Of a DNA stretch of 55,419 nucleotides, positions 1 through 55,419 are shown in pieces. Position numbers and translations under genes: made by a program. Location: positions 1-55,419 of the forward strand of contig NZ_VKAC01000020.1 of NCBI RefSeq assembly GCF_008041935.1, read 5' to 3'. Within the stretch, counting starts at the first letter, position 1. Every line of letters begins with the position of its first letter. The notes below the pieces were generated by a model. The model had not been told where the DNA came from, searched no databases, and saw only the letters and a program-made list of their open reading frames with translations. This DNA is from Quadrisphaera setariae (GTDB lineage Bacteria > Actinomycetota > Actinomycetes > Actinomycetales > Quadrisphaeraceae).

Positions 1-159
1 TGCTTGAACGTCTCGGATGCGAACGCGAAGTGGTTCTTCGACCTGGCGCGGCGGGGGGACGTGGTGGATGTGACCGGGACGGGTCGGGCGATGGAGCTGA
101 CGAACGGGTTGGGTGACTGGGTGCTGAGCTGGGAGCAGTGGACCGCACCCCAGACCTGA
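1..159 (+). CDS. L,D-transpeptidase, C-terminal end only (5' truncated)
   Basis: The 52 residues visible begin CLNVSDANAKWFFDLARRGD and end WTAPQT before TGA. This matches the end of a YkuD-type L,D-transpeptidase catalytic domain, in which the motif SHGC(V/L)N(V/M)S holds the nucleophilic cysteine; that cysteine is the first codon of the window. Such enzymes make 3-3 crosslinks in actinobacterial peptidoglycan outside the cytoplasmic membrane. The N-terminal part (signal or lipobox, Ig-like domains) lies outside the window, so subtype cannot be judged. The family call rests on a short but very characteristic stretch. Confidence 0.85.
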   Translation, partial: CLNVSDANAKWFFDLARRGDVVDVTGTGRAMELTNGLGDWVLSWEQWTAPQT

Positions 160-220
160 TCCCGCGGGCCTGAGCCGTGCCCGCTCGGCTCGGAGGACCG
201 TCACGCCCACGACGTGCCCA

Positions 221-391
221 CCCACCGTGATCATGGACCTCCGGAACACCTGCGGGCCACCTGCCGACCACCGGCGGTGCTGGTCTTGGCGGTGGGTCGG
301 CGTGTGAGTGTCCACGCGGCGGCGGATCGCCGAGGTCGGCGACCTCCCTGCCGCGAGGTATTCCGCAGGTCTGTGATCACGAAGCGGGTGG
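221..391. repeat. Diverged inverted repeat pair, GTGATCATGGAC family
   Basis: Bases 221-250 (CCCACCGTGATCATGGACCT followed by a CCGGAACACC tail) reappear as an imperfect reverse complement at 357-391 (GGTATTCCGCAGGTCTGTGA continuing into TCACG). About 21 of the first 25 aligned bases agree. The same core, CCGTGATCATGG with a GCGAACACC tail, occurs about 33 kb away at 33310-33362, again as an inverted pair. This suggests a small dispersed palindromic repeat. Function unknown. Confidence 0.65.
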
Positions 392-540
392 CAGCCCTCC
401 TCGGCGCCTTCCCGGCGTGACCGGGCGACCACGCGCAAGGGGCCGGTCCTCCGAGCACCACCACGTCGACACGCTGAGGAGCCGTCCCGCTGCGCGGGCT
501 GCGCCTTCCTCCACGCGCATCGACAGCCCGACGGCCTCCG

Positions 541-774
541 TCAGGGAGCCGGTCGGGGCCCCGGACGGACGTCGAGCAGGTCACCACGACCTGCGCGACG
601 CGCGCAGTCACCGCACTCCACGAACTTCACCGTGGGGGTCGACCGCGTGTCGACGTGCCGCAGGTGCCGCTGACCAGCGGGGACCGGCAGTCTGCAGCGG
701 GCGCAGGTCAGGGGCACCACGCTGACGCGCACCTGCGTGTGGATGCCTCCGCTCACGGCCCCATCATCGGCCAT
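541..774 (-). CDS. Possible small zinc-ribbon-like hypothetical protein
   Basis: A 77-residue frame starting MADDGAVSGG contains two Cys-X2-Cys knuckles, LTCARC and ECGDCARR, about 30 residues apart, an arrangement typical of small zinc ribbons. A purine-rich stretch (GGGGGCGAGGCGGGG) lies directly before the ATG. It would be divergent from the oxidoreductase at 953, with the palindromic repeats between them. No known family is recognised, and GC-rich chance frames are common, so this is tentative. Confidence 0.4.
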   Translation of the reverse strand: MADDGAVSGGIHTQVRVSVVPLTCARCRLPVPAGQRHLRHVDTRSTPTVKFVECGDCARRAGRGDLLDVRPGPRPAP

Positions 775-792
775 CCCCGCCTCGCCCCCTCC

Positions 793-900
793 CGCACTTG
801 CCGCGGAAAAGCGCGCCAAGGAGCCCCTCCTCCTCGCACTTGCCGCGGAAAGTGCGAGGAGGAGGGGGCCTGGAGGCGCACTTGCCGCGGCAAATGCGGG
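793..900. repeat. Triple CGCACTTGCCGCGG palindromic repeat
   Basis: Three copies of CGCACTTGCCGCGG start at 793, 835 and 878 (about 42-nt spacing). The third is close to a complete palindrome (TTGCCGCGGCAA core flanked by CGCA and TGCG). The middle copy forms an 18-bp perfect stem: arms at 824-841 and 850-867 around the 8-nt loop GCCGCGGA. It sits between a possible small minus-strand gene and the oxidoreductase gene. It could be a transcript structure, a regulator site or a mobile palindromic repeat. Confidence 0.75.
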
Positions 901-952
901 AAGGAGAGGGGGGCGGGGAGCTCGCCGTGCGGTCCGCCCGCACATCAGCAGG

Positions 953-1972
953 ATGGGACGGGTGCGTGCCGTCGTCTACGAGCGGGCCGGTGGCCCCGAG
1001 GTGCTCCAGCTGGTCGAGCGCGAGGTGCCCGAGCCCGGACCCGGCGAGGTCAGGCTGCGCGTCGCCTTCTCCGGGGTGAACCCCACCGACTGGAAGGTCC
1101 GCTCCACCACCGACCCCGCCGCTGGCTGGCAGGTGCCCCACCAGGACGGCTCGGGGATCGTCGAGGCCGTCGGCCAGGGCGTCGACGCCGGGCTGCTCGG
1201 ACGCCGGGTCTGGGTCTGGGAGGCGGCCTACGGGCGGCCCTGGGGCACCGCGGCCGAGCAGGTGCTCGTCCCCGCCACCCACGTGGTCCCGCTGCCCGAC
1301 CACGCCTCGTTCGAGCTGGGCGCTGCGCTCGGCATCCCCTTCCTCACGGCGCACCGCTGCCTGACGCTGGGGGAGTCCGCACCCTCCCGTCTGGCCCCGG
1401 GCACCTTCGAGGGACGCACCGTGCTGGTGCAGGGCGGCGCCGGCGCCGTGGGCGCTGCCAGCGTCCAGCTGGCCGCCTGGGCCGGCGCCCTGGTGCTCGC
1501 CACCGTCTCCGGACCCGAGAAGGCGCAGCTCGCCTCTGCCGCCGGCGCGCACGACGTCATCGACTACCGCCGGGAGGACGTCGCCGCGCGCGTGCGGCAG
1601 GTGGCGCCGCGCGGCGTCGACGTCGTCGTCGAGGTGTCCGGGGCCAACGCGGCCCTCGACTCCGCGGTCCTCGCCCCGCACGGCGCCGTCGCCCTCTACG
1701 CAGGCACGCCGGGGGAGGAGATCACCATCCCGCTGCGCGACCAGATGGCGCTGAACGGCCAGTGGCACTTCGTGCTGGTCTACACCGCTCCGCGCACCGC
1801 GAAGGCCGCTGCGGTGGAGGACGTCCAGGCCGCCGTCGCCGCCGGGGCCGTGCGCACGGGCCGGGACGCGGGGACGCCGCTGACCGTCCTCCCGCTGTCC
1901 GAGGCCGCTCGGGCGCACGCCGCCGTGGAGGGCGGTGCGGTGGGCAAGGTCCTCCTCGACGCGACCGCGTGA
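953..1972 (+). CDS. Zinc-independent quinone oxidoreductase / MDR-family alcohol dehydrogenase
   Basis: The product is about 339 residues. It opens with the family pattern MGRVRAVVYERAGGPEVLQL and has the N-terminal GroES-like domain (SGVNPTDWKVR) followed by a Rossmann domain with the nucleotide-binding loop VLVQGGAGAVGAASVQLA. The Cys/His zinc ligands of classical alcohol dehydrogenases are not evident, so an NADPH:quinone reductase-like activity on small carbonyl or quinone substrates is most likely. Physiological substrate unknown. The ATG at 953 was chosen; GTG at 962 (MRAVVYER) is an equally plausible start. Upstream in-frame sequence runs through the palindromic repeats and is probably not coding. 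Confidence 0.8.
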   Translation: MGRVRAVVYERAGGPEVLQLVEREVPEPGPGEVRLRVAFSGVNPTDWKVRSTTDPAAGWQVPHQDGSGIVEAVGQGVDAGLLGRRVWVWEAAYGRPWGTAAEQVLVPATHVVPLPDHASFELGAALGIPFLTAHRCLTLGESAPSRLAPGTFEGRTVLVQGGAGAVGAASVQLAAWAGALVLATVSGPEKAQLASAAGAHDVIDYRREDVAARVRQVAPRGVDVVVEVSGANAALDSAVLAPHGAVALYAGTPGEEITIPLRDQMALNGQWHFVLVYTAPRTAKAAAVEDVQAAVAAGAVRTGRDAGTPLTVLPLSEAARAHAAVEGGAVGKVLLDATA

Positions 1973-2160
1973 CCGTGGAGCTGGCCGTGGAGCTGGGCGC
2001 GGCGCCCGCGGGCGATGACGCGCCCCCGCTGCGCGACCGGGTGGTCGCAGGTGGGTCACGATCCCCCCGACGGGTCGACCAGGCGGTTTCACCGGGCGGA
2101 CGAGGGGTACTCAGCAGAGGGTCGGAGTCGAGACGAGGCCGAGGCGAGGGGTCGATCAGC

Positions 2161-2619
2161 GTGCCGGTCAGCATCGAAGTGCCCGCCTGCACCGTGCGGT
2201 GCGTCCGCGTGCGCCACGAGCCGGCCGAGGTGTCCTCCGTGCGGCGCGCCCTCCACGACGACCTCCTCCGCGACCCGCGCACGTCGCTCGTCGCCGACGA
2301 CGTCGCCGTGGTCACCAGCGAGCTGGTGGGCAACGCCGTGCGGCACGGCAGCCCCCTCGACGGCGGGCTGCTGGTGCGCTGGCGCGTCACGGGGGACGAG
2401 GTCGCCGTCGAGGTCGTCGACGGCGGAGGCGGGGACGGCCCGCCGCGCGAGCTGTCCGCCCACGACGCCGACCCGATGGACGTCTGCGGGAGGGGCCTGT
2501 ACATCGTCGAGGAGATCGCCCGCCGGTGGGGCACGACGGTCGACACGGCCGGGCACCGCACGGTGTGGGCCCTGGTGCCCTTCGCCGCCTCCGCCGTCCC
2601 GGAGCGCCTGGGCGCCTGA
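2161..2619 (+). CDS. Anti-sigma-factor-type ATP-binding protein (HATPase)
   Basis: A 152-residue single-domain protein with GHKL ATPase motifs: N-box ELVGNAVRHGSP, G1 box VEVVDGGGGDGP and G2 box GRGLYIVEEIA. This is the architecture of RsbW/SpoIIAB-like anti-sigma kinases that are abundant in actinobacteria, often without an adjacent sigma or anti-sigma-antagonist gene, as here. The GTG start is preceded by AGGGG at 2147-2151 with good spacing. Partner sigma factor cannot be inferred. The frame is open far upstream, but only this part has domain sequence. Confidence 0.82.
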   Translation: MPVSIEVPACTVRCVRVRHEPAEVSSVRRALHDDLLRDPRTSLVADDVAVVTSELVGNAVRHGSPLDGGLLVRWRVTGDEVAVEVVDGGGGDGPPRELSAHDADPMDVCGRGLYIVEEIARRWGTTVDTAGHRTVWALVPFAASAVPERLGA

Positions 2620-2641
2620 GCAGGGTCGGTACCGTGCGGGG

Positions 2642-3586
2642 GTGACGTCCCTGCGCCTGGTCTACCTGGGTCCGCCCGGCACCTTCACCGAGGTGGCCGC
2701 GGGGCGCGCCCCCGGCACCGCAGGCGCTGAGCGCGTGCCCGTCGCCAGCGTCGACGCGGCCCTCAACGCCGTGCGCGAGGGCGAGGCCGACTTCGCCGTC
2801 GTGCCGATCGAGAACTCCGTCGAGGGCGGGGTCACCTCGACCCTCGACGCCCTCGGGGCGGGCCGGCCCCTGTCCATCCGCGCCGAGGTGCTGGTCCCGG
2901 TGACCTTCGTGCTGGCCGCGCGCCCGGGCACCGCCCTCGCGGACGTCCGCCGGGTGGGCAGCCACCCGCACGCGCTCGCCCAGTGCCGCGGCTGGGTGGC
3001 CGAGCACCTCCCGGCCGCCCTCGCCGTGCCCGCGCTGTCCACCGCCGCCGCCGCCCAGGTGCTCGGCGGCGCCGCAGGGGAGGCCCCCTACGACGCCGCG
3101 CTGTGCGCCGAGCCCGCCGCGCTCGCCGCCGGCCTGGAGGTCCTCGCGCGCGACGTGGCCGACAACGCCGGGGCCGTCACCCGCTTCGTCGTCGTCGGTC
3201 GTCCTGCGGCCCCGCCGCCGCCCACGGGGTCGGACAAGACCACCGTGGTCGCCTCCCTCGCCGAGGACAGGTCGGGCGCGCTCCTGGAGCTGCTGGAGCA
3301 GTTCGCCACGCGGGGCATCAACCTCACCCGCATCGAGTCGCGTCCGCAGGGCACCGAGCTGGGCCGCTACACGTTCTCCATCGACTGCGAGGGGCACGTG
3401 GCCGACCCGAGGGTGTCCGAGGCGCTCATGGGCCTGCACCGCGTGTGCCCGCGGGTGCGGTACCTGGGGTCCTACCCCCGCGCCGACGGCCTCGCGCCCG
3501 TGCCGCCCCCGGGCACCGCTGACGCCGACTTCACGGCGGCTCGTGCGTGGCTCGCCGACCTCCTCAGCGGGCGCCCAGCGACCTGA
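2642..3586 (+). CDS. pheA: Prephenate dehydratase
   Basis: Converts prephenate to phenylpyruvate in phenylalanine synthesis. The 314-residue protein begins LRLVYLGPPGTFTEVAA, as in the periplasmic-binding-fold PDT domain, and includes the FAVVPIENSVEGGV segment. The C-terminal ACT domain carries GALLELLEQF and the ESRP motif (RIESRPQGTELGRYTF), which normally mediates feedback inhibition by phenylalanine. A TACCGT hexamer at 2630-2635 stands 6 nt before the GTG, which suggests a leaderless mRNA and supports this start. It is followed by a convergent lipid kinase gene that overlaps its 3' end by 23 bases. Confidence 0.93.
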   Translation: MTSLRLVYLGPPGTFTEVAAGRAPGTAGAERVPVASVDAALNAVREGEADFAVVPIENSVEGGVTSTLDALGAGRPLSIRAEVLVPVTFVLAARPGTALADVRRVGSHPHALAQCRGWVAEHLPAALAVPALSTAAAAQVLGGAAGEAPYDAALCAEPAALAAGLEVLARDVADNAGAVTRFVVVGRPAAPPPPTGSDKTTVVASLAEDRSGALLELLEQFATRGINLTRIESRPQGTELGRYTFSIDCEGHVADPRVSEALMGLHRVCPRVRYLGSYPRADGLAPVPPPGTADADFTAARAWLADLLSGRPAT

Positions 3587-4712
3587 AGCGGGCGCGCGCG
3601 CTGATCGGTCGGCGCGGGGCGCGGTGGGAGACGCGCACGACGAGGGCCTCCTCGTCCACGCGGATGCGCAGGGCCGCGGCCTCACCGATCGGGTCCCCGT
3701 CGATCTGCGCCTCCTGGGGCTGCTCGGCCTCCAGGTCGATCCGCTGGCCGCGCCAGTGCGCCAGGCGCTGGTCGCCCCAGGTGCGGCGGGTGATGACGCG
3801 GCCCGCGACGTCGAGCCACCCGACCACGCCGCGCGGGCCGATGGCGAGGACGTCGAGGTAGCCGTCGTCCACCTCGGCGTCCGGCATCAGCGCCAGGCCG
3901 CCCTGCACGCGTCCGACGTTGCCGACCACCGTGGTCCGCACGCGGCGGCGGTGCTGCACGCCGTCGACCGTGATGTCCATGCGGACGCGGTCGCCGTTGA
4001 ACCGCTGGAGCCCTGAGACGAAGTACGCCGCCGGTCCCACCTTGGCCTTCAGGGCCTCCGGTGCGTTGGCCATGATCTCCGCGTCGAAGCCCATCCCGGC
4101 CATCACCAGGAAGCACTCCTCGGGCTCGGGCTCGGTGGCGCCCGGGCGCTCCACGGAGATCCAGCCGACGTCGATGCGCCGGTCGATGCCCGAGAGCACC
4201 ACGCGCATGGCCGCCTCGACGTCGTCGGGGGGGATCTCGGCCGCGCGGGAGGTCACCACGTCGAGGTTGCGGGCCAGCAGGTTGCCCGTGCCCGCGGGCA
4301 CCAGGCCCAGCGGCGTCCCGGTGCCGGCCAGCACGGAGGCGATGCGCCTGACCGTGCCGTCCCCGCCGAAGGCCACCACGACGTCGGCCCCGGCGGCCAG
4401 CGCCCGGCGGGCCTGGCTCGTGCCCGGCTCCTCCACGGTGGTCTCCAGCCACAGCGGCTCGCGCCACTCCAGGTCGCGGCAGGCCCGCTCCAGGGCCGTG
4501 CGCACCGGACCGGTGTCGCTGACCTTGCTGGGGTTCACGACGACGGCGGCCAGCGGGCGCCGGTCCGGTGCGGTGCGCTCCAGCGCGGCGGTCCGCTGGG
4601 CGATCCGCTCGGCGATGCTGCGCCGCAGCTGCACCGCGACCGTCGTCGCGATCACGGACATCACCAGCGCCGCGACGGCGACGACCAGGGAGATCAGCTC
4701 GGTGGTCGTCAC
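3564..4712 (-). CDS. Diacylglycerol kinase-family lipid kinase
   Basis: About 382 residues. One N-terminal membrane helix (residues 5-29) precedes a DAGK catalytic domain with NPSK (60-63), the nucleotide loop GGDGTV (116-121) and [12 protein letters not shown] (139-150). It probably phosphorylates a lipid such as diacylglycerol at the inner membrane face, though sphingosine- or YegS-like specificity is possible. It lies between pheA and serS, head-to-head with serS and tail-overlapping pheA. TAGCGT (minus strand, 4720-4725) sits 7 nt before the GTG, which points to a leaderless transcript; a GTG at 4721 is the alternative start. Confidence 0.88.
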
Positions 4713-4778
4713 GACGCGCACGCTATCGGCGGACGCGTCGCGGCGAGACGTGGAACCAGCGCGACTACTCTTGCGGGG

Positions 4779-6044
4779 GTGATCGACGTGCGCCTCCTGC
4801 GCGATGACCCGGAGTCGGTGCGCGCCAGCCAGCGCGCCCGCGGAGCTGACGAGGGCGTCGTCGACGCCGTGCTGGCGGCCGACACGGCCCGCCGGGCGGC
4901 GATGACCACCTCCGAGGGGCTGCGCGCCGAGCAGAAGGCGCTCGGCAAGCAGGTCGCCCAGGCGAAGGGCGAGGAGAAGACCGCGCTGCTCGCCCGGGCG
5001 AAGGACCTCGCCGAGCAGGCGAAGGCGGCCGCCGCGGAGGCCGACGCGCAGGGCGCGGAGTTCGACAGGCTCATCCGCAGCCTCGCGAACGTGGTCGAGG
5101 GCGCCCCTTCCGGTGGCGAGGACGACTACGTGGTGCTGCGCGAGGTGGGCACCCCGCCGTCGCTGGAGGCCCCGAAGGACCACCTCGAGCTGGGCGAGCT
5201 GCTCGGCGCCATCGACGTGGAGCGGGGCGCGAAGGTCTCGGGCTCCCGCTTCTACTTCCTCACCGGGGTGGGCGCCCGCCTCGAGCTGGCGCTGCTCAAC
5301 CTCGCCGTGGACCGGGCGGTCGCCAACGGCTTCAGCCCGATGATCACCCCGACGCTGGTCAAGCCCGAGGTCATGGCCGGCACCGGCTTCCTCGGCGAGC
5401 ACGCCGACGAGGTCTACCGCCTCGCCGCCGACGACCTCTACCTCGTCGGCACCTCCGAGGTGGCCCTGGCGGGCTACCACGCCGACGAGATCCTCGACCT
5501 GTCGGCCGGGCCGAAGCGGTACGCCGGCTGGTCGGCCTGCTACCGCCGCGAGGCCGGCAGCCACGGCCGCGACACCCGCGGCATCATCCGCGTCCACCAG
5601 TTCCACAAGGTGGAGATGTTCAGCTTCTGCAGCCTGGACGACGCCGCCGCCGAGCACGAGCGGCTGCTCGGCTGGGAGGAGGAGGTGCTCCAGGCCGTCG
5701 AGGTGCCCTACCGCGTCATCGACGTGGCCGCTGGGGACCTCGGCACGAGCGCGGCCCGCAAGTTCGACTGCGAGGGCTGGGTGCCCTCGCAGGGCCGCTA
5801 TCGCGAGCTCACCTCGACGTCGAACTGCACGACTTTCCAGGCGCGGCGCCTGTCGGTGCGCGAGCGCACCGACGGTGACGGGGGAGCGACGCGCCCGGTG
5901 GCCACGCTGAACGGCACGCTCGCGACGACGCGCTGGCTGGTGGCGATCCTCGAGAACCACCAGCAGCCGGACGGCTCCGTGGTGGTGCCGGCGGCGCTGC
6001 GACCGTTCATGGGCGGCCTGGAGGTCCTCGAGCCCGTCCGCTGA
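4779..6044 (+). CDS. serS: Seryl-tRNA synthetase
   Basis: Charges tRNA-Ser with serine in the cytoplasm. The 421-residue class II synthetase has the N-terminal helical arm (Ala/Glu/Lys-rich coiled coil, about residues 30-95) and a catalytic core with motif 2 ([19 protein letters not shown]) and the C-terminal [19 protein letters not shown] element. Length is normal for the family. TACTCT at 4766-4771 lies 7 nt before the GTG start, so the mRNA is probably leaderless. Promoter and start face the lipid kinase gene across a 66-base gap. A hairpin at 6065-6099 probably ends the transcript. Confidence 0.97.
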
Positions 6045-6064
6045 CCCCAGCTCCTCCACGGTCG

Positions 6065-6099
6065 AGGGCGCTGCGCACACCCGGTGCGCGCAGCGCCCT
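6065..6099 (+). terminator. Probable serS terminator hairpin
   Basis: AGGGCGCTGCGC (6065-6076) pairs perfectly with GCGCAGCGCCCT (6088-6099), giving a 12-bp stem with an 11-base loop, 20 bases after the serS stop. There is no T tract, as is usual for high-GC actinobacteria. Confidence 0.6.
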
Positions 6100-6147
6100 G
6101 AGCCGTCCCGGTGGGCGGCGGGGGAGCGGCGCAGCGGGGAGCCTGAG

Positions 6148-6211
6148 TGCCGGTGGGCAGGCTGAGTGCCGCTTCCGGCGCCGGACCCGGCACTGAGCCT
6201 GCCCACCGGCA
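6148..6211. repeat. Long near-perfect inverted repeat between serS and the glycosidase
   Basis: Arms of 24 bases at 6148-6171 and 6188-6211 are reverse complements with a single mismatch, separated by 16 bases. The arm sequence contains TGGGCAGGCTGAGTGCCG. A further TGAGTGCCG copy just upstream and GAGCCTGCCC just downstream repeat parts of the arms. It may be a second terminator or a dispersed palindromic repeat. Confidence 0.7.
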
Positions 6212-6246
6212 ATGAGCCTGCCCGGCCGCTGCGCGCGGGTGGACGG

Positions 6247-6260
6247 TGGAAGCGCTTCCA
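6247..6260. promoter_or_regulatory. LacI-family operator at the glycosidase promoter
   Basis: TGGAAGCGCTTCCA is a perfect 14-bp palindrome of the LacI/GalR operator type. It abuts a -10-like TACCGT (6263-6268) placed 6 nt before the ATG at 6275, so a bound repressor would block RNA polymerase. The same site with one mismatch (TGTAAGCGCTTCCA) precedes the LacI gene that heads the transporter operon at 16702-16715, so that regulator is the likely ligand. Confidence 0.8.
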
Positions 6261-6274
6261 CATACCGTCGTCGC

Positions 6275-8560
6275 ATGCGTCTCGACGTCGAGCTGCGTGA
6301 CCGCCGGATCCTCGTGGGCGGCACCCCGCAGGTGCTGCGCGCTGGAGAGGTCCACTACTTCCGCCTGGCCCGCGACGGCTGGCGCCGCCGCCTGGAGCTG
6401 CTGCTCGAGGCCGGCGGCGACACCGTGGCGACGTACGTCCCGTGGGGCGTCCACGAGCTGGCCGACGGCACGCTCGACCTCACGGGCCGCACCCGCCCCG
6501 AGCTGGACCTCGGGGCGTTCCTCGACCTCGCGGCGGAGCTCGGTCTGCTGGTCTTCGCGCGTCCCGGCCCGTTCCAGATGGCCGAGCTGCGCCACGAGGG
6601 CCTGCCCGGCCGGATCGGCCGCGACCACCGCGACCTCGTGCCCGTCGGCTGGGACGCCGCGCCCGCGCCCACGCCCGACCTGGACGTCGCCGCTCCGCGC
6701 TTCCTGGACCTGACCCGCCCCTGGTACGCGGCCGTCGGAGAGGTGCTGCGCCCGCGTCTCGCGCCGAACGGCGGCCCGGTCGTGGCGGTGCAGCTGGACA
6801 ACGAGGTCGGGATGCTCTCGTGGGTCTCCAACACCCCGGTGCTCACCGAGCACGCCGTGGCCGAGCTGCGCGAGCGGGTGGTCGCGGCCCCGGACCGCCG
6901 CCCCGCGGCCGCGTACCCGGCGCCGGACGCGCCGCTGGAGGAGTGGCTGGCCGCGGTCCGGTCGCCCTCGCCCGAGCTGGCTCCCGACCTGCGCGTCGAC
7001 CTCGCCGAGCTGCACCGCGACCGCGCCGCCCGCTACCTCGCGTCCCTGGCCGACCTCGCCCGCGAGCACGGCTTCGGCGACGTGCCGCTGCTCGTCAACG
7101 TGCACGGCACCGCCGCCGACAGCGCCGCGCCGCTGCCCATCGGCATCAGCCAGCTGCAGCGCTCGTGGCAGGGGGCGGTAGGGGGCGTCGCGGGGATGAC
7201 CGCGGGAAGCGACCACTACGTGGGCTCCCTCAGCGCCGCCGGGGCGGCCGAGATGCACCTGGCGCACGCCTTCCTCGCGGCCACGCTGGGCCCCGACCAG
7301 CCGCTGACGGTGCTGGAGCACGAGTGCGGCACCGGCGACTACGGCGGAGACCTCGGCGCCCACGTCGACCCGGAGGCCGTGGACCTCAAGACCCGGCTGC
7401 TGCTGGCGCAGGGCGCGCGGCTGTTCAACTGGTACCTCTTCGCCGGGGGCGCCAACTGGTCCGACCCGCGCCCGGGCGAAGCCCAGCAGCGCATCGGCAT
7501 CACGGGTGAGCGCCACGGCGCCGCGGCCCCGGTCACGCCGGAGGGAGAGCGTGGTCCCGCGTTCGCCAGCACCGCGGCCTCGATGCGGGCCGTCGCCGAC
7601 CTGGAGCGCTGGGCCGCGGTCTGGGAGCCCGAGCACGACGCCCTCGCCGTCGGCTACCTCCCCTCCGCGTTCGCCACCGAGCACGTCCACCCCGCCGACG
7701 AGGCCGGACGCGCCCTGCGCGCCGACCTCGAGCAGCACCGCTTCGGAGGCCCGCGCGGGATCCTGCCCCGGGTGCTGCTGGCCGAGGGCTACCGCTTCGG
7801 CGCCGTCGACCTGGAAGACCACGACGACGACGAGGACGGGCGCTGGCCGCGCGTCGTCGTCGTCGGAGCGGGTCGCGTGCTGGACGGCGGGGTGCAGGAG
7901 CGGCTCGTGGAGCACGTGCGTGCCGGCGGTGGGCTCCTGCTGGTGGGGGACCTGCCCGAGCTCGACCTGCGCGGGCGCCCCTGCACCGCGCTCGCCGACG
8001 CGCTGGGCCTGCGGCGCACCGGCGAGGTGCGCTCCGGCCCCCGGATGCCGTGCGACGTGCGCCCCGCCGGCGGGACGACGGGCTGGGCCGAGGTGACGTC
8101 GAGCCGGGTCAGCGCCCTCGCGCCCCCGAGCGCACCGGGCGCGGAGGTGCTGGCGGTGGAGGCGACCTCCGGGAAGCCCTGCGCGGTGGCGGTCCCGCTG
8201 GGCGAGGGGTCCGCCGTCGTGGTGGCGGCCGACGCCCCGCTGCCCAGCGGCTGGTACCGCTCGCTGGTCGAGCGCCTCGGCGCCGCACCGGGCCTGCACG
8301 TCGAGGGCGCGGCTCCCGGTCTGGTGGTGGCGACCACGGCGACCCCTGAGGGCGAGCGGTTCCTGCACCTCATGGCCACCTCAGGGCACCCGCAGCGGGT
8401 GCGCGTCAGCGAGCGCGACGCCTCTGGCGCGCTCATGCCGCTGCTGGGCGGACGCCCCGTGGAGCTGGCCGGCCGCAGCGGGACCATTCTCCGTCTTGAG
8501 CCGGTTCAACCCGATTACGGTACCGGCCACAGGCACCAAACTCTTAGGGGCAATGAATGA
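6275..8560 (+). CDS. GH35-type beta-galactosidase-like glycoside hydrolase
   Basis: A 761-residue cytoplasmic protein without signal peptide. The N-terminal TIM barrel shows the GH35 pattern AGEVHYFRLARDGW, TYVPWGVHE and FARPGPF, with QLDNEVG (candidate acid/base Glu177), LEHECGTG (candidate nucleophile Glu348 or Glu350) and FNWYLFAGGANW, which matches the family's NxYMFHGGTNF. It probably releases galactose or a related sugar from imported oligosaccharides; the exact substrate is unknown. The operator at 6247-6260 ties it to the transporter operon at 9970-16685. The last 25 or so codons (from about 8485) are much less GC-rich than the rest and look like foreign sequence, so the original C-terminus was probably replaced by an insertion. 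The stop overlaps the next start by ATGA. Confidence 0.8.
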   Translation: MRLDVELRDRRILVGGTPQVLRAGEVHYFRLARDGWRRRLELLLEAGGDTVATYVPWGVHELADGTLDLTGRTRPELDLGAFLDLAAELGLLVFARPGPFQMAELRHEGLPGRIGRDHRDLVPVGWDAAPAPTPDLDVAAPRFLDLTRPWYAAVGEVLRPRLAPNGGPVVAVQLDNEVGMLSWVSNTPVLTEHAVAELRERVVAAPDRRPAAAYPAPDAPLEEWLAAVRSPSPELAPDLRVDLAELHRDRAARYLASLADLAREHGFGDVPLLVNVHGTAADSAAPLPIGISQLQRSWQGAVGGVAGMTAGSDHYVGSLSAAGAAEMHLAHAFLAATLGPDQPLTVLEHECGTGDYGGDLGAHVDPEAVDLKTRLLLAQGARLFNWYLFAGGANWSDPRPGEAQQRIGITGERHGAAAPVTPEGERGPAFASTAASMRAVADLERWAAVWEPEHDALAVGYLPSAFATEHVHPADEAGRALRADLEQHRFGGPRGILPRVLLAEGYRFGAVDLEDHDDDEDGRWPRVVVVGAGRVLDGGVQERLVEHVRAGGGLLLVGDLPELDLRGRPCTALADALGLRRTGEVRSGPRMPCDVRPAGGTTGWAEVTSSRVSALAPPSAPGAEVLAVEATSGKPCAVAVPLGEGSAVVVAADAPLPSGWYRSLVERLGAAPGLHVEGAAPGLVVATTATPEGERFLHLMATSGHPQRVRVSERDASGALMPLLGGRPVELAGRSGTILRLEPVQPDYGTGHRHQTLRGNE

Positions 8561-9720
8561 GCGCTCTTCAAGATGCTTCGGCCGCCGGAGAGGGCGCAGT
8601 TGAAAGCGTCGAGAACCCGGAGGTCATCCTCGCGGAGCACGGCCAACGTGCGCGCAAGAGTTATGAGACCCTTCGTGGGAACTATGTCGATTTCGCGAAT
8701 GTCATGCACTCAATCTTGCAACACGCCATCAGTGGGCGAGGTGTCTACGTTCACTCGGTTACGGGAAGGGCTAAGGACCTCGACAGTTTTGCAGCCAAGG
8801 CCTCGCGGCCCCATGTAGAGGATCCGAGGCGACCAAAGTACACGAATCCCCTGAAAGACATCACCGATCTTGCAGGAGTTCGTGTCACAACCTACTTTCT
8901 GGATGACGTTAGATTTATTGAGGAGTTGGTTGCCTCGGAATTTGAAGTGGTGGAGCGAAGTGAGAGGCGTGGCTCCAATCCTACAGTGGTCGGTTATCAA
9001 AGTCTTCACTTCCTGCTAAAACTGCGCGATAGTCGGGCGAGTTTGACTGAGTATTCAAGGTTCACTGGACTAGTATGCGAGCTTCAGGTTCGAACAATTC
9101 TGCAGCACGCTTGGGCGGAGATTGAGCACGACATCAACTACAAGGCTGTCGGCGTCGTTCCGGATGCAATTAGGCGTAGGTTCAATGCACTCGCCGGCGT
9201 GATCGAAATCGCCGACCGGGAGTTCCAGGCCATCAAAGTTGCCCACGATGAGGTTCAGGCGAGGGCACGCGAACGGGTCGGCCTGGGAGACCTGGCGTCT
9301 GTAGAGATCACGGCAGATTCGCTCAAGGCATATCTTGATCGCGAGTATGGCAGTGACGGCCGCGTTTCCCAATGGTCGTACCAGTTCACGGCAAGAATTC
9401 TTGTCAATGCAGGTTTCAAGAACCTCGCCGAAGTGGAGGAGTGTATTGAAGGTTACGATGCCGACCTAGTAAGTCGGACATTGTGGGGTACGCGCCAGGG
9501 GCAGCTCAGTCGATTCGACGACGTATTAATCGCCTCCATGGGACTTGCGTGGGCTAAGGTGCACCCCTGGTCGCTCCGCGAGGACTGGTATGAGACTTCA
9601 TGCGCGAGGCGTCTACAGGCCCTCAGGAATATAGGAGTGGTTCCTAGTAACTTCAAGCCCTCGGGTTACAAGGCGGCGCAACGACGCTTCGAGATGGAGC
9701 GCGAGGGGGAAGATTCCTGA
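8557..9720 (+). CDS. RelA/SpoT-domain alarmone synthetase-like protein
   Basis: A 387-residue protein. Residues about 45-200 form a complete (p)ppGpp-synthetase domain: ATP-site RAKDLDSFAAK (71-81, pattern RxKxxxSxxxK), DLAGVRVTTYFLDD (104-117), GYQSLH (146-151) and ELQVRTILQHAWAEIEH (175-191). No HD hydrolase, TGS or ACT domain is present. The C-terminal 190 residues match nothing I recognise. It is either a small alarmone synthetase or a member of the toxic synthetase (toxSAS) group, some of which pyrophosphorylate tRNA or make ppApp as anti-phage toxins; sequence alone does not decide. AGGGG at 8546-8550 lies 6 nt before the ATG. Low GC, and a TTA codon at 9526-9528 that may make expression depend on the rare tRNA-Leu(UUA). 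No antitoxin gene is visible beside it. Confidence 0.85.
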   Translation: MSALQDASAAGEGAVESVENPEVILAEHGQRARKSYETLRGNYVDFANVMHSILQHAISGRGVYVHSVTGRAKDLDSFAAKASRPHVEDPRRPKYTNPLKDITDLAGVRVTTYFLDDVRFIEELVASEFEVVERSERRGSNPTVVGYQSLHFLLKLRDSRASLTEYSRFTGLVCELQVRTILQHAWAEIEHDINYKAVGVVPDAIRRRFNALAGVIEIADREFQAIKVAHDEVQARARERVGLGDLASVEITADSLKAYLDREYGSDGRVSQWSYQFTARILVNAGFKNLAEVEECIEGYDADLVSRTLWGTRQGQLSRFDDVLIASMGLAWAKVHPWSLREDWYETSCARRLQALRNIGVVPSNFKPSGYKAAQRRFEMEREGEDS

Positions 9721-9766
9721 GAATCGGGGATGGGTGGCGGGTAATATCTTCGCTCAGCCTCGATCC

Positions 9767-9796
9767 GCCGACGATCACACTGCGACCTTCGTCGGC
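9767..9796 (+). terminator. Possible terminator after the RelA/SpoT-domain gene
   Basis: GCCGACGA (9767-9774) pairs with TCGTCGGC (9789-9796) around a 14-base loop, followed by a pyrimidine-rich stretch (TAGTCCCTTTCG). It lies within the 249-base low-GC gap that separates this gene from the convergent transporter operon; nothing else is evident in that gap. Confidence 0.4.
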
Positions 9797-9969
9797 TAGT
9801 CCCTTTCGTACCCCTGGCTTTCTGGAACAGTCGGAGGTGAAGTCGGTATCGATCCGCACCGTTGGGTGGGAATCGCTACCGCAGACCTCACGGAGTAGCA
9901 ATGCATTTCAAGGCCATGATTAGTCGAGAGTGGTCCGCTTAGCAGTCTTGATCAACGGTGGATCCAGGA

Positions 9970-11889
9970 TCAGGCGGAGCGGGCTCCGGTGGGGTCGGCG
10001 ACGGCGGCCAGCAGCGTCTTCGTGTAGGCGTGCTGGGGCCTGGTGATCACCTGCAGCGCCGGTCCCCGCTCCACCACCTCGCCCTTGTTGAGCACGAGCA
10101 CCTCGTCGGCGAGCAGGCGAGCGCTCAGCAGGTCGTGGGTGATGTAGAGGATGCCGACGCCGCGCTCGCGCACGAGGGAGTCGAGCAGCTCGAGCACCTC
10201 CGCGCGGATCGAGACGTCCAGGCTCGCGATCGGCTCGTCCGCCACCAGCAGGCGCGGGTCGGGCGCCAGCGACCGCGCGATGACCACGCGCTGGCGCTGT
10301 CCGCCGGACAGCTGGTGCGGGTACCTGTCGGCGAAGTCGCCCGGCAGCCCGACCTGCTCCAGCAGCTCGCGCGACCGCTCGCGCAGCGCCCGCCCCCTCA
10401 GCCGCTCGAAGCTGCGCAGCGGCACCTCGAGCGACTGCCCGATGGTGTGCGCCGGGTTGAGGGCGGCGTACGGGTCCTGGAAGACGTACTGGACGTCGCG
10501 GCGGAACGCCTTGGCCGTGGCCCCGCGCAGCGAGGCCAGGTCGGCCGGTGCGCCCTCCTGCGGGTGGTAGGTCAGGGATCCGGACGTCGGTGCCAGGCCG
10601 CCGGACACCATCCGCGCCAGCGTGCTCTTGCCGCTGCCGCTCTCACCGACCAGCGCCGTCACCGCACCGCGCCGGAGCACGAACGAAGCGTCCTTGACCG
10701 CCGTCAGCGCGGTGCGGCGCCGCCCGTCGCGGCGCACGAAGGTGCGCGTCACACCGCTCACCTCCACCACGGGCTCAGCGGGCTCGCCCTCGCGCGTGCT
10801 GCTCGCGGCGCCGGCCTTGGTGAACGCCGGTCCGGCGAACCCGTCGGGCCGCTGCCCGACCGCACCCGCCAGCGGCCCCTGCCCGTGGGCACCGGAGGCG
10901 ACCAGGCACGCCGCCAGTGACGCGCCCACCGGCTCCAGCGGCGGGTCGAGCTCGCGGCAGGCGCTCACCGCCTCGGGGCACCGCGAGGCGAAGGCGCACC
11001 CGGCGGGCCGCTCGGCGAGGTCCGGTGGCCGTCCCGGCAGGTAGGTCACCGACACCTCCTGGGCGCGGGGGTCGCCGTAGGAGCCCAGCAGCGCCCGGCT
11101 GTAGGGGTGCTCGGGCCGGCGCACCAGGTCGGCGCTGGGTGCCACCTCCACGAGCCGCCCGGCGTACATGACCGCCACGCGGTCGGAGGTCTCCAGCACC
11201 GTGCCCATGTCGTGGCTGATGAACAGCACCGTGAACCTCTGCTCGGCCTGCAGCCGCCGCACGCCGTCGAGGATGGTGCGCTGGACGACGACGTCGAGGC
11301 CCGTGGTCGGCTCGTCCAGAAGCACGAAGCGCGGCTTCAGCGCCAGGGCGAGCGCCAGGTTGACGCGCTGGCGCATGCCGCCGGACAGCTCGTGGGCGTA
11401 CCCGTCGAGCACCTTCGGGTCGACCGCCACCATCTCGGCCAGCTCGCGCGCCCGTGCCAGGGCCTCGTCGCGGGAGGCCCCCGTGTGGGTGCGGATGGCG
11501 TCGACGAAGGCGGTGCGCACCTTGAGCACCGGGTTCAGGCAGTTCATCGAGCTCTGGAAGACCGTGGAGACGTCGCGCCAGCGCTTCACGCGCAGGTCGT
11601 CGTCGTCCATGGCCAGCAGGTCCTCGCCGTCGAGCCGCACCGAGCCCGACAGCACCTGCGCGGGTGGCTGCAGGAGCTGCAGCAGGGCCGTGCCGAGCGT
11701 CGACTTGCCGCTGCCGGACTCCCCGACCAGTCCCACGAACTCGCCCTCGCGCAGCGTGAGGGAGACGTGGTCGACGGCGGTCAGCGGCGCGCCGAGCTTG
11801 GGCGCGTACCGGACGGTGAGGTCCTCGACCTCGAGCAGCGGGGGCGGCGTCGAGCCGGGCCTCGACGTCGTCGTCGCGGTGGCGGTCAT
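9970..11889 (-). CDS. Oligopeptide/oligosaccharide ABC transporter, fused double ATPase (DppD-DppF type)
   Basis: A 639-residue protein made of two complete ABC ATPase domains. The first has Walker A GESGSGKST (56-64), signature LSGGMRQR and Walker B FVLLDEPTT. The second, from about residue 375, has another GESGSGKST, LSGGQRQR and LLVADEPIA. The Cys-containing C-terminal oligopeptide-transporter extension follows the first domain (CAFASRCPEAVSAC). Separate DppD and DppF subunits are more usual. It is last in the operon LacI, binding protein, DppB, DppC, ATPase; its ATG follows the DppC stop by one base with GGAGG upstream. Cargo is more likely an oligosaccharide than a peptide, given the linked glycosidase operator. 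Confidence 0.93.
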   Translation of the reverse strand: MTATATTTSRPGSTPPPLLEVEDLTVRYAPKLGAPLTAVDHVSLTLREGEFVGLVGESGSGKSTLGTALLQLLQPPAQVLSGSVRLDGEDLLAMDDDDLRVKRWRDVSTVFQSSMNCLNPVLKVRTAFVDAIRTHTGASRDEALARARELAEMVAVDPKVLDGYAHELSGGMRQRVNLALALALKPRFVLLDEPTTGLDVVVQRTILDGVRRLQAEQRFTVLFISHDMGTVLETSDRVAVMYAGRLVEVAPSADLVRRPEHPYSRALLGSYGDPRAQEVSVTYLPGRPPDLAERPAGCAFASRCPEAVSACRELDPPLEPVGASLAACLVASGAHGQGPLAGAVGQRPDGFAGPAFTKAGAASSTREGEPAEPVVEVSGVTRTFVRRDGRRRTALTAVKDASFVLRRGAVTALVGESGSGKSTLARMVSGGLAPTSGSLTYHPQEGAPADLASLRGATAKAFRRDVQYVFQDPYAALNPAHTIGQSLEVPLRSFERLRGRALRERSRELLEQVGLPGDFADRYPHQLSGGQRQRVVIARSLAPDPRLLVADEPIASLDVSIRAEVLELLDSLVRERGVGILYITHDLLSARLLADEVLVLNKGEVVERGPALQVITRPQHAYTKTLLAAVADPTGARSA

Positions 11890-11890
11890 C

Positions 11891-12862
11891 TCAGTCCTCC
11901 CTCAGGTGCGGGTTGCTCAGCAGGTCCACCCCGAAGTTCACGAACGCCAGCGCGGTGATGAGCACCGCCAGCGCCAGGCCGGGCACGAGCAGCCACACCC
12001 ACAGGCCCTGCACCAGGGCGCCGTTGGCGTTCGCCTGCTCGAGCATCTGGCCCCAGCTGATCTGCGTGGGGTCGGAGAAGCCGAGGAAGCTCAGGCCCGC
12101 CTCGGCGACGATGGCGCCGGTGGCGGCGGCGATGAACCCCGCCGCGATGAGCGAGGTCATGTTGGGCATGATCTCACGGAAGACGATCTTCAGCGGTGAG
12201 GCACCGGAGAAGCGCGCCGCGGTGACGAAGTCGCGGCTGCGCAGCGAGATGATCTGCGCCCGCTTGGTGCGCGCAGCCCCCGCCCAGCTGGTGATCCCGA
12301 TGACGAAGACCAGCAGCCACAGCCCGCGCGTCTCGCTGTAGGCGACGATGACGAGCATCAGCGGCAGCACGGGCACCACCAGCGCCAGGTTGGTGACGAA
12401 CGACAGCACGTGGTCGACCGCGGTGCCCTCGAAGTACCCCGACACCAGACCGATCGCCACGGCGATGGCGCTGGCGAACAGCCCGCCGAACAGGCCGACG
12501 AGCAGCGACAGCCGGGTGCCGTAGACGAACTGGCTGAACACGTCGAAGCCCTGCGGGGTGGTCCCCAGCGGGTGCGACCAGCTCACGGGCAGCGTCGGGT
12601 CGAAGGCCGAGTCGTACGGGTCGTACGGCGCGATGAGCGGCGCGAACACCGCCACGAGCACGAAGAAGCCCAGGACGACGATGCCGAAGCGCGCCTTGCC
12701 GCTGCTCCACAGCACGGAGTACCAGCGGGCGGGACCGCTGCGGCGGCCCGCCCTGCCGCGGGCGCTGGCCCCCTGGCGACCGGCGGTGGCGGGCACGGGC
12801 GCCTGGGCGGCGCCGGGCACCCCGGGCAGCGGTGCGGAGGACAGGGGCTGTGACGCGGCCAC
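11891..12862 (-). CDS. ABC transporter permease, DppC/OppC type
   Basis: About 323 residues. A proline/alanine-rich, basic N-terminal tail precedes a first membrane helix (FGIVVLGFFVLVAVFAPLIA), the DppC-typical LGTTPQGFDVFSQFVYGTRLSL loop and five more hydrophobic segments. The EAA-like coupling motif appears around TAARFSGASPLKIVFREIMPN. It pairs with the DppB-like permease encoded just upstream. The GTG start follows that gene's stop by one base, and AAGGAGG lies 6 nt before it, a strong ribosome site that fixes the start. Confidence 0.93.
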   Translation of the reverse strand: MAASQPLSSAPLPGVPGAAQAPVPATAGRQGASARGRAGRRSGPARWYSVLWSSGKARFGIVVLGFFVLVAVFAPLIAPYDPYDSAFDPTLPVSWSHPLGTTPQGFDVFSQFVYGTRLSLLVGLFGGLFASAIAVAIGLVSGYFEGTAVDHVLSFVTNLALVVPVLPLMLVIVAYSETRGLWLLVFVIGITSWAGAARTKRAQIISLRSRDFVTAARFSGASPLKIVFREIMPNMTSLIAAGFIAAATGAIVAEAGLSFLGFSDPTQISWGQMLEQANANGALVQGLWVWLLVPGLALAVLITALAFVNFGVDLLSNPHLRED

Positions 12863-12863
12863 G

Positions 12864-13859
12864 TCAGGCCTCCTTCCTGGCGCGCGGGTCGAGCACGCCG
12901 TAGAGCAGGTCAGCGATGAGGTTGGCCACCAGCACGGCGAGGATCGAGATGAGCAGCACGCCCTGCATGAGCGGGTAGTCGCGGTTGGCGGTGGCCTCGG
13001 CCATGACGCGGCCCAGGCCCGGGTAGTCGAAGAGGGTCTCCACCAGCACCGAGCCGCCGAACAGCGCGCCGAGGGAGAGCGCGAAGCTCGTGATGCTCGG
13101 CAGCAGCGCGGTGCGGGCGGCGTAGCCCAGCGCCACGCGGCGCTCCTGCAGGCCCATGGCGGTGGCCAGGCGGATGTGGTCCTCACCGAGGGTCTGCACC
13201 ATCGTGTTGCGCATCCCGAGGATGAAGCCGATCGGCGCGGTGATGAGCAGCGTCACCGCCGGCAGCACGGCGTGGGAGGCGATGTCGGCCAGGTGGATCC
13301 AGGTCCACCCCGGGTCGGTGTACTCGTAGCCGCCGGACGCCGGGAACCACCCCAGGGTGTACGCGAAGAGGAACAGGACCAGCAGCCCGATCCAGAACGA
13401 CTGCAAGTTGCCGATGAACGTCGAGCCCACCGAGACGACGGAGTCGAAGGCGGAGCCGCGGCGCCAGGCGGCCCAGGCCCCCAGCAGGGTGCCGAGCAGG
13501 AAGGCGAGCACCTGCGTGACGCCGAGCAGCCCCACCGTCCACGGCACGGCCTGGCCCATCACCTCGGTGACCTGCGCCGGGTAGTAGGTGAAGGACTGCC
13601 CGAAGTCGCCCCGGACCAGCGCCGCCAGGTAGTCGAGGTACTGTCGGAACAGGCTCGTGTCCGGCTGCCCCAGCATCGCCTGGATCGCGGCGACCTGGTT
13701 GGGGTCCACCTGGCCGCCGGCTCCGGCCGCCCCCGACAGCTTGCGGACGATCGCCGTCGCCGGGTCTCCGGGCTGCAGCCGCGGGATGAGGAAGTTCAGG
13801 GTGACCGCCGCCCAGACCGTGAGCAGGAAGTACCCGACCTTGGTGAGGTAGTAGCGCAC
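12864..13859 (-). CDS. ABC transporter permease, DppB/OppB type
   Basis: 331 residues with six predicted membrane helices, starting MRYYLTKVGYFLLTVWAAVTLNF as DppB-like permeases do. The conserved loop DHIRLATAMGLQERRVALGYAARTALLPS includes the EAA coupling region that contacts the ATPases. The GTG start lies 3 bases after the binding-protein stop, with GGAGGG upstream, indicating translational coupling. It forms the channel with the DppC-like partner. Confidence 0.93.
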   Translation of the reverse strand: MRYYLTKVGYFLLTVWAAVTLNFLIPRLQPGDPATAIVRKLSGAAGAGGQVDPNQVAAIQAMLGQPDTSLFRQYLDYLAALVRGDFGQSFTYYPAQVTEVMGQAVPWTVGLLGVTQVLAFLLGTLLGAWAAWRRGSAFDSVVSVGSTFIGNLQSFWIGLLVLFLFAYTLGWFPASGGYEYTDPGWTWIHLADIASHAVLPAVTLLITAPIGFILGMRNTMVQTLGEDHIRLATAMGLQERRVALGYAARTALLPSITSFALSLGALFGGSVLVETLFDYPGLGRVMAEATANRDYPLMQGVLLISILAVLVANLIADLLYGVLDPRARKEA

Positions 13860-13862
13860 GCC

Positions 13863-15554
13863 TCAGCCCTCCGTCCCGTCGTGGGGTCGCAGCTCGGTCA
13901 TGAGCCGCAGGAGGCTGTCCGTGGGGTAGCGGTTGCTGTCGCTGGGCCAGCCCGAGGCCGCGTCCTTGCTCCAGATCAGGCGCTGCGGGGCGTAGGTCAG
14001 CGCGATGAGCGGCACCTGCTGCACGTAGACGTCGGTGATCTTCGACAGGCCCTCGGCCTGCTCGGCGGGGGTGCTCGCGGCGGCGTACTGGTCGACCAGC
14101 TGGTCGACGGCCGGGTCGGAGAAGCGCTCGGTGTTCAGGAGCAGCACGGGGTCGTCGGCGGAGGGGACCTGCGCGCTGTCGAGGCGCGAGCCCAGCTCCT
14201 TGGCGCGGGTGCAGCCGCCGCCCACGTAGTCGAGCACCAGGTCGAAGTCGCCGGTCTTCTTGGCGGCGTCGGTGGCGGCGGGGTCGGTCACCACCTGCTT
14301 GACGTCGAGGCCGACCCTTCGCAGGTCGGCGGTGATCTGCTGGGCCATGGCCAGGTAGTCGATGTAGCCGGCCTGCACCGTGAACGCCAGGGAGATGCGC
14401 TGCCCGTCGGGCGTGGTGCGGAAGCCGTCCGTGCCCTTCCGGTAGCCGGCGGCGTCGAGCGCGGCCTCGGCGGCGGCCGGGTCGTGGGGGATGTAGCCGC
14501 CGTCGCTGTACTGCGGGGGCAGCTGGTCGGCCTGGACCGGCAGCTTGAGCATCGTCTGGCTGGCCGCGGCCATCACGCCGAACGTCGACTTGCGGGCCAC
14601 GGCGTCCTTGTCGATGGCCAGGGCCATCGCCTCCCGGAAGGCGGCGTCACCCAGGGGCCCGCGCTCGGTGTTGGGCGCGAGCACCGTGGTGCCCGCGGGG
14701 GAGTAGTCGAAGTCGGTGGTGCCCGCGTCGCGCACGGAGCGGACCGGGTTGGGGATGTCGCCCTGGTAGATGTCGAGCGCCCCGCTGCGCAGCTTCAGCG
14801 CCGCCGAGTTCGGGTCGTACTGGCCCTCGAGCGACAGCTGCTGCACCTTGATCGCGTCGGCCTGCCAGTAGTCGGGGTTCTTCACCAGCGTGAGGCGGCG
14901 GCCGTTGTACGCGCCCACCACGAAGGGCCCCGTGCCGACGGGGTCGGTGTCGACGTACTGGGTGATGTCCCCGACCGACCCGTACCGGTGGCGCGGCAGC
15001 AGCAGCGTGGTGGTGAGGACGTCCTGCAGCTTGGTCGCGAACGGCGCGTCGAAGGTCACCACCACGTCGCTGCCCTGCGCCGTGATCGACGTCGGCACGC
15101 CGCCGAACGTCGGCGACCAGAGACCGCCCTTGTCGATGCCCGGGTAGGTCTTGGCGGCCTCCATGGTGAAGACGACGTCGTCCGCCGTCATGGGCGTGCC
15201 GTCGCTCCACCGCACGCCGTCGCGGACGTGCATCACGAGCGTGGTGGGGTCCGGGACGTCGAAGCCGGTGACCAGCCACGGCACGTACTCGCACGTGTAG
15301 GCGTCCCGCAGCATCAGGGGCTCGTACAGCCAGGTGCGCGTCAGCGGTGAGACGGCGTAGGGGTTGTAGTTCTCGATGCCCTGCACGGCGCCGTCGGACT
15401 CGGCGGGCAGCACCAGCTCCCGGATGGTGCCGGGCGGCGCCTCGGGAGCGGGGGTGCGGCCGACGTCGGCGCAGCCGGCGGCCAGCAGCACGAGGGCCAG
15501 GGCGCCCGCCAGTGCTCCGGAGGGCCGGCGGGGTGCACGGGTTCTGCGGTTCAC
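13863..15554 (-). CDS. Extracellular solute-binding lipoprotein, family 5 (DppA/OppA type)
   Basis: 563 residues. A basic N-terminus and hydrophobic stretch end in the lipobox LLAAGC (lipidated Cys28), so the protein is anchored outside the membrane. The body is a family 5 binding protein: ENYNPYAVSPLTRTWLYEPLM, VRDGVRWSDGTPMTADDVVFT, TGPFVVGAYNGRRLTLVKNPDYW and FREAMALAIDKDAV are all typical. It delivers the substrate to the permeases encoded next. Although the family is named for peptides, several members bind oligosaccharides, and the LacI regulator and linked glycosidase suggest that here. It follows the LacI gene after 57 bases. Confidence 0.92.
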   Translation of the reverse strand: MNRRTRAPRRPSGALAGALALVLLAAGCADVGRTPAPEAPPGTIRELVLPAESDGAVQGIENYNPYAVSPLTRTWLYEPLMLRDAYTCEYVPWLVTGFDVPDPTTLVMHVRDGVRWSDGTPMTADDVVFTMEAAKTYPGIDKGGLWSPTFGGVPTSITAQGSDVVVTFDAPFATKLQDVLTTTLLLPRHRYGSVGDITQYVDTDPVGTGPFVVGAYNGRRLTLVKNPDYWQADAIKVQQLSLEGQYDPNSAALKLRSGALDIYQGDIPNPVRSVRDAGTTDFDYSPAGTTVLAPNTERGPLGDAAFREAMALAIDKDAVARKSTFGVMAAASQTMLKLPVQADQLPPQYSDGGYIPHDPAAAEAALDAAGYRKGTDGFRTTPDGQRISLAFTVQAGYIDYLAMAQQITADLRRVGLDVKQVVTDPAATDAAKKTGDFDLVLDYVGGGCTRAKELGSRLDSAQVPSADDPVLLLNTERFSDPAVDQLVDQYAAASTPAEQAEGLSKITDVYVQQVPLIALTYAPQRLIWSKDAASGWPSDSNRYPTDSLLRLMTELRPHDGTEG

Positions 15555-15611
15555 GAGGACTCCGTCGTCCGGTGGGTCGGGTGGGTCTGGGTGGAGCGTG
15601 CGTACGGGCGG

Positions 15612-16685
15612 TCAGGGGGACGGTCCCGCGGCGCAGCCGCAGGAGGCCCGGATCATGACGCCGGTGGGCAGGGTCCGCACGACGGGAGCCCCCCGGTCGC
15701 GCGCCGGGGCGGCGCGTCCCGGCTCCCCCCCGGCGAGCCGCGCGTCCAGCAGGCGAGCCGCCTCGGCACCCAGCTCCCGCACGGGCTGGCTGACGGTGGT
15801 CAGAGCGGGGCGCACCCAGCGCGCGGCGGGGACGTCGTCCCAGCCGGTGAGGGAGGTGTCCCGCCCGACGACGACGCCGGCGTCGTGCAGCGCCGCACCC
15901 AGGCCCAGGGCCACCTCGTCGTTGACGCAGACCAGGGCGTCGGGCAGCTCTCCGGCGCCCAGCAGCTCGGCCGCCGCCCGCTCGCCGGCCGCGTCGGTCT
16001 GGTCGCAGCGCAGCGGGTCCCCAGGGTCTAGGCCGGCGGCGGCGCACCCGGCCAGGTAGCCGCGGTGGCGCTCGGCGGCGTCCCAGGACGTGCCCGGGTC
16101 CCCCACGAACCGGGGGCGCCGGCGCCCGTGGGAGGCCAGGTGCTCCACCAGCGCCACGGCGCTGGGGGCGCTGTCGCTGACCACGGCGTCGCACTGCGGG
16201 TGCGGCTCCCGCCCCAGCAGCACCACCGGAGTGCTGCGCGCCAGCGCCGCCAGCGCCTCCGCCGGCAGGGCCGAGGGGGCCACGGCCAGGCCGTCCACGC
16301 GCGGCAGCAGCCTGCGCACGACGCCGGCCGGGTCGTCGTCGTCGACCACCGACAGCACCACCCCGCAGCCGGAGGCTGCCGCGGCCGCCTGGAAGCCCAG
16401 GGCCAGCAGCGGGTGGTAGGGCCCGGTGGAGTCACCGATCACCAGCCCGTAGGCGGCTTCGCGACGGACCGCCAGGCTGCGGGCGGCGCTCCGCGGGACG
16501 TAGTGGAGCTCCGCGGCGGCCGCGATGACGCGCTCGCGGGCGGCGGGCGAGGCCTTCGGGCTCCCGGAGAGCACGCGCGAGACGGTGGCGATGGAGACCC
16601 CGGCGCGCTCGGCGACGGCGTAGATCGTCGCTCCAGCGCCGGCGGTCGCACCCGCCTCCGAAGTCGGTCCTCCACGGATGCCCAT
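15612..16685 (-). CDS. LacI-family transcriptional regulator (transporter/glycosidase locus)
   Basis: 357 residues. The N-terminal helix-turn-helix with hinge reads TIYAVAERAGVSIATVSRVLSGSPKASPAARERV. A periplasmic-binding-like effector domain follows (LVIGDSTGPYHPLL, SLTGWDDVPAARWVRPALTT). ATG at 16685 is chosen because AGGAGG stands about 8 nt upstream; an in-frame extension further upstream would run through the operator. TGTAAGCGCTTCCA at 16702-16715 lies in its own promoter, implying autoregulation, and a perfect version occurs at the glycosidase promoter 10 kb away. Likely a sugar-responsive repressor. Confidence 0.92.
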   Translation of the reverse strand: MGIRGGPTSEAGATAGAGATIYAVAERAGVSIATVSRVLSGSPKASPAARERVIAAAAELHYVPRSAARSLAVRREAAYGLVIGDSTGPYHPLLALGFQAAAAASGCGVVLSVVDDDDPAGVVRRLLPRVDGLAVAPSALPAEALAALARSTPVVLLGREPHPQCDAVVSDSAPSAVALVEHLASHGRRRPRFVGDPGTSWDAAERHRGYLAGCAAAGLDPGDPLRCDQTDAAGERAAAELLGAGELPDALVCVNDEVALGLGAALHDAGVVVGRDTSLTGWDDVPAARWVRPALTTVSQPVRELGAEAARLLDARLAGGEPGRAAPARDRGAPVVRTLPTGVMIRASCGCAAGPSP

Positions 16686-16701
16686 CAGCCCCACCTCCTC
16701 G

Positions 16702-16715
16702 TGTAAGCGCTTCCA
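16702..16715. promoter_or_regulatory. LacI-family operator upstream of the regulator-transporter operon
   Basis: TGTAAGCGCTTCCA differs at one of 14 positions from the perfect palindrome at 6247-6260. It lies just upstream of the ribosome site of the LacI gene that heads the five-gene minus-strand operon. The plus-strand gene at 16783 starts 67 bases away and might also be affected. Confidence 0.75.
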
Positions 16716-16782
16716 CGGTAAGACGGGTCCCCCGCGGCGTCCAGTCGGGCAGGTCAGGGCGGTGCTGGCTAGCCTGCGAGGG

Positions 16783-17451
16783 GTGGACCGCACGCCGCTC
16801 GACGCCGACTCCGCACGGGCCGCCCTGGACCGCCTCCCGGACTGGCGGGCCCGCCTCGGGGCGCTGCGCACGGCGTTCCGCGCGCCGTCGTCAGCGGTCG
16901 CCCTGCAGCTCGTGGCGGCGGTCGGGGAGCTGTCCGAGGAGCTCGACCACCACCCCAGCCTCGACTGGCGCTACGACCTAGTGTTCGTCAGCTGGACCAC
17001 GCACAGCGCCGGCTGGCGCGTGACGGCCTTCGACGTGGCCGCCGCCGAGCGCACCTCCGCGCTCGCGGCCGCGCTGGGGGCCGCCGCCGAGCCGGCGCTG
17101 CCCCGCTCCCTCGAGCTGGCGCTCGACACCGCCGACCCGGCGCCGCTGCGCGGCGTGTGGGCGGCGGCGCTGGGCTACGTCCAGCGCCCCGGCGACGAGG
17201 ACTCCCTGCACGACCCGCACGACCGCGGGCCGTCGGTGTGGTTCCAGCGCACGGACACCCCCGCGCCCAGCCGCTGGCACCTCGACGTCAGCGTCGCCGC
17301 GGAGGTCGCCGGCGCCGTCGTCGAGGCCGCAGTCTCCGCGGGTGCCGCGGTGGACGCCTCGGAGGCACCCGCGTTCACGGTGCTGACCGACCCCTGCGGA
17401 GACCGGGTGTGCATCTGCACCCCCCTCGGGCGGGCCGACCCCACCTCCTGA
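16783..17451 (+). CDS. Fusion of pterin-4a-carbinolamine dehydratase-like and glyoxalase-like domains
   Basis: 222 residues. The first about 100 carry the complete PCD signature EELDHHPSLDWRYDLVFVSW then TTHSAGWRVTAFD, with the paired His and the downstream His of the active site. The remainder (WAAALGYVQRP, SVWFQRTDTP, LTDPCGDRVCICT) looks like a VOC/glyoxalase half-domain. PCD recycles the carbinolamine pterin after aromatic amino acid hydroxylation; no hydroxylase is nearby, so the real substrate is uncertain. The GTG start is supported by TAGCCT at 16770-16775, 7 nt upstream (leaderless geometry); longer in-frame starts would overlap the LacI operator. Confidence 0.8.
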   Translation: MDRTPLDADSARAALDRLPDWRARLGALRTAFRAPSSAVALQLVAAVGELSEELDHHPSLDWRYDLVFVSWTTHSAGWRVTAFDVAAAERTSALAAALGAAAEPALPRSLELALDTADPAPLRGVWAAALGYVQRPGDEDSLHDPHDRGPSVWFQRTDTPAPSRWHLDVSVAAEVAGAVVEAAVSAGAAVDASEAPAFTVLTDPCGDRVCICTPLGRADPTS

Positions 17452-17484
17452 TCACCGTGAGGGCCGCCAGGTAGCGTCGTCGCC

Positions 17485-17958
17485 GTGTTCGGCCCAGGAG
17501 ACCGTGGAGACGACGTCGCCCCCATCAGCCACCGCACCCGCACCTGGGTGAGGCAGGAGCACCTCAACGCCAACGGCACCACCTCCGCCGGCAGCATCGT
17601 GCGCTGGGTGGACGAGGAGGCGGCGATCTACGCGATCCTCCAGCTGGGCAGCCACCGCGTGGTCACCAAGCTCATCTCCTCCGCCGTCTTCGAGGCGCCG
17701 GCGGAGCTGGGCGACCTGGTGGAGCTGGGCCTGCGGGTGGTCCGCTTCGGGCGCACCTCCATCACCATGCGCGCCGAGGTCCGCAACATGATCACGCGGG
17801 AGCCGATCGTCACGATCGACGAGATCGTGTTCGTCAACCTCGGCGAGGATGGGCGCCCGGCCCCCCACGGGTACACCGAGGTCACGTACGCGCGCGACAG
17901 GGTGCCGCGGCACCGGATGCCCGCAGCCGGCTTCCCGCGGCCCGACGAGACGCCCTGA
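17485..17958 (+). CDS. Acyl-CoA thioesterase-like hotdog protein
   Basis: 157 residues with a single hotdog domain of the YciA/acyl-CoA thioesterase type: HLNANGTTSAGSIVRWVDEE (substrate pocket and catalytic Asp region), then VELGLRVVRFGRTSITMRAE. It probably hydrolyses acyl-CoA in the cytoplasm; chain-length preference cannot be told. The GTG start has TAGCGT at 17472-17477, 7 nt upstream, the same leaderless geometry as its neighbour, so it may have its own promoter despite the 33-base gap. Confidence 0.82.
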   Translation: MFGPGDRGDDVAPISHRTRTWVRQEHLNANGTTSAGSIVRWVDEEAAIYAILQLGSHRVVTKLISSAVFEAPAELGDLVELGLRVVRFGRTSITMRAEVRNMITREPIVTIDEIVFVNLGEDGRPAPHGYTEVTYARDRVPRHRMPAAGFPRPDETP

Positions 17959-18106
17959 CGGCCCGCGGTGGCCGGGGACCGTCCACCGGTGGAGCTTCAT
18001 GACAGAGACGCAAGAACTGCGGAACTTGACGCTCTGAAGGCCTGTCGGCGCCGTTCGTCTTCGTCCCATCCTCGGAGTCCCTTCCCTCCGGACCCGAGGA
18101 GACCGC

Positions 18107-18799
18107 GTGACCGTCCTCGCGCAGCGCCACAGCCCCAGCACCGAGGCCCGTCGGGCCGCCGCGCCCCGCGACCTGCCCGCCTGGGAGGCGCGCGTCCGGC
18201 GCATCCTGCGCCCGGCGGCGGTGGAGCTGGTCGACGGCTCGAGGGAGCAGCGGCAGCGGCTGGTCGCCGCGGGCGTGCGCCAGGGGACGCTCCGAGGACC
18301 CGCCGAGGCGGCGGCGGACCTGTCGTCCCTCCCGCTCGACGACCTGCTCGTCCCGGAGCTGCGCGACCTGCGCGACTTCGACGCCGCCGCCGGCCCCGGC
18401 ACCCCCGAGCCGGCGGACGAGGAGCAGCGCGAGGCTGAGGCGCTGCGGCTGCTGAGCGGCGCCGCGCGCGGACGCACCGCCTGGGTGGTGCCCTTCGCCG
18501 TCGAGCCCCTCGGCGCCGCCGGGGCGTCCGGTCCTGCGCTGGGAGTCCTCTTCACCGACTCCCGGGTGGCCGTGCTGGCCGTCCAGGACGAGGCGCGCGT
18601 GGGAGCGGAGGCCCTGGCGCGCATCGAGGCGGGGGAGCCGTGGACGGCGCTCGTGCACTCGCTGGGCGTTCCCCTGGACGACGAGCACGGCCACGCGCTG
18701 CGCGAGGACGAGGCGTGGCCGACCGGCACCCGGCTGCGGGTCCGGCTGCGCGGCGGCACGGAGGTCTGGAGCTGCGGGTCCCCCGTCGCGTGGAGCTGA
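18107..18799 (+). CDS. Orphan domain resembling the N-terminal lobe of GTP-dependent PEP carboxykinase
   Basis: 230 residues, with a GTG start and GAGGAGA just upstream. The order of motifs follows the N-terminal lobe of GTP-type PEPCK: W..R-----P--VELVDGS (25-45), GRTAWVVPFAVEPLG (122-136), LGVLFTDS (145-152), RVGAEAL (164-170), HSLGVPL (184-190), AWP (203-205) and EVWSCGS (219-225). In real PEPCK the last motif leads directly into GGNxLLGKK and the kinase-type GTP site; here the protein stops. The catalytic half is absent, and the segment that normally bears the PEP-binding Arg is replaced by an Ala/Glu/Pro-rich stretch. It overlaps ppsR by 10 bases, so it is translated with PEP-synthase genes. 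It could be a pseudoenzyme that senses PEP-node metabolites, or a decaying remnant. Gene call firm; homology by eye. Confidence 0.75.
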   Translation: MTVLAQRHSPSTEARRAAAPRDLPAWEARVRRILRPAAVELVDGSREQRQRLVAAGVRQGTLRGPAEAAADLSSLPLDDLLVPELRDLRDFDAAAGPGTPEPADEEQREAEALRLLSGAARGRTAWVVPFAVEPLGAAGASGPALGVLFTDSRVAVLAVQDEARVGAEALARIEAGEPWTALVHSLGVPLDDEHGHALREDEAWPTGTRLRVRLRGGTEVWSCGSPVAWS

Positions 18800-19677
18800 C
18801 GGGCGCGGGGCCCGTCGGACCCGCGGCACCCGGCGCGGTGCCGGTGCGGCGCGCGGCGTTCTTCGTCTCGGACAGCACCGGCATCACCGCGCAGACCCTC
18901 GGCAGCGCCCTGCTCGCCAACTTCCCCGGCGTGCTGTTCGTCCGCCGCACGCTCCCCTTCGTCGTCGGTGAGCAGGGGGCGGCGCAGGTGGTGCGGGCGC
19001 TGGAGCGGGCGCAGGCCGCGGGCCTCGCGCCGGTCGTGTTCACCACGGTCAAGGACCCGGTGGTCCGCGCCGCCCTGGCCAGCGCGCCGGGCGCGCGGAT
19101 CGACCTGCTCGGCGGGCACCTCACCGAGCTGGAGGAGGTGCTCGGCACCACGGCCTCGGAGCAGCTGGGGCAGTTCCACACCCTCGGCGACACCACGGCG
19201 TACTTCGCGCGGATGCGCGCCGTGGAGTTCGCCATCGAGCACGACGACGGGCAGAGCACCCGGGCCCTGGACCAGGCAGAAGTGATCATCATCGCCCCGA
19301 GCCGCTGCGGCAAGACGCCCACCACGATGTACCTCGCGCTGCAGCACGGGGTGCTCGTGGCCAACTACCCCCTCACCGACGAGGACTTCCCCACCGACGG
19401 GCTGCCACCGCTGGTCGCCCCGTACGCCAGCCGCTGCTTCGGGGTGACCACCACGCCGCTGCGGCTCAGCCAGGTGCGGCACGAGCGCCGCCCGCAGTCC
19501 CGCTACGCCAGCCTCGCCCAGTGCACGCTCGAGCTGCGCCGCGCCGAGCAGCTCTACCAGCGCAACCGGGTCCCCTTCGTGAACTCCTCCACCAAGAGCG
19601 TGGAGGAGATGTCCGCCGTGATCCTCCAGTCCCTCGAGCTGCGCCGCGAGCGCCTGTCCGGAGATGAGCCGTCATGA
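18790..19677 (+). CDS. ppsR: PEP synthase regulatory protein (kinase/pyrophosphorylase, DUF299)
   Basis: About 295 residues. PpsR proteins inactivate PEP synthase by ADP-dependent phosphorylation of a Thr next to the catalytic His, and reactivate it by phosphate-dependent removal. The family features are all present: [15 protein letters not shown] at the start, the P-loop-like [19 protein letters not shown], then [12 protein letters not shown] and [10 protein letters not shown]. The GTG at 18790 overlaps the preceding gene by 10 bases; GTG at 18838 or 18844 ([13 protein letters not shown]) are alternatives that give a shorter N-terminus. The stop overlaps the ppsA ATG (ATGA), so regulator and target are translationally coupled. 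Confidence 0.9.
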
Positions 19678-22121
19678 CCGACGTCCTGTGGTTCGAGCAG
19701 ATCACCATGACCGACCTGCCCCGGGTGGGCGGGAAGAACGCGTCGCTGGGGGAGATGGTCAGCCACCTGGCCTCCCTCGGCGTGAGGGTGCCCGGCGGCT
19801 TCGCCACCACCTCCGACGCCTACCGGCGCTTCCTGGCGCACGAGGGTCTGGACGCCCGCATCGCGGAGGCGGTCGGCGCGGTGGACGTCGAGGACGTCAC
19901 CCAGCTGGCGCGGGTCGGGGCGCAGGTCCGCGGCTGGGTGGAGGCGCAGCCGTTCCCCGCCGACCTGGAGGCGGAGGTCCGCAGCGCGTACGCCGTCCTC
20001 CTGGAGCGCGAGGCGGACCCGGAGTCCGTGACCTGGGCCGTGCGCTCCTCGGCCACCGCCGAGGACCTCCCCGACGCCTCCTTCGCCGGCCAGCAGGAGA
20101 CCTTCCTCAACGTGGGCGGCGTGGAGAACGTGCTCGCCGCCGTCCGCAGCGTGTACGCCTCCCTCTACAACGACCGCGCCATCGCCTACCGCGCCCACCA
20201 CGGCTTCGACCACGACGTCGCGCTGTCGGCCGGCGTGCAGCGCATGGTGCGCTCGGACGTGGGCGCCTCCGGGGTGCTCTTCACGGTGGACACCGAGTCG
20301 GGCTTCGACGAGGTGGTCTTCGTGACCAGCTCCTACGGGCTCGGGGAGGCCGTGGTGCAGGGGGCGGTGAACCCGGACGAGTTCTACGTCTCCAAGCGGG
20401 CCCTGCGCGCCGGGCGGCCCGCGGTGCTGAGCCGCTCGGTGGGGGAGAAGGCCGTCGCGATGCGGTACACCGACTCCCGCGCGGCCGGGGCCAGCACCGC
20501 CTTCGAGGACGTCCCGGCGGACCTGCGCCGCAGCTTCTCGCTGACCGATGCCGAGGTCGAGCAGCTCGCCCGCCACGCCCTCGTCATCGAGGAGCACTAC
20601 GGACGCCCGATGGACGTCGAGTGGGCCAAGGACGGCGTGGACGGCCAGCTCTACGTGCTGCAGGCGCGCCCGGAGACCGTGGTCTCGCGGGCGGACCACG
20701 GCGCCCTGCGCCGCTTCGAGCTGCAGGGCAGTGGTGACGTGCTGGTCTCCGGGCGGGCCATCGGCCAGCGCATCGGTGCCGGGGCCGTGCGGGTGCTGCG
20801 CAGCGTGGAGCAGATGCACGAGTTCCGCGCGGGCGACGTGCTCGTGGCCGACATGACCGACCCCGACTGGGAGCCGGTCATGAAGCGCGCCAGCGCCATC
20901 GTCACCGACCGCGGCGGGCGCACCTGCCACGCCGCGATCATCGCCCGCGAGCTGGGCATCCCCGCCGTCGTCGGCACCGGAGACGCCACCCGCCTGCTCG
21001 CCGAGGGCGCCGAGGTGACCGTCTCGTGCGCCGAGGGCGACACCGGGCTGGTCTACGACGGGCTGCTGCCCTTCGAGGAGGTCGTCACCCACCTCGACGC
21101 CATGCCCGAGCCTCCGGTCAAGGTCATGATGAACGTCGGGACGCCGGACCAGGCCTTCGCCTTCTCCCGGCTGCCGCACGCCGGCGTGGGCCTGGCGCGC
21201 TTGGAGTTCATCATCAACCGGCAGATCGGGGTGCACCCCCGCGCGCTGCTCGAGGTGGACTCCCTGCCCGACGACGTCGCTGCGCAGGTGGAGCGGCGCA
21301 CCGCCGCGCACCCCTCCCCGCGGGAGTACTTCGTGCGCCGGGTGGCCGAGGGGGTCTCCACCATCGCGGCGGCGTTCTGGCCCGAGCCCGTCATCGTGCG
21401 CCTGAGCGACTTCAAGTCCAACGAGTACGCCAACCTGCTGGCCGGAGACCTCTACGAGCCGCACGAGGAGAACCCGATGCTGGGCTACCGCGGTGCCTCG
21501 CGGTACCTCTCGCCGGACTTCGCCGCGTGCTTCCAGATGGAGTGCGAGGCGCTGCTCCACGTGCGCGACGCCATGGGCTTCACCAACGTCAAGGTGATGG
21601 TGCCGTTCGTGCGCACCCTCGCCGAGGGCGAGGCCGTGGTCGAGCTGCTCGCGCAGAACGGCCTCGTGCGCGGCGAGAACGGCCTCGAGGTGGTGATGAT
21701 GTGCGAGCTGCCCTCCAACGCGCTGCTGGCGGAGCAGTTCCTCGAGCACTTCGACGGCTTCTCCATCGGCTCCAACGACATGACGCAGCTGACCCTCGGG
21801 CTCGACAGGGACAGCGCCCTGGTGGCCGCGGGCTTCGACGAGCGCGACCCCGCCGTCCTCACGCTGCTGTCGATGGCGATCAGCGCCGCGCGCGAGCGCG
21901 GCAAGTACGTCGGCATCTGCGGGCAGGGCCCGAGCGACCACCCCGACCTCGCGGAGTGGCTGGTCGACCAGGGGATCTCGTCGGTCTCCCTCAACCCCGA
22001 CACGGTGGTGGCCACCTGGCTGCGCCTCGCCGAGCGCGCCGCCACCGCGCCTGCGGCGGCGGGGGACGATGACGCGCCCCTGCTCCTCGACCTGGCGCCG
22101 GAGAGCGCCGGAGTCCGCTGA
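19674..22121 (+). CDS. ppsA: Phosphoenolpyruvate synthase
   Basis: 815 residues; makes PEP from pyruvate with ATP giving AMP and phosphate. The N-terminal ATP-grasp part begins [23 protein letters not shown] and has [20 protein letters not shown]. The central swivelling domain carries [24 protein letters not shown] with catalytic His419; the preceding Thr is the expected PpsR target. The C-terminal barrel ends with [18 protein letters not shown] and [17 protein letters not shown], which contains the active-site Cys. Length is normal. It is the last gene of the set with ppsR and ends at a strong hairpin. Confidence 0.96.
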
Positions 22122-22127
22122 GGCCCT

Positions 22128-22158
22128 GGGCCCGGGACGCGCGAAGCGTCCCGGGCCC
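22128..22158. terminator. Bidirectional terminator hairpin
   Basis: GGGCCCGGGACGC (22128-22140) pairs perfectly with GCGTCCCGGGCCC (22146-22158) around the 5-base loop GCGAA. It lies in the 41-base gap between the convergent ends of ppsA and the oxidoreductase at 22163. Confidence 0.8.
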
Positions 22159-22162
22159 GGGG

Positions 22163-23212
22163 TCAGCGGGTGGCGGCGGCCACGGCGTCGAGGGCGCGCA
22201 GCGTGGCCAGCGACTGCGCGAGGGGTCGCAGCGGGGTCTCGGTGAGGCCGGCGGCCACGCAGCGCGCCACCTCGGCCGCCTGCCAGAACAGACCGGCGTG
22301 CCCGGTCTCGGGCTCGCGGCGAACGACCGGGTCGGGACGCGCTCCCGACCCGCCCGCAGGGACGACCACGACGTCGCCGGAGGCGTAGAAAGGACCGGGC
22401 AGCCGCAGCGTGGCGCGGTCGCCGACCACGTGGGCGGTGGTCGGGGTGTCGCCCAGGAGCGTCGTGTGCACCGCGGACAGCGCCGGACCACCCCCCTCGC
22501 GGCCGGTGTGCTGCAGCACCGCGCCGACCTGCCCCAGCACGCCGCTGGGGTGGGGGACGCCGACGGCGGAGGCCGCGGTCACCTCGCCGAGCACCCAGGT
22601 GGCCAGCGCCAGGGGGTAGGTGGCGAGGTCGAGCAGGGGCCCGCCGTGCTGCGCCGGGTCGAAGACGCGGTGGTGCGGGTCGAAGTGCTCCCCGAGGTCG
22701 GCGTCGACGGCGGAGACGCGCCCGAGGACGCCGTCGTCCAGGAGCTGGCGGACCACGTCCCAGCGCGGCAGGTACGCGCTCCAGAAGGCTTCGGCGCAGA
22801 ACACGCCCGCGGCGCGGGCAGCGTCGGCGACCCGCTGGCCCTGCGCGGCGTCGAGGGCGAGCGGCTTCTCCACCAGCACGGGCTTGCCCGCCTCGATCGC
22901 GGCCAGCGCGCCGGCGAGGTGGTCGGCGTGGCCGGTGGCCACGTAGACGACGTCGACGCCGGGGTCGGCCACCAGATCCGCCCAGCTGCCGTGCGCCCTC
23001 TCGACACCCAGGCGCTGCGCGGCGTCGCGGGCGCGGTCGCCGCTGCGGGACCCGAGGGCGCTGACGTCCTGGCGGGTGCCGGCGCGCAGAGCCCCGACGA
23101 ACCGCTCCACGATCCAGCCGGTACCCATGACGCCCCAGCGCAGCACCGGCGCGTCCCTCGGGTCGGGGGTGCGGGGCTCGGGCAGCGCGCTGGGCAGCGC
23201 CGGCCGGCTCAC
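22163..23212 (-). CDS. Gfo/Idh/MocA-family NAD(P)-dependent oxidoreductase
   Basis: 349 residues. The N-terminal Rossmann fold has LRWGVMGTGWIVERFV, then YVATGHADHLAGALAAIEAGKPVLVEKPLAL with the catalytic Lys of the EKP motif, and a C-terminal substrate domain (HFDPHHRVFDPAQHGGPLLDLATYPL). The pattern resembles dihydrodiol/D-xylose dehydrogenase-like members that oxidise sugar hydroxyls or aldehydes. It is last in a three-gene coupled operon of the same superfamily: its GTG overlaps the upstream TGA. Substrate unknown. Confidence 0.88.
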   Translation of the reverse strand: MSRPALPSALPEPRTPDPRDAPVLRWGVMGTGWIVERFVGALRAGTRQDVSALGSRSGDRARDAAQRLGVERAHGSWADLVADPGVDVVYVATGHADHLAGALAAIEAGKPVLVEKPLALDAAQGQRVADAARAAGVFCAEAFWSAYLPRWDVVRQLLDDGVLGRVSAVDADLGEHFDPHHRVFDPAQHGGPLLDLATYPLALATWVLGEVTAASAVGVPHPSGVLGQVGAVLQHTGREGGGPALSAVHTTLLGDTPTTAHVVGDRATLRLPGPFYASGDVVVVPAGGSGARPDPVVRREPETGHAGLFWQAAEVARCVAAGLTETPLRPLAQSLATLRALDAVAAATR

Positions 23213-24243
23213 GACGGCACCTCCACGGAGGTCCACGGGCCCGCACCGTCGACGGCGGCGCGCATCGAGCGGACCGCGGCGTCGCACACGGCCGCTGCCA
23301 CGAGACCGTCCCGCGCGGTGGCGAGGGCGGGTGCCTCCAGGCCGCGCACGCCGTCCACCCACGCCTGCAGCTCGCGCCGGTAGGCCTCGGCGAACCGCGG
23401 CCGCCAGTCGGCCGCGAAGGCGCTGGTCCGGGACAGGTCCGAGGTGCGCGTGGTCAGCGAGGTGGTCTGGACGGCCTCCGACAGCGCCAGCGCACCGCTC
23501 CGGCCGACCACCTCGCAGCGGATGTCGTAGCCGTAGCGGGCGTTCAGCAGCACCTCGACGGTCGTGAGCACGCCGTCGGCCGTGCGCAGGAGCAGCAGCT
23601 GGGGGTCCTGCAGGTCGCTGGTCCCCGTCGTCCGCCCGGGCGCCTGCCAGCACACCGCGGTGACGGGCGAGCCGAGCAGCCACGGCACGGAGTCGGCCTC
23701 GTGGACGAAGGAGCCGGTGATGAGGCTCTCGGACGTGGCTCCCGGGCCGGCGGTCACCCCGCGGCTCGTGCCGTGGACGAGCAGGGGCTCTCCGACGGCG
23801 CCGCGGTGCAGCGCCTCGCGCAGCTCGACGTGCGCCGGGTCGACCCGGCGCATGAACCCCAGGGCCACCAGGTGGGCGGTGCCGTCAGCGTCCAGGGCGC
23901 GCACCACGCGGGCCGCCTCCTCCAGCGACGGCGCCAGCGGCTTCTCGCACAGCACCGGCTTGCCCGCCGCTGCCGCGGCGAGCACCAGCGCGGCGTGGGT
24001 GGCGTCGGCCGAGGCGACGACCACGGCGTCGACGTCGTCCTCGGCGACGAGCGCCGGACCGTCCGGGCTGGTCAGCGCCCCCAGCTCCTCGGCGAGCGCG
24101 GTCGCCCGGCCGGGGTCGAGGTCGGTGAGGCGGGTCAGCTCCGCGCCCGACACCTGGCGCGCCAGCAGGCGTGCGTGGTCGGTGCCCATGACCCCGCAGC
24201 CGACCACCCCGACCCGCAGGGCCGACCTCGTGGTGGCGCTCAC
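23209..24243 (-). CDS. Gfo/Idh/MocA-family oxidoreductase
   Basis: 344 residues. Dinucleotide site LRVGVVGCGVMGTDHARLL, catalytic motif GKPVLCEKPLAPS and the segment GFMRRVDPAHVELREALHRGAVGEP, which resembles myo-inositol 2-dehydrogenases. The C-terminal half carries GSFVHEADSVPWLLG with the Asp/His pair expected near the substrate. Its GTG start overlaps the TGA of the upstream gene (GTGA) and its own TGA overlaps the next start, so the three proteins are likely made in balanced amounts and may act in one pathway. Confidence 0.88.
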   Translation of the reverse strand: MSATTRSALRVGVVGCGVMGTDHARLLARQVSGAELTRLTDLDPGRATALAEELGALTSPDGPALVAEDDVDAVVVASADATHAALVLAAAAAGKPVLCEKPLAPSLEEAARVVRALDADGTAHLVALGFMRRVDPAHVELREALHRGAVGEPLLVHGTSRGVTAGPGATSESLITGSFVHEADSVPWLLGSPVTAVCWQAPGRTTGTSDLQDPQLLLLRTADGVLTTVEVLLNARYGYDIRCEVVGRSGALALSEAVQTTSLTTRTSDLSRTSAFAADWRPRFAEAYRRELQAWVDGVRGLEAPALATARDGLVAAAVCDAAVRSMRAAVDGAGPWTSVEVPS

Positions 24244-25445
24244 GCGACCGGCTCCCAGCTGCCGCTGGTCACCGAGCGGCCCATGGCGTCGAGCGCCCGG
24301 GCGCTGGCGACGGCGTCGTCGAGGGTGGCGGGGCCCTGCTCGGGGGGTGACGACGGATCGGCGGCGGTGCGCAGGAAGCGGGCGGCCTCCACCACCTTGA
24401 GGTCGTCGTAGCCCATGGCGATGGCGGCACCGGGCTGGAAGGCCGCGTAGTCGCCGTGACCGGGACCGACGAAGAGCGTCTGCGTGGGCGCGTCCTGGTA
24501 GAGCACCGACCCGTCGCCGCCGCGGCCCCCGCTGACGCTCAGCTCGCCCGTGCGGCGGAAGTCCCACCGCAGCACGCCGCGGGTGCCCGCCACCTCGAAG
24601 CCGTAGGTGTTCTGCTCGCCCACCGCCACGCGGCTGGCCTCCAGGACGCCGCGCGCTCCGGAGGCGAAGCGCAGCAGCGCCGTCACGGCGTCCTCGTTCT
24701 CGACGTCGCCCATCGCGGTGCCCTCGCCCAGCGCGACGCGCTGGTGGCCGGCGGTCGCCCCGGACGGCACGGCCCGCTGCGGGATGAAGACGGCGGTGTC
24801 GGCGACCACGGCGCTGATGTCGCCCACCAGGTACCGGGCCAGGTCGACCCCGTGGGAGGCCAGGTCCCCCAGCACCCCGGCCCCGCCGCGCTCGCGGGAG
24901 TACCGCCAGCTGAGGGCTCCTGTCGGGTCGGCGGCGTAGTCGGACAGCAGCCGCACCCTCACGCTCTCGACGTCACCGACCTCGCCGGCGGCGACCCTCC
25001 GGCGCGCCTCCTGCACGGCGGGCGCCCAGCGGTAGTTGAAGCCGACGGCCGCGCGCACGCCGGCGGAGGCCACGGCGTCGCGCACCGCAGCGGCGTCGTC
25101 GGCGGACAGGCCCACCGGCTTCTCGATCCAGAGGTGCTTCCCGGCCTCCGCCACCGCCGTGCCGATCTCGCGGTGCAGGAAGTTCGGCGCGGTGACGCTG
25201 ACCGCCTCCACGCGCGGGTCGGTGAGCACCTCGCGCCAGTCGCGGACCGCCGAGGCGAAGCCGTACTGGGCCGCGGCGGCCTCGGCGCGCCCGGGGACCT
25301 CATCGGCCACGGCCACCAGCTCGGGCCGCACGCCCAGCTCGGGGAAGTGGTGGGGCACCCTCGCGTAGGACTGGGCGTGCACCCGCCCCATCCACCCGAA
25401 GCCCACCACGGCCACACCCAGCGGGCGCTGCGCTGCGCTCGTCAC
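24240..25445 (-). CDS. Gfo/Idh/MocA-family oxidoreductase, long (levoglucosan-dehydrogenase-like) form
   Basis: 401 residues, first gene of the operon. Dinucleotide site GVAVVGFGWMGRVHAQSYAR, catalytic GKHLWIEKPVGLS, GFNYRWAPAV and LGDLASHGVDLARYLVGDIS. The extra C-terminal features (FEVAGTRGVLRWDFRR, PGAAIAMGYDDLKVVEAARFL) recall levoglucosan dehydrogenases and other enzymes that oxidise C3 of anhydrosugars or glycosides; this is from memory of the family. GTG start with GAGGAG upstream. A perfect 18-bp palindrome at 25475-25492 lies 30 bases before it and is probably the operator of the LacI regulator encoded just upstream. Confidence 0.87.
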   Translation of the reverse strand: MTSAAQRPLGVAVVGFGWMGRVHAQSYARVPHHFPELGVRPELVAVADEVPGRAEAAAAQYGFASAVRDWREVLTDPRVEAVSVTAPNFLHREIGTAVAEAGKHLWIEKPVGLSADDAAAVRDAVASAGVRAAVGFNYRWAPAVQEARRRVAAGEVGDVESVRVRLLSDYAADPTGALSWRYSRERGGAGVLGDLASHGVDLARYLVGDISAVVADTAVFIPQRAVPSGATAGHQRVALGEGTAMGDVENEDAVTALLRFASGARGVLEASRVAVGEQNTYGFEVAGTRGVLRWDFRRTGELSVSGGRGGDGSVLYQDAPTQTLFVGPGHGDYAAFQPGAAIAMGYDDLKVVEAARFLRTAADPSSPPEQGPATLDDAVASARALDAMGRSVTSGSWEPVA

Positions 25446-25474
25446 ATCGACTCCTCGGCTCTGTGCTCATTCTC

Positions 25475-25492
25475 TCTTGGACCGGTCCAAGA
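25475..25492. promoter_or_regulatory. Perfect palindromic operator of the oxidoreductase operon
   Basis: TCTTGGACCGGTCCAAGA is an 18-bp perfect palindrome with the central CG typical of LacI operators. It lies between the LacI gene (ends 25556) and the first oxidoreductase start (25445), both on the minus strand. The neighbouring LacI protein is the obvious candidate. Confidence 0.78.
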
Positions 25493-25555
25493 AAGATGCC
25501 GATCGTGCCTGAGCCCGAGCCGCGGAGTCAACGGCGCGAGGCCAGCGGTGGGGTG

Positions 25556-26569
25556 TCAGGAGTGCGGCGGCGGGGACGCCGTCGTCCGCCGTACCACCAG
25601 CGCCACCGGGGCCAGCACCGTGCGGCGCTCGCGGGAGCGGTCTGCGGTGCGCTCCAGCAGCAGGTCGACGGCGCCTGCGCCCACCGCGGCGCTGCTGGCG
25701 TCGACGGTCGTCAGCGCCGTGCCGTCGAGCCGCGCCGGTGCGACGTCGTCGAAGCCGACCACGGACACGTCCTCGGGCACGCGCAGCCCGAGCTGCGCCG
25801 CCGCGCGCAGCACGCCCAGCGCGGCCACGTCGGCAGCGGCGAACACCGCGGTCGGGCGCTCGTCCGCCGGCCGTGCCAGGAGCTCCAGCGCGGCCGCGTG
25901 GCCGGACTCCTCCGTCATCTCGACGCGCAGCACCTCGCCGGCAGCGCCCACCGCGGCCACCGCCCGGGTGAAGCTCTCCTGGCGCAGGCGCATGACCGCT
26001 CCGGCGGCACCGGCGAGGTGCGCCAGCCGTCGGTGGCCCAGCGCCAGCAGGTGCTCCGTGGCGAGGCGGGCACCGGCGGCGTCGTCCTGCACGCTGACGT
26101 CGACGTCGGGCAGGTCGACGTCGAGCGCCCCGGCGACCACGGTCGGCAGGCGGCGAGCCGCCTCCAGCACCGCGGGGGTGGGCTCCAGCGAGCCGACCAG
26201 CACCAGCCCGTCCAGGCGCAGGTCCACGAAGGTGTGCAGCACGCGCTCGTCGGCGGCGGCGTCCAGACGGGCGTCACCGAGCAGCATCGTGGCCCCGGCG
26301 GTGTGCAGCCGGGCGTGGACGGCCTCCAGGGCCTCGGCGTACCAGGGGTTGCGCAGGTCGTGCACGAGCACGCCGACCGCTCCGGTGCGCCGCGAGCTCA
26401 GGTGCCGGGCGGTGGCGCTGGGGCGGAAGCCCAGCTCCTCCACGGCCGCCAGCACCGCGGCGCGCTTCTCCTCGCGCACCATCGGTGACCCGTTGATGAC
26501 CAGCGACACCAGCGACTTCGACACGCCCGCGCGCGCTGCGACGTCGCGGATCGTCGGTGGCCTCGGCAC
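25556..26569 (-). CDS. LacI-family transcriptional regulator (oxidoreductase operon)
   Basis: About 337 residues. The helix-turn-helix reads TIRDVAARAGVSKSLVSLVINGSPMV and is followed by the hinge HLSSRRTGAVGVLVHDLRNPWYAEAL and a periplasmic-binding-like effector domain (VVGFDDVAPARLDGTALTTV). GTG at 26569 places the domain at the N-terminus; GTG at 26596 gives nine more residues, and neither has a convincing ribosome site. It probably represses the three dehydrogenase genes downstream through the palindrome at 25475-25492. Confidence 0.9.
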   Translation of the reverse strand: MPRPPTIRDVAARAGVSKSLVSLVINGSPMVREEKRAAVLAAVEELGFRPSATARHLSSRRTGAVGVLVHDLRNPWYAEALEAVHARLHTAGATMLLGDARLDAAADERVLHTFVDLRLDGLVLVGSLEPTPAVLEAARRLPTVVAGALDVDLPDVDVSVQDDAAGARLATEHLLALGHRRLAHLAGAAGAVMRLRQESFTRAVAAVGAAGEVLRVEMTEESGHAAALELLARPADERPTAVFAAADVAALGVLRAAAQLGLRVPEDVSVVGFDDVAPARLDGTALTTVDASSAAVGAGAVDLLLERTADRSRERRTVLAPVALVVRRTTASPPPHS

Positions 26570-26615
26570 GAGCGCCGAGTGTGCCCGACGCTGCACCGCG
26601 GTGGCGCGGCCGGTC

Positions 26616-26643
26616 GGCGGGGGACCCGGCCGGGCCCCCCGCC
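26616..26643 (-). terminator. Terminator hairpin after the DUF3618-type operon
   Basis: GGCGGGGG (26616-26623) pairs with CCCCCGCC (26636-26643); the inner CCCGGCCGGG is itself palindromic, so the whole element folds tightly. It lies 7 bases beyond the stop at 26650 and would insulate the LacI gene downstream. Confidence 0.65.
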
Positions 26644-26649
26644 GGCTGC

Positions 26650-27330
26650 TCAGGAGCGGCTGCTCTGGACGGTGTCCTTCGCGTCCGCGGCGCGCTGCTG
26701 CGTGGACCGGGCGGCCTCGGCGCCTTCGTCCTTGACCGTCGCCGCGGCGTCGGTGGCGGTCTCCTTGACCGCCTGCGCCGCCTGCGCCGCCGGCTCGCGG
26801 AGGTTGTCCGCCGCCTCCTTCGCGGCGTGGACGAGCGGCTCGGTGACCGTGCTCGCGTGCTCCTTCACCGCGGCGGCCGCCTGGGCCTCCTTGGAGCTGG
26901 CGGGCAGCAGCGACCCGATGAGCCAGCCCGCGCCCAGGGCGATGAGGCCGGCGGCCAGCGGGTTGCCGCGGGTCTTCTGCGCCGCGGCGGCGGGGGCGCC
27001 GTGGACGGCGTCCCCGACGCTGGATGCCGCACCGGAGACAGCTCCGCCGGTGGTGCTGGCCGTGTGCTGCGCGGACCCCATGACGCGGTCCCTCACACCA
27101 CCGACGGCGCTGCTGACCGCACCCTTGACCTTGTCGGCCTGGCGCTGCGCGACGTTGGACGGGGCGGCGTAGTCGGTGAGGGCGTTGACGTCCTCGCTCA
27201 TGCGGGCGCGCGTCGCGTCGATCTGCGCCCGGATGACGGCGGGGTCGTCGGAGGACGTGACGCCCGCGGCCGGGGCGATGTCCGGGACGGTGTGCGTGCT
27301 GGCGTACGGGTCGCTGGACGGGGTGCTCAT
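26650..27330 (-). CDS. DUF3618-type membrane-associated protein
   Basis: 226 residues. The N-terminal part DDPAVIRAQIDATRARMSEDVNALTDY matches the DUF3618 pattern, in which a helical segment precedes a single membrane helix (here NPLAAGLIALGAGWLIGSLLP, about residues 121-141). The rest is an Ala/Lys/Glu-rich helical tail with late-embryogenesis-like repeats (AAKEAADNLREPAAQAAQAV). It is the third gene of a coupled set; its ATG overlaps the upstream TGA. Probably a small envelope or stress protein; exact role unknown. Confidence 0.78.
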   Translation of the reverse strand: MSTPSSDPYASTHTVPDIAPAAGVTSSDDPAVIRAQIDATRARMSEDVNALTDYAAPSNVAQRQADKVKGAVSSAVGGVRDRVMGSAQHTASTTGGAVSGAASSVGDAVHGAPAAAAQKTRGNPLAAGLIALGAGWLIGSLLPASSKEAQAAAAVKEHASTVTEPLVHAAKEAADNLREPAAQAAQAVKETATDAAATVKDEGAEAARSTQQRAADAKDTVQSSRS

Positions 27331-27767
27331 CGGTGGTTCTCCTCCTCGTGGCCCTTCAGGGCGCTGGGCACCTTCTGCAGGGTGCTGGTGGTGTCAGGAA
27401 GGCCGCGCACGGCGCGCAGCTCGGAGCGGCCGCGCACCGCCAGGACGGCCGCGACGACGGCCCAGACGGCCGCCACGACGAGCGCGGACCAGCCGCGCCC
27501 GATGACCTCGCCCAGCCCCCACCACGCCGCGACGGAGAGGAACAGCAGGACGAAGTGGCCGGAGACGCCGGCGCCGGCGAGCAGGCCCGCGCCCTTGCCG
27601 GCGCGCTTGCCCGACTGCGTGGCCTCGGCCTTGGCCAGGGCGATCTCCTGGCGGACCAGGGTGGACAGGTCCTCGGTGACGGACGAGAACAGCTCGCCGA
27701 GGCCCTCGCGCTGACCGGCGCCGGCGCCAGGAGCGGCTGACGACCCGAGGTCGGGGGCGTGGCTCAT
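27327..27767 (-). CDS. Phage-holin-family / DUF1469-type membrane protein
   Basis: 146 residues. A short acidic helical lead GLGELFSSVTEDLSTLVRQEIALAKAEA, typical of the actinobacterial Holin-X/DUF1469 family, precedes two membrane helices (about residues 68-88 and 92-112). Despite the family name, such chromosomal proteins are usually envelope components rather than lysis proteins. ATGA overlaps join it to genes on both sides. Confidence 0.78.
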   Translation of the reverse strand: MSHAPDLGSSAAPGAGAGQREGLGELFSSVTEDLSTLVRQEIALAKAEATQSGKRAGKGAGLLAGAGVSGHFVLLFLSVAAWWGLGEVIGRGWSALVVAAVWAVVAAVLAVRGRSELRAVRGLPDTTSTLQKVPSALKGHEEENHR

Positions 27768-28618
27768 CGCAGGGGCTCGTCCCAGCCGGGCACGGCGCCC
27801 TGGGGGGTGGCGCCGGTGCGGCCACCGGTGGCGCGGCCGGCGCTGCCGGGGCCGCCGATGAGCGGCTCCTCGGTGACGTCGAAGGTGTCCGTGGCGAGCG
27901 CCGGGGCGGGCCTCACCGGGGTGGCGGCCGGCACGGGGGCGGCGTTGGTGGACGCGTAGGTGGTGCCTGCTGCCGGGAGGGTCGTCCCGGTGCTCTGCGA
28001 GCCGGTGGCCTGGTCGTGCGCGGCGGCACCGAGGCCACGGGTGAGGCGTCCGGCCACCAGCCCGACGCCCGCCGCGATGGCGAGGAACGCCACCGGGCGG
28101 CGGCGGGCGAAGCCCTGCACCTCCCGCAGCACGTCGGAGGGCTCGCGCTCCTCCAGCCACGAGCCGACCGCGCCGACCCGCTGGGAGGCCTGGTGCACGA
28201 GGTCGGTGGCCACGCCGCTGCCGGCGCGCCCCTCGGCCAAGCCCTTGAGCTCCTCGGCGAGCGCACCGAGGCCGGAGGCGGCCTGCCGCTGGCCGGCCGA
28301 GGTCTGCTCGGTGAGCTGGCTGCGGGTCTGGTGCAGCAGGTCCTTGGCCTGGCGACCGGCCTCGGAGGCCACCTGCGAGGCCTGCTCTCCGGCGGTGCCC
28401 GCCACGTGCTTGCCCTGCTGAGCGGCCTCGGAGGCCACACCGGCGGCCTCGGACTTCGCCGCACCGGTGGTGCTGGACCCCCCGCCGGTGGGCGAGCCAC
28501 CCTCGGACGGGCCGTCGACGGCGACGGCTCCGGTGCGGGTGCCGGTGTAGGTGATGGGACCGGTGGTGAGCGGATCGCGCAGCTCGTCGGCGCGAGGGCG
28601 GTCGGCGGGAACGGACAC
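27764..28618 (-). CDS. Hypothetical envelope-associated helical protein
   Basis: 284 residues, unrecognised family. Residues about 55-140 are Ala/Gln/Glu-rich amphipathic helices (AGEQASQVASEAGRQAKDLL), followed by one membrane helix (RRRPVAFLAIAAGVGLVAGRL, about 172-192) and a Pro/Thr/Gly-rich disordered tail. It is first in the operon with the holin-like and DUF3618-type proteins, a grouping often seen in actinobacteria. Role unknown. Ribosome site GGAGG lies upstream of the ATG. Confidence 0.72.
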   Translation of the reverse strand: MSVPADRPRADELRDPLTTGPITYTGTRTGAVAVDGPSEGGSPTGGGSSTTGAAKSEAAGVASEAAQQGKHVAGTAGEQASQVASEAGRQAKDLLHQTRSQLTEQTSAGQRQAASGLGALAEELKGLAEGRAGSGVATDLVHQASQRVGAVGSWLEEREPSDVLREVQGFARRRPVAFLAIAAGVGLVAGRLTRGLGAAAHDQATGSQSTGTTLPAAGTTYASTNAAPVPAATPVRPAPALATDTFDVTEEPLIGGPGSAGRATGGRTGATPQGAVPGWDEPLR

Positions 28619-29055
28619 GGGGGACCTCCTGTGGTGATCAGCGGATGGGAACGACGACGCATCGGAGCGCCCCGGTGCGTCGACAGGGCCGGCGCGCCGG
28701 GACGGCGGAAGGCGAGGACGAGCAGCGGTGGCCGCCGACGCGGCACCGCGGGGTGGCGGTGCGCCGGCGGTGCGGCTCGTCGAGCGGTGGAGCGGGTGGG
28801 CCGCTACGCCGCGGCTGGGGCCGGTGGACCGTGCGGCACGGGGCAGCGGAGCGGTCCGGTGCGGAGCGCGTACGACACGGGGCCTCCCGGCGGGGCCGTC
28901 CCCCGGGCCGCCGGCGCTCAGAACTGAACGCGGCCGGTGTGACGGCGGTCACGACGTTGCCACGTCCGCGCAGGTGGCGCCACACGAGCGCCGGGGGACC
29001 TCGACGACCGCGGGCCAGGTCTGCCCGCGGCGGGCGCCCCTGGCAGGGTTGCCGG
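28619..29055. other. Intergenic region between divergent genes, with a CRP-like site
   Basis: 437 bases separating the divergent genes at 28618 (minus) and 29056 (plus). No supported gene. TGTGACGGCGGTCACG at 28938-28953 fits the CRP/FNR-family half-site pattern TGTGA-N6-TCAC. Otherwise very GC-rich with no clear repeat. Confidence 0.5.
28938..28953. promoter_or_regulatory. CRP-family-like binding site candidate
   Basis: TGTGA, six bases, then TCACG forms an inverted repeat close to the cAMP-receptor-protein consensus. It lies about 100 bases before the GH27-like gene. Chance occurrence in GC-rich DNA is possible. Confidence 0.35.
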
Positions 29056-30414
29056 ATGATCGCGAGCACGCCGCCGCGCGGCTGGAACAGCTGGGACTGC
29101 TTCGGCACCACCGTCACCGAGGACGAGGTGCTCGCCAACGCGGAGGTCCTCGCCCGCGAGCTCGCGCCGGCCGGGTGGGACACCGTCGTCGTCGACATCC
29201 AGTGGTACGAGCCGGTGGTGCAGGCCGGTGGCTACCGGTCGGTCTCGGAGCCGGTGCTGGACGCGTGGGGGCGGCAGCTGCCCGCCCCGAACCGCTTCCC
29301 GTCCGCCGCCGACGGCGCGGGGTTCGCGCCGCTGGCCGAGCGCGTGCACGCCCTCGGCCTGCGCTTCGGGGTGCACCTCATGCGCGGCGTCCCGCGCCGG
29401 GCGGTGGAGCTCGACCTGCCCGTGGTCGGCGCGGACGGGCCGACGGGCAGCACCGCCCGCGACATCGCCGTCCCCGAGGACGCCTGCGCGTGGAACCCCG
29501 ACAACGTCGGCGTCGACCTCGACCACCCGGCGGGTCAGGCCTGGTACGACGGGGTGGTCGGCCAGCTCGCCGCCTGGGGCGTCGACTACCTCAAGGTCGA
29601 CGACCTGCTCTTCCCCTTCCACGAGCGCGACCTCGCGGCCGTGGCGCTCGCCATCCGGCGGTCGGGCCGCGACATCGCCCTGTCGACCTCACCGGGCACC
29701 CGCGTCTCCCTGGCCCGGCTGCCCGTCCTGCGCGAGCACGCCACCGCCTGGCGGGTCAGCGACGACCTCTGGGACCGCTGGGAGGACGTCCACGAGCAGT
29801 TCCAGCGCGCCGCCCGCTGGGCACCGCACCAGCAGCCCGGCAGCTGGGCGGACCTCGACATGCTCCCGCTGGGCCGCATCGGCATCCGCGCGGAGCGAGG
29901 GGAGGACCGCCAGAGCCGCCTCACCCCCGACGAGCAGCGCACGCTGGTGGCGCTGTGGTGCTTCGCCCGGTCACCGCTCGTGCTGGGCGGTCACCTGCCC
30001 GACACCCCCGCCGACGTCCTCGAGCTGCTGCGCCACCCCGCGCTCCTGGCCGTCCACGCGCGCGGCGACGGCCGCGAGCTGGTGCGCGACGACGACCTCG
30101 TCGTCTGGGCCGCCGACGTGGCCCCCGAGGACGCCGACGGCCCCGACGACGCCGACGCGCAGGGGTGGCGCGCCGTGGCCGTGTTCTGGCTCGGCGCGGA
30201 GCCGTCGGGCCCGCTGCGGCTGCTGCTCGCCGACCTCGGCACCTCGGGCGCGACGGCCGTCTCGGACGCCGGGGACGGACGCCCCGTCGCCGTCGACCAG
30301 GGGCAGGGCGGCCCCGCCGTGGTGGTGGAGGTCCCCGCCCACGGCGTGGTGCTGCTGCGCCTCGACCCCGACCTCGACGGCGGCGCCGGTCAGGCCAGCT
30401 CGGCGGCCAGCTGA
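29056..30414 (+). CDS. GH27/GH36-clan alpha-galactosidase-like glycoside hydrolase
   Basis: 452 residues, no signal peptide. It begins TPPRGWNSWDCFGTTVTEDE like clan GH-D alpha-galactosidases, has FGVHLMRGVPRRAVE where these have the MRGIPR pattern, and DYLKVDDLL with candidate nucleophile Asp182. The second catalytic Asp is probably in WRVSDDLWDRW. Family assignment between GH27 and GH36 relatives is uncertain; cytoplasmic location implies action on imported sugars. ATG at 29056 is chosen because the family homology begins there and CAGGGT lies 6 nt upstream. Its 3' end overlaps the convergent isomerase gene by 25 bases. Confidence 0.82.
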   Translation: MIASTPPRGWNSWDCFGTTVTEDEVLANAEVLARELAPAGWDTVVVDIQWYEPVVQAGGYRSVSEPVLDAWGRQLPAPNRFPSAADGAGFAPLAERVHALGLRFGVHLMRGVPRRAVELDLPVVGADGPTGSTARDIAVPEDACAWNPDNVGVDLDHPAGQAWYDGVVGQLAAWGVDYLKVDDLLFPFHERDLAAVALAIRRSGRDIALSTSPGTRVSLARLPVLREHATAWRVSDDLWDRWEDVHEQFQRAARWAPHQQPGSWADLDMLPLGRIGIRAERGEDRQSRLTPDEQRTLVALWCFARSPLVLGGHLPDTPADVLELLRHPALLAVHARGDGRELVRDDDLVVWAADVAPEDADGPDDADAQGWRAVAVFWLGAEPSGPLRLLLADLGTSGATAVSDAGDGRPVAVDQGQGGPAVVVEVPAHGVVLLRLDPDLDGGAGQASSAAS

Positions 30415-31280
30415 CGCAGGTGGTCGGCGCTCGCGGAGGCGTCGGCCACCGGTCCCTCGCCGTCCTCGGGGAGCAGCTGCAGCACGGTGTCCTGCTCGAG
30501 CACGAACCAGCCGTCGTACCCGGCGGCCAGGAGGGAGCGCAGCAGGGAGCGCACGTCGACGTCGCCCTGGCCGAGCGGGCGGTACAGGCCCTCCTGCACG
30601 GCCTGGTAGTAGGTCAGCTCGCCCCTCCGGACGCGCTGCGCGGTGGCGGCGTCGACGTCCTTGAGGTGCACGTGGCGGATCCGCTCGGGATGGGCCTGGG
30701 CCAGCGCGACCGGGTCGGTGCCGCCGATGAGCAGGTGGCCCGAGTCGAGGCAGAGCCCGACGTCGCAGCCGGCGAGGACGCGCTCGACGTCGTCCTCCGA
30801 CTCCACCAGCGTGCCGACGTGCGGGTGCAGCACGGCCAGCACGCCCACGGCCGCGGCGGCGTCGCGCAGCCGCACGAGGTTGGTGAGCAGCGTGGTCCAC
30901 CCGAGCTCGTCGAGCTCGACGCGCTCGTCGTACCCGGTCAGACCCGAGTCGGCGGACAGGACGACGACGCCGGCGCCGGCGGCCGTGAACGCCTCCAGCT
31001 CGGACTGGAGCGCGGGCAGCGGGTCGCGCTGGGGGTCGTGCAGCACGACGGGCACGAAGCCACCCACGGCCGCCAGCCCGTTCTCGCGCAGCACCGCGGC
31101 GCGGTCAGCGGGGTCGACGGGGAGGAACCCCTCGGGGCCGAACTCGGTGGCCGTCAGGCCGAGCTGGCGCATCTCGCGCAGCACGCGCTCCACGGGCAGC
31201 TGCGCGCCCCAGCCGGGCACCTCGCACACGCCCCACGTGATGGGGGCTCCAGCGATCTTCAGGGCGATCGGGTCGGTCAC
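30390..31280 (-). CDS. iolE: Inosose dehydratase-like TIM-barrel protein (IolE type)
   Basis: 296 residues, AP-endonuclease-2-type TIM barrel. APITWGVCEVPGWG (12-25) is the N-terminal signature of 2-keto-myo-inositol dehydratase, and LHPHVGTLVES, LCLDSGHLLIGG and HVHLKDVD supply the expected metal-binding Glu/Asp/His positions. IolE removes water from the ketone made by IolG. It is third in the operon with an IolG-like dehydrogenase and another TIM-barrel protein; the GTG overlaps the upstream TGA. The operator-like motif before iolG links it to the iol genes at the right end. Confidence 0.85.
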   Translation of the reverse strand: MTDPIALKIAGAPITWGVCEVPGWGAQLPVERVLREMRQLGLTATEFGPEGFLPVDPADRAAVLRENGLAAVGGFVPVVLHDPQRDPLPALQSELEAFTAAGAGVVVLSADSGLTGYDERVELDELGWTTLLTNLVRLRDAAAAVGVLAVLHPHVGTLVESEDDVERVLAGCDVGLCLDSGHLLIGGTDPVALAQAHPERIRHVHLKDVDAATAQRVRRGELTYYQAVQEGLYRPLGQGDVDVRSLLRSLLAAGYDGWFVLEQDTVLQLLPEDGEGPVADASASADHLRQLAAELA

Positions 31281-32179
31281 GAGGAGGCCTCCGCGGGCTG
31301 GGAGTCGGGCAGCGGGTCGGTCAGCGGGTCGGTCGGCGGGGAGAGCAGGACGGCGAGGGCGGCGTCGCGGGCGCGCACCAGCGCGTCGTCGAGGGAGAGG
31401 GCGCGGTGCTCGGCCGAGAGCGCCTCCACGCCCCACGGGCCCTCGAAGCCGGCGGCGCGGAGCACGCGCACGAAGCCGTGCAGGTCGAAGGAGCCCTCGC
31501 CGCAGTAGCGGCGGTGGTCGCGGGTGTCCTCGAAGAGGGTGCCGACGACGTCGGCGTCGGCGTCGTCGAGCTCCACCCCGACGACGACCGACCGCGGAGC
31601 CGGCGCCAGCGCGGCGGCGAGGTCGTCCATCGAGGTCCCTGCGCGGAAGACGTGCCACGCGTCCACCACCAGGCCGAAGGCGGGGTGGTCCACGGCGCGT
31701 GCCAGGTCAGCACCCGCGGGGATGCTGTCCACCGCCGACCAGGGCAGCGGCTCCAGGGCCAGGCGCGTGCCCGCGGCGGCTGCCTCCCCGGCGAGGGAGC
31801 GCAGGCGCGGCACGAGGTCGCCGGGGTGCCCAGCCGGAGGCGGGGTCGCCTTGACGAACGCCGCCCCCAGCGCACGGGCGGCGGCGAGCAGCAGGCCCCA
31901 GCGGGGCCGCCAGGCGCTGTCGTCGTCCCACCAACCGTCGAGCAGCTCCACCTCCACGTGGGCGAGCCCCTCGGAGCGCACCAGGTCGGCCAGGTCGGCC
32001 AGCCCCTCCGCGCTGAGGCCGTCGAGGTCGGCGTGGAGCAGGCCCAGGCCCACCCAGCCGGTGTCGGCGATGGCGCGGACCCGCTCCGCCAGGGGCAGGG
32101 GGCTGCGCTCGCGGTCACCAGCCGGCAGCGCGTCGCCCGCGGACGTCCAGCAGCTGGCGACGAGCGCCGGCGCGACCAC
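31277..32179 (-). CDS. Sugar phosphate isomerase/epimerase-like TIM-barrel protein
   Basis: 300 residues. ALVASCWTSAGDALP and GWVGLGLLHADLDGLS open an AP-endonuclease-2-type barrel, with LALEPLPW, LVVDAWHVFRAGTS and VGVELDDADAD as likely metal-site strands. Proteins of this kind act as isomerases or dehydratases on keto-sugars and keto-inositols. The GTG at 32179 starts 5 bases after the iolG stop. It may be an IolH/IolI-like enzyme that interconverts inosose isomers, but the specific activity is not shown by the sequence. Confidence 0.82.
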   Translation of the reverse strand: MVAPALVASCWTSAGDALPAGDRERSPLPLAERVRAIADTGWVGLGLLHADLDGLSAEGLADLADLVRSEGLAHVEVELLDGWWDDDSAWRPRWGLLLAAARALGAAFVKATPPPAGHPGDLVPRLRSLAGEAAAAGTRLALEPLPWSAVDSIPAGADLARAVDHPAFGLVVDAWHVFRAGTSMDDLAAALAPAPRSVVVGVELDDADADVVGTLFEDTRDHRRYCGEGSFDLHGFVRVLRAAGFEGPWGVEALSAEHRALSLDDALVRARDAALAVLLSPPTDPLTDPLPDSQPAEASS

Positions 32180-32184
32180 CGCCG

Positions 32185-33213
32185 TCAGGCGGACAGGTCG
32201 ACGCGGACGGTGCGGCCCTCGCGGGCCGAGACCCCGGCGGCGTCGGCGAGCACGAGGGCGGCGCGGCCGTCCTCGAAGCCGGGGCCGCTCAGCTCCCCTC
32301 CGCGCACCGCGGCCAGGAACGCCTCCAGCTCGGCGGCGTACGCCTGGGCGTAGCGCTCCAGGAAGAACGTCTGGAACGGGGCGCCGGAGTCTCCGGAGGT
32401 GCCGGTGGAGGAGCGGACGAGGGTGTCGGTGACGTTGCCGACGCTGAGGGTGCCCAGCGGGCCGGTGGCCTCCAGGCGCTGGTCGTAGCCGGCGGCGCAG
32501 TGGCGGGAGTTGGTGATGGTCACCGACTGCCCGCTCGCCCCGACCAGGGTGACGACCGCGCCGTCGTAGTCGTCGTGCTTCGCGATGACCTCGGAGAACT
32601 GCCGCAGTCCCACCGCGGTGACCGCGACGACGTCGGGGACGAACCAGCGCGCGGTGTCGAAGTCGTGGATGGTCATGTCGCGGAAGATGCCTCCGGAGAC
32701 CGCGATGTAGTCCTCCGGGGCGGGCGCGGGATCGCGGCTGGTGATGGTCAGCTGCTCCAGCGGGCCGATCTCGCCTGCGGCCACGCGGCGGTGCAGCTCG
32801 GCGAAGTGCGGGTCGAAGCGGCGGTTGAACCCCAGGGCCACGGGAACCGACGAGGCGGCCGCGCGCTCGCGCAGGCCGTCGACGCGGGCGATGTCCAGGT
32901 CGATCGGCTTCTCGCACAGCACCGGCCTGCCGGCGTCCAGGCAGGCGGCGATGAGGTCGACGTGCGTGGAGGTGGGCGAGGCGACGACCACGGCGTCGAC
33001 GTCGGCGGCGGTGATGGCCTCCACGGCGTCGGTGGTGGCCCTGGTCGACGGGCCCCCGAAGCGCTCGACCACGGACTGCGCGCCGGCGACGAACGGGTCG
33101 GCCACCACCTGCAGCACCGCGCCCTCGGAGCGGTGGATGCTCGCGGCGTGCACCTGGCCGATGCGGCCGCTGCCCACGAGGGCGATGCGCACGGGCGTGG
33201 CGGGGCTGGTCAC
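32185..33213 (-). CDS. iolG: Inositol 2-dehydrogenase (Gfo/Idh/MocA family)
   Basis: 342 residues; expected to oxidise myo-inositol (or an isomer) to the 2-keto form with NAD. Dinucleotide site IALVGSGRIGQVHAASIHR, catalytic GRPVLCEKPIDLD, ALGFNRRFDPHFAELHRRV and SGGIFRDMTIHDFDTARW, whose Asp/His pair is diagnostic for IolG. The GTG start has GAGGAG upstream. Before it lie a candidate promoter (minus strand TTGACG at 33294-33299 and TAGCAT at 33269-33274, 19-base spacing) and the GntR-type motif at 33280-33292. It is first in the three-gene operon with the IolE-like gene. Confidence 0.9.
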   Translation of the reverse strand: MTSPATPVRIALVGSGRIGQVHAASIHRSEGAVLQVVADPFVAGAQSVVERFGGPSTRATTDAVEAITAADVDAVVVASPTSTHVDLIAACLDAGRPVLCEKPIDLDIARVDGLRERAAASSVPVALGFNRRFDPHFAELHRRVAAGEIGPLEQLTITSRDPAPAPEDYIAVSGGIFRDMTIHDFDTARWFVPDVVAVTAVGLRQFSEVIAKHDDYDGAVVTLVGASGQSVTITNSRHCAAGYDQRLEATGPLGTLSVGNVTDTLVRSSTGTSGDSGAPFQTFFLERYAQAYAAELEAFLAAVRGGELSGPGFEDGRAALVLADAAGVSAREGRTVRVDLSA

Positions 33214-33279
33214 CGGAGGGGCTCCTCGTCGTCGAGTTCGTGCGGGGCGCCCGCGGCGCTCGGGGCCGATGCTAGCCAG

Positions 33280-33292
33280 TTGTCATGTCATA
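33280..33292. promoter_or_regulatory. Putative IolR-type (GntR) operator at the iolG promoter
   Basis: TTGTCATGTCATA lies between the candidate -35 and -10 of the iolG operon. Read on the minus strand, TATGACATGACAA matches TATGTCAGGACAA at 48313-48325 in 11 of 13 positions. A repressor bound here would block initiation. Confidence 0.65.
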
Positions 33293-33309
33293 CCGTCAAC
33301 CCCCACTGA

Positions 33310-33362
33310 CCGTGATCATGGACGTTGCGAACACCCGCTGCACGCAGCGCCCATGATCACGG
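33310..33362. repeat. Perfect inverted repeat of the GTGATCATGG family, possible terminator
   Basis: CCGTGATCATGG (33310-33321) pairs perfectly with CCATGATCACGG (33351-33362); inside it CGCTG CACG CAGCG (33336-33349) forms a second hairpin. It lies just 3' of the dioxygenase gene and upstream of the iolG promoter, so it may terminate the former. The outer arm is shared with the repeats at 221-391. Confidence 0.75.
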
Positions 33363-33375
33363 ACGTCGGGGTGGG

Positions 33376-34590
33376 TCAGACGGCGGAGCGCCGGCGCGCG
33401 GCCTGCGCGTCGAGCGCCTCGGCCAGGCGGGCGGGCTCCCACCCCTCGCTCAGCGCCTGCCAGACCAGCTCGGCCTGCGTCTGGGGCGCCAGGCCGCCGA
33501 TCGGCTGGTCCCGGTCGAGGTTGGTGGGGAAGGCGTACCCCTCGGCGGATGCGGCCACCGCGTTGCGCAGCGAGCGCTCGTCCGCACCCGCCGCCTTGCG
33601 GGCGAGCAGCACGGGGAACAGCGCCTTGGAGGCCGCCGTCCTGTCGACGTCCTCCATCGCCCGCCCGAAGCCCGACGAGACCTGCAGCAGGTTGGCCATC
33701 CGGCGCACGTCGGCGCTGCGGTTGGTGCCCGCCCCGTGGAAGAGCGCCGGGTTGAAGAAGGCCGCGTCGCCCTTCGCGAGCGGCAGCTGCACGGAGTTCT
33801 CGAGGAAGTACCCGGTGAACTCGCTCCGGTGGAAGGCGACGTAGCCGGCGGGGAACTTCTGCGAGTGCGGCAGGTACAGGGTCGGCCCGGTCTCCACGGG
33901 CATGTCCACGTGGGCCACCGCCCCCTGCAGCGTGAGCACCGGGGAGAGCGCGTGCACCTGCGCCGGGTAGGCGAGCGCCTGCGCCTGGTCCATGAAGCCC
34001 AGGTGGTAGTCGCGGTGGGCGGTCTGCGCCTGGCCGCCGGGGTTCACCACGTTGACCTGCGACGTCACCTGGTACCCGTGGCCCAGCCACGCCTCCGACA
34101 CCAGCGCGAGCACGTCGTTGGCGTAGTACGCGGCGAAGACCTCGGGGGCGCGCACGGCCAGCTTGTCCAGGGCGCCCCACACCCTGTCGTTGGCCCCCGG
34201 CGCGGCGAAGTGGTCACCGGAGGCCGTGCCCGCGGCCTTCTGCTCCTCGACCATCGCGCTGAACGCGTCCGTCGCCGCGTCGACGACGGCGTGCTCGAAG
34301 GCCCCCTTGACGACGACGATCCCCGGGCCGTCCGCGAGGGCGCGCGCCAGCTCGGCCTGCACCTCCCGGCGGCCCCGCTCGGTGCCGGTGTGCTCGCCGA
34401 GCCCGGAGCCGTACACGAGGACGCCCTGCTCGAGGGCGTCGGCGTGCGGGTACTGGTCGAGGGCGGTCTCGGCCAGGCCGCCCTCGACCACCGCGCGGAA
34501 GTCGTCCAGCGAGCAGTCGGCGGGGGAGTACCAGCCCGTGGCGACGGTGGTGCGCGCCGGGGTGGTGGGGCGGAGCGGAGCAGTGGTCAC
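33376..34590 (-). CDS. Phytanoyl-CoA dioxygenase-family Fe(II)/2-oxoglutarate oxygenase
   Basis: 404 residues. The double-stranded beta-helix core has the iron triad HRD (His182, Asp184 in TAHRDYHLGF) and distal His275 in ALFHGAGTNRS, with Arg286/287 expected to bind 2-oxoglutarate. Such enzymes hydroxylate lipids or small metabolites using O2. Substrate unknown; there is a divergent LacI-type regulator next door (34739). GTG start with AGAGG upstream. It is separated from the iol operon by the inverted repeat at 33310-33362. Confidence 0.85.
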   Translation of the reverse strand: MTTAPLRPTTPARTTVATGWYSPADCSLDDFRAVVEGGLAETALDQYPHADALEQGVLVYGSGLGEHTGTERGRREVQAELARALADGPGIVVVKGAFEHAVVDAATDAFSAMVEEQKAAGTASGDHFAAPGANDRVWGALDKLAVRAPEVFAAYYANDVLALVSEAWLGHGYQVTSQVNVVNPGGQAQTAHRDYHLGFMDQAQALAYPAQVHALSPVLTLQGAVAHVDMPVETGPTLYLPHSQKFPAGYVAFHRSEFTGYFLENSVQLPLAKGDAAFFNPALFHGAGTNRSADVRRMANLLQVSSGFGRAMEDVDRTAASKALFPVLLARKAAGADERSLRNAVAASAEGYAFPTNLDRDQPIGGLAPQTQAELVWQALSEGWEPARLAEALDAQAARRRSAV

Positions 34591-34686
34591 GGGGGTGCCT
34601 CTCGTCGTCGAGGGTGCGGCGGCGCGGTGGTGGGGCAGGGAGGTGGGGCCGCCGGTGCCACGACGCTAGGTCGTCCGGCGCACCAG

Positions 34687-34697
34687 CGGACCGTCCG
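34687..34697. promoter_or_regulatory. Candidate operator between the dioxygenase and LacI-type genes
   Basis: CGGACCGTCCG is an odd-length palindrome in the 148-base gap between the two divergent genes, about 40 bases before the regulator start. It is a reasonable but weak candidate for autoregulation. Confidence 0.35.
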
Positions 34698-34738
34698 GAT
34701 CCCTCAGGAAGACCTCAGCGGCGTGGTGTGCTGGGAGG

Positions 34739-35794
34739 GTGCGCCACCCGTTCCGCGTGCGTGAGATCGCCGCCCAGGCCGGCCTGTCCGAGGCCACCGT
34801 CGACAGGGCCCTGCACGGCCGCCCCGGCGTCCGCCCGTCCACGGCCCGGCAGGTGGAGCGCGCCATCGCCGACCTGCAGCGCCAGGCCGACCAGCTGCAG
34901 CTGGGCGGGCGGACCTGGGTGCTCGACGTGGTGGTCCAGGCCCCGCTGCGCTTCTCCGTGGAGGTGCGGGCAGCGCTGGAGGCGGAGCTGCCCGGTCTGC
35001 GGCCCGCGGTGGTCAGGGCCCGTTTCCACCTGCTCGACGGGTCGGACCCCGACCCCGTGGTGGCGGCCCTGCGCACGGTGGCGAGCGCCCGGTCCGACGG
35101 CGTGGTGCTGAAGGCCCCGCAGCATCCCGACGTGGTCGCCGCCGTCGCAGCGCTCGCGGAGGCGGGCGTTCCCGTGGTCACCCTCGTCACTGACCTGCCC
35201 GGGTCGGCGCGCACGGCCTACGTGGGTCTGGACAACCGCGGCGCCGGCCGCACGGCGGCGCACCTCGTGGACCAGTGGCTCGGCGCCGACCGCCCCGAGG
35301 GGGGCGACGTGCTCGTGGTGCGCAGCGGCAGCGCTGACCTCGGCGAGGACGAGCGCGCCGCCGGCTTCGCGGAGGTGCTGGCCGAGCGGCGGGTGCTCGA
35401 GGTCCGTGACGACGAGGTCGACCCGCGATCGGTGGTCGACGACCTCCGGGCCGCGCTGCAGAGGGACGACGACGGCGCGCCGGCGCCCGTGGTCGCCGCC
35501 GTCTACGCCATGTACGCCGGGGCGGGTGGCGCCACCGCCGTGCTCGATGCGCTGGCGCAGCACGGGCGTGCGCCGCGCGTCGTCGTCGTGCACGACCTCG
35601 CCGCGGAGCACCTGGGGCTGCTGCGCGCCGGACGCGTCTCGGCGGTGCTCCACCACGACCTGCGCCCCCACCTGCGCCGCGCCGCGCGGGTGCTCCTGCA
35701 GTCCCGTGGGGGCCTGCCGGGCCCGGTGCGCTCGTGGGCGTCCCCGGTGCAGGTGGTGACGCGCTTCAACGTGCCCCGCACCGGCGAGGGGTGA
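34739..35794 (+). CDS. LacI-type regulator with AraC/ribose-binding-like effector domain
   Basis: 351 residues. The helix-turn-helix reads FRVREIAAQAGLSEATVDRALHGRPGVRPSTARQV, a LacI variant with ATVDRALHGR instead of ATVSRVLNG. The effector domain (LDVVVQAPLRFSVEVRAALE, YVGLDNRGAGRTAAHLVDQWL) is of the periplasmic-binding type with two lobes. It probably senses a sugar or polyol and controls the divergent dioxygenase gene or itself. GTG start chosen because the domain begins immediately after it. Confidence 0.85.
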   Translation: MRHPFRVREIAAQAGLSEATVDRALHGRPGVRPSTARQVERAIADLQRQADQLQLGGRTWVLDVVVQAPLRFSVEVRAALEAELPGLRPAVVRARFHLLDGSDPDPVVAALRTVASARSDGVVLKAPQHPDVVAAVAALAEAGVPVVTLVTDLPGSARTAYVGLDNRGAGRTAAHLVDQWLGADRPEGGDVLVVRSGSADLGEDERAAGFAEVLAERRVLEVRDDEVDPRSVVDDLRAALQRDDDGAPAPVVAAVYAMYAGAGGATAVLDALAQHGRAPRVVVVHDLAAEHLGLLRAGRVSAVLHHDLRPHLRRAARVLLQSRGGLPGPVRSWASPVQVVTRFNVPRTGEG

Positions 35795-35846
35795 GGCGCG
35801 CCCTGCGTGTCTCCCCAACGGCAGATGGCGCCCTCCCCCGGAGGGA

Positions 35847-35874
35847 TCAAGAACGGGCCCGTGGATCCCGATCA
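35847..35874 (+). promoter_or_regulatory. Flagellar-sigma (FliA/WhiG-type) promoter candidate
   Basis: TCAAG (35847-35851), a 16-base spacer, then CCGATCA (35868-35874) resembles the GCCGATAA-type -10 of flagellar sigma factors with a suitable upstream element. It lies about 70 bases before the chemotaxis-receptor start. A CCCTCC/GGAGGG hairpin at 35831-35845 just upstream may end the LacI-type transcript. Confidence 0.45.
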
Positions 35875-35942
35875 CTGGGAGGAGTCGTCTGTCCGCGCCG
35901 CATGCAGGCCCTGCGCGCCCCGTCCCCGACCAGGAGGTCCCC

Positions 35943-37529
35943 GTGCTCCGTCGTCTCGCCGACCTCAGGATCGCCGTCAAGCTCGGCCTCGGCTTCGGGG
36001 TGGTGTGCCTGCTGCTGGTGGCGGTCAGCGCCATCGGCGTGGTCCGCCTCGGCCAGGCGCAGGCGCAGCTCGACTACCTGTCGACGAGCGGCTTGGAGTC
36101 CGTGGACGCCGCGGACAAGACGCAGAGCTCGTTCACGCAGGCCCGGCTCGACCTGGCCAACGCTGCGCTGACTCCGGACGCCGCCGGCACGGAGAAGGCG
36201 CTCGCCGAGCTGGACGCGGAGCAGGCGAAGCTGGACGAGCGGTGGAAGGCGTACCTGGCCAGCCAGCCGAGCACCACCCAGGCCCAGCAGGACGCCTTCA
36301 CCACCGACCTCGCCACCTGGCGCGCCGCGGTCCAGCAGCTCGTGCCGCTCGCCAAGGCCAACGACCTGGCGGCGTTCGTCGCGCTGCGCGACTCCGACGC
36401 CACGCCGCCGGCCAGGTCCGCCGCCAAGGCGCTGGACGAGATCACGACCGTGGAGAAGGCGGCGGCGGTCGGGGTCGCGGACACGGCGAAGGCCGCCTAC
36501 CACGCGGCGGTCGCGCTGCTGGTGGGCTGCTCGGTGCTGGCCGTCGCCCTGGCCGCAGGCATCGCCGTGGTGGTCTCCCGCTCGGTGACGCGCCCGCTGG
36601 GGAAGGTGGTGGAGGTCATGGCCGGCGTGGCCACCGGCCGCCTCGACGTGCGCGTGGGCCTCGACCGCAAGGACGAGGTCGGCCAGCTGGCCACCTCCAC
36701 CGACACCTCCCTGGACGCCCTGGCCTCCGCCATGCGCGACATCACCGGCGAGGCCGCCGCCCTGGCGACCACCTCGACGTCCCTGGCGAGCGTGTCCGCC
36801 CAGATGGCCTCCGGCGCGCAGGAGGCCGCAGCCCAGTCCCAGGTGGTCGCCGCCGCCTCCGAGGAGGTCTCGGTCTCCATCTCCACCGTCGCCGCCGCTG
36901 GCGAGGAGATGACCGCCGCTATCGCCCAGATCGCCTCTGCCACCTCCGAGGCCTCCGCGATGGCGTCGAACGCCGTGGCCGCCGCCTCCTCCGCCGGCTC
37001 CGCCATCGAGCGGCTCGGCACCTCCAGCCAGGAGATCGGCGACGTCGTCAAGCTCATCACCTCCATCGCCGAGCAGACCAACCTCCTGGCCCTGAACGCC
37101 ACCATCGAAGCCGCCCGCGCCGGGGAGATGGGCAAGGGCTTCGCGGTGGTCGCCGGGGAGGTCAAGGAGCTGGCCCGCCAGACCGCGGCGGCCACCGAGG
37201 AGATCGTGGCCAAGGTCAGCGCCACCCAGGGCGACGCCTCCGCCGCCGGGGCGGCGGTCCTGCAGATCGGTGAGGTGATCGCCCGCATCGACGAGGTGCA
37301 GTCCACGATCGCGGCGGCGGTGGAGGAGCAGTCGGCCACGACCTCCGAGATGGTCAGGAACGTCACCGAGGTCTCCACCGGGTCGGCGCAGATCTCGGAG
37401 AACATCGCCGGGATCGCCGCCGGCACCGAGCAGAACCGGGGCAGCGCGGCTCACACGGCCGGCACCGCAGCCGACCTGACCTCGGCTGCCTCGCGCCTGG
37501 CCGAGCTCACGGGGCGCTTCACCGTCTGA
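35943..37529 (+). CDS. Methyl-accepting chemotaxis protein
   Basis: 528 residues. TM1 (about 12-34), an extracytoplasmic four-helix-bundle-like sensor of about 145 residues, TM2 (about 185-208), a HAMP domain (SRSVTRPLGKVVEVMAGVATGRLDVRV) and a long cytoplasmic signalling coiled coil. The hairpin tip EQTNLLALNATIEAARAGE, which contacts CheA and CheW, is intact. Ligand unknown. No other chemotaxis or flagellar genes are in the window, so it is an isolated receptor gene in a host that is presumably motile. GTG start. Confidence 0.94.
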   Translation: MLRRLADLRIAVKLGLGFGVVCLLLVAVSAIGVVRLGQAQAQLDYLSTSGLESVDAADKTQSSFTQARLDLANAALTPDAAGTEKALAELDAEQAKLDERWKAYLASQPSTTQAQQDAFTTDLATWRAAVQQLVPLAKANDLAAFVALRDSDATPPARSAAKALDEITTVEKAAAVGVADTAKAAYHAAVALLVGCSVLAVALAAGIAVVVSRSVTRPLGKVVEVMAGVATGRLDVRVGLDRKDEVGQLATSTDTSLDALASAMRDITGEAAALATTSTSLASVSAQMASGAQEAAAQSQVVAAASEEVSVSISTVAAAGEEMTAAIAQIASATSEASAMASNAVAAASSAGSAIERLGTSSQEIGDVVKLITSIAEQTNLLALNATIEAARAGEMGKGFAVVAGEVKELARQTAAATEEIVAKVSATQGDASAAGAAVLQIGEVIARIDEVQSTIAAAVEEQSATTSEMVRNVTEVSTGSAQISENIAGIAAGTEQNRGSAAHTAGTAADLTSAASRLAELTGRFTV

Positions 37530-37546
37530 GGTGGTGGAACGGCGCC

Positions 37547-38719
37547 TCAGGCGGTGGCGGTGGTGCGGGCGGTCCGCAGCGCGACCACCACGAGCACCAC
37601 TCCCAGCACCGTCAGCCCCGCGCACACGAGGAACGCGGCGCCGTACCCCCAGGCCGTCGCCCCGCCCAGCCCGATGACCGGGCCGCTCACCACACCGCCG
37701 AGGCGCCTCGTGTTGGCGTACAGCCCGGACGCGAGCCCGGGCCGGGTGATGATCCGCTGGAACAGCCCCAGCCCGGTGCCGGCGATCACCGCGAAGGTCC
37801 ACGCGTTGAGCAGCTGCACCGCCACGAGTCCCGCGGGCCCGCTCACCACGGTCATGAGCGCGAAGTAGACGACGCCCACCGCGCTGCCCGAGACCACGAG
37901 CGCGAGGTCGGAGACGCGGCTGCCCAGCCGCCCCAGCAGGAGCAGCGCCGGGATCTCCGCGGCGGCCGCCACGCCGAGGGCGACACCCGACCAGACCACG
38001 TCGAGCCCGAGGCCGCGGGTCGTGAACAGCGCCATCACGGACACCACCGTGGCGTTGGCGGCCTGCAGCAGCACGAAGCCGAGCGTCACGAGGGCCACCC
38101 CGGAGCGGGAGACGGGGATCGCGTCGTCCGGGGCGCTGGTCGCCGGGAGGCCCTCAGCGGTGCGGCGCCGCCGGTGCCGCACCATCGCGGCCGTCGTCGC
38201 CCCGTTGAGGACGGCGAGGACGGCGAGCGCCGGCAGCAGGGCCCGCTCGCCCGCGGTGGCGATGAGGAAGGTCGCCAGCGGGGGCCCCGCGATCCACGCG
38301 AACGAGACCACGGCGCGCACCCGCGTCACCTGCGCCGTGCCCGCTCCCTCGTGGCGCAGGTGGGCGAAGAGCAGCGACACGCCCACCCCCGCGGGCGCCC
38401 CGAGCACGACGAGCGCGACCACCGCCCCGGGCAGTCCGGTGACCCACCACAGCGCCACCGCGAGCAGGAGCGTGAGGGCGGAGCAGCCGAGCATCGGCAC
38501 GAGGTAGTCGCCGCGGCGGTCGGCCCAGGCCGGGACGACGAGGGCCGCGACGAACCCGGCTCCGTTGTAGACGCCGAGCACCCAGCCGACCTGGGAGGGC
38601 GTCGCGTCGTACAGGGCGACCAGCAGCAGCGCGAGGGAGGGGACGAGCACGGCGAACTGCAGGCCCCACAGCAGCGCGCTGCCCGGCACGAGCAGGCGAC
38701 GCCCGAGCGTTCCGCTCAC
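37547..38719 (-). CDS. MFS transporter (sugar-efflux-like)
   Basis: 390 residues with about 12 membrane helices and a cytoplasmic loop rich in Arg (MVRHRRRRTAEG) between the two halves. Motif A-like VVPAWADRRGDYLVP follows helix 2. The overall pattern is that of SetA/SetB-like efflux pumps rather than sugar:proton importers, but cargo cannot be assigned. The GTG overlaps the stop of the XRE-regulator gene upstream (GTGA), so the regulator probably controls it. Confidence 0.85.
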   Translation of the reverse strand: MSGTLGRRLLVPGSALLWGLQFAVLVPSLALLLVALYDATPSQVGWVLGVYNGAGFVAALVVPAWADRRGDYLVPMLGCSALTLLLAVALWWVTGLPGAVVALVVLGAPAGVGVSLLFAHLRHEGAGTAQVTRVRAVVSFAWIAGPPLATFLIATAGERALLPALAVLAVLNGATTAAMVRHRRRRTAEGLPATSAPDDAIPVSRSGVALVTLGFVLLQAANATVVSVMALFTTRGLGLDVVWSGVALGVAAAAEIPALLLLGRLGSRVSDLALVVSGSAVGVVYFALMTVVSGPAGLVAVQLLNAWTFAVIAGTGLGLFQRIITRPGLASGLYANTRRLGGVVSGPVIGLGGATAWGYGAAFLVCAGLTVLGVVLVVVALRTARTTATA

Positions 38720-39618
38720 GGCGTGCGCACCGCGTCGGCCCCCGTGCTCGACCCCGCACCGGCGGCCCAGCTGGCCAGCAGCCGCAGCGCGTCGGCCGAC
38801 GGCGAGCCCGGGGCTGCGGTGTAGACCGCCAGCGTCAGCCCGGGGTCGGCCGGGAGGTCCATGACCTCGAAGGCGAGCACCAGGTCACCGACCACCGGGT
38901 GGTGCAGGTGCTTGGTCCCGCTGCGGTGGTGGCGCACGTCGTGGGCGGCCCAGCGGGTGCGGAACTCCTCGCTGCGGGTGGCCAGCTCCCCCACGAGGTC
39001 CGTCAGGGCGCGGTCGAAGGGGTGGCGCCCGGCCTCTCCGCGCAGCGCGGCGACGGCGTCGTCGGCGGTGCGCTCCCAGTCGCTGAAGTAGGTGCGCGCA
39101 CGCGGGTCGAGGAAGGCGAACCGGACGCTGTTGGGCAGTGCGTGGCCCGACAGCGCGGCGCTCTCGTACAGCGGGGAGTACAGCGCCCGCCCGAGGGCGT
39201 TGGCCGCGAGCACGTCGCGGCTGCCCGTGCGCACGAAGGCCGGCGCGTCGGTGGTGGCGTCCAGCACCTGCTGCAGCGGTGCGCGCAGCACGGGGCGGCG
39301 TGCGGGAGCGGCCCGCCGCCGCATCCGTGAGCCCGCGGCGGCGGCCCGGGCGAGGTCGAAGAGGTGCTCGCGCTCGGCCTCGTCCAGCTGCAGGGCCCGT
39401 GCGAGGGCCTCGAGCACCTCCTCGGAGGCTCCGGCGAGGTCACCGCGTTCCATCCGGGAGTAGTAGTCCGTGCTCACCCCGGCCAGCTGCGCGACCTCCT
39501 CGCGCCGCAGCCCCGCCACGCGGCGCCGGCCGTGCGAGACCACGCCGGCGCGCTCGGGCGTGAGGCGCTGGCGGCGGCTGGTGAGGAAGGTGCTGACCTC
39601 GGAGGAGCGGACCGTCAC
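38716..39618 (-). CDS. XRE-family regulator with MmyB-like ligand domain
   Basis: 300 residues. The helix-turn-helix GLRREEVAQLAGVSTDYYSRMERGD is followed by the C-terminal MmyB-like PAS-type domain (DVLAANALGRALYSPLY, FLDPRARTYFSDWER, HHPVVGDLVLAFEVMDLP), known in actinobacterial regulators that bind fatty-acid-like ligands. It is coupled to the downstream MFS transporter gene by a GTGA overlap. Target operator not identified. Confidence 0.9.
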   Translation of the reverse strand: MTVRSSEVSTFLTSRRQRLTPERAGVVSHGRRRVAGLRREEVAQLAGVSTDYYSRMERGDLAGASEEVLEALARALQLDEAEREHLFDLARAAAAGSRMRRRAAPARRPVLRAPLQQVLDATTDAPAFVRTGSRDVLAANALGRALYSPLYESAALSGHALPNSVRFAFLDPRARTYFSDWERTADDAVAALRGEAGRHPFDRALTDLVGELATRSEEFRTRWAAHDVRHHRSGTKHLHHPVVGDLVLAFEVMDLPADPGLTLAVYTAAPGSPSADALRLLASWAAGAGSSTGADAVRTP

Positions 39619-39686
39619 GGCGTCGACGCTAGGCGGGTGCGCCGGCGCGGACCAGGACCTGCCAGTCCACCCTCACACCCCCACCG

Positions 39687-40271
39687 TCAGGCGGCGGGGG
39701 ACGGCGACCGGCGGTGCTGGAGCAGCCGCTGGACCTGCGAGACGCCCAGCCCGAGGGCGACGGCGCAGACCACGGCCACCCCGATCCCCAGGAGGGGGTG
39801 CCCGGAGACGCGCCCTCCCAGGGCGCCGAGCGCCACGTAGATGCCGGCCCACGCCCCGCAGGCGAGGGCGTCCGCTGCCATGAAGCGCCCCACGGGGTAG
39901 CGGGCGATGCCCAGCGCGATGATCACCGGGGCCCGGCCACCGGGCACGAGGCGCCCGGTGAGCACGGCCTGCGGGGCGTGGGAGGCGATGCGCGCCCGCG
40001 CGCGGCCCACCGCGGGCGCCAGCCGCCTCGCCCCGAGCCAGGCCCGCTGGGCGGGGGTCACCAGGCGCGAGACCACCCCAGCCCCGAGCAGCAGCGTGCT
40101 GTCACCGAGCACCGAGGCCACGAGGACGACGGCGAAGACGACCACCAGGTCGAGCCACGAGCCCGACGCGAGGGTCGCCGCGGCGCTCACCACCTCGCCG
40201 GTGGGGACGAACGGGACGGCGGAGCCGACCAGCACGCCCAGTCCGAGCAGTGCCGTCCGGCCGATCCCCAC
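39687..40271 (-). CDS. DedA-family membrane protein
   Basis: 194 residues with about five hydrophobic segments. FVPTGEVVSAAATLASGSWLDL and LTGRLVPGGRAPVIIALGIARYP match the SNARE-associated/DedA pattern, including the conserved Arg and the Pro-Gly loop. Family members are lipid scramblases or flippases supporting membrane homeostasis. Slightly shorter than average. GTG start. Confidence 0.82.
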   Translation of the reverse strand: MGIGRTALLGLGVLVGSAVPFVPTGEVVSAAATLASGSWLDLVVVFAVVLVASVLGDSTLLLGAGVVSRLVTPAQRAWLGARRLAPAVGRARARIASHAPQAVLTGRLVPGGRAPVIIALGIARYPVGRFMAADALACGAWAGIYVALGALGGRVSGHPLLGIGVAVVCAVALGLGVSQVQRLLQHRRSPSPAA

Positions 40272-40335
40272 GCTGGCGCAACGCCGCCGCGTCCGTGCTG
40301 CTTCCCCGCCGCCGTCGTCGTCCTCCGGTCGCCGG

Positions 40336-41349
40336 TCAGACCCCCGCTGCCGCGCGGGCCCGCGCCAGGGTGTCGGCGGCCACCCGCAGGCCCTCGATGC
40401 GGCCGAGCGCGGTGTCCTCGTGCTCGATGTTGACCTTCATGTCCGGGTCGACCTCGTGCAGCGCGCGCAGGAACTCCGCCCAGAAGTCGACGTCGTGGCC
40501 GTTGCCCACCGCGACGAAGTCCCAGGCGGAGTCCTCCGGCCACTCGTTGACGTAGTGCTCGCCGTCGGTGCCCGGGCCGGTGCCGAGGCCCACCCGGTCC
40601 TCGTCGGGGCGCAGGCGGCGGAACCTGTCGTCGAGCACGCCGTGGATGGCCGCTGCCGGGTTGATCCGCACGTCCTTGGCCGCGGCGTGACGCACCAGCG
40701 GCCCGAGGTGGCGGATCGCCGCGACCGGGTCGATCTGCTGCCAGAACAGGTGCGACGGGTCCATCTCGGCGCCCACGTGCGTGGCGCCGGTCTGCTCGAC
40801 CAGCCGCTCCAGCGTGGAGGGGTTGAACACCAGGTTCTGCGGGTGCATCTCGATGCAGAGGTGGACGTCGGCGTCGGCGGCGCGGCGGTCGAGCTCGCGC
40901 CAGTACGGCACGGCGAGCGACCACTGGTGCTCCAGGGCGTCCAGCCAGGACGAGTCCCAGGGGTTGACGATCCACGTGGGGGCGACGGCACCGGGGGCGC
41001 CCTCCGGCAGGCCCGACATGCAGACGACGCTGTGCTGTCCGAGGCGCTCGGCGAGCGCGATCGAGCGGACCAGGTCGCCGGAGTGCTTGGCGCGCACGGC
41101 GGGGTTCACGTGGAGCGCGTTGCCGTTGACGTTGAGGCCGTTGAGGTGGACGCCGGCCTCCTCGAACAGTCCCAGGTACTCGTCGCGGGCGTCGTCGGAG
41201 GCGAGCACGGCGTCGACCGGCAGGTGGGGCGTCCCGATGAAGCCGCCGGCGTTGACCTCGACCCCCTCCAGGCCGAGCTCCTTGGCGGTGGCCAGTGCGG
41301 AGCGCAGGTCGCGGTCGTGCAGGACAGCGGTGTAGACGCCGATCTCCAT
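40336..41349 (-). CDS. Sugar phosphate isomerase/epimerase-like TIM-barrel protein
   Basis: 337 residues. EIGVYTAVLHDRDLRSALATAKELGLEGVEVNAGGF begins an AP-endonuclease-2-type barrel. CIEMHPQNLVFNPSTLERLV, VGAEMDPSHLFWQQIDP, HAAAKDVRIN and NIEHEDTALGRIEGL supply the metal-binding Glu, Asp, His and Glu. It follows a long Gfo/Idh/MocA dehydrogenase gene by 38 bases. That pairing is seen in pathways where a dehydrogenase makes a 3-keto sugar and a TIM-barrel enzyme eliminates or isomerises it; the substrate here is unknown. Confidence 0.85.
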   Translation of the reverse strand: MEIGVYTAVLHDRDLRSALATAKELGLEGVEVNAGGFIGTPHLPVDAVLASDDARDEYLGLFEEAGVHLNGLNVNGNALHVNPAVRAKHSGDLVRSIALAERLGQHSVVCMSGLPEGAPGAVAPTWIVNPWDSSWLDALEHQWSLAVPYWRELDRRAADADVHLCIEMHPQNLVFNPSTLERLVEQTGATHVGAEMDPSHLFWQQIDPVAAIRHLGPLVRHAAAKDVRINPAAAIHGVLDDRFRRLRPDEDRVGLGTGPGTDGEHYVNEWPEDSAWDFVAVGNGHDVDFWAEFLRALHEVDPDMKVNIEHEDTALGRIEGLRVAADTLARARAAAGV

Positions 41350-41387
41350 GGGTCTGGTCCTCTCAGTCGTCGTGATCTGGTGGGCTG

Positions 41388-42587
41388 TCAGGCGTCGACG
41401 TCGACGTCGACTCCTGGCAGTGAGGCAGCGCGGGTGACGGCGTCGAGCACCCGCAGGTTGTGCAGGCCGTGGCTCAGCGGCAGCAGGGGCGGCGTGCCAC
41501 CCGTCCCGGCGATCTGCTCCAGGAACGCGCGGCACTGGAAGGTGAAGAAGTCGTTCTGGCCGTGGCCGACGGAGGGGAAGTCCATCGCCAGCCCACCGGC
41601 GACGTAGGGGTGGTCGGGGCCGACGAGCACCTGGCGGTAGCCGCCGAGGCCGGCGGGGGCGGAGTCGTCGGAGACCAGCAGCTCGGCGGGCCGCTCGAGG
41701 TCGAAGACCGCGGCACCGCGGTCGCAGAACACCGAGAAGCCGAGCCCGTTGGCGTGCCCGTGGGAGATGCGCGAGGCGGTGAGGGTGGCGATGGCTCCCG
41801 AGGCGAGCGTGGCGGTGAAGCTGACGAGGTCCTCGTTCTCCACCGGCTCGCGCTCGTCGGAGACGGCGCTCTTCGCGTGCCCGACGACGACGCCGACGGG
41901 CTTCGGGCGCGTGGTGGTCACCGTGGTGAACGTCGTCCCGCGCACCGAGGTGACGGGTCCGCCGAGGAACTCGGCGAGGTCGACGAGGTGGCTGCCGATG
42001 TCGGCGAGCGCCCCGGACCCCGCCCCGCCCCGGTAGCGCCAGCTCATGGGGGCGTCGGGGTCGACCGCGTAGTCGCACCAGTAGCGGCCGTCGACGTGCC
42101 GCAGCGCGCCGATGGAGCCGTCGGCGACCAGCCGCTGGACCGCCGCGACGGCGGGGGAGCGGCGGAAGGTGAAGCCGACGCCGGAGACGGAGCCGTGCTC
42201 GGCGGCGGCGCGCTCGCCCGCGGCGACCATCGCCTCGGCGTCGGCGATCGACGGGGCGAGCGGCTTCTCGCACAGCACGTGCTTGCCCGCCGCGAGCAGC
42301 CCCTCGACGACCTCGCGGTGCAGGGAGTTGGCGACGACCACGCTGACGGCGTCGACCTGCGGGTCCTCCGCCACCTCCTGCCAGCTGGTGACGGCCTTCG
42401 CGTAGCCCCACCGGCGGGCGGCGGACTCGGCGAAGGGCGCGTGGGCGTCCGCGACCGCGACGAGGCGCACCTCGGGCAGGCCGCCGCCGTAGAGCGAGCC
42501 GGCGGCGCGGTAGCCGGCCACGTGGGCGCGGCCGGCCATGCCGGCGCCGATGACGGCGACGCCGATCGACGAGGGGGACGTGCTCAT
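41388..42587 (-). CDS. Gfo/Idh/MocA-family oxidoreductase, long form
   Basis: 399 residues. Dinucleotide site IGVAVIGAGMAGRAHVAGYRA, catalytic GKHVLCEKPLAPS, WRYRGGAGSGALADIGSHLV and HPYVAGGLAMDFPSVGHGQND. Length and C-terminal features resemble the long dehydrogenase at 24240 and levoglucosan-dehydrogenase-like enzymes. It is divergent from the LacI gene at 42686, with overlapping palindromes between them, and followed by a TIM-barrel gene. Confidence 0.88.
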   Translation of the reverse strand: MSTSPSSIGVAVIGAGMAGRAHVAGYRAAGSLYGGGLPEVRLVAVADAHAPFAESAARRWGYAKAVTSWQEVAEDPQVDAVSVVVANSLHREVVEGLLAAGKHVLCEKPLAPSIADAEAMVAAGERAAAEHGSVSGVGFTFRRSPAVAAVQRLVADGSIGALRHVDGRYWCDYAVDPDAPMSWRYRGGAGSGALADIGSHLVDLAEFLGGPVTSVRGTTFTTVTTTRPKPVGVVVGHAKSAVSDEREPVENEDLVSFTATLASGAIATLTASRISHGHANGLGFSVFCDRGAAVFDLERPAELLVSDDSAPAGLGGYRQVLVGPDHPYVAGGLAMDFPSVGHGQNDFFTFQCRAFLEQIAGTGGTPPLLPLSHGLHNLRVLDAVTRAASLPGVDVDVDA

Positions 42588-42616
42588 GGGGGAGTGCCTC
42601 TCTGCACTGGGACGAC

Positions 42617-42636
42617 AGCGCTTTAAAGCGCTTTAA
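42617..42636. promoter_or_regulatory. Two overlapping LacI-type palindromes in a divergent promoter
   Basis: AGCGCTTTAAAGCGCT (42617-42632) and TTAAAGCGCTTTAA (42623-42636) are both perfect palindromes that share ten bases. They overlap the expected -35 of the LacI gene, whose -10 candidate TAGCAT is at 42645-42650. This would let one regulator control both divergent genes. Confidence 0.8.
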
Positions 42637-42685
42637 GCCTCCGCTAGCATCGCCACCGTCGTCGTCGTCCGTCAAGGGGGTCCTC

Positions 42686-43681
42686 ATGTCCGGCGCGTCG
42701 AGCCGCCCCGGGGGCCGCCCGACGCTCGCCGACGTCGCCGAGCGGGCCGGTGTCTCCCCGGGCACCGCGTCCCTGGCGCTGCGCGGCGCCGCCGGGCCCA
42801 GCGCCGCCTCCGTCGAGCGCGTCCGCGCCGCCGCGAGCGCCCTCGGCTACCGGGCGGACCGCACCGCCAGCCGCCTCGCCGCCCGCCGCACCCGGCTCCT
42901 CGGCGTGACGCTGACGATCCGCAACACCTTCCACGCCGAGCTCGCCGAGGCCCTCCAGGACGCCGCCGAGGACGCCGGGTACCAGGTGCTCCTGCACCCG
43001 GTCACCGCCCGCCGCGGCGAGGCGGGAGCCGTCGAAGTCCTGCTCGACTCCCGGTGCGAGGCGCTGCTGCTGCTCGGCAGCGAGCTGCCGTCGTCGCAGC
43101 TCGCAGCCCTGGACGCCCACGACCCGGTGGTGCTGGTCGGGCGCCGGGCACCAGGGCTCGACGTCGTCAGGGCCGACGAGGCCGCGGGCACGGCCCTGGT
43201 GGTCGAGCACCTCGCGGAGCTCGGTCACACCCGCCTCGCCCACGTCAGCGGCGGCGGCAGCGAGGTCGCCCACGAGCGCCGCGACGGCTTCCTCGCCGCA
43301 GCGCGGTCGCGGGGCCTGGACCCGCTCGTGGTGGAGGGGTCGTTCAGCGAGGACGCCGGAGCCGCGGCGGTCGCCGAGGTCCTCGCCGCCGGAGCGACCG
43401 GGGTGTTCGCCGCCAACGACCGCGTGGCCGTCGGGCTCCTCGACGCCGTCCGGGGTGCGGGGCCGCGGGAAGGCGCGGCGCTCTCGGTGGTCGGCTACGA
43501 CGACAGCCCCCTGGCCCGCCTCGGGCACGTCCGCCTGACCTCCGTCAGCCAGGACCCCGCGGCGCTCGCCGCGGCCGCGGTGCGCACCGCCGTCGAGAGG
43601 CTGGACGGCGGCCGGGAGGATCCCGTCGACGTCGTCCTCGCCCCGCACCTGGTGGTGCGAGGCTCGACGGGACGGCCGTGA
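42686..43681 (+). CDS. LacI-family transcriptional regulator
   Basis: 331 residues. The helix-turn-helix PTLADVAERAGVSPGTASLALRG is followed by the hinge RLAARRTRLLGVTLTI and an effector domain (VLVGRRAPGLDVVRADEAAG, VVGYDDSPLARLGHVRLTSV). AGGGGGT lies before the ATG at 42686. It is divergent from the dehydrogenase/TIM-barrel pair and followed closely by a TIM-barrel and an aldo-keto reductase gene, all probable targets. Confidence 0.92.
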   Translation: MSGASSRPGGRPTLADVAERAGVSPGTASLALRGAAGPSAASVERVRAAASALGYRADRTASRLAARRTRLLGVTLTIRNTFHAELAEALQDAAEDAGYQVLLHPVTARRGEAGAVEVLLDSRCEALLLLGSELPSSQLAALDAHDPVVLVGRRAPGLDVVRADEAAGTALVVEHLAELGHTRLAHVSGGGSEVAHERRDGFLAAARSRGLDPLVVEGSFSEDAGAAAVAEVLAAGATGVFAANDRVAVGLLDAVRGAGPREGAALSVVGYDDSPLARLGHVRLTSVSQDPAALAAAAVRTAVERLDGGREDPVDVVLAPHLVVRGSTGRP

Positions 43682-43700
43682 TCACGAGGGAGTGGTGGCG

Positions 43701-44486
43701 ATGAGGCTCGCGGTGTGCGCGGAGATGGTGCTGCTCGACCTGCCGTTCGAGCAGCGCGTGCGGCGCCTGACCGAGCTCGGCTACGGCGTCGTGCTCTGGG
43801 ACTGGCGCACCAAGGACGTCGCCGCACTAGCTGCTCTGCGCGCGGGCGGCACCTGGTACTCCTCGATGACCGGCTACGCCGAGGGGACCCTCGCCGACGA
43901 GGTCGGCGCCGAGCGCCTGCTCGCCACCGCGCGCGACGCCCTGGCCGTGGCCGAGCGCCTCGGGGTGGAGCGGCTCAACGTCCACGGCACAGGCCTGGAC
44001 GGCCAGGGGCTGCCCGTCGTCGCCGTGGACGGTGCCGGGGCCACGCCGGCGATGTGGCTGCGCGCCGCCAGGACCCTCGAGGCGCTGGCAGCGCTGGGGG
44101 AGGCCCACGAGCAGGTGTTCGTGCTGGAGAACCTCAACACCGCCGTCGACCACCCTGGGGTGCCCTTCGCCCGGGCCGCCGACACGATCGCGCTGGTCGA
44201 GGCCGTCGGGTCGCCGTGGCTGAAGCTCAACCTCGACCTGTACCACGCCCAGATCGGCGAGGGGAACCTCGTGGAGCTGGTGGAGCGGGCGCTCCCGTGG
44301 GTCGGGGAGGTCCAGGTCGCGGACGTGCCGGGCCGCTGCCAGCCGGGCACCGGCGAGGTCCACTACCCGGCGGTGGCCGCGGCGCTGCGGCGTCTCGGCT
44401 ACGACGGCGTGGTGGCGCTGGAGGCGTTCGCCCGCGGCGACGACGAAGCGGCGCTCGACGACTTCCGCCGCGCCTTCACCGCCTGA
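43701..44486 (+). CDS. Hydroxypyruvate isomerase-like TIM-barrel protein
   Basis: 261 residues. MRLAVCAEMVLLDLPFEQRVRRLTELGYG, VLENLNTAVDHPGVPFA, KLNLDLYHAQIGEGNLVEL and GEVQVADVPGRCQPGTGEVHY are the hallmarks of the Hyi/OtnI group, including the metal-binding Glu, Asp, His and Glu. Such enzymes isomerise hydroxypyruvate or 2-keto sugar acids. ATG at 43701 is chosen since AGGGAG sits about 8 nt upstream; GTG at 43692 is in frame. It follows the LacI gene by 19 bases and precedes an aldo-keto reductase. Confidence 0.85.
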   Translation: MRLAVCAEMVLLDLPFEQRVRRLTELGYGVVLWDWRTKDVAALAALRAGGTWYSSMTGYAEGTLADEVGAERLLATARDALAVAERLGVERLNVHGTGLDGQGLPVVAVDGAGATPAMWLRAARTLEALAALGEAHEQVFVLENLNTAVDHPGVPFARAADTIALVEAVGSPWLKLNLDLYHAQIGEGNLVELVERALPWVGEVQVADVPGRCQPGTGEVHYPAVAAALRRLGYDGVVALEAFARGDDEAALDDFRRAFTA

Positions 44487-44512
44487 CACCCCTCGACGGA
44501 CGGAGCACTCCC

Positions 44513-45445
44513 GTGCAGCTCTCACCCCTGGGAACCACCGGCCTGCAGGTCTCGCAGGTGGCGCTCGGCACCGCGCCGCTCGGCGGCGGCCTCTTCGGCG
44601 ACTGCGACGAGCAGCAGGCCGAGCGCGTGGTCCACGAGGCCCTCGACCTCGGCATCACGCTCGTCGACACCTCGCCGTACTACGGCGACGCCGAGGAGCG
44701 GCTCGGCCGTGCGCTGCGCGGCGGCCGCCGCGACCGGGTGGTGCTGGCGACCAAGGCCGGTCGCTACGGCAGCGACGACTTCGACGTCTCCGCCGCCCGC
44801 ATCCGGTCGAGCCTCCAGCGCAGCCTCGACCTGCTGCGGACCGACCACGTCGACGTCTTCCAGCTGCACGACGTCGAGTTCGTGCCCCTCGAGCAGATCC
44901 GCGAGGTCGCCGTACCGGCTCTCCTCGCGCTGCGCGAGGAGGGCCTGGTCCGCGCCGTCGGCGTGACCGGGTACCCCGTCGAGACCATCTGCGCCCTGGT
45001 GGAGGAGTTCGACCTCGACGTCGTGCTGACGTACGCGCACGCCACGCTGCTCGACGACTCCCTGATGACGCGGGTGCTGCCCGTGGCGGAGGCGAACGGC
45101 ACCGCCGTGATGAACGCCGCCGCCGTCTCGCTCGGGCTGCTCACACCGTCCGGCGGCTCGATGGCCGCCGACCACCCCGCGAGCCCGGTGATCCGGGAGG
45201 CGGCCGCCGCGGTGGTGGCCCTGTGCCAGCGGGAGGGGGTCGACGTCGCCCAGCTCGCCAACCAGTACTCCATCCAGCGCAGCGGTGCGGCGACCACCGT
45301 CATCGGCACCCGGAAGCCCGCGAACGTCCGTGCCGCCGTGGAGGCGGCGGGCGAGCCGATCGACGAGGAGCTGCTCGCCGAGGTGCTGGCGCTGCGACCC
45401 CCGGCCGACCAGCGCACCTGGCCCGCGGGCGGCTGGCGGGGCTGA
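44513..45445 (+). CDS. Aldo/keto reductase
   Basis: 310 residues. The barrel starts SPLGTTGLQVSQVALGTAPLGG; the catalytic tetrad is represented by VDTSPYYGDAEERLG (Asp, Tyr), LATKAGR (Lys) and FQLHDVEF (His). NADP-binding elements appear near the end (TTVIGTRKPANVRAAV). It resembles L-fucose or D-threo-aldose 1-dehydrogenase-type reductases, which fits an aldose or polyol pathway with the adjacent isomerases. GTG start 26 bases after the preceding stop. Confidence 0.87.
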   Translation: MQLSPLGTTGLQVSQVALGTAPLGGGLFGDCDEQQAERVVHEALDLGITLVDTSPYYGDAEERLGRALRGGRRDRVVLATKAGRYGSDDFDVSAARIRSSLQRSLDLLRTDHVDVFQLHDVEFVPLEQIREVAVPALLALREEGLVRAVGVTGYPVETICALVEEFDLDVVLTYAHATLLDDSLMTRVLPVAEANGTAVMNAAAVSLGLLTPSGGSMAADHPASPVIREAAAAVVALCQREGVDVAQLANQYSIQRSGAATTVIGTRKPANVRAAVEAAGEPIDEELLAEVLALRPPADQRTWPAGGWRG

Positions 45446-45456
45446 CCCCGCCGGCC

Positions 45457-45475
45457 GGCCGGTGCCGGACCGGCC
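45457..45475. terminator. Bidirectional terminator hairpin
   Basis: GGCCGGT (45457-45463) and ACCGGCC (45469-45475) pair around GCCGG in the 33-base gap between convergent aldo/keto reductase and transporter genes. Confidence 0.55.
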
Positions 45476-45478
45476 CCC

Positions 45479-46909
45479 TCAGCGGCCGACGGCGGGCACG
45501 CCCCCAGCGGGGGTGCGCAGGTGCTCCTCGAGCGACTCGAGGGTGTGCCCCTTCGTCTCCGGGGCGCACCGGAGGACGAAGAAGAGCGAGGCCACGTTGA
45601 CGGCCGCGAAGAGCAGGAACGTCGTGGTGGTCCCCAGTGCTTCCGTGGTGGGCTCGAAGGCGAAGGAGATCGCCCCGTTGACGACCCACAGCACGAACAC
45701 CGAAAGGCCCATCGCGAAGCCGCGGATGGCCAGCGGGAAGATCTCCGACAGCATCAGCCAGATGCCCGTGCCGATGAAGCACTGCACGAAGGCGACGAAG
45801 ACGAGCATCGCCGCGAGGATGGTGAAGCTGCGCCCGGTGGACTGGGGGAGCAGGAACACCAGAGCGAGGACGACCTGCGACCCGACCACGCCGGCGAACC
45901 CGGTGAGCAGCATCCGCCGACGGCTCACGAAGCCCAGCAGCCAGATGCCGAGCAGCGTCATCGTCACCGACGTGACGCCGATCGCGATGGTGGACACGAG
46001 CGCCACCTGGTCGCCGAGGCCGGTGTCGGCCAGGATCTGCGTGCCGTAGTAGTTCACCGTGTTGATGCCGGTGGCCTGCTGGACCGCGGCCAGCCCGACG
46101 CCGATCCACACCAGGCGGCGCATCCACGGGTTCTGGCGCAGCACCGAGCGGATCGAGGTGCGGGCGGCGGCGCGGTCCTCGGTGGCGAGGTGGGAGATCT
46201 CGCCGAGCTCGCGGTCCGCCTCGGCGGCGCTGCGGCTGCGCAGGAGCACCGCGCGTGCCTCCTCGGTGCGCCCGCGCAGGGCCAGCCAGCGCGGCGACTC
46301 CGGGAGCACGACCATGCCCAGGAGGAGGCCGACGGCGGGGACGGCGGCGACTCCCAGCATGACGCGCCAGTTGCCCGGGTGGTCGACGAGCGCGCCGATG
46401 ACCGCGTTGATGGCGAAGGCGAGGAGCTGGCCTGAGACGATCATGAGCTCGTTGATGGTGACGATGCGGGCGCGCTTCTCCGCGGGCGCCATCTCGGCCA
46501 GGTAGACCGGGCAGATCACCGCCGCCGCTCCCACGCCCAGGCCGAGCACGAAGCGCGAGGCGACCAGCACCCCGAAGCCGGGTGCCAGGGCGCACCCGAG
46601 CGCCCCCACCAGGAAGACGACCCCGCAGATCAGCAGGGTGGTGCGCCGCCCGATCCGGTCTGCGATCCGGCCGGCGAACAGCGCGCCCAGCGCGGCGCCC
46701 GGCAGGAGCAGGACGGTGACCACCGTCGCCGTCTGCACCGTCGTGAGGCCCAGGTCGTCGGGCATGGTGAGGAGCGCGCCGGCGATGACGCCGGTGTCGT
46801 AGCCGAAGAGCAGGCCACCCAGGGTGGCGATGACGGTCAGGCGCACCAGGAAGGCGCCGTGGCTCGTCGTGGGCCCCTTCGAGGCCCCTCGGGCGGACGT
46901 CGTCGTCAT
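45479..46909 (-). CDS. iolT: MFS sugar/inositol:proton symporter (IolT-like)
   Basis: 476 residues, 12 membrane helices. Sugar-porter signatures are present: GGLLFGYDTGVIAGALL in helix 1, GRIADRIGRRTT, PESPRWLALRGR in the middle and PETKGHTLESLEEHL at the C-terminus; QQATGINTVNYYG matches the substrate site. Inositol is a reasonable cargo because the promoter (minus strand TTGACC at 47010-47015, TACGGT at 46987-46992, 17-base spacing) overlaps the same GntR-type motif found at iolG and iolC. Another sugar remains possible. Confidence 0.88.
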   Translation of the reverse strand: MTTTSARGASKGPTTSHGAFLVRLTVIATLGGLLFGYDTGVIAGALLTMPDDLGLTTVQTATVVTVLLLPGAALGALFAGRIADRIGRRTTLLICGVVFLVGALGCALAPGFGVLVASRFVLGLGVGAAAVICPVYLAEMAPAEKRARIVTINELMIVSGQLLAFAINAVIGALVDHPGNWRVMLGVAAVPAVGLLLGMVVLPESPRWLALRGRTEEARAVLLRSRSAAEADRELGEISHLATEDRAAARTSIRSVLRQNPWMRRLVWIGVGLAAVQQATGINTVNYYGTQILADTGLGDQVALVSTIAIGVTSVTMTLLGIWLLGFVSRRRMLLTGFAGVVGSQVVLALVFLLPQSTGRSFTILAAMLVFVAFVQCFIGTGIWLMLSEIFPLAIRGFAMGLSVFVLWVVNGAISFAFEPTTEALGTTTTFLLFAAVNVASLFFVLRCAPETKGHTLESLEEHLRTPAGGVPAVGR

Positions 46910-47002
46910 GGCGCTCCCTCGCGCATCGGCTCGGGCGCCCTGCGGGCGCCCCGGCGCCGCCGAGCCCGGGCCCGGCGGCTGGAGCGACCGTACGTCGACC
47001 TA

Positions 47003-47015
47003 TTTGTCAGGTCAA
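47003..47015. promoter_or_regulatory. Putative IolR-type (GntR) operator at the transporter promoter
   Basis: TTTGTCAGGTCAA matches TATGTCAGGACAA (48313-48325) in 11 of 13 positions. It overlaps the -35 element of the minus-strand transporter promoter, so binding would repress it. Confidence 0.65.
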
Positions 47016-47023
47016 CCCATCAA

Positions 47024-47037
47024 ATGCCCGAAGGCAT
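47024..47037 (-). terminator. Short hairpin ending the universal stress protein gene
   Basis: On the minus strand ATGCC TTCG GGCAT is a stem with a stable TTCG tetraloop, followed by TTTG. It begins at the stop codon of the gene at 47037 and lies just before the transporter promoter. Confidence 0.5.
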
Positions 47038-47447
47038 CAGGCGTTTTCGGGCTCGGCCTTCACCACGACCACCGGGCAGGTCGCGTGGAGCAGCACCTGC
47101 TGGGCGGTGCTGCCCAGCAGCAGCTTCGAGACCATCGAGCGGGGGCGCAGACCGATGACGATGCACCGCGCCCCCACCTGCGCTGCGACGTCGAGGAGGG
47201 CCTCCGCCGGCTCCTGGCGCGGCTCCTGGCGCACCTCGGCGCGCACGCCCGACTCGTCCAGCGTGCGGCGCAGGACCTCCAGGTGGGTGTCCTCCACCAG
47301 GGCCGGGCCGTCGGTGGCGCCGGCGCCGCGCCCGCTGTCGGTGTTCACCACCACGAGCGGGGCGTCGAAGGCCCTGGCGTGCTCGATGCCGGCCTGGACC
47401 GCGGCGCGGCCGCTGCTGCTGGGGACGTATCCGACGACGACGGTCAC
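47037..47447 (-). CDS. Universal stress protein (UspA domain)
   Basis: 136 residues, one Usp domain. VVVGYVPSSSGRAAVQAGIEHA opens the fold and GLRPRSMVSKLLLGSTAQQVLLHATCPVVVV contains the G-X2-G-X9-G-S/T-like ATP-binding region in slightly altered form (GLRPRS rather than GxxG), so nucleotide binding is uncertain. It follows the GntR regulator gene by 28 bases on the same strand and is probably cotranscribed. Role in the inositol context unclear. Confidence 0.85.
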   Translation of the reverse strand: MTVVVGYVPSSSGRAAVQAGIEHARAFDAPLVVVNTDSGRGAGATDGPALVEDTHLEVLRRTLDESGVRAEVRQEPRQEPAEALLDVAAQVGARCIVIGLRPRSMVSKLLLGSTAQQVLLHATCPVVVVKAEPENA

Positions 47448-47475
47448 GGGGTGCTCCTCGGTGGGGTGGTCGGCC

Positions 47476-48237
47476 TCAGCGGTCGACGAGGGTGGTCTCG
47501 AAGGCGTAGCGGGACGCGCGGTAGACGTGGTCGCCCACCTCGATCACGGAGCCCGCATCGTCGTAGGCGGTGCGGTGCATCGTCACGAGCGCCGCGCGAG
47601 GTCGTTCGTGCAGGAGGCGGGCCTCGGTCGCTGACGCCAGGCGGGCCCCGACGCTCTGGCGCGCCACCCGGAACTGCACGCCGCGGGCCCGCATCACCTC
47701 GTAGAGGCCCTCGGCCTCGAGCTGCTCGCGGTTCGGCGCCGTCGCGGCGGGGATGTGGTTGGTGAGGATGGCGAGCGGCTCGCCGTCGGCCGAGCGCAGC
47801 CGCCGCACCGTCACGACGTCCGTCCCGGGGGCGACGCCCAGGGCCTCGGCCAGCTCGTGCGGCGCCGGGGCGACGTCGTAGTCGAGCACCTCGGTGGTGG
47901 GGGTGCGCCCGCTGCGGGCGAGGTCGTCGTGGAGGCTCGTCAGCGCCATCGAGCGGTTGACGTGCGGGTGCACCACCTGGGTGCCGACACCGCGGCGCCT
48001 CACCAGCAGGCCCTTGTCCACCAGCTCCTGCAGCGCCTGCCGCATGGTCGGACGGGACAGGCCCAGCCTCTCGGCCAGGGCCACCTCGTTCTCCAGGCGC
48101 GAGCCGGGGGGCAGCGTGCCGTCGGAGATGGCTCCGCGGAGGAGCTCCGCGAGCTGGTGGTAGAGCGGTACGGGGCTCGACCTGTCGATCCCGCGCGCCA
48201 GCATCGCGGCGAGGTCGGGAGCGGCGGCGGTGCTCAT
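47476..48237 (-). CDS. iolR: GntR/UTRA-family regulator, probable IolR
   Basis: 253 residues. The winged helix-turn-helix (PLYHQLAELLRGAISDGTLPPGSRLENEVALAERLGLSRPTMRQALQELVDKGLL) is followed by a UTRA effector domain (EVLDYDVAPAPHELAEALGV, VVTVRRLRSADGEPLAILTN). It is divergent from iolC, with TATGTCAGGACAA in the shared promoter and near-copies at the iolG and iolT promoters, which makes it the likely repressor of inositol genes. ATG at 48237 fits the domain start. The minus-strand -10 candidate TACGGT lies at 48309-48314. Confidence 0.85.
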   Translation of the reverse strand: MSTAAAPDLAAMLARGIDRSSPVPLYHQLAELLRGAISDGTLPPGSRLENEVALAERLGLSRPTMRQALQELVDKGLLVRRRGVGTQVVHPHVNRSMALTSLHDDLARSGRTPTTEVLDYDVAPAPHELAEALGVAPGTDVVTVRRLRSADGEPLAILTNHIPAATAPNREQLEAEGLYEVMRARGVQFRVARQSVGARLASATEARLLHERPRAALVTMHRTAYDDAGSVIEVGDHVYRASRYAFETTLVDR

Positions 48238-48312
48238 CGCCGAATCATCGCAGGCGAGCGGCCCGCGGACCAGCATCCCGGGAGCTTTGCGCTCCGAAGG
48301 ACTAGAGGACCG

Positions 48313-48325
48313 TATGTCAGGACAA
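48313..48325. promoter_or_regulatory. Putative IolR-type (GntR) operator in the iolR-iolC divergent promoter
   Basis: TATGTCAGGACAA contains the inverted repeat TGTC-AG-GACA. A TTGACA (-35-like, plus strand) follows at 48329-48334, and a minus-strand -10 overlaps its left end. Near-copies occur at 33280-33292 and 47003-47015. Confidence 0.7.
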
Positions 48326-48463
48326 CACTTGACAGGCGGTGGCCATCGGGAGCAGTGTCGTCACCGGCGGTGCTGCCGCCCCCGGACGCCGGGGGCCGTC
48401 CTGCGCGGCGCCCCCCGCACCCCCGCACCACCACCCAGCCGCACGACGACGTGGAGGTCTTGC

Positions 48464-49477
48464 GTGAACACGCCCGCCGCCGCCCCCGAGGTGCTGGTCG
48501 TCGGACGCTGCGGCGTCGACGTCTACCCCCTCCAGACCGGGGTCGGCCTCGAGGACGTCGAGACGTTCGGCAAGTTCCTCGGCGGCAGCGCCGCCAACGT
48601 GGCGGTCGCCGCGGCCCGCCTCGGCCGTCGCCCCGCGCTCCTCTCGGGCGTCGGCGACGACCCCTTCGGCCGCTTCGTGCGCCGGGCGCTGCGCGAGCTG
48701 GGCGTCGACGACGCCCTCGTCGCCACCGACGCCGCGCACCTCACCCCGGTGACGTTCTGCGAGATCTTCCCGCCGGACCACTTCCCGATCTGGTTCTACC
48801 GCCGCCCCACCGCTCCCGACCTGCAGCTCGAGGAGTCGGACCTCGACCTCGACGCCGTGACCGGAGCCGACCTCCTCTGGGTGACGCTGACCGGCCTGTC
48901 CGAGGAGCCCAGCCGCTCTGCGCACCACGCGGCGCTGGAGGCGCGCTCCGCCGCCTCGTCAGCTGTCGGCGGTGCCCGCACCGTGCTCGACCTCGACTAC
49001 CGCCCCGACTTCTGGCTCGGCGCCGGCGGTGTCGACGCCGCCCGCGAGCAGGCCCAGCGCGCCCTCTCGCACGTCACGGTCGCCGTGGGCAACCGCGAGG
49101 AGTGCTGGGTGGCGACGGGCGAGGACGACGCCGACGCGGCCGCCGACGCCCTCCTCGAGCTCGGGGTCCAGCTGGCCGTCGTGAAGCAGGGCCCGCGCGG
49201 CGTGCTCGGCGCCACCCGCGACGAGCGCGTCGTCGTCCCCGCCACCCCGGTCGAGGTCGTCAACGGCCTGGGAGCCGGTGACGCCTTCGGCGGGTCGCTC
49301 ATCCACGGGCTCCTCGCGGACCTGCCGCTGAACGACCTGCTGGCCCGCTGCAACGCCGCGGGGGCCATCGTCGCCTCCCGCCTGGAGTGCTCGACGGCCA
49401 TGCCCACGGCGGCCGAGATCGCCGCCCACGTCTCCGCCCACCGCACCGACCACGCCGAGGAGTCCTCCCGTGCCTGA
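48464..49477 (+). CDS. iolC: 5-dehydro-2-deoxygluconokinase
   Basis: 337 residues, PfkB/ribokinase family; phosphorylates 2-deoxy-5-keto-D-gluconate in inositol breakdown. GRCGVDVYPLQTGVGLEDVETF followed by GKFLGGSAANVAVAAARLG is characteristic for IolC, and EVVNGLGAGDAFGGSLIHGLL is the PfkB signature 2 with the catalytic Asp. GGAGGT at 48452-48457 lies 6 nt before the GTG, which fixes the start. First gene of the plus-strand operon running to the window end; its 3' end overlaps the next gene by 8 bases. Confidence 0.93.
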   Translation: MNTPAAAPEVLVVGRCGVDVYPLQTGVGLEDVETFGKFLGGSAANVAVAAARLGRRPALLSGVGDDPFGRFVRRALRELGVDDALVATDAAHLTPVTFCEIFPPDHFPIWFYRRPTAPDLQLEESDLDLDAVTGADLLWVTLTGLSEEPSRSAHHAALEARSAASSAVGGARTVLDLDYRPDFWLGAGGVDAAREQAQRALSHVTVAVGNREECWVATGEDDADAAADALLELGVQLAVVKQGPRGVLGATRDERVVVPATPVEVVNGLGAGDAFGGSLIHGLLADLPLNDLLARCNAAGAIVASRLECSTAMPTAAEIAAHVSAHRTDHAEESSRA

Positions 49478-50387
49478 CACCCGGACCCCCACCACGGTGC
49501 TCCCGGCGCCCCGGGCGCGGACCTACGCGGAGGTCACCGAGCTGCGCGCGCGCCACCCCGAGGCCGTCGCCGCGGCGCTCGCCGACCGCGTGCGCCGGCC
49601 CTCCTTCGTGCCGGAGGACGGCCGGCTCATGGTGGTCGCCGCGGACCACCCCGCCCGTGGCGCCCTCTCGGCGCGCGGCCGTGCCGACGCCATGGCCAGC
49701 CGCACGGAGCTCCTCGACCGGCTGCGCACCGCCCTCGCGCGTCCCGGCGTCGACGGGCTGCTGGCCACCGCCGACATCGCCGAGGACCTCCTGCTGCTCG
49801 GTGCCCTGGAGGACAAGGTCGTCATCGCCTCCATGAACCGCGGCGGCCTCGCCGGCTCGGTCTTCGAGATGGACGACCGCATGACCGCCTACGACGTGCC
49901 CGGCATCGTCGAGTCCGGCTTCGACGCCGGCAAGATGCTGCTGCGCATCGACCGGGACGACCCCAGCACCGTGGCGACGATGGAGACCTGCGCCAGGGCG
50001 GTCACCGACCTCAACCGCGCCGGCAAGGTCGCCATGGTCGAGCCGTTCGTCAGCTTCCGCGACGGCCGCAAGGTGGTGAACGACCTCTCGCCCGAGGGCG
50101 TCATCACCTCCATCCACGTCGGCCAGGGCATCGGCGCCTCCTCGGCCCGCACCTGGATGAAGCTGCCCGTGGTCGACGACATGGAGCGCGTCATGGAGGC
50201 CACCACCCTGCCCACCCTCATCCTGGGCGGCGACCCGGTCGCGGCCCCCGACGCCACCTACGAGACCTGGCGCCGCGCCCTGGCGCTGCCGGCGGTGCGC
50301 GGCCTCGTCGTCGGCCGCGCCCTGCTGTTCCCCCCCGACGACGACGTCGCCGCAGCCGTCGACACCGCCGTCTCCCTCGTCCGCTGA
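49470..50387 (+). CDS. Cgl0158-type (beta/alpha)8-barrel aldolase-family protein
   Basis: 305 residues. LMVVAADHPARGALSARGR, LATADIAEDLLLLGALEDKVV, SMNRGGLAGSVFEMDDRMTAYD and LGGDPVAAPDATYETWRRAL describe a class I aldolase-like barrel conserved in actinobacterial inositol operons (Cgl0158 family by memory). Its position directly after iolC suggests it cleaves the kinase product, 2-deoxy-5-keto-gluconate 6-phosphate, into dihydroxyacetone phosphate and malonic semialdehyde, in place of class II IolJ. This role is inferred from context. GTG start. Confidence 0.82.
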   Translation: MPDTRTPTTVLPAPRARTYAEVTELRARHPEAVAAALADRVRRPSFVPEDGRLMVVAADHPARGALSARGRADAMASRTELLDRLRTALARPGVDGLLATADIAEDLLLLGALEDKVVIASMNRGGLAGSVFEMDDRMTAYDVPGIVESGFDAGKMLLRIDRDDPSTVATMETCARAVTDLNRAGKVAMVEPFVSFRDGRKVVNDLSPEGVITSIHVGQGIGASSARTWMKLPVVDDMERVMEATTLPTLILGGDPVAAPDATYETWRRALALPAVRGLVVGRALLFPPDDDVAAAVDTAVSLVR

Positions 50388-50409
50388 CCCTTCCCAGGAG
50401 GACCGTCCC

Positions 50410-51567
50410 GTGACCACCACCGCACCGAACCCCGCTCCGGCCCCCGCCCCCGCGGGCCAGACCGCTGCGAGCGCCAACCCGCTGCCCAGCCTCGACCCGT
50501 CGCAGGCGCACCTGCCCACCGCGGTCGCCGCGGCCACCACGCCCACCGCGCTGTGGAACGACTCCGCCGAGATCGGCGAGCTGACCAGGTCCATCGCCTG
50601 GGGCGCCGTCGGCGCCACGTGCAACCCGGTCATCGCCCTGGCGGCCATCAACGCCGACAAGCCGCGCTGGACCGCCCGCCTGCGCGAGCTCGCCGCCGAG
50701 AACCCGACCGCCGGGGAGTCCGCGCTGGGCTGGATGGTCGTCGAAGAGCTCTCGGTCGAGGCCGCCAAGCTGCTCGAGCCGGCGTTCGAGGCCTCCGGCG
50801 GCCGCAACGGCCGCCTGTCGATGCAGACGGACCCGCGCTTCCACCGCGACGCCGCCGCCCTGGCCGACCAGGCCGAGCGCTTCTCGAAGCTCGCGAAGAA
50901 CATCATCGTGAAGATCCCCGCCACGAGGACCGGCATCGAGGCCATGGAGGAGGCCGCCTACCGCGGCGTCTCCCTCAACGCCACCGTCTCGTTCACCGTG
51001 CCGCAGGCGATCGCCGTGGCAGAGGCCATCGAGCGCGGCATGCAGCGGCGCGAGGCCGAGGGACTGCCCGTGCCCGAGTTCGGCCACGTCTGCACGATCA
51101 TGGGCGGCCGCCTCGACGACTGGCTGAAGGCGTACGTCGCCGAGGAGCGCATCCTCGTCGACCCGGGTCACCTCGAGTGGGCCGGCGTCGCCGCGCTGAA
51201 GAAGGCCCACCACCTCTTCGTCGAGCGGGGCTACCGGGTGCGCATCCTCTCGGCGGCCTTCCGCAACTCCATGCAGTGGAGCGAGCTGCAGGGCGGTGAC
51301 CTCGTGGTCTCCCCGCCGTTCGACTGGCAGGCGCGCTTCAACGAGAACGACCTCCCGGTGGACCCCCACGCCATCGACCAGCCGGTCGCGGAGGAGCACC
51401 TCGCGGCGCTGCGCACCATCTCGGAGTTCACCAAGGCCTACGAGGTGGACGGGATGACCGTGGAGGAGTTCGAGGAGTACGGCGCCACCCGCAAGACGCT
51501 GCGCCAGTTCCTCGAGGCCGACGCCCAGCTCGACGCCATCGTGCGGGACGTGCTGGTAGCCCCGTGA
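50410..51567 (+). CDS. Transaldolase-family protein in the inositol operon
   Basis: 385 residues. After a Pro/Ala-rich N-terminal tail of about 40 residues come ATCNPVIALAAI, RLSMQTDPRFHRDAAAL and NIIVKIPATRTGIEAMEEAAYRGVSLNATVSFTVPQAI, the core of transaldolases, with Lys168 (VKIPAT) as the Schiff-base lysine. Longer than TalA/TalB (about 320) and with an additional C-terminal region that includes MTVEEFEEYGATRKTL. It lies between the aldolase-family gene and iolB (stop overlaps the next GTG). It may act on an inositol-pathway ketose phosphate or in pentose salvage; its job here is unknown. Confidence 0.83.
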   Translation: MTTTAPNPAPAPAPAGQTAASANPLPSLDPSQAHLPTAVAAATTPTALWNDSAEIGELTRSIAWGAVGATCNPVIALAAINADKPRWTARLRELAAENPTAGESALGWMVVEELSVEAAKLLEPAFEASGGRNGRLSMQTDPRFHRDAAALADQAERFSKLAKNIIVKIPATRTGIEAMEEAAYRGVSLNATVSFTVPQAIAVAEAIERGMQRREAEGLPVPEFGHVCTIMGGRLDDWLKAYVAEERILVDPGHLEWAGVAALKKAHHLFVERGYRVRILSAAFRNSMQWSELQGGDLVVSPPFDWQARFNENDLPVDPHAIDQPVAEEHLAALRTISEFTKAYEVDGMTVEEFEEYGATRKTLRQFLEADAQLDAIVRDVLVAP

Positions 51568-52502
51568 CGTCGTCGACGGCGTCGAACGCCGACCTGCACC
51601 TGCCCGCCGGCGCCGCCGCCGACGGCGTCTGGGACGTCAGGGTCACCCCCGAGGTCGCCGGGTGGGGGTGGACGTCGCTGCGCGCCGCCGACCTGGCCCC
51701 CGGCCAGGAGGTCCACCTGGACACCGGCGACGACGAGGTGGTGCTCGTCCCGCTGCGCGGAGGCCTGACCGTGGTCGTCGAGGGCGCCGCGGGGCAGGAC
51801 GACCGGTACGAGCTCACCGGACGCGCCTCCGTCTTCGCGGGGCCGACGGACGTGCTCTACCTGCCCGCTGGCTCGAAGGCCGTGCTCAGCGCCTCGCCGG
51901 ACGGCGACGGCGCCCGCGTCGGGGTGCCCGGCGCCAAGACCGGTGTGCTGCCCGACGGCGTCCGCAAGCCCGTCCGCCACATCGGCGTCGACGAGGTGGC
52001 CGTGGAGCTCCGCGGGGCCGGCACCTGCACCCGCGAGGTGCGCAACTTCGCCTCCGCCGACGTCGACGTGGCCAGCAAGCTCGTCGCCGTCGAGGTCGTC
52101 ACCCCGGGCGGCAACTGGTCGAGCTACCCGCCGCACAAGCACGACGAGACCACCGAGCACGAGAGCGAGCTCGAGGAGGTCTACTACTTCGAGGTGGCTC
52201 CCGGGCCGTCCGGAGAGCCGGGCGTCGGCTACCACCGGACCTACTCCACGTCGGACCGCGAGGACCGCCAGATCGACGTGCTGGCGGAGGTCCGCGACCG
52301 CGACACCGTGCTGGTGCCCCACGGCTGGCACGGCCCCTGCATGGCCGCTCCGGGCAACCACCTCTACTACCTCAACGCGATGGCCGGCCCCGCCGACGAC
52401 CGCGCCTGGCGGATCGTCGACGATCCCGACCACGCCTGGGTGCGCTCCACCTGGGCCGACCAGCCCACCGACCCCCGGCTGCCCCTCGGAGACGCCCGAT
52501 GA
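51564..52502 (+). CDS. iolB: 5-deoxy-glucuronate isomerase
   Basis: 312 residues, bicupin; converts 5-deoxy-glucuronate to 2-deoxy-5-keto-gluconate. The N-terminal cupin (WGWTSLRAADLAPGQEVHLDTG) and the metal-site motif SYPPHKHDETTEHESELEEVYYFEV, followed by VPHGWHGPCMAAPGNHLYYLNAM, are diagnostic for IolB. The GTG overlaps the upstream TGA and its own stop overlaps iolD (ATGA), as expected for an operon with tight coupling. Confidence 0.95.
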   Translation: MTSSTASNADLHLPAGAAADGVWDVRVTPEVAGWGWTSLRAADLAPGQEVHLDTGDDEVVLVPLRGGLTVVVEGAAGQDDRYELTGRASVFAGPTDVLYLPAGSKAVLSASPDGDGARVGVPGAKTGVLPDGVRKPVRHIGVDEVAVELRGAGTCTREVRNFASADVDVASKLVAVEVVTPGGNWSSYPPHKHDETTEHESELEEVYYFEVAPGPSGEPGVGYHRTYSTSDREDRQIDVLAEVRDRDTVLVPHGWHGPCMAAPGNHLYYLNAMAGPADDRAWRIVDDPDHAWVRSTWADQPTDPRLPLGDAR

Positions 52503-54451
52503 CCACTGCTCGACCGACGACTCGCCTGACGGTCGCCCAGGCCACCGTCAGGTTCCTCGCCAACCAGCACGTCGAGCGCGACGGCGTGCGCACCAAGCTC
52601 TTCGCCGGCGCGCTCGGCATCTTCGGCCACGGCAACGTCGCCGGTCTCGGCCAGGCGCTGCTGCAGGACGAGCTCGAGGCCCTCGAGGCCGGTCGTGAGC
52701 CAGGTCTGCCCTACGTCCTCGGTCGGAACGAGCAGGCGATGGTGCACACCGCCGTCGCCTACGCCCGCGCCAAGGACCGCCTGCAGACGTGGGCCGTCAC
52801 CGCCTCGGTGGGGCCGGGCTCCACCAACATGCTCACCGGCGCGGCGCTGGCCACCATCAACCGCCTCCCGGTGCTGCTGCTGCCGGCCGACACCTTCGCC
52901 ACCCGCTCCGCCGGGCCGCTGCTGCAGGAGCTGGAGCGCCCTGAGTCCGGTGACGTCACCGTCAACGACGCCTTCCGCCCCCTGTCGCGCTACTTCGACA
53001 GGGTCTGGCGCCCCGAGCAGCTGCCCGGCGCGCTGCTGGGCGCGATGCGCGTCCTCACCGACCCGGCCGAGACCGGCGCCGTCACGGTCTGCTTCCCGCA
53101 GGACGTGCAGGCCGAGGCCCACGACTGGGACGACGACCTCTTCGCCGAGCGCACCTGGCACGTCGGGCGTCCGCTGCCCGAGCGCGCTGCGTTGGCCCGG
53201 GCCGCCGACATGATCCGGTCGGCGCAGAACCCGCTGCTGATCGCGGGTGGCGGCGTCCACTACTCGGGTGCCCAGGCGGCCCTCGCGGCCCTCGCGGAGG
53301 CCACGGGCATCCCCGTCGGCCAGAGCCAGGCCGGCAAGGGCGCGCTCCCCTTCGACCACCCCCAGTCCGTCGGTGCCATCGGCTCGACCGGGACGACCGC
53401 GGCCAACGCCCTGGCGCGCGAGGCCGACGTGGTCATCGGTGTCGGCACGCGCTTCCAGGACTTCACCACCGCCTCGCGCACGGCGTTCCAGAACCCCGGT
53501 GTGCGGTTCGTGACCCTGAACGTCGCCTCCCTCGACGCCGCCAAGCACTCCGCGGTGTCCGTGGTGGCCGACGCCAGGGAGGGCCTGGAGGCCCTGGCCT
53601 CGGCGCTCGACGGGTACGACGTCGGTGACGACCACCGCGCCCGCACCGCGGAGCTCAAGGCCGCGTGGGACGCGACCGTCGCGTCGGTCTACGCGCGGGA
53701 CTCCGGAGACCTGGACGTCCAGCCCGACCAGAACCAGGTGCTCGGCGCCGTCAACGAGCTGTCCGACCCGCGCGACGTCGTCGTGTGTGCCGCCGGCTCC
53801 ATGCCCGGTGACCTGCACAAGCTCTGGCAGGTGCGCGACGCGAAGGGCTACCACGTCGAGTACGGGTACTCCTGCATGGGCTACGAGGTGGCCGGCGGCA
53901 TCGGCGTCGCCATGGCGGCCGAGGACGATGCGCGCCGTGGCGCCGCGCCCCGCGACGTCTTCGTCATGGTCGGTGACGGCTCCTACCTGATGATGGCCAC
54001 CGAGCTGGTGACGGCCGTCCAGGAGGGCGTCAAGGTCATCATCGTCCTGGTGCAGAACCACGGGTACGCCTCCATCGGCTCCCTGTCCGAGCAGCTGGGC
54101 AGCCAGCGGTTCGGCACCCGCTACCGGGCGCGCACCTCCTCCGGTCGGCTCGACGGTGACTTCCTCCCCGTCGACCTCGCTGCCAACGCCGCCAGCCTCG
54201 GCATGCACGTGGTCCGCACCAGCACCCGCAAGGAGCTGGAGGCCGCGATCCTCGACGCCAAGGCGTCCACCGAGTCGACGGTCATCCACGTCGACACCGA
54301 CCCGTTCGTCGACGCGCCGTCCAGCGACAGCTGGTGGGACGTCCCGGTCAGCGAGGTCTCCGCGCTCGAGAGCACCCAGCGCGCCCGCGGGGTCTACGAG
54401 CAGCACAAGGCGCGTCAGCGCCAGTTCCTGAAGCCCTCCGAGAGCAACTGA
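52499..54451 (+). CDS. iolD: 3D-(3,5/4)-trihydroxycyclohexane-1,2-dione hydrolase
   Basis: 650 residues, thiamine-diphosphate enzyme; opens the ring of the diketone produced by Iol[22 protein letters not shown] and [17 protein letters not shown] open the N-terminal domain, [16 protein letters not shown] and [21 protein letters not shown] follow, and [32 protein letters not shown] is the diphosphate/Mg motif. Length and motif order are those of IolD. ATGA overlap with iolB. Confidence 0.96.
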
Positions 54452-54462
54452 GGAGCACGACC

Positions 54463-55419
54463 ATGAGCGAGACCGTCCAGCACTGGATCGACGGGGCCGC
54501 CACGAGCGGTTCCTCCACCCGCACCGCTGATGTGTTCGACCCCGCCACCGGTGAGGTGGCCCGCCAGGTGGTGCTGGCTGAGCCTGCCGACGTCGCGGCC
54601 GCGGTCGCCTCGGCCAAGAAGGCGTTCCCCGCCTGGCGCGACACCTCCCTGGCCAAGCGCACCCAGGTGCTGTTCGCCTTCCGGGAGCTGCTCAACGCCC
54701 GCGCCCCGCAGCTGGCGGAGATCATCACCGCCGAGCACGGCAAGGTCGTCTCCGACGCCGCCGGGGAGGTCGCCCGCGGCCAGGAGGTGGTGGAGTTCGC
54801 CTGCGGCATCCCCCACCTGCTCAAGGGCGGCTTCACCGAGAACGCCTCCACCAACGTCGACGTCCACTCGGTGCGCCAGCCCCTGGGCGTGACCGCGGTC
54901 ATCAGCCCGTTCAACTTCCCCGCGATGGTCCCGATGTGGTTCTTCCCCGTCGCCATCGCCACCGGCAACACCGTGGTCCTCAAGCCCAGTGAGAAGGACC
55001 CCTCCGCGGCGCTGTTCATCGCCGCGCTGTGGAAGGAGGCCGGTCTGCCCGACGGGGTCTTCACCGTGCTGCAGGGCGACAAGGTCGCCGTGGACGGGCT
55101 GCTGGACCACCCCGACGTGGCCTCGGTCTCCTTCGTGGGCTCCACCCCGATCGCCAAGTACGTCTACGAGCGCGGCACCGCGAACGGCAAGCGCGTGCAG
55201 GCCCTGGGGGGTGCGAAGAACCACATGGTGGTGCTGCCCGACGCCGACCTCGACCTCGCCGCTGACGCCGCCGTCAACGCAGGGTTCGGCTCCGCGGGTG
55301 AGCGGTGCATGGCGATCTCGGCGCTGGTGGCGGTCGGGGGGATCGCCGATGAGCTCGTCGGCAAGATCGCCGACCGGGCGGGGAAGATCCGCACCGGTGA
55401 CGGGCGCCGCTCCTGCGAC
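54463..55419 (+). CDS. iolA: Methylmalonate-semialdehyde/malonate-semialdehyde dehydrogenase (3' truncated)
   Basis: 319 codons are visible and the frame is open at the window end. [53 protein letters not shown] and [15 protein letters not shown] are typical of CoA-acylating MMSDH/IolA, and [13 protein letters not shown] contains catalytic Cys282. It converts malonic semialdehyde to acetyl-CoA, the last step of the pathway. AGGAG lies in the 11-base gap after iolD. About 180 residues are expected beyond the edge. Confidence 0.95.

Follow-up and report, generated by a model that had tools for sequence, protein, structure and literature searches.

Within a 55,419-nucleotide stretch of DNA from Quadrisphaera setariae (hereinafter the window), we recovered a gene for a lone N-terminal lobe of GTP-PEPCK that descends from the pck gene of the genus itself and that, judged from its sequence, is a well-documented pseudoenzyme gene; we named this lone N-lobe gene pckN in the present analysis. 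Our favored reading, to which we give somewhat less than even credence, is that this copy, which carries the pck control element, is co-expressed with pck and exerts its effect through protein contact, with PEPCK as the most likely target. The gene (18107..18799, + strand; start codon GTG at 18107) is preceded by a GAGGAG ribosome-binding site (18096..18101, +) that is invariant in all six loci of this kind, and its 230-residue product displays the motifs of the PEPCK N-lobe in the very order that the first-pass annotation of this DNA had listed. The profile search bore out the same assignment: PEPCK_N (PF17297) matches with 62.1 bits (cut-off 23.8; E 7.6e-17), the best stretch aligning lobe residues 103–225 with positions 81–195 of the 218 in the profile, while the NCBIfam GTP-PEPCK model matches residues 10–225 with 69.1 bits, far under its equivalog cut-off of 504, and all 23 PDB sequences matched by the lobe are PEPCKs. 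Profile searches detected no C-terminal P-loop domain (PF00821) in the 230-residue frame and found it in the full-length PEPCK of the same genome, which occupies a 636-residue frame. A split gene was considered and rejected, as a search of that genome with the full-length PEPCK (E 0.001) retrieved nothing beyond the complete pck and this lone lobe, and in particular no separate C-lobe; so was a frameshifted remainder of PEPCK 3′ of the lobe, where the next DNA, judged from its reading frames, encodes ppsR.

What the lobe has lost is concentrated in the catalytic segments. Across the six known orphan lobes, the R-loop (VARVExRT) agrees with the PEPCK majority in 8 of 48 alignment cells, and the GYGGN motif in 0 of 30. 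When 74 columns that are nearly invariant in PEPCK were scored for retention in all six orphans, 1/18 was retained in the block running from the R-loop to AGPTNNW, 0/8 in the GYGGNALL tail and 24/48 in the other nearly invariant columns (loss in the R-loop block versus the remaining columns, Fisher p 7e-4). The retained columns (DGS, GRTxxVPF, GVxxTDS, HSxxxPL, DxxWP and VWxxGS) look like the core of the fold, and a further feature common to all six orphans is that 11 nearly invariant PEPCK positions have changed to one identical new residue. The R-loop of PEPCK is described as coordinating the substrate (PMC12529880), and the residues named as metal and nucleotide ligands in the Mtb enzyme are numbered 249 and up (PMC4370629); the corresponding region falls in the part missing from the lobe. 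Structure prediction matched the PEPCK N-domain, with the proviso that the usable model drew on relatives from PEPCK, AlphaFold having given no usable fold from the orphan sequences alone (pLDDT 41.7). PckN is thus predicted to adopt the PEPCK N-lobe fold and to be inactive.

To establish its provenance, we compared six Quadrisphaera genomes (G000–G005, with G000 being that of the window). Five carry the lone lobe, namely G000, G002, G003, G004 and G005, the last of these in two copies (G005a and G005b) that may represent two strains, since G005 is a MAG. Four lobe loci were found by searching contigs with two short peptide patterns derived from the alignment, where a single-protein query had found none; the loci in Quadrisphaera granulorum DSM 44889, Quadrisphaera sp. 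INWT6 and an Actinomycetales MAG (two contigs) are those of G002, G003 and G005, respectively. No lone lobe was found in G001, which keeps pck, so the lobe is dispensable. A survey of 396 genomes of the order gave matches in 285, and those listed from outside the genus (frame lengths taken from the best matches, down to 83.6 bits) all lie in frames of at least 609 residues, that is, in full-length PEPCKs. Among 396 genomes of the phylum, in which G000 alone represented the genus, a search at E 1e-26, a threshold that reaches only close relatives of the lobe, returned the query's own gene as the sole lone lobe. A phylogeny of 35 N-lobes unites the six orphans in one group (100/100), and a 100/100 branch splits them together with the six Quadrisphaera PEPCKs from 23 other PEPCKs, with the caveats that the root is at the midpoint, that the orphans sit on a very long branch and that four of them deviate in composition. 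The DExGxxxRxD loop before DVAWP likewise has one inserted residue in 6/6 orphans and 6/6 Quadrisphaera PEPCKs and in 0/23 others. The branch and the shared insertion together show that the lone lobe is a copy of Quadrisphaera's own pck. In the scenario we envisage, an ancestor of the sampled Quadrisphaera would have copied the pck control region along with the first ~690 bases of the gene to a position following a thioesterase gene, with the copied piece becoming a separate gene, pckN.

The copied control region has left its own trace in the form of a 32-bp operator-like element (17999..18030, +; consensus TTGAC-N5-SKCAAGAA-N6-TTCTTSAC) that pckN has in common with full-length pck. This sharing, the strongest of our findings, is not visible from the window by itself. 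The element occurs ungapped and with equal half-site spacing in all 12 upstream regions of the genus (six of pck and six of the lobe), starting 112–124 bp upstream of pck and 105–108 bp upstream of the lobe; each copy has 0–3 mismatches at the 19 specified positions (three in the window), and 0 of 1000 shuffles did as well. The gap between the thioesterase gene and the lobe is mostly diverged DNA outside the element: over the six loci, 13 of the 32 element columns are invariant as against 13 of 108 elsewhere (Fisher p 7e-4, for an element picked by eye beforehand). The pattern TTGACN5CGCAAGAA, drawn up after inspecting pck, gave nine matches (up to one mismatch) in the six whole genomes, six before pck and three before the lobe, with two matches for the backward control. 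Conversely, a pattern derived from the lobe loci matched DNA upstream of full-length pck in G003 in a search of the six genomes; its five matches at lobe loci follow by construction, the one at the G003 pck does not, and the backward control gave 0. The lobe-derived pattern also matched sites on G002:C29, G000:C14 and G001:C123. Of 23 pck genes at other loci of the order, 10 are preceded by a match to the full element pattern that exceeded every one of 60 shuffles; for the other 13, one of which offered only 102 bases, the match fell short of this. Given these weaker forms beyond the genus, the element looks like an old pck element, and the comparisons show that pckN has kept this operator-like sequence; a literature search on pck operators known from actinobacteria returned no fitting site. 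As a candidate member of a pck regulon, pckN shares the upstream control element of pck, and we infer that the two genes are switched on together.

The reading frame of pckN is under purifying selection. The six lobe proteins are 51–94% identical, and the G000 and G004 genes differ at 27, 26 and 69 sites in codon positions 1, 2 and 3, respectively. Five pairs were each set against 200 neutral simulations carrying as many changes as the pair itself. For G000–G004 (observed dN/dS 0.311) and G003–G005b (0.368), the simulated medians were 1.16–1.55, and none of the 200 was as low under either of two GC settings; 0/200 were also as low as the 0.536 of G000–G002 and the 0.530 of G000–G003, and 4/200 were as low as the 0.537 of the closest pair, G003–G005a. 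Over all 15 lobe pairs the values range from 0.31 to 0.58, as against 0.13–0.15 for ppsR and 0.11–0.16 for ppsA; in the three pairs with all genes, the lobe exceeds both neighbors 2–5-fold in dN/dS and 3–8-fold in dN. Lying under neutral expectation but above ppsR and ppsA, these values indicate a constraint that is real but loose. The suggestion that pckN is a functionless remnant kept by chance, raised earlier as the alternative to a regulatory role, is accordingly not borne out, and we regard it as very remote: the absence of the lobe from G001 and the looser constraint relative to its neighbors would fit it, and the open frame proves little by itself since 79% of the neutral simulations kept it open, but the dN/dS lies below neutral in four of the five simulated pairs (0/200 each; 4/200 for the closest pair), and the control element and ribosome-binding site have been kept.

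Analysis of the gene neighborhoods revealed that the only neighbor common to all six lobe loci is the gene just upstream, which codes for a 4HBT (YciA-like) acyl-CoA thioesterase (17485..17958, +; PF03061, E 3.7e-12). Directly downstream on the same strand in the window, as well as in G002 and G004, are ppsR (18790..19677, +), encoding the kinase-pyrophosphorylase of PEP synthase, and ppsA (19674..22121, +), encoding PEP synthase itself, both identified correctly in the first-pass annotation (PF03618, E 1.2e-66; PRK06464, 1202.6 bits). Of the two overlaps it described, that of four bases between ppsR and ppsA (19674–19677) stands, whereas that of 10 bases between the lobe and ppsR holds only if ppsR starts at GTG 18790. 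The start may be either that codon or GTG 18844: an in-frame GTG lies at the overlap point in 3/3 ppsR-bearing genomes of the genus, yet the conserved part of the PpsR protein begins at about GTG 18844. With the inner GTG, the lobe and ppsR are 20–50 bp apart in the three genomes; with the outer GTG they overlap. In G002 the block of thioesterase, lobe, ppsR and ppsA is intact between different flanks, with the flanking genes being, by our reading of their translations, of chemotaxis type. In G001, ~115 bp separate the orthologous thioesterase gene from the downstream oxidoreductase gene, which in the window comes after ppsA, such that lobe, ppsR and ppsA are jointly absent from the syntenic site. 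The linkage of the lobe to ppsR-ppsA is therefore real where present, but strict co-occurrence fails, as only three of the five lobe-bearing genomes have it. No ppsR was found at E 1e-10 in G001, G003 and G005 (the G003 and G005 genomes are 91% and 94% complete), and complete ppsA was likewise not found in these three, which yielded only partial relatives; directly 3′ of the lobe, G003 and G005 have other genes, with a second thioesterase gene there in G003 and in one G005 copy, and no same-strand gene 3′ of the lobe on the 3.65-kb contig of G005b. The lobe therefore either predates its link to ppsR-ppsA or arose independently of it. Outside the genus, gene calls were read at 9 of 11 ppsR loci (those of L036 being poor, with ppsR itself uncalled), and the first residues shown there revealed neither the lobe nor the thioesterase; the matches listed for nine ppsR-bearing genomes of other genera include no lone lobe.

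These neighborhoods bear on what the lobe might do. The proposal of a constrained PEPCK lobe devoid of catalytic parts, next to ppsR-ppsA in three genomes, is supported; its corollary that PpsR or PpsA is the defining partner is not. That the lobe is mainly a partner of either protein might be argued from its position directly 5′ of the two genes in 3/3 genus genomes with both, from their common absence in G001 and from the intact G002 block; nevertheless, we find it improbable, since the lobe is under selection in two genomes in which neither ppsR nor a complete ppsA was found. Alternatively, selection might be keeping the copied pck promoter because it drives the downstream genes (ppsR-ppsA or the second thioesterase gene), with the ORF merely a leader for translational coupling. 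Consistent with this, the element is present in 6/6 lobe loci, ppsR-ppsA lie close behind the lobe in three and the second thioesterase gene in two, and the in-frame GTG recurs at the overlap wherever ppsR is present; but G005b lacks a same-strand downstream gene on its contig, and the amino acid sequence is constrained even where ppsR-ppsA are missing (G003–G005b), which weakens an explanation by the promoter alone and makes it, in our estimate, decidedly unlikely. We consider it still less probable, and indeed highly improbable, that the lobe senses a PEP-node metabolite, as had been suggested: the model predicts the fold of the lobe that bears the substrate loop, but 6/6 orphans have other residues in the R-loop and YGGN, so that PEP or oxaloacetate is unlikely to be sensed at the PEPCK site, and the ligands named for the Mtb enzyme lie in the missing part.

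A new job acquired after duplication, such as binding another metabolite or the neighboring thioesterase while still being co-expressed with pck, appears unlikely but carries some weight. The identical novel residues at the 11 positions, the long branch to the orphans and the invariable adjacency of the thioesterase gene all speak for it; on the other side, the orphans are so alike that some common new residues are expected anyway, and the adjacency may merely mark the insertion site, given that in G001 the thioesterase gene occurs with no lobe beside it and that the lobe has its own control element. For these same reasons we rejected the thioesterase as the partner in its own right, and retained the idea only within this alternative. 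We return to PEPCK as the candidate target. The enzyme closes its two lobes over its substrate. As the lone lobe would keep part of the surface used by its two-lobed parent, PEPCK would be the likeliest target, and PckN might act by contact with it, e.g., at the interface of its N- and C-lobes, tuning or stabilizing the enzyme. GTP-PEPCKs are reported to be monomers for the most part and to escape allosteric regulation (PMC8100219), which leaves room for a partner protein. In the three species with the linkage, the pckN promoter and the close spacing probably place ppsR-ppsA under pck-type control, whereby both routes to PEP would probably be raised together. The full version of this picture, in which a dead N-lobe co-made from a copied operator regulates GTP-PEPCK in trans and, by heading a ppsR-ppsA operon, couples PEPCK to PEP synthase in some species, is a doubtful extension.

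Domain-only paralogs and dead regulatory enzyme domains are known elsewhere, but we found no earlier report in the open-licence literature of a standalone PEPCK N-domain or of a PEPCK pseudoenzyme; an in-trans protein partner of GTP-PEPCK would, if true, be new. Like GTP-PEPCK (PF17297 + PF00821), PckN has the N-lobe sequence and predicted fold, the upstream element and descent from the genus pck; unlike it, the lone lobe is without the C-lobe with its P-loop, metal and nucleotide sites, and its R-loop and YGGN are replaced. The helical carotenoid proteins, homologs of the OCP N-domain, are comparable in that a domain also exists as a separate single-domain protein (PMC12059629), but they differ in fold and role, and their lone domain is active as a quencher. 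The PTA domain of malic enzyme, devoid of PTA activity, offers a parallel as an inactive domain that serves regulation at this same node of metabolism (PMC8100219); however, it is fused in cis, whereas PckN is a separate protein with a putative partner. The pair of PpsR (DUF299) and PpsA adjoins the lobe on the same strand in three species, and control of PEP synthase by PpsR has been shown in E. coli (PMC8100219), but the known pair does not include a PEPCK lobe. The case is unusually clean in that six genomes suffice to read which element was copied, where the copy was inserted, which catalytic parts it lost and how selection acts on the remainder, and pckN allows direct tests of how an enzyme fragment may gain a regulatory function at the PEP-pyruvate-oxaloacetate node.

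These findings also suggest that there is a small pck regulon, for which a candidate regulator can be named. In all four genus loci that were read, a divergent gene for an XRE-type regulator lies across the element from pck. The regulator of the window's genome matches structures of M. tuberculosis PrpR over residues 121–409 (E 4.4e-6), and matches RamB below the cut-off (57.8 versus 700 bits). PrpR is reported to bind CoA and short acyl-CoAs (PMC6765138), and its reported site is a TTTGCAAA palindrome (PMC3420887), from which the 32-bp pck/pckN element differs. A PrpR/RamB-like protein encoded divergently from pck may perhaps act at this element, a lead drawn from position alone, and pckN would then be induced together with pck through it.

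The full-length GTP-PEPCK gene (pck) of the Quadrisphaera setariae genome, together with the 32-bp operator-like element common to the upstream regions of pck and of the lone PEPCK N-lobe gene, is adjoined by a divergent gene for an XRE regulator (locus L002, 2292-3620, + strand), the central part of which is PrpR-like. This protein is a candidate regulator of pck in Quadrisphaera and perhaps also across the wider order. Away from both pck and the lobe, an element-like near-perfect palindrome, TTCGTGAC-N5-GTCACGAA, was detected in a second Quadrisphaera genome (G002:C29:38729-38749). PEPCK genes were also found on seven IMG/VR contigs (L092-L098), which perhaps represent host DNA.

Additional copies of the 4HBT thioesterase gene occur in G000 (the own genome), G001 (two), G003 and G005 (L058-L062), with that in G003 and G005 lying immediately downstream of the lobe. 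The single MAG G005 carries the lobe locus in two versions on separate contigs (L047 and L048), with lobes 80% identical and the second thioesterase in just one of them; either the locus is truly duplicated or the bin combines two strains. In G002 (L049), the thioesterase-lobe-ppsR-ppsA block is flanked by genes that read as chemotaxis-type, surroundings that differ from those in G001, G003 and G004.

Elsewhere in the window, domain searches recovered a protein fusing pterin-4a-carbinolamine dehydratase and glyoxalase-like domains (16678-17451, + strand). Translations further revealed three consecutive GFO/IDH/MocA-like oxidoreductase genes (Pfam assignment for the first only) adjoining a LacI-like regulator (22163-25445, - strand), an arrangement that, again from translations, recurs in G001 and G003.
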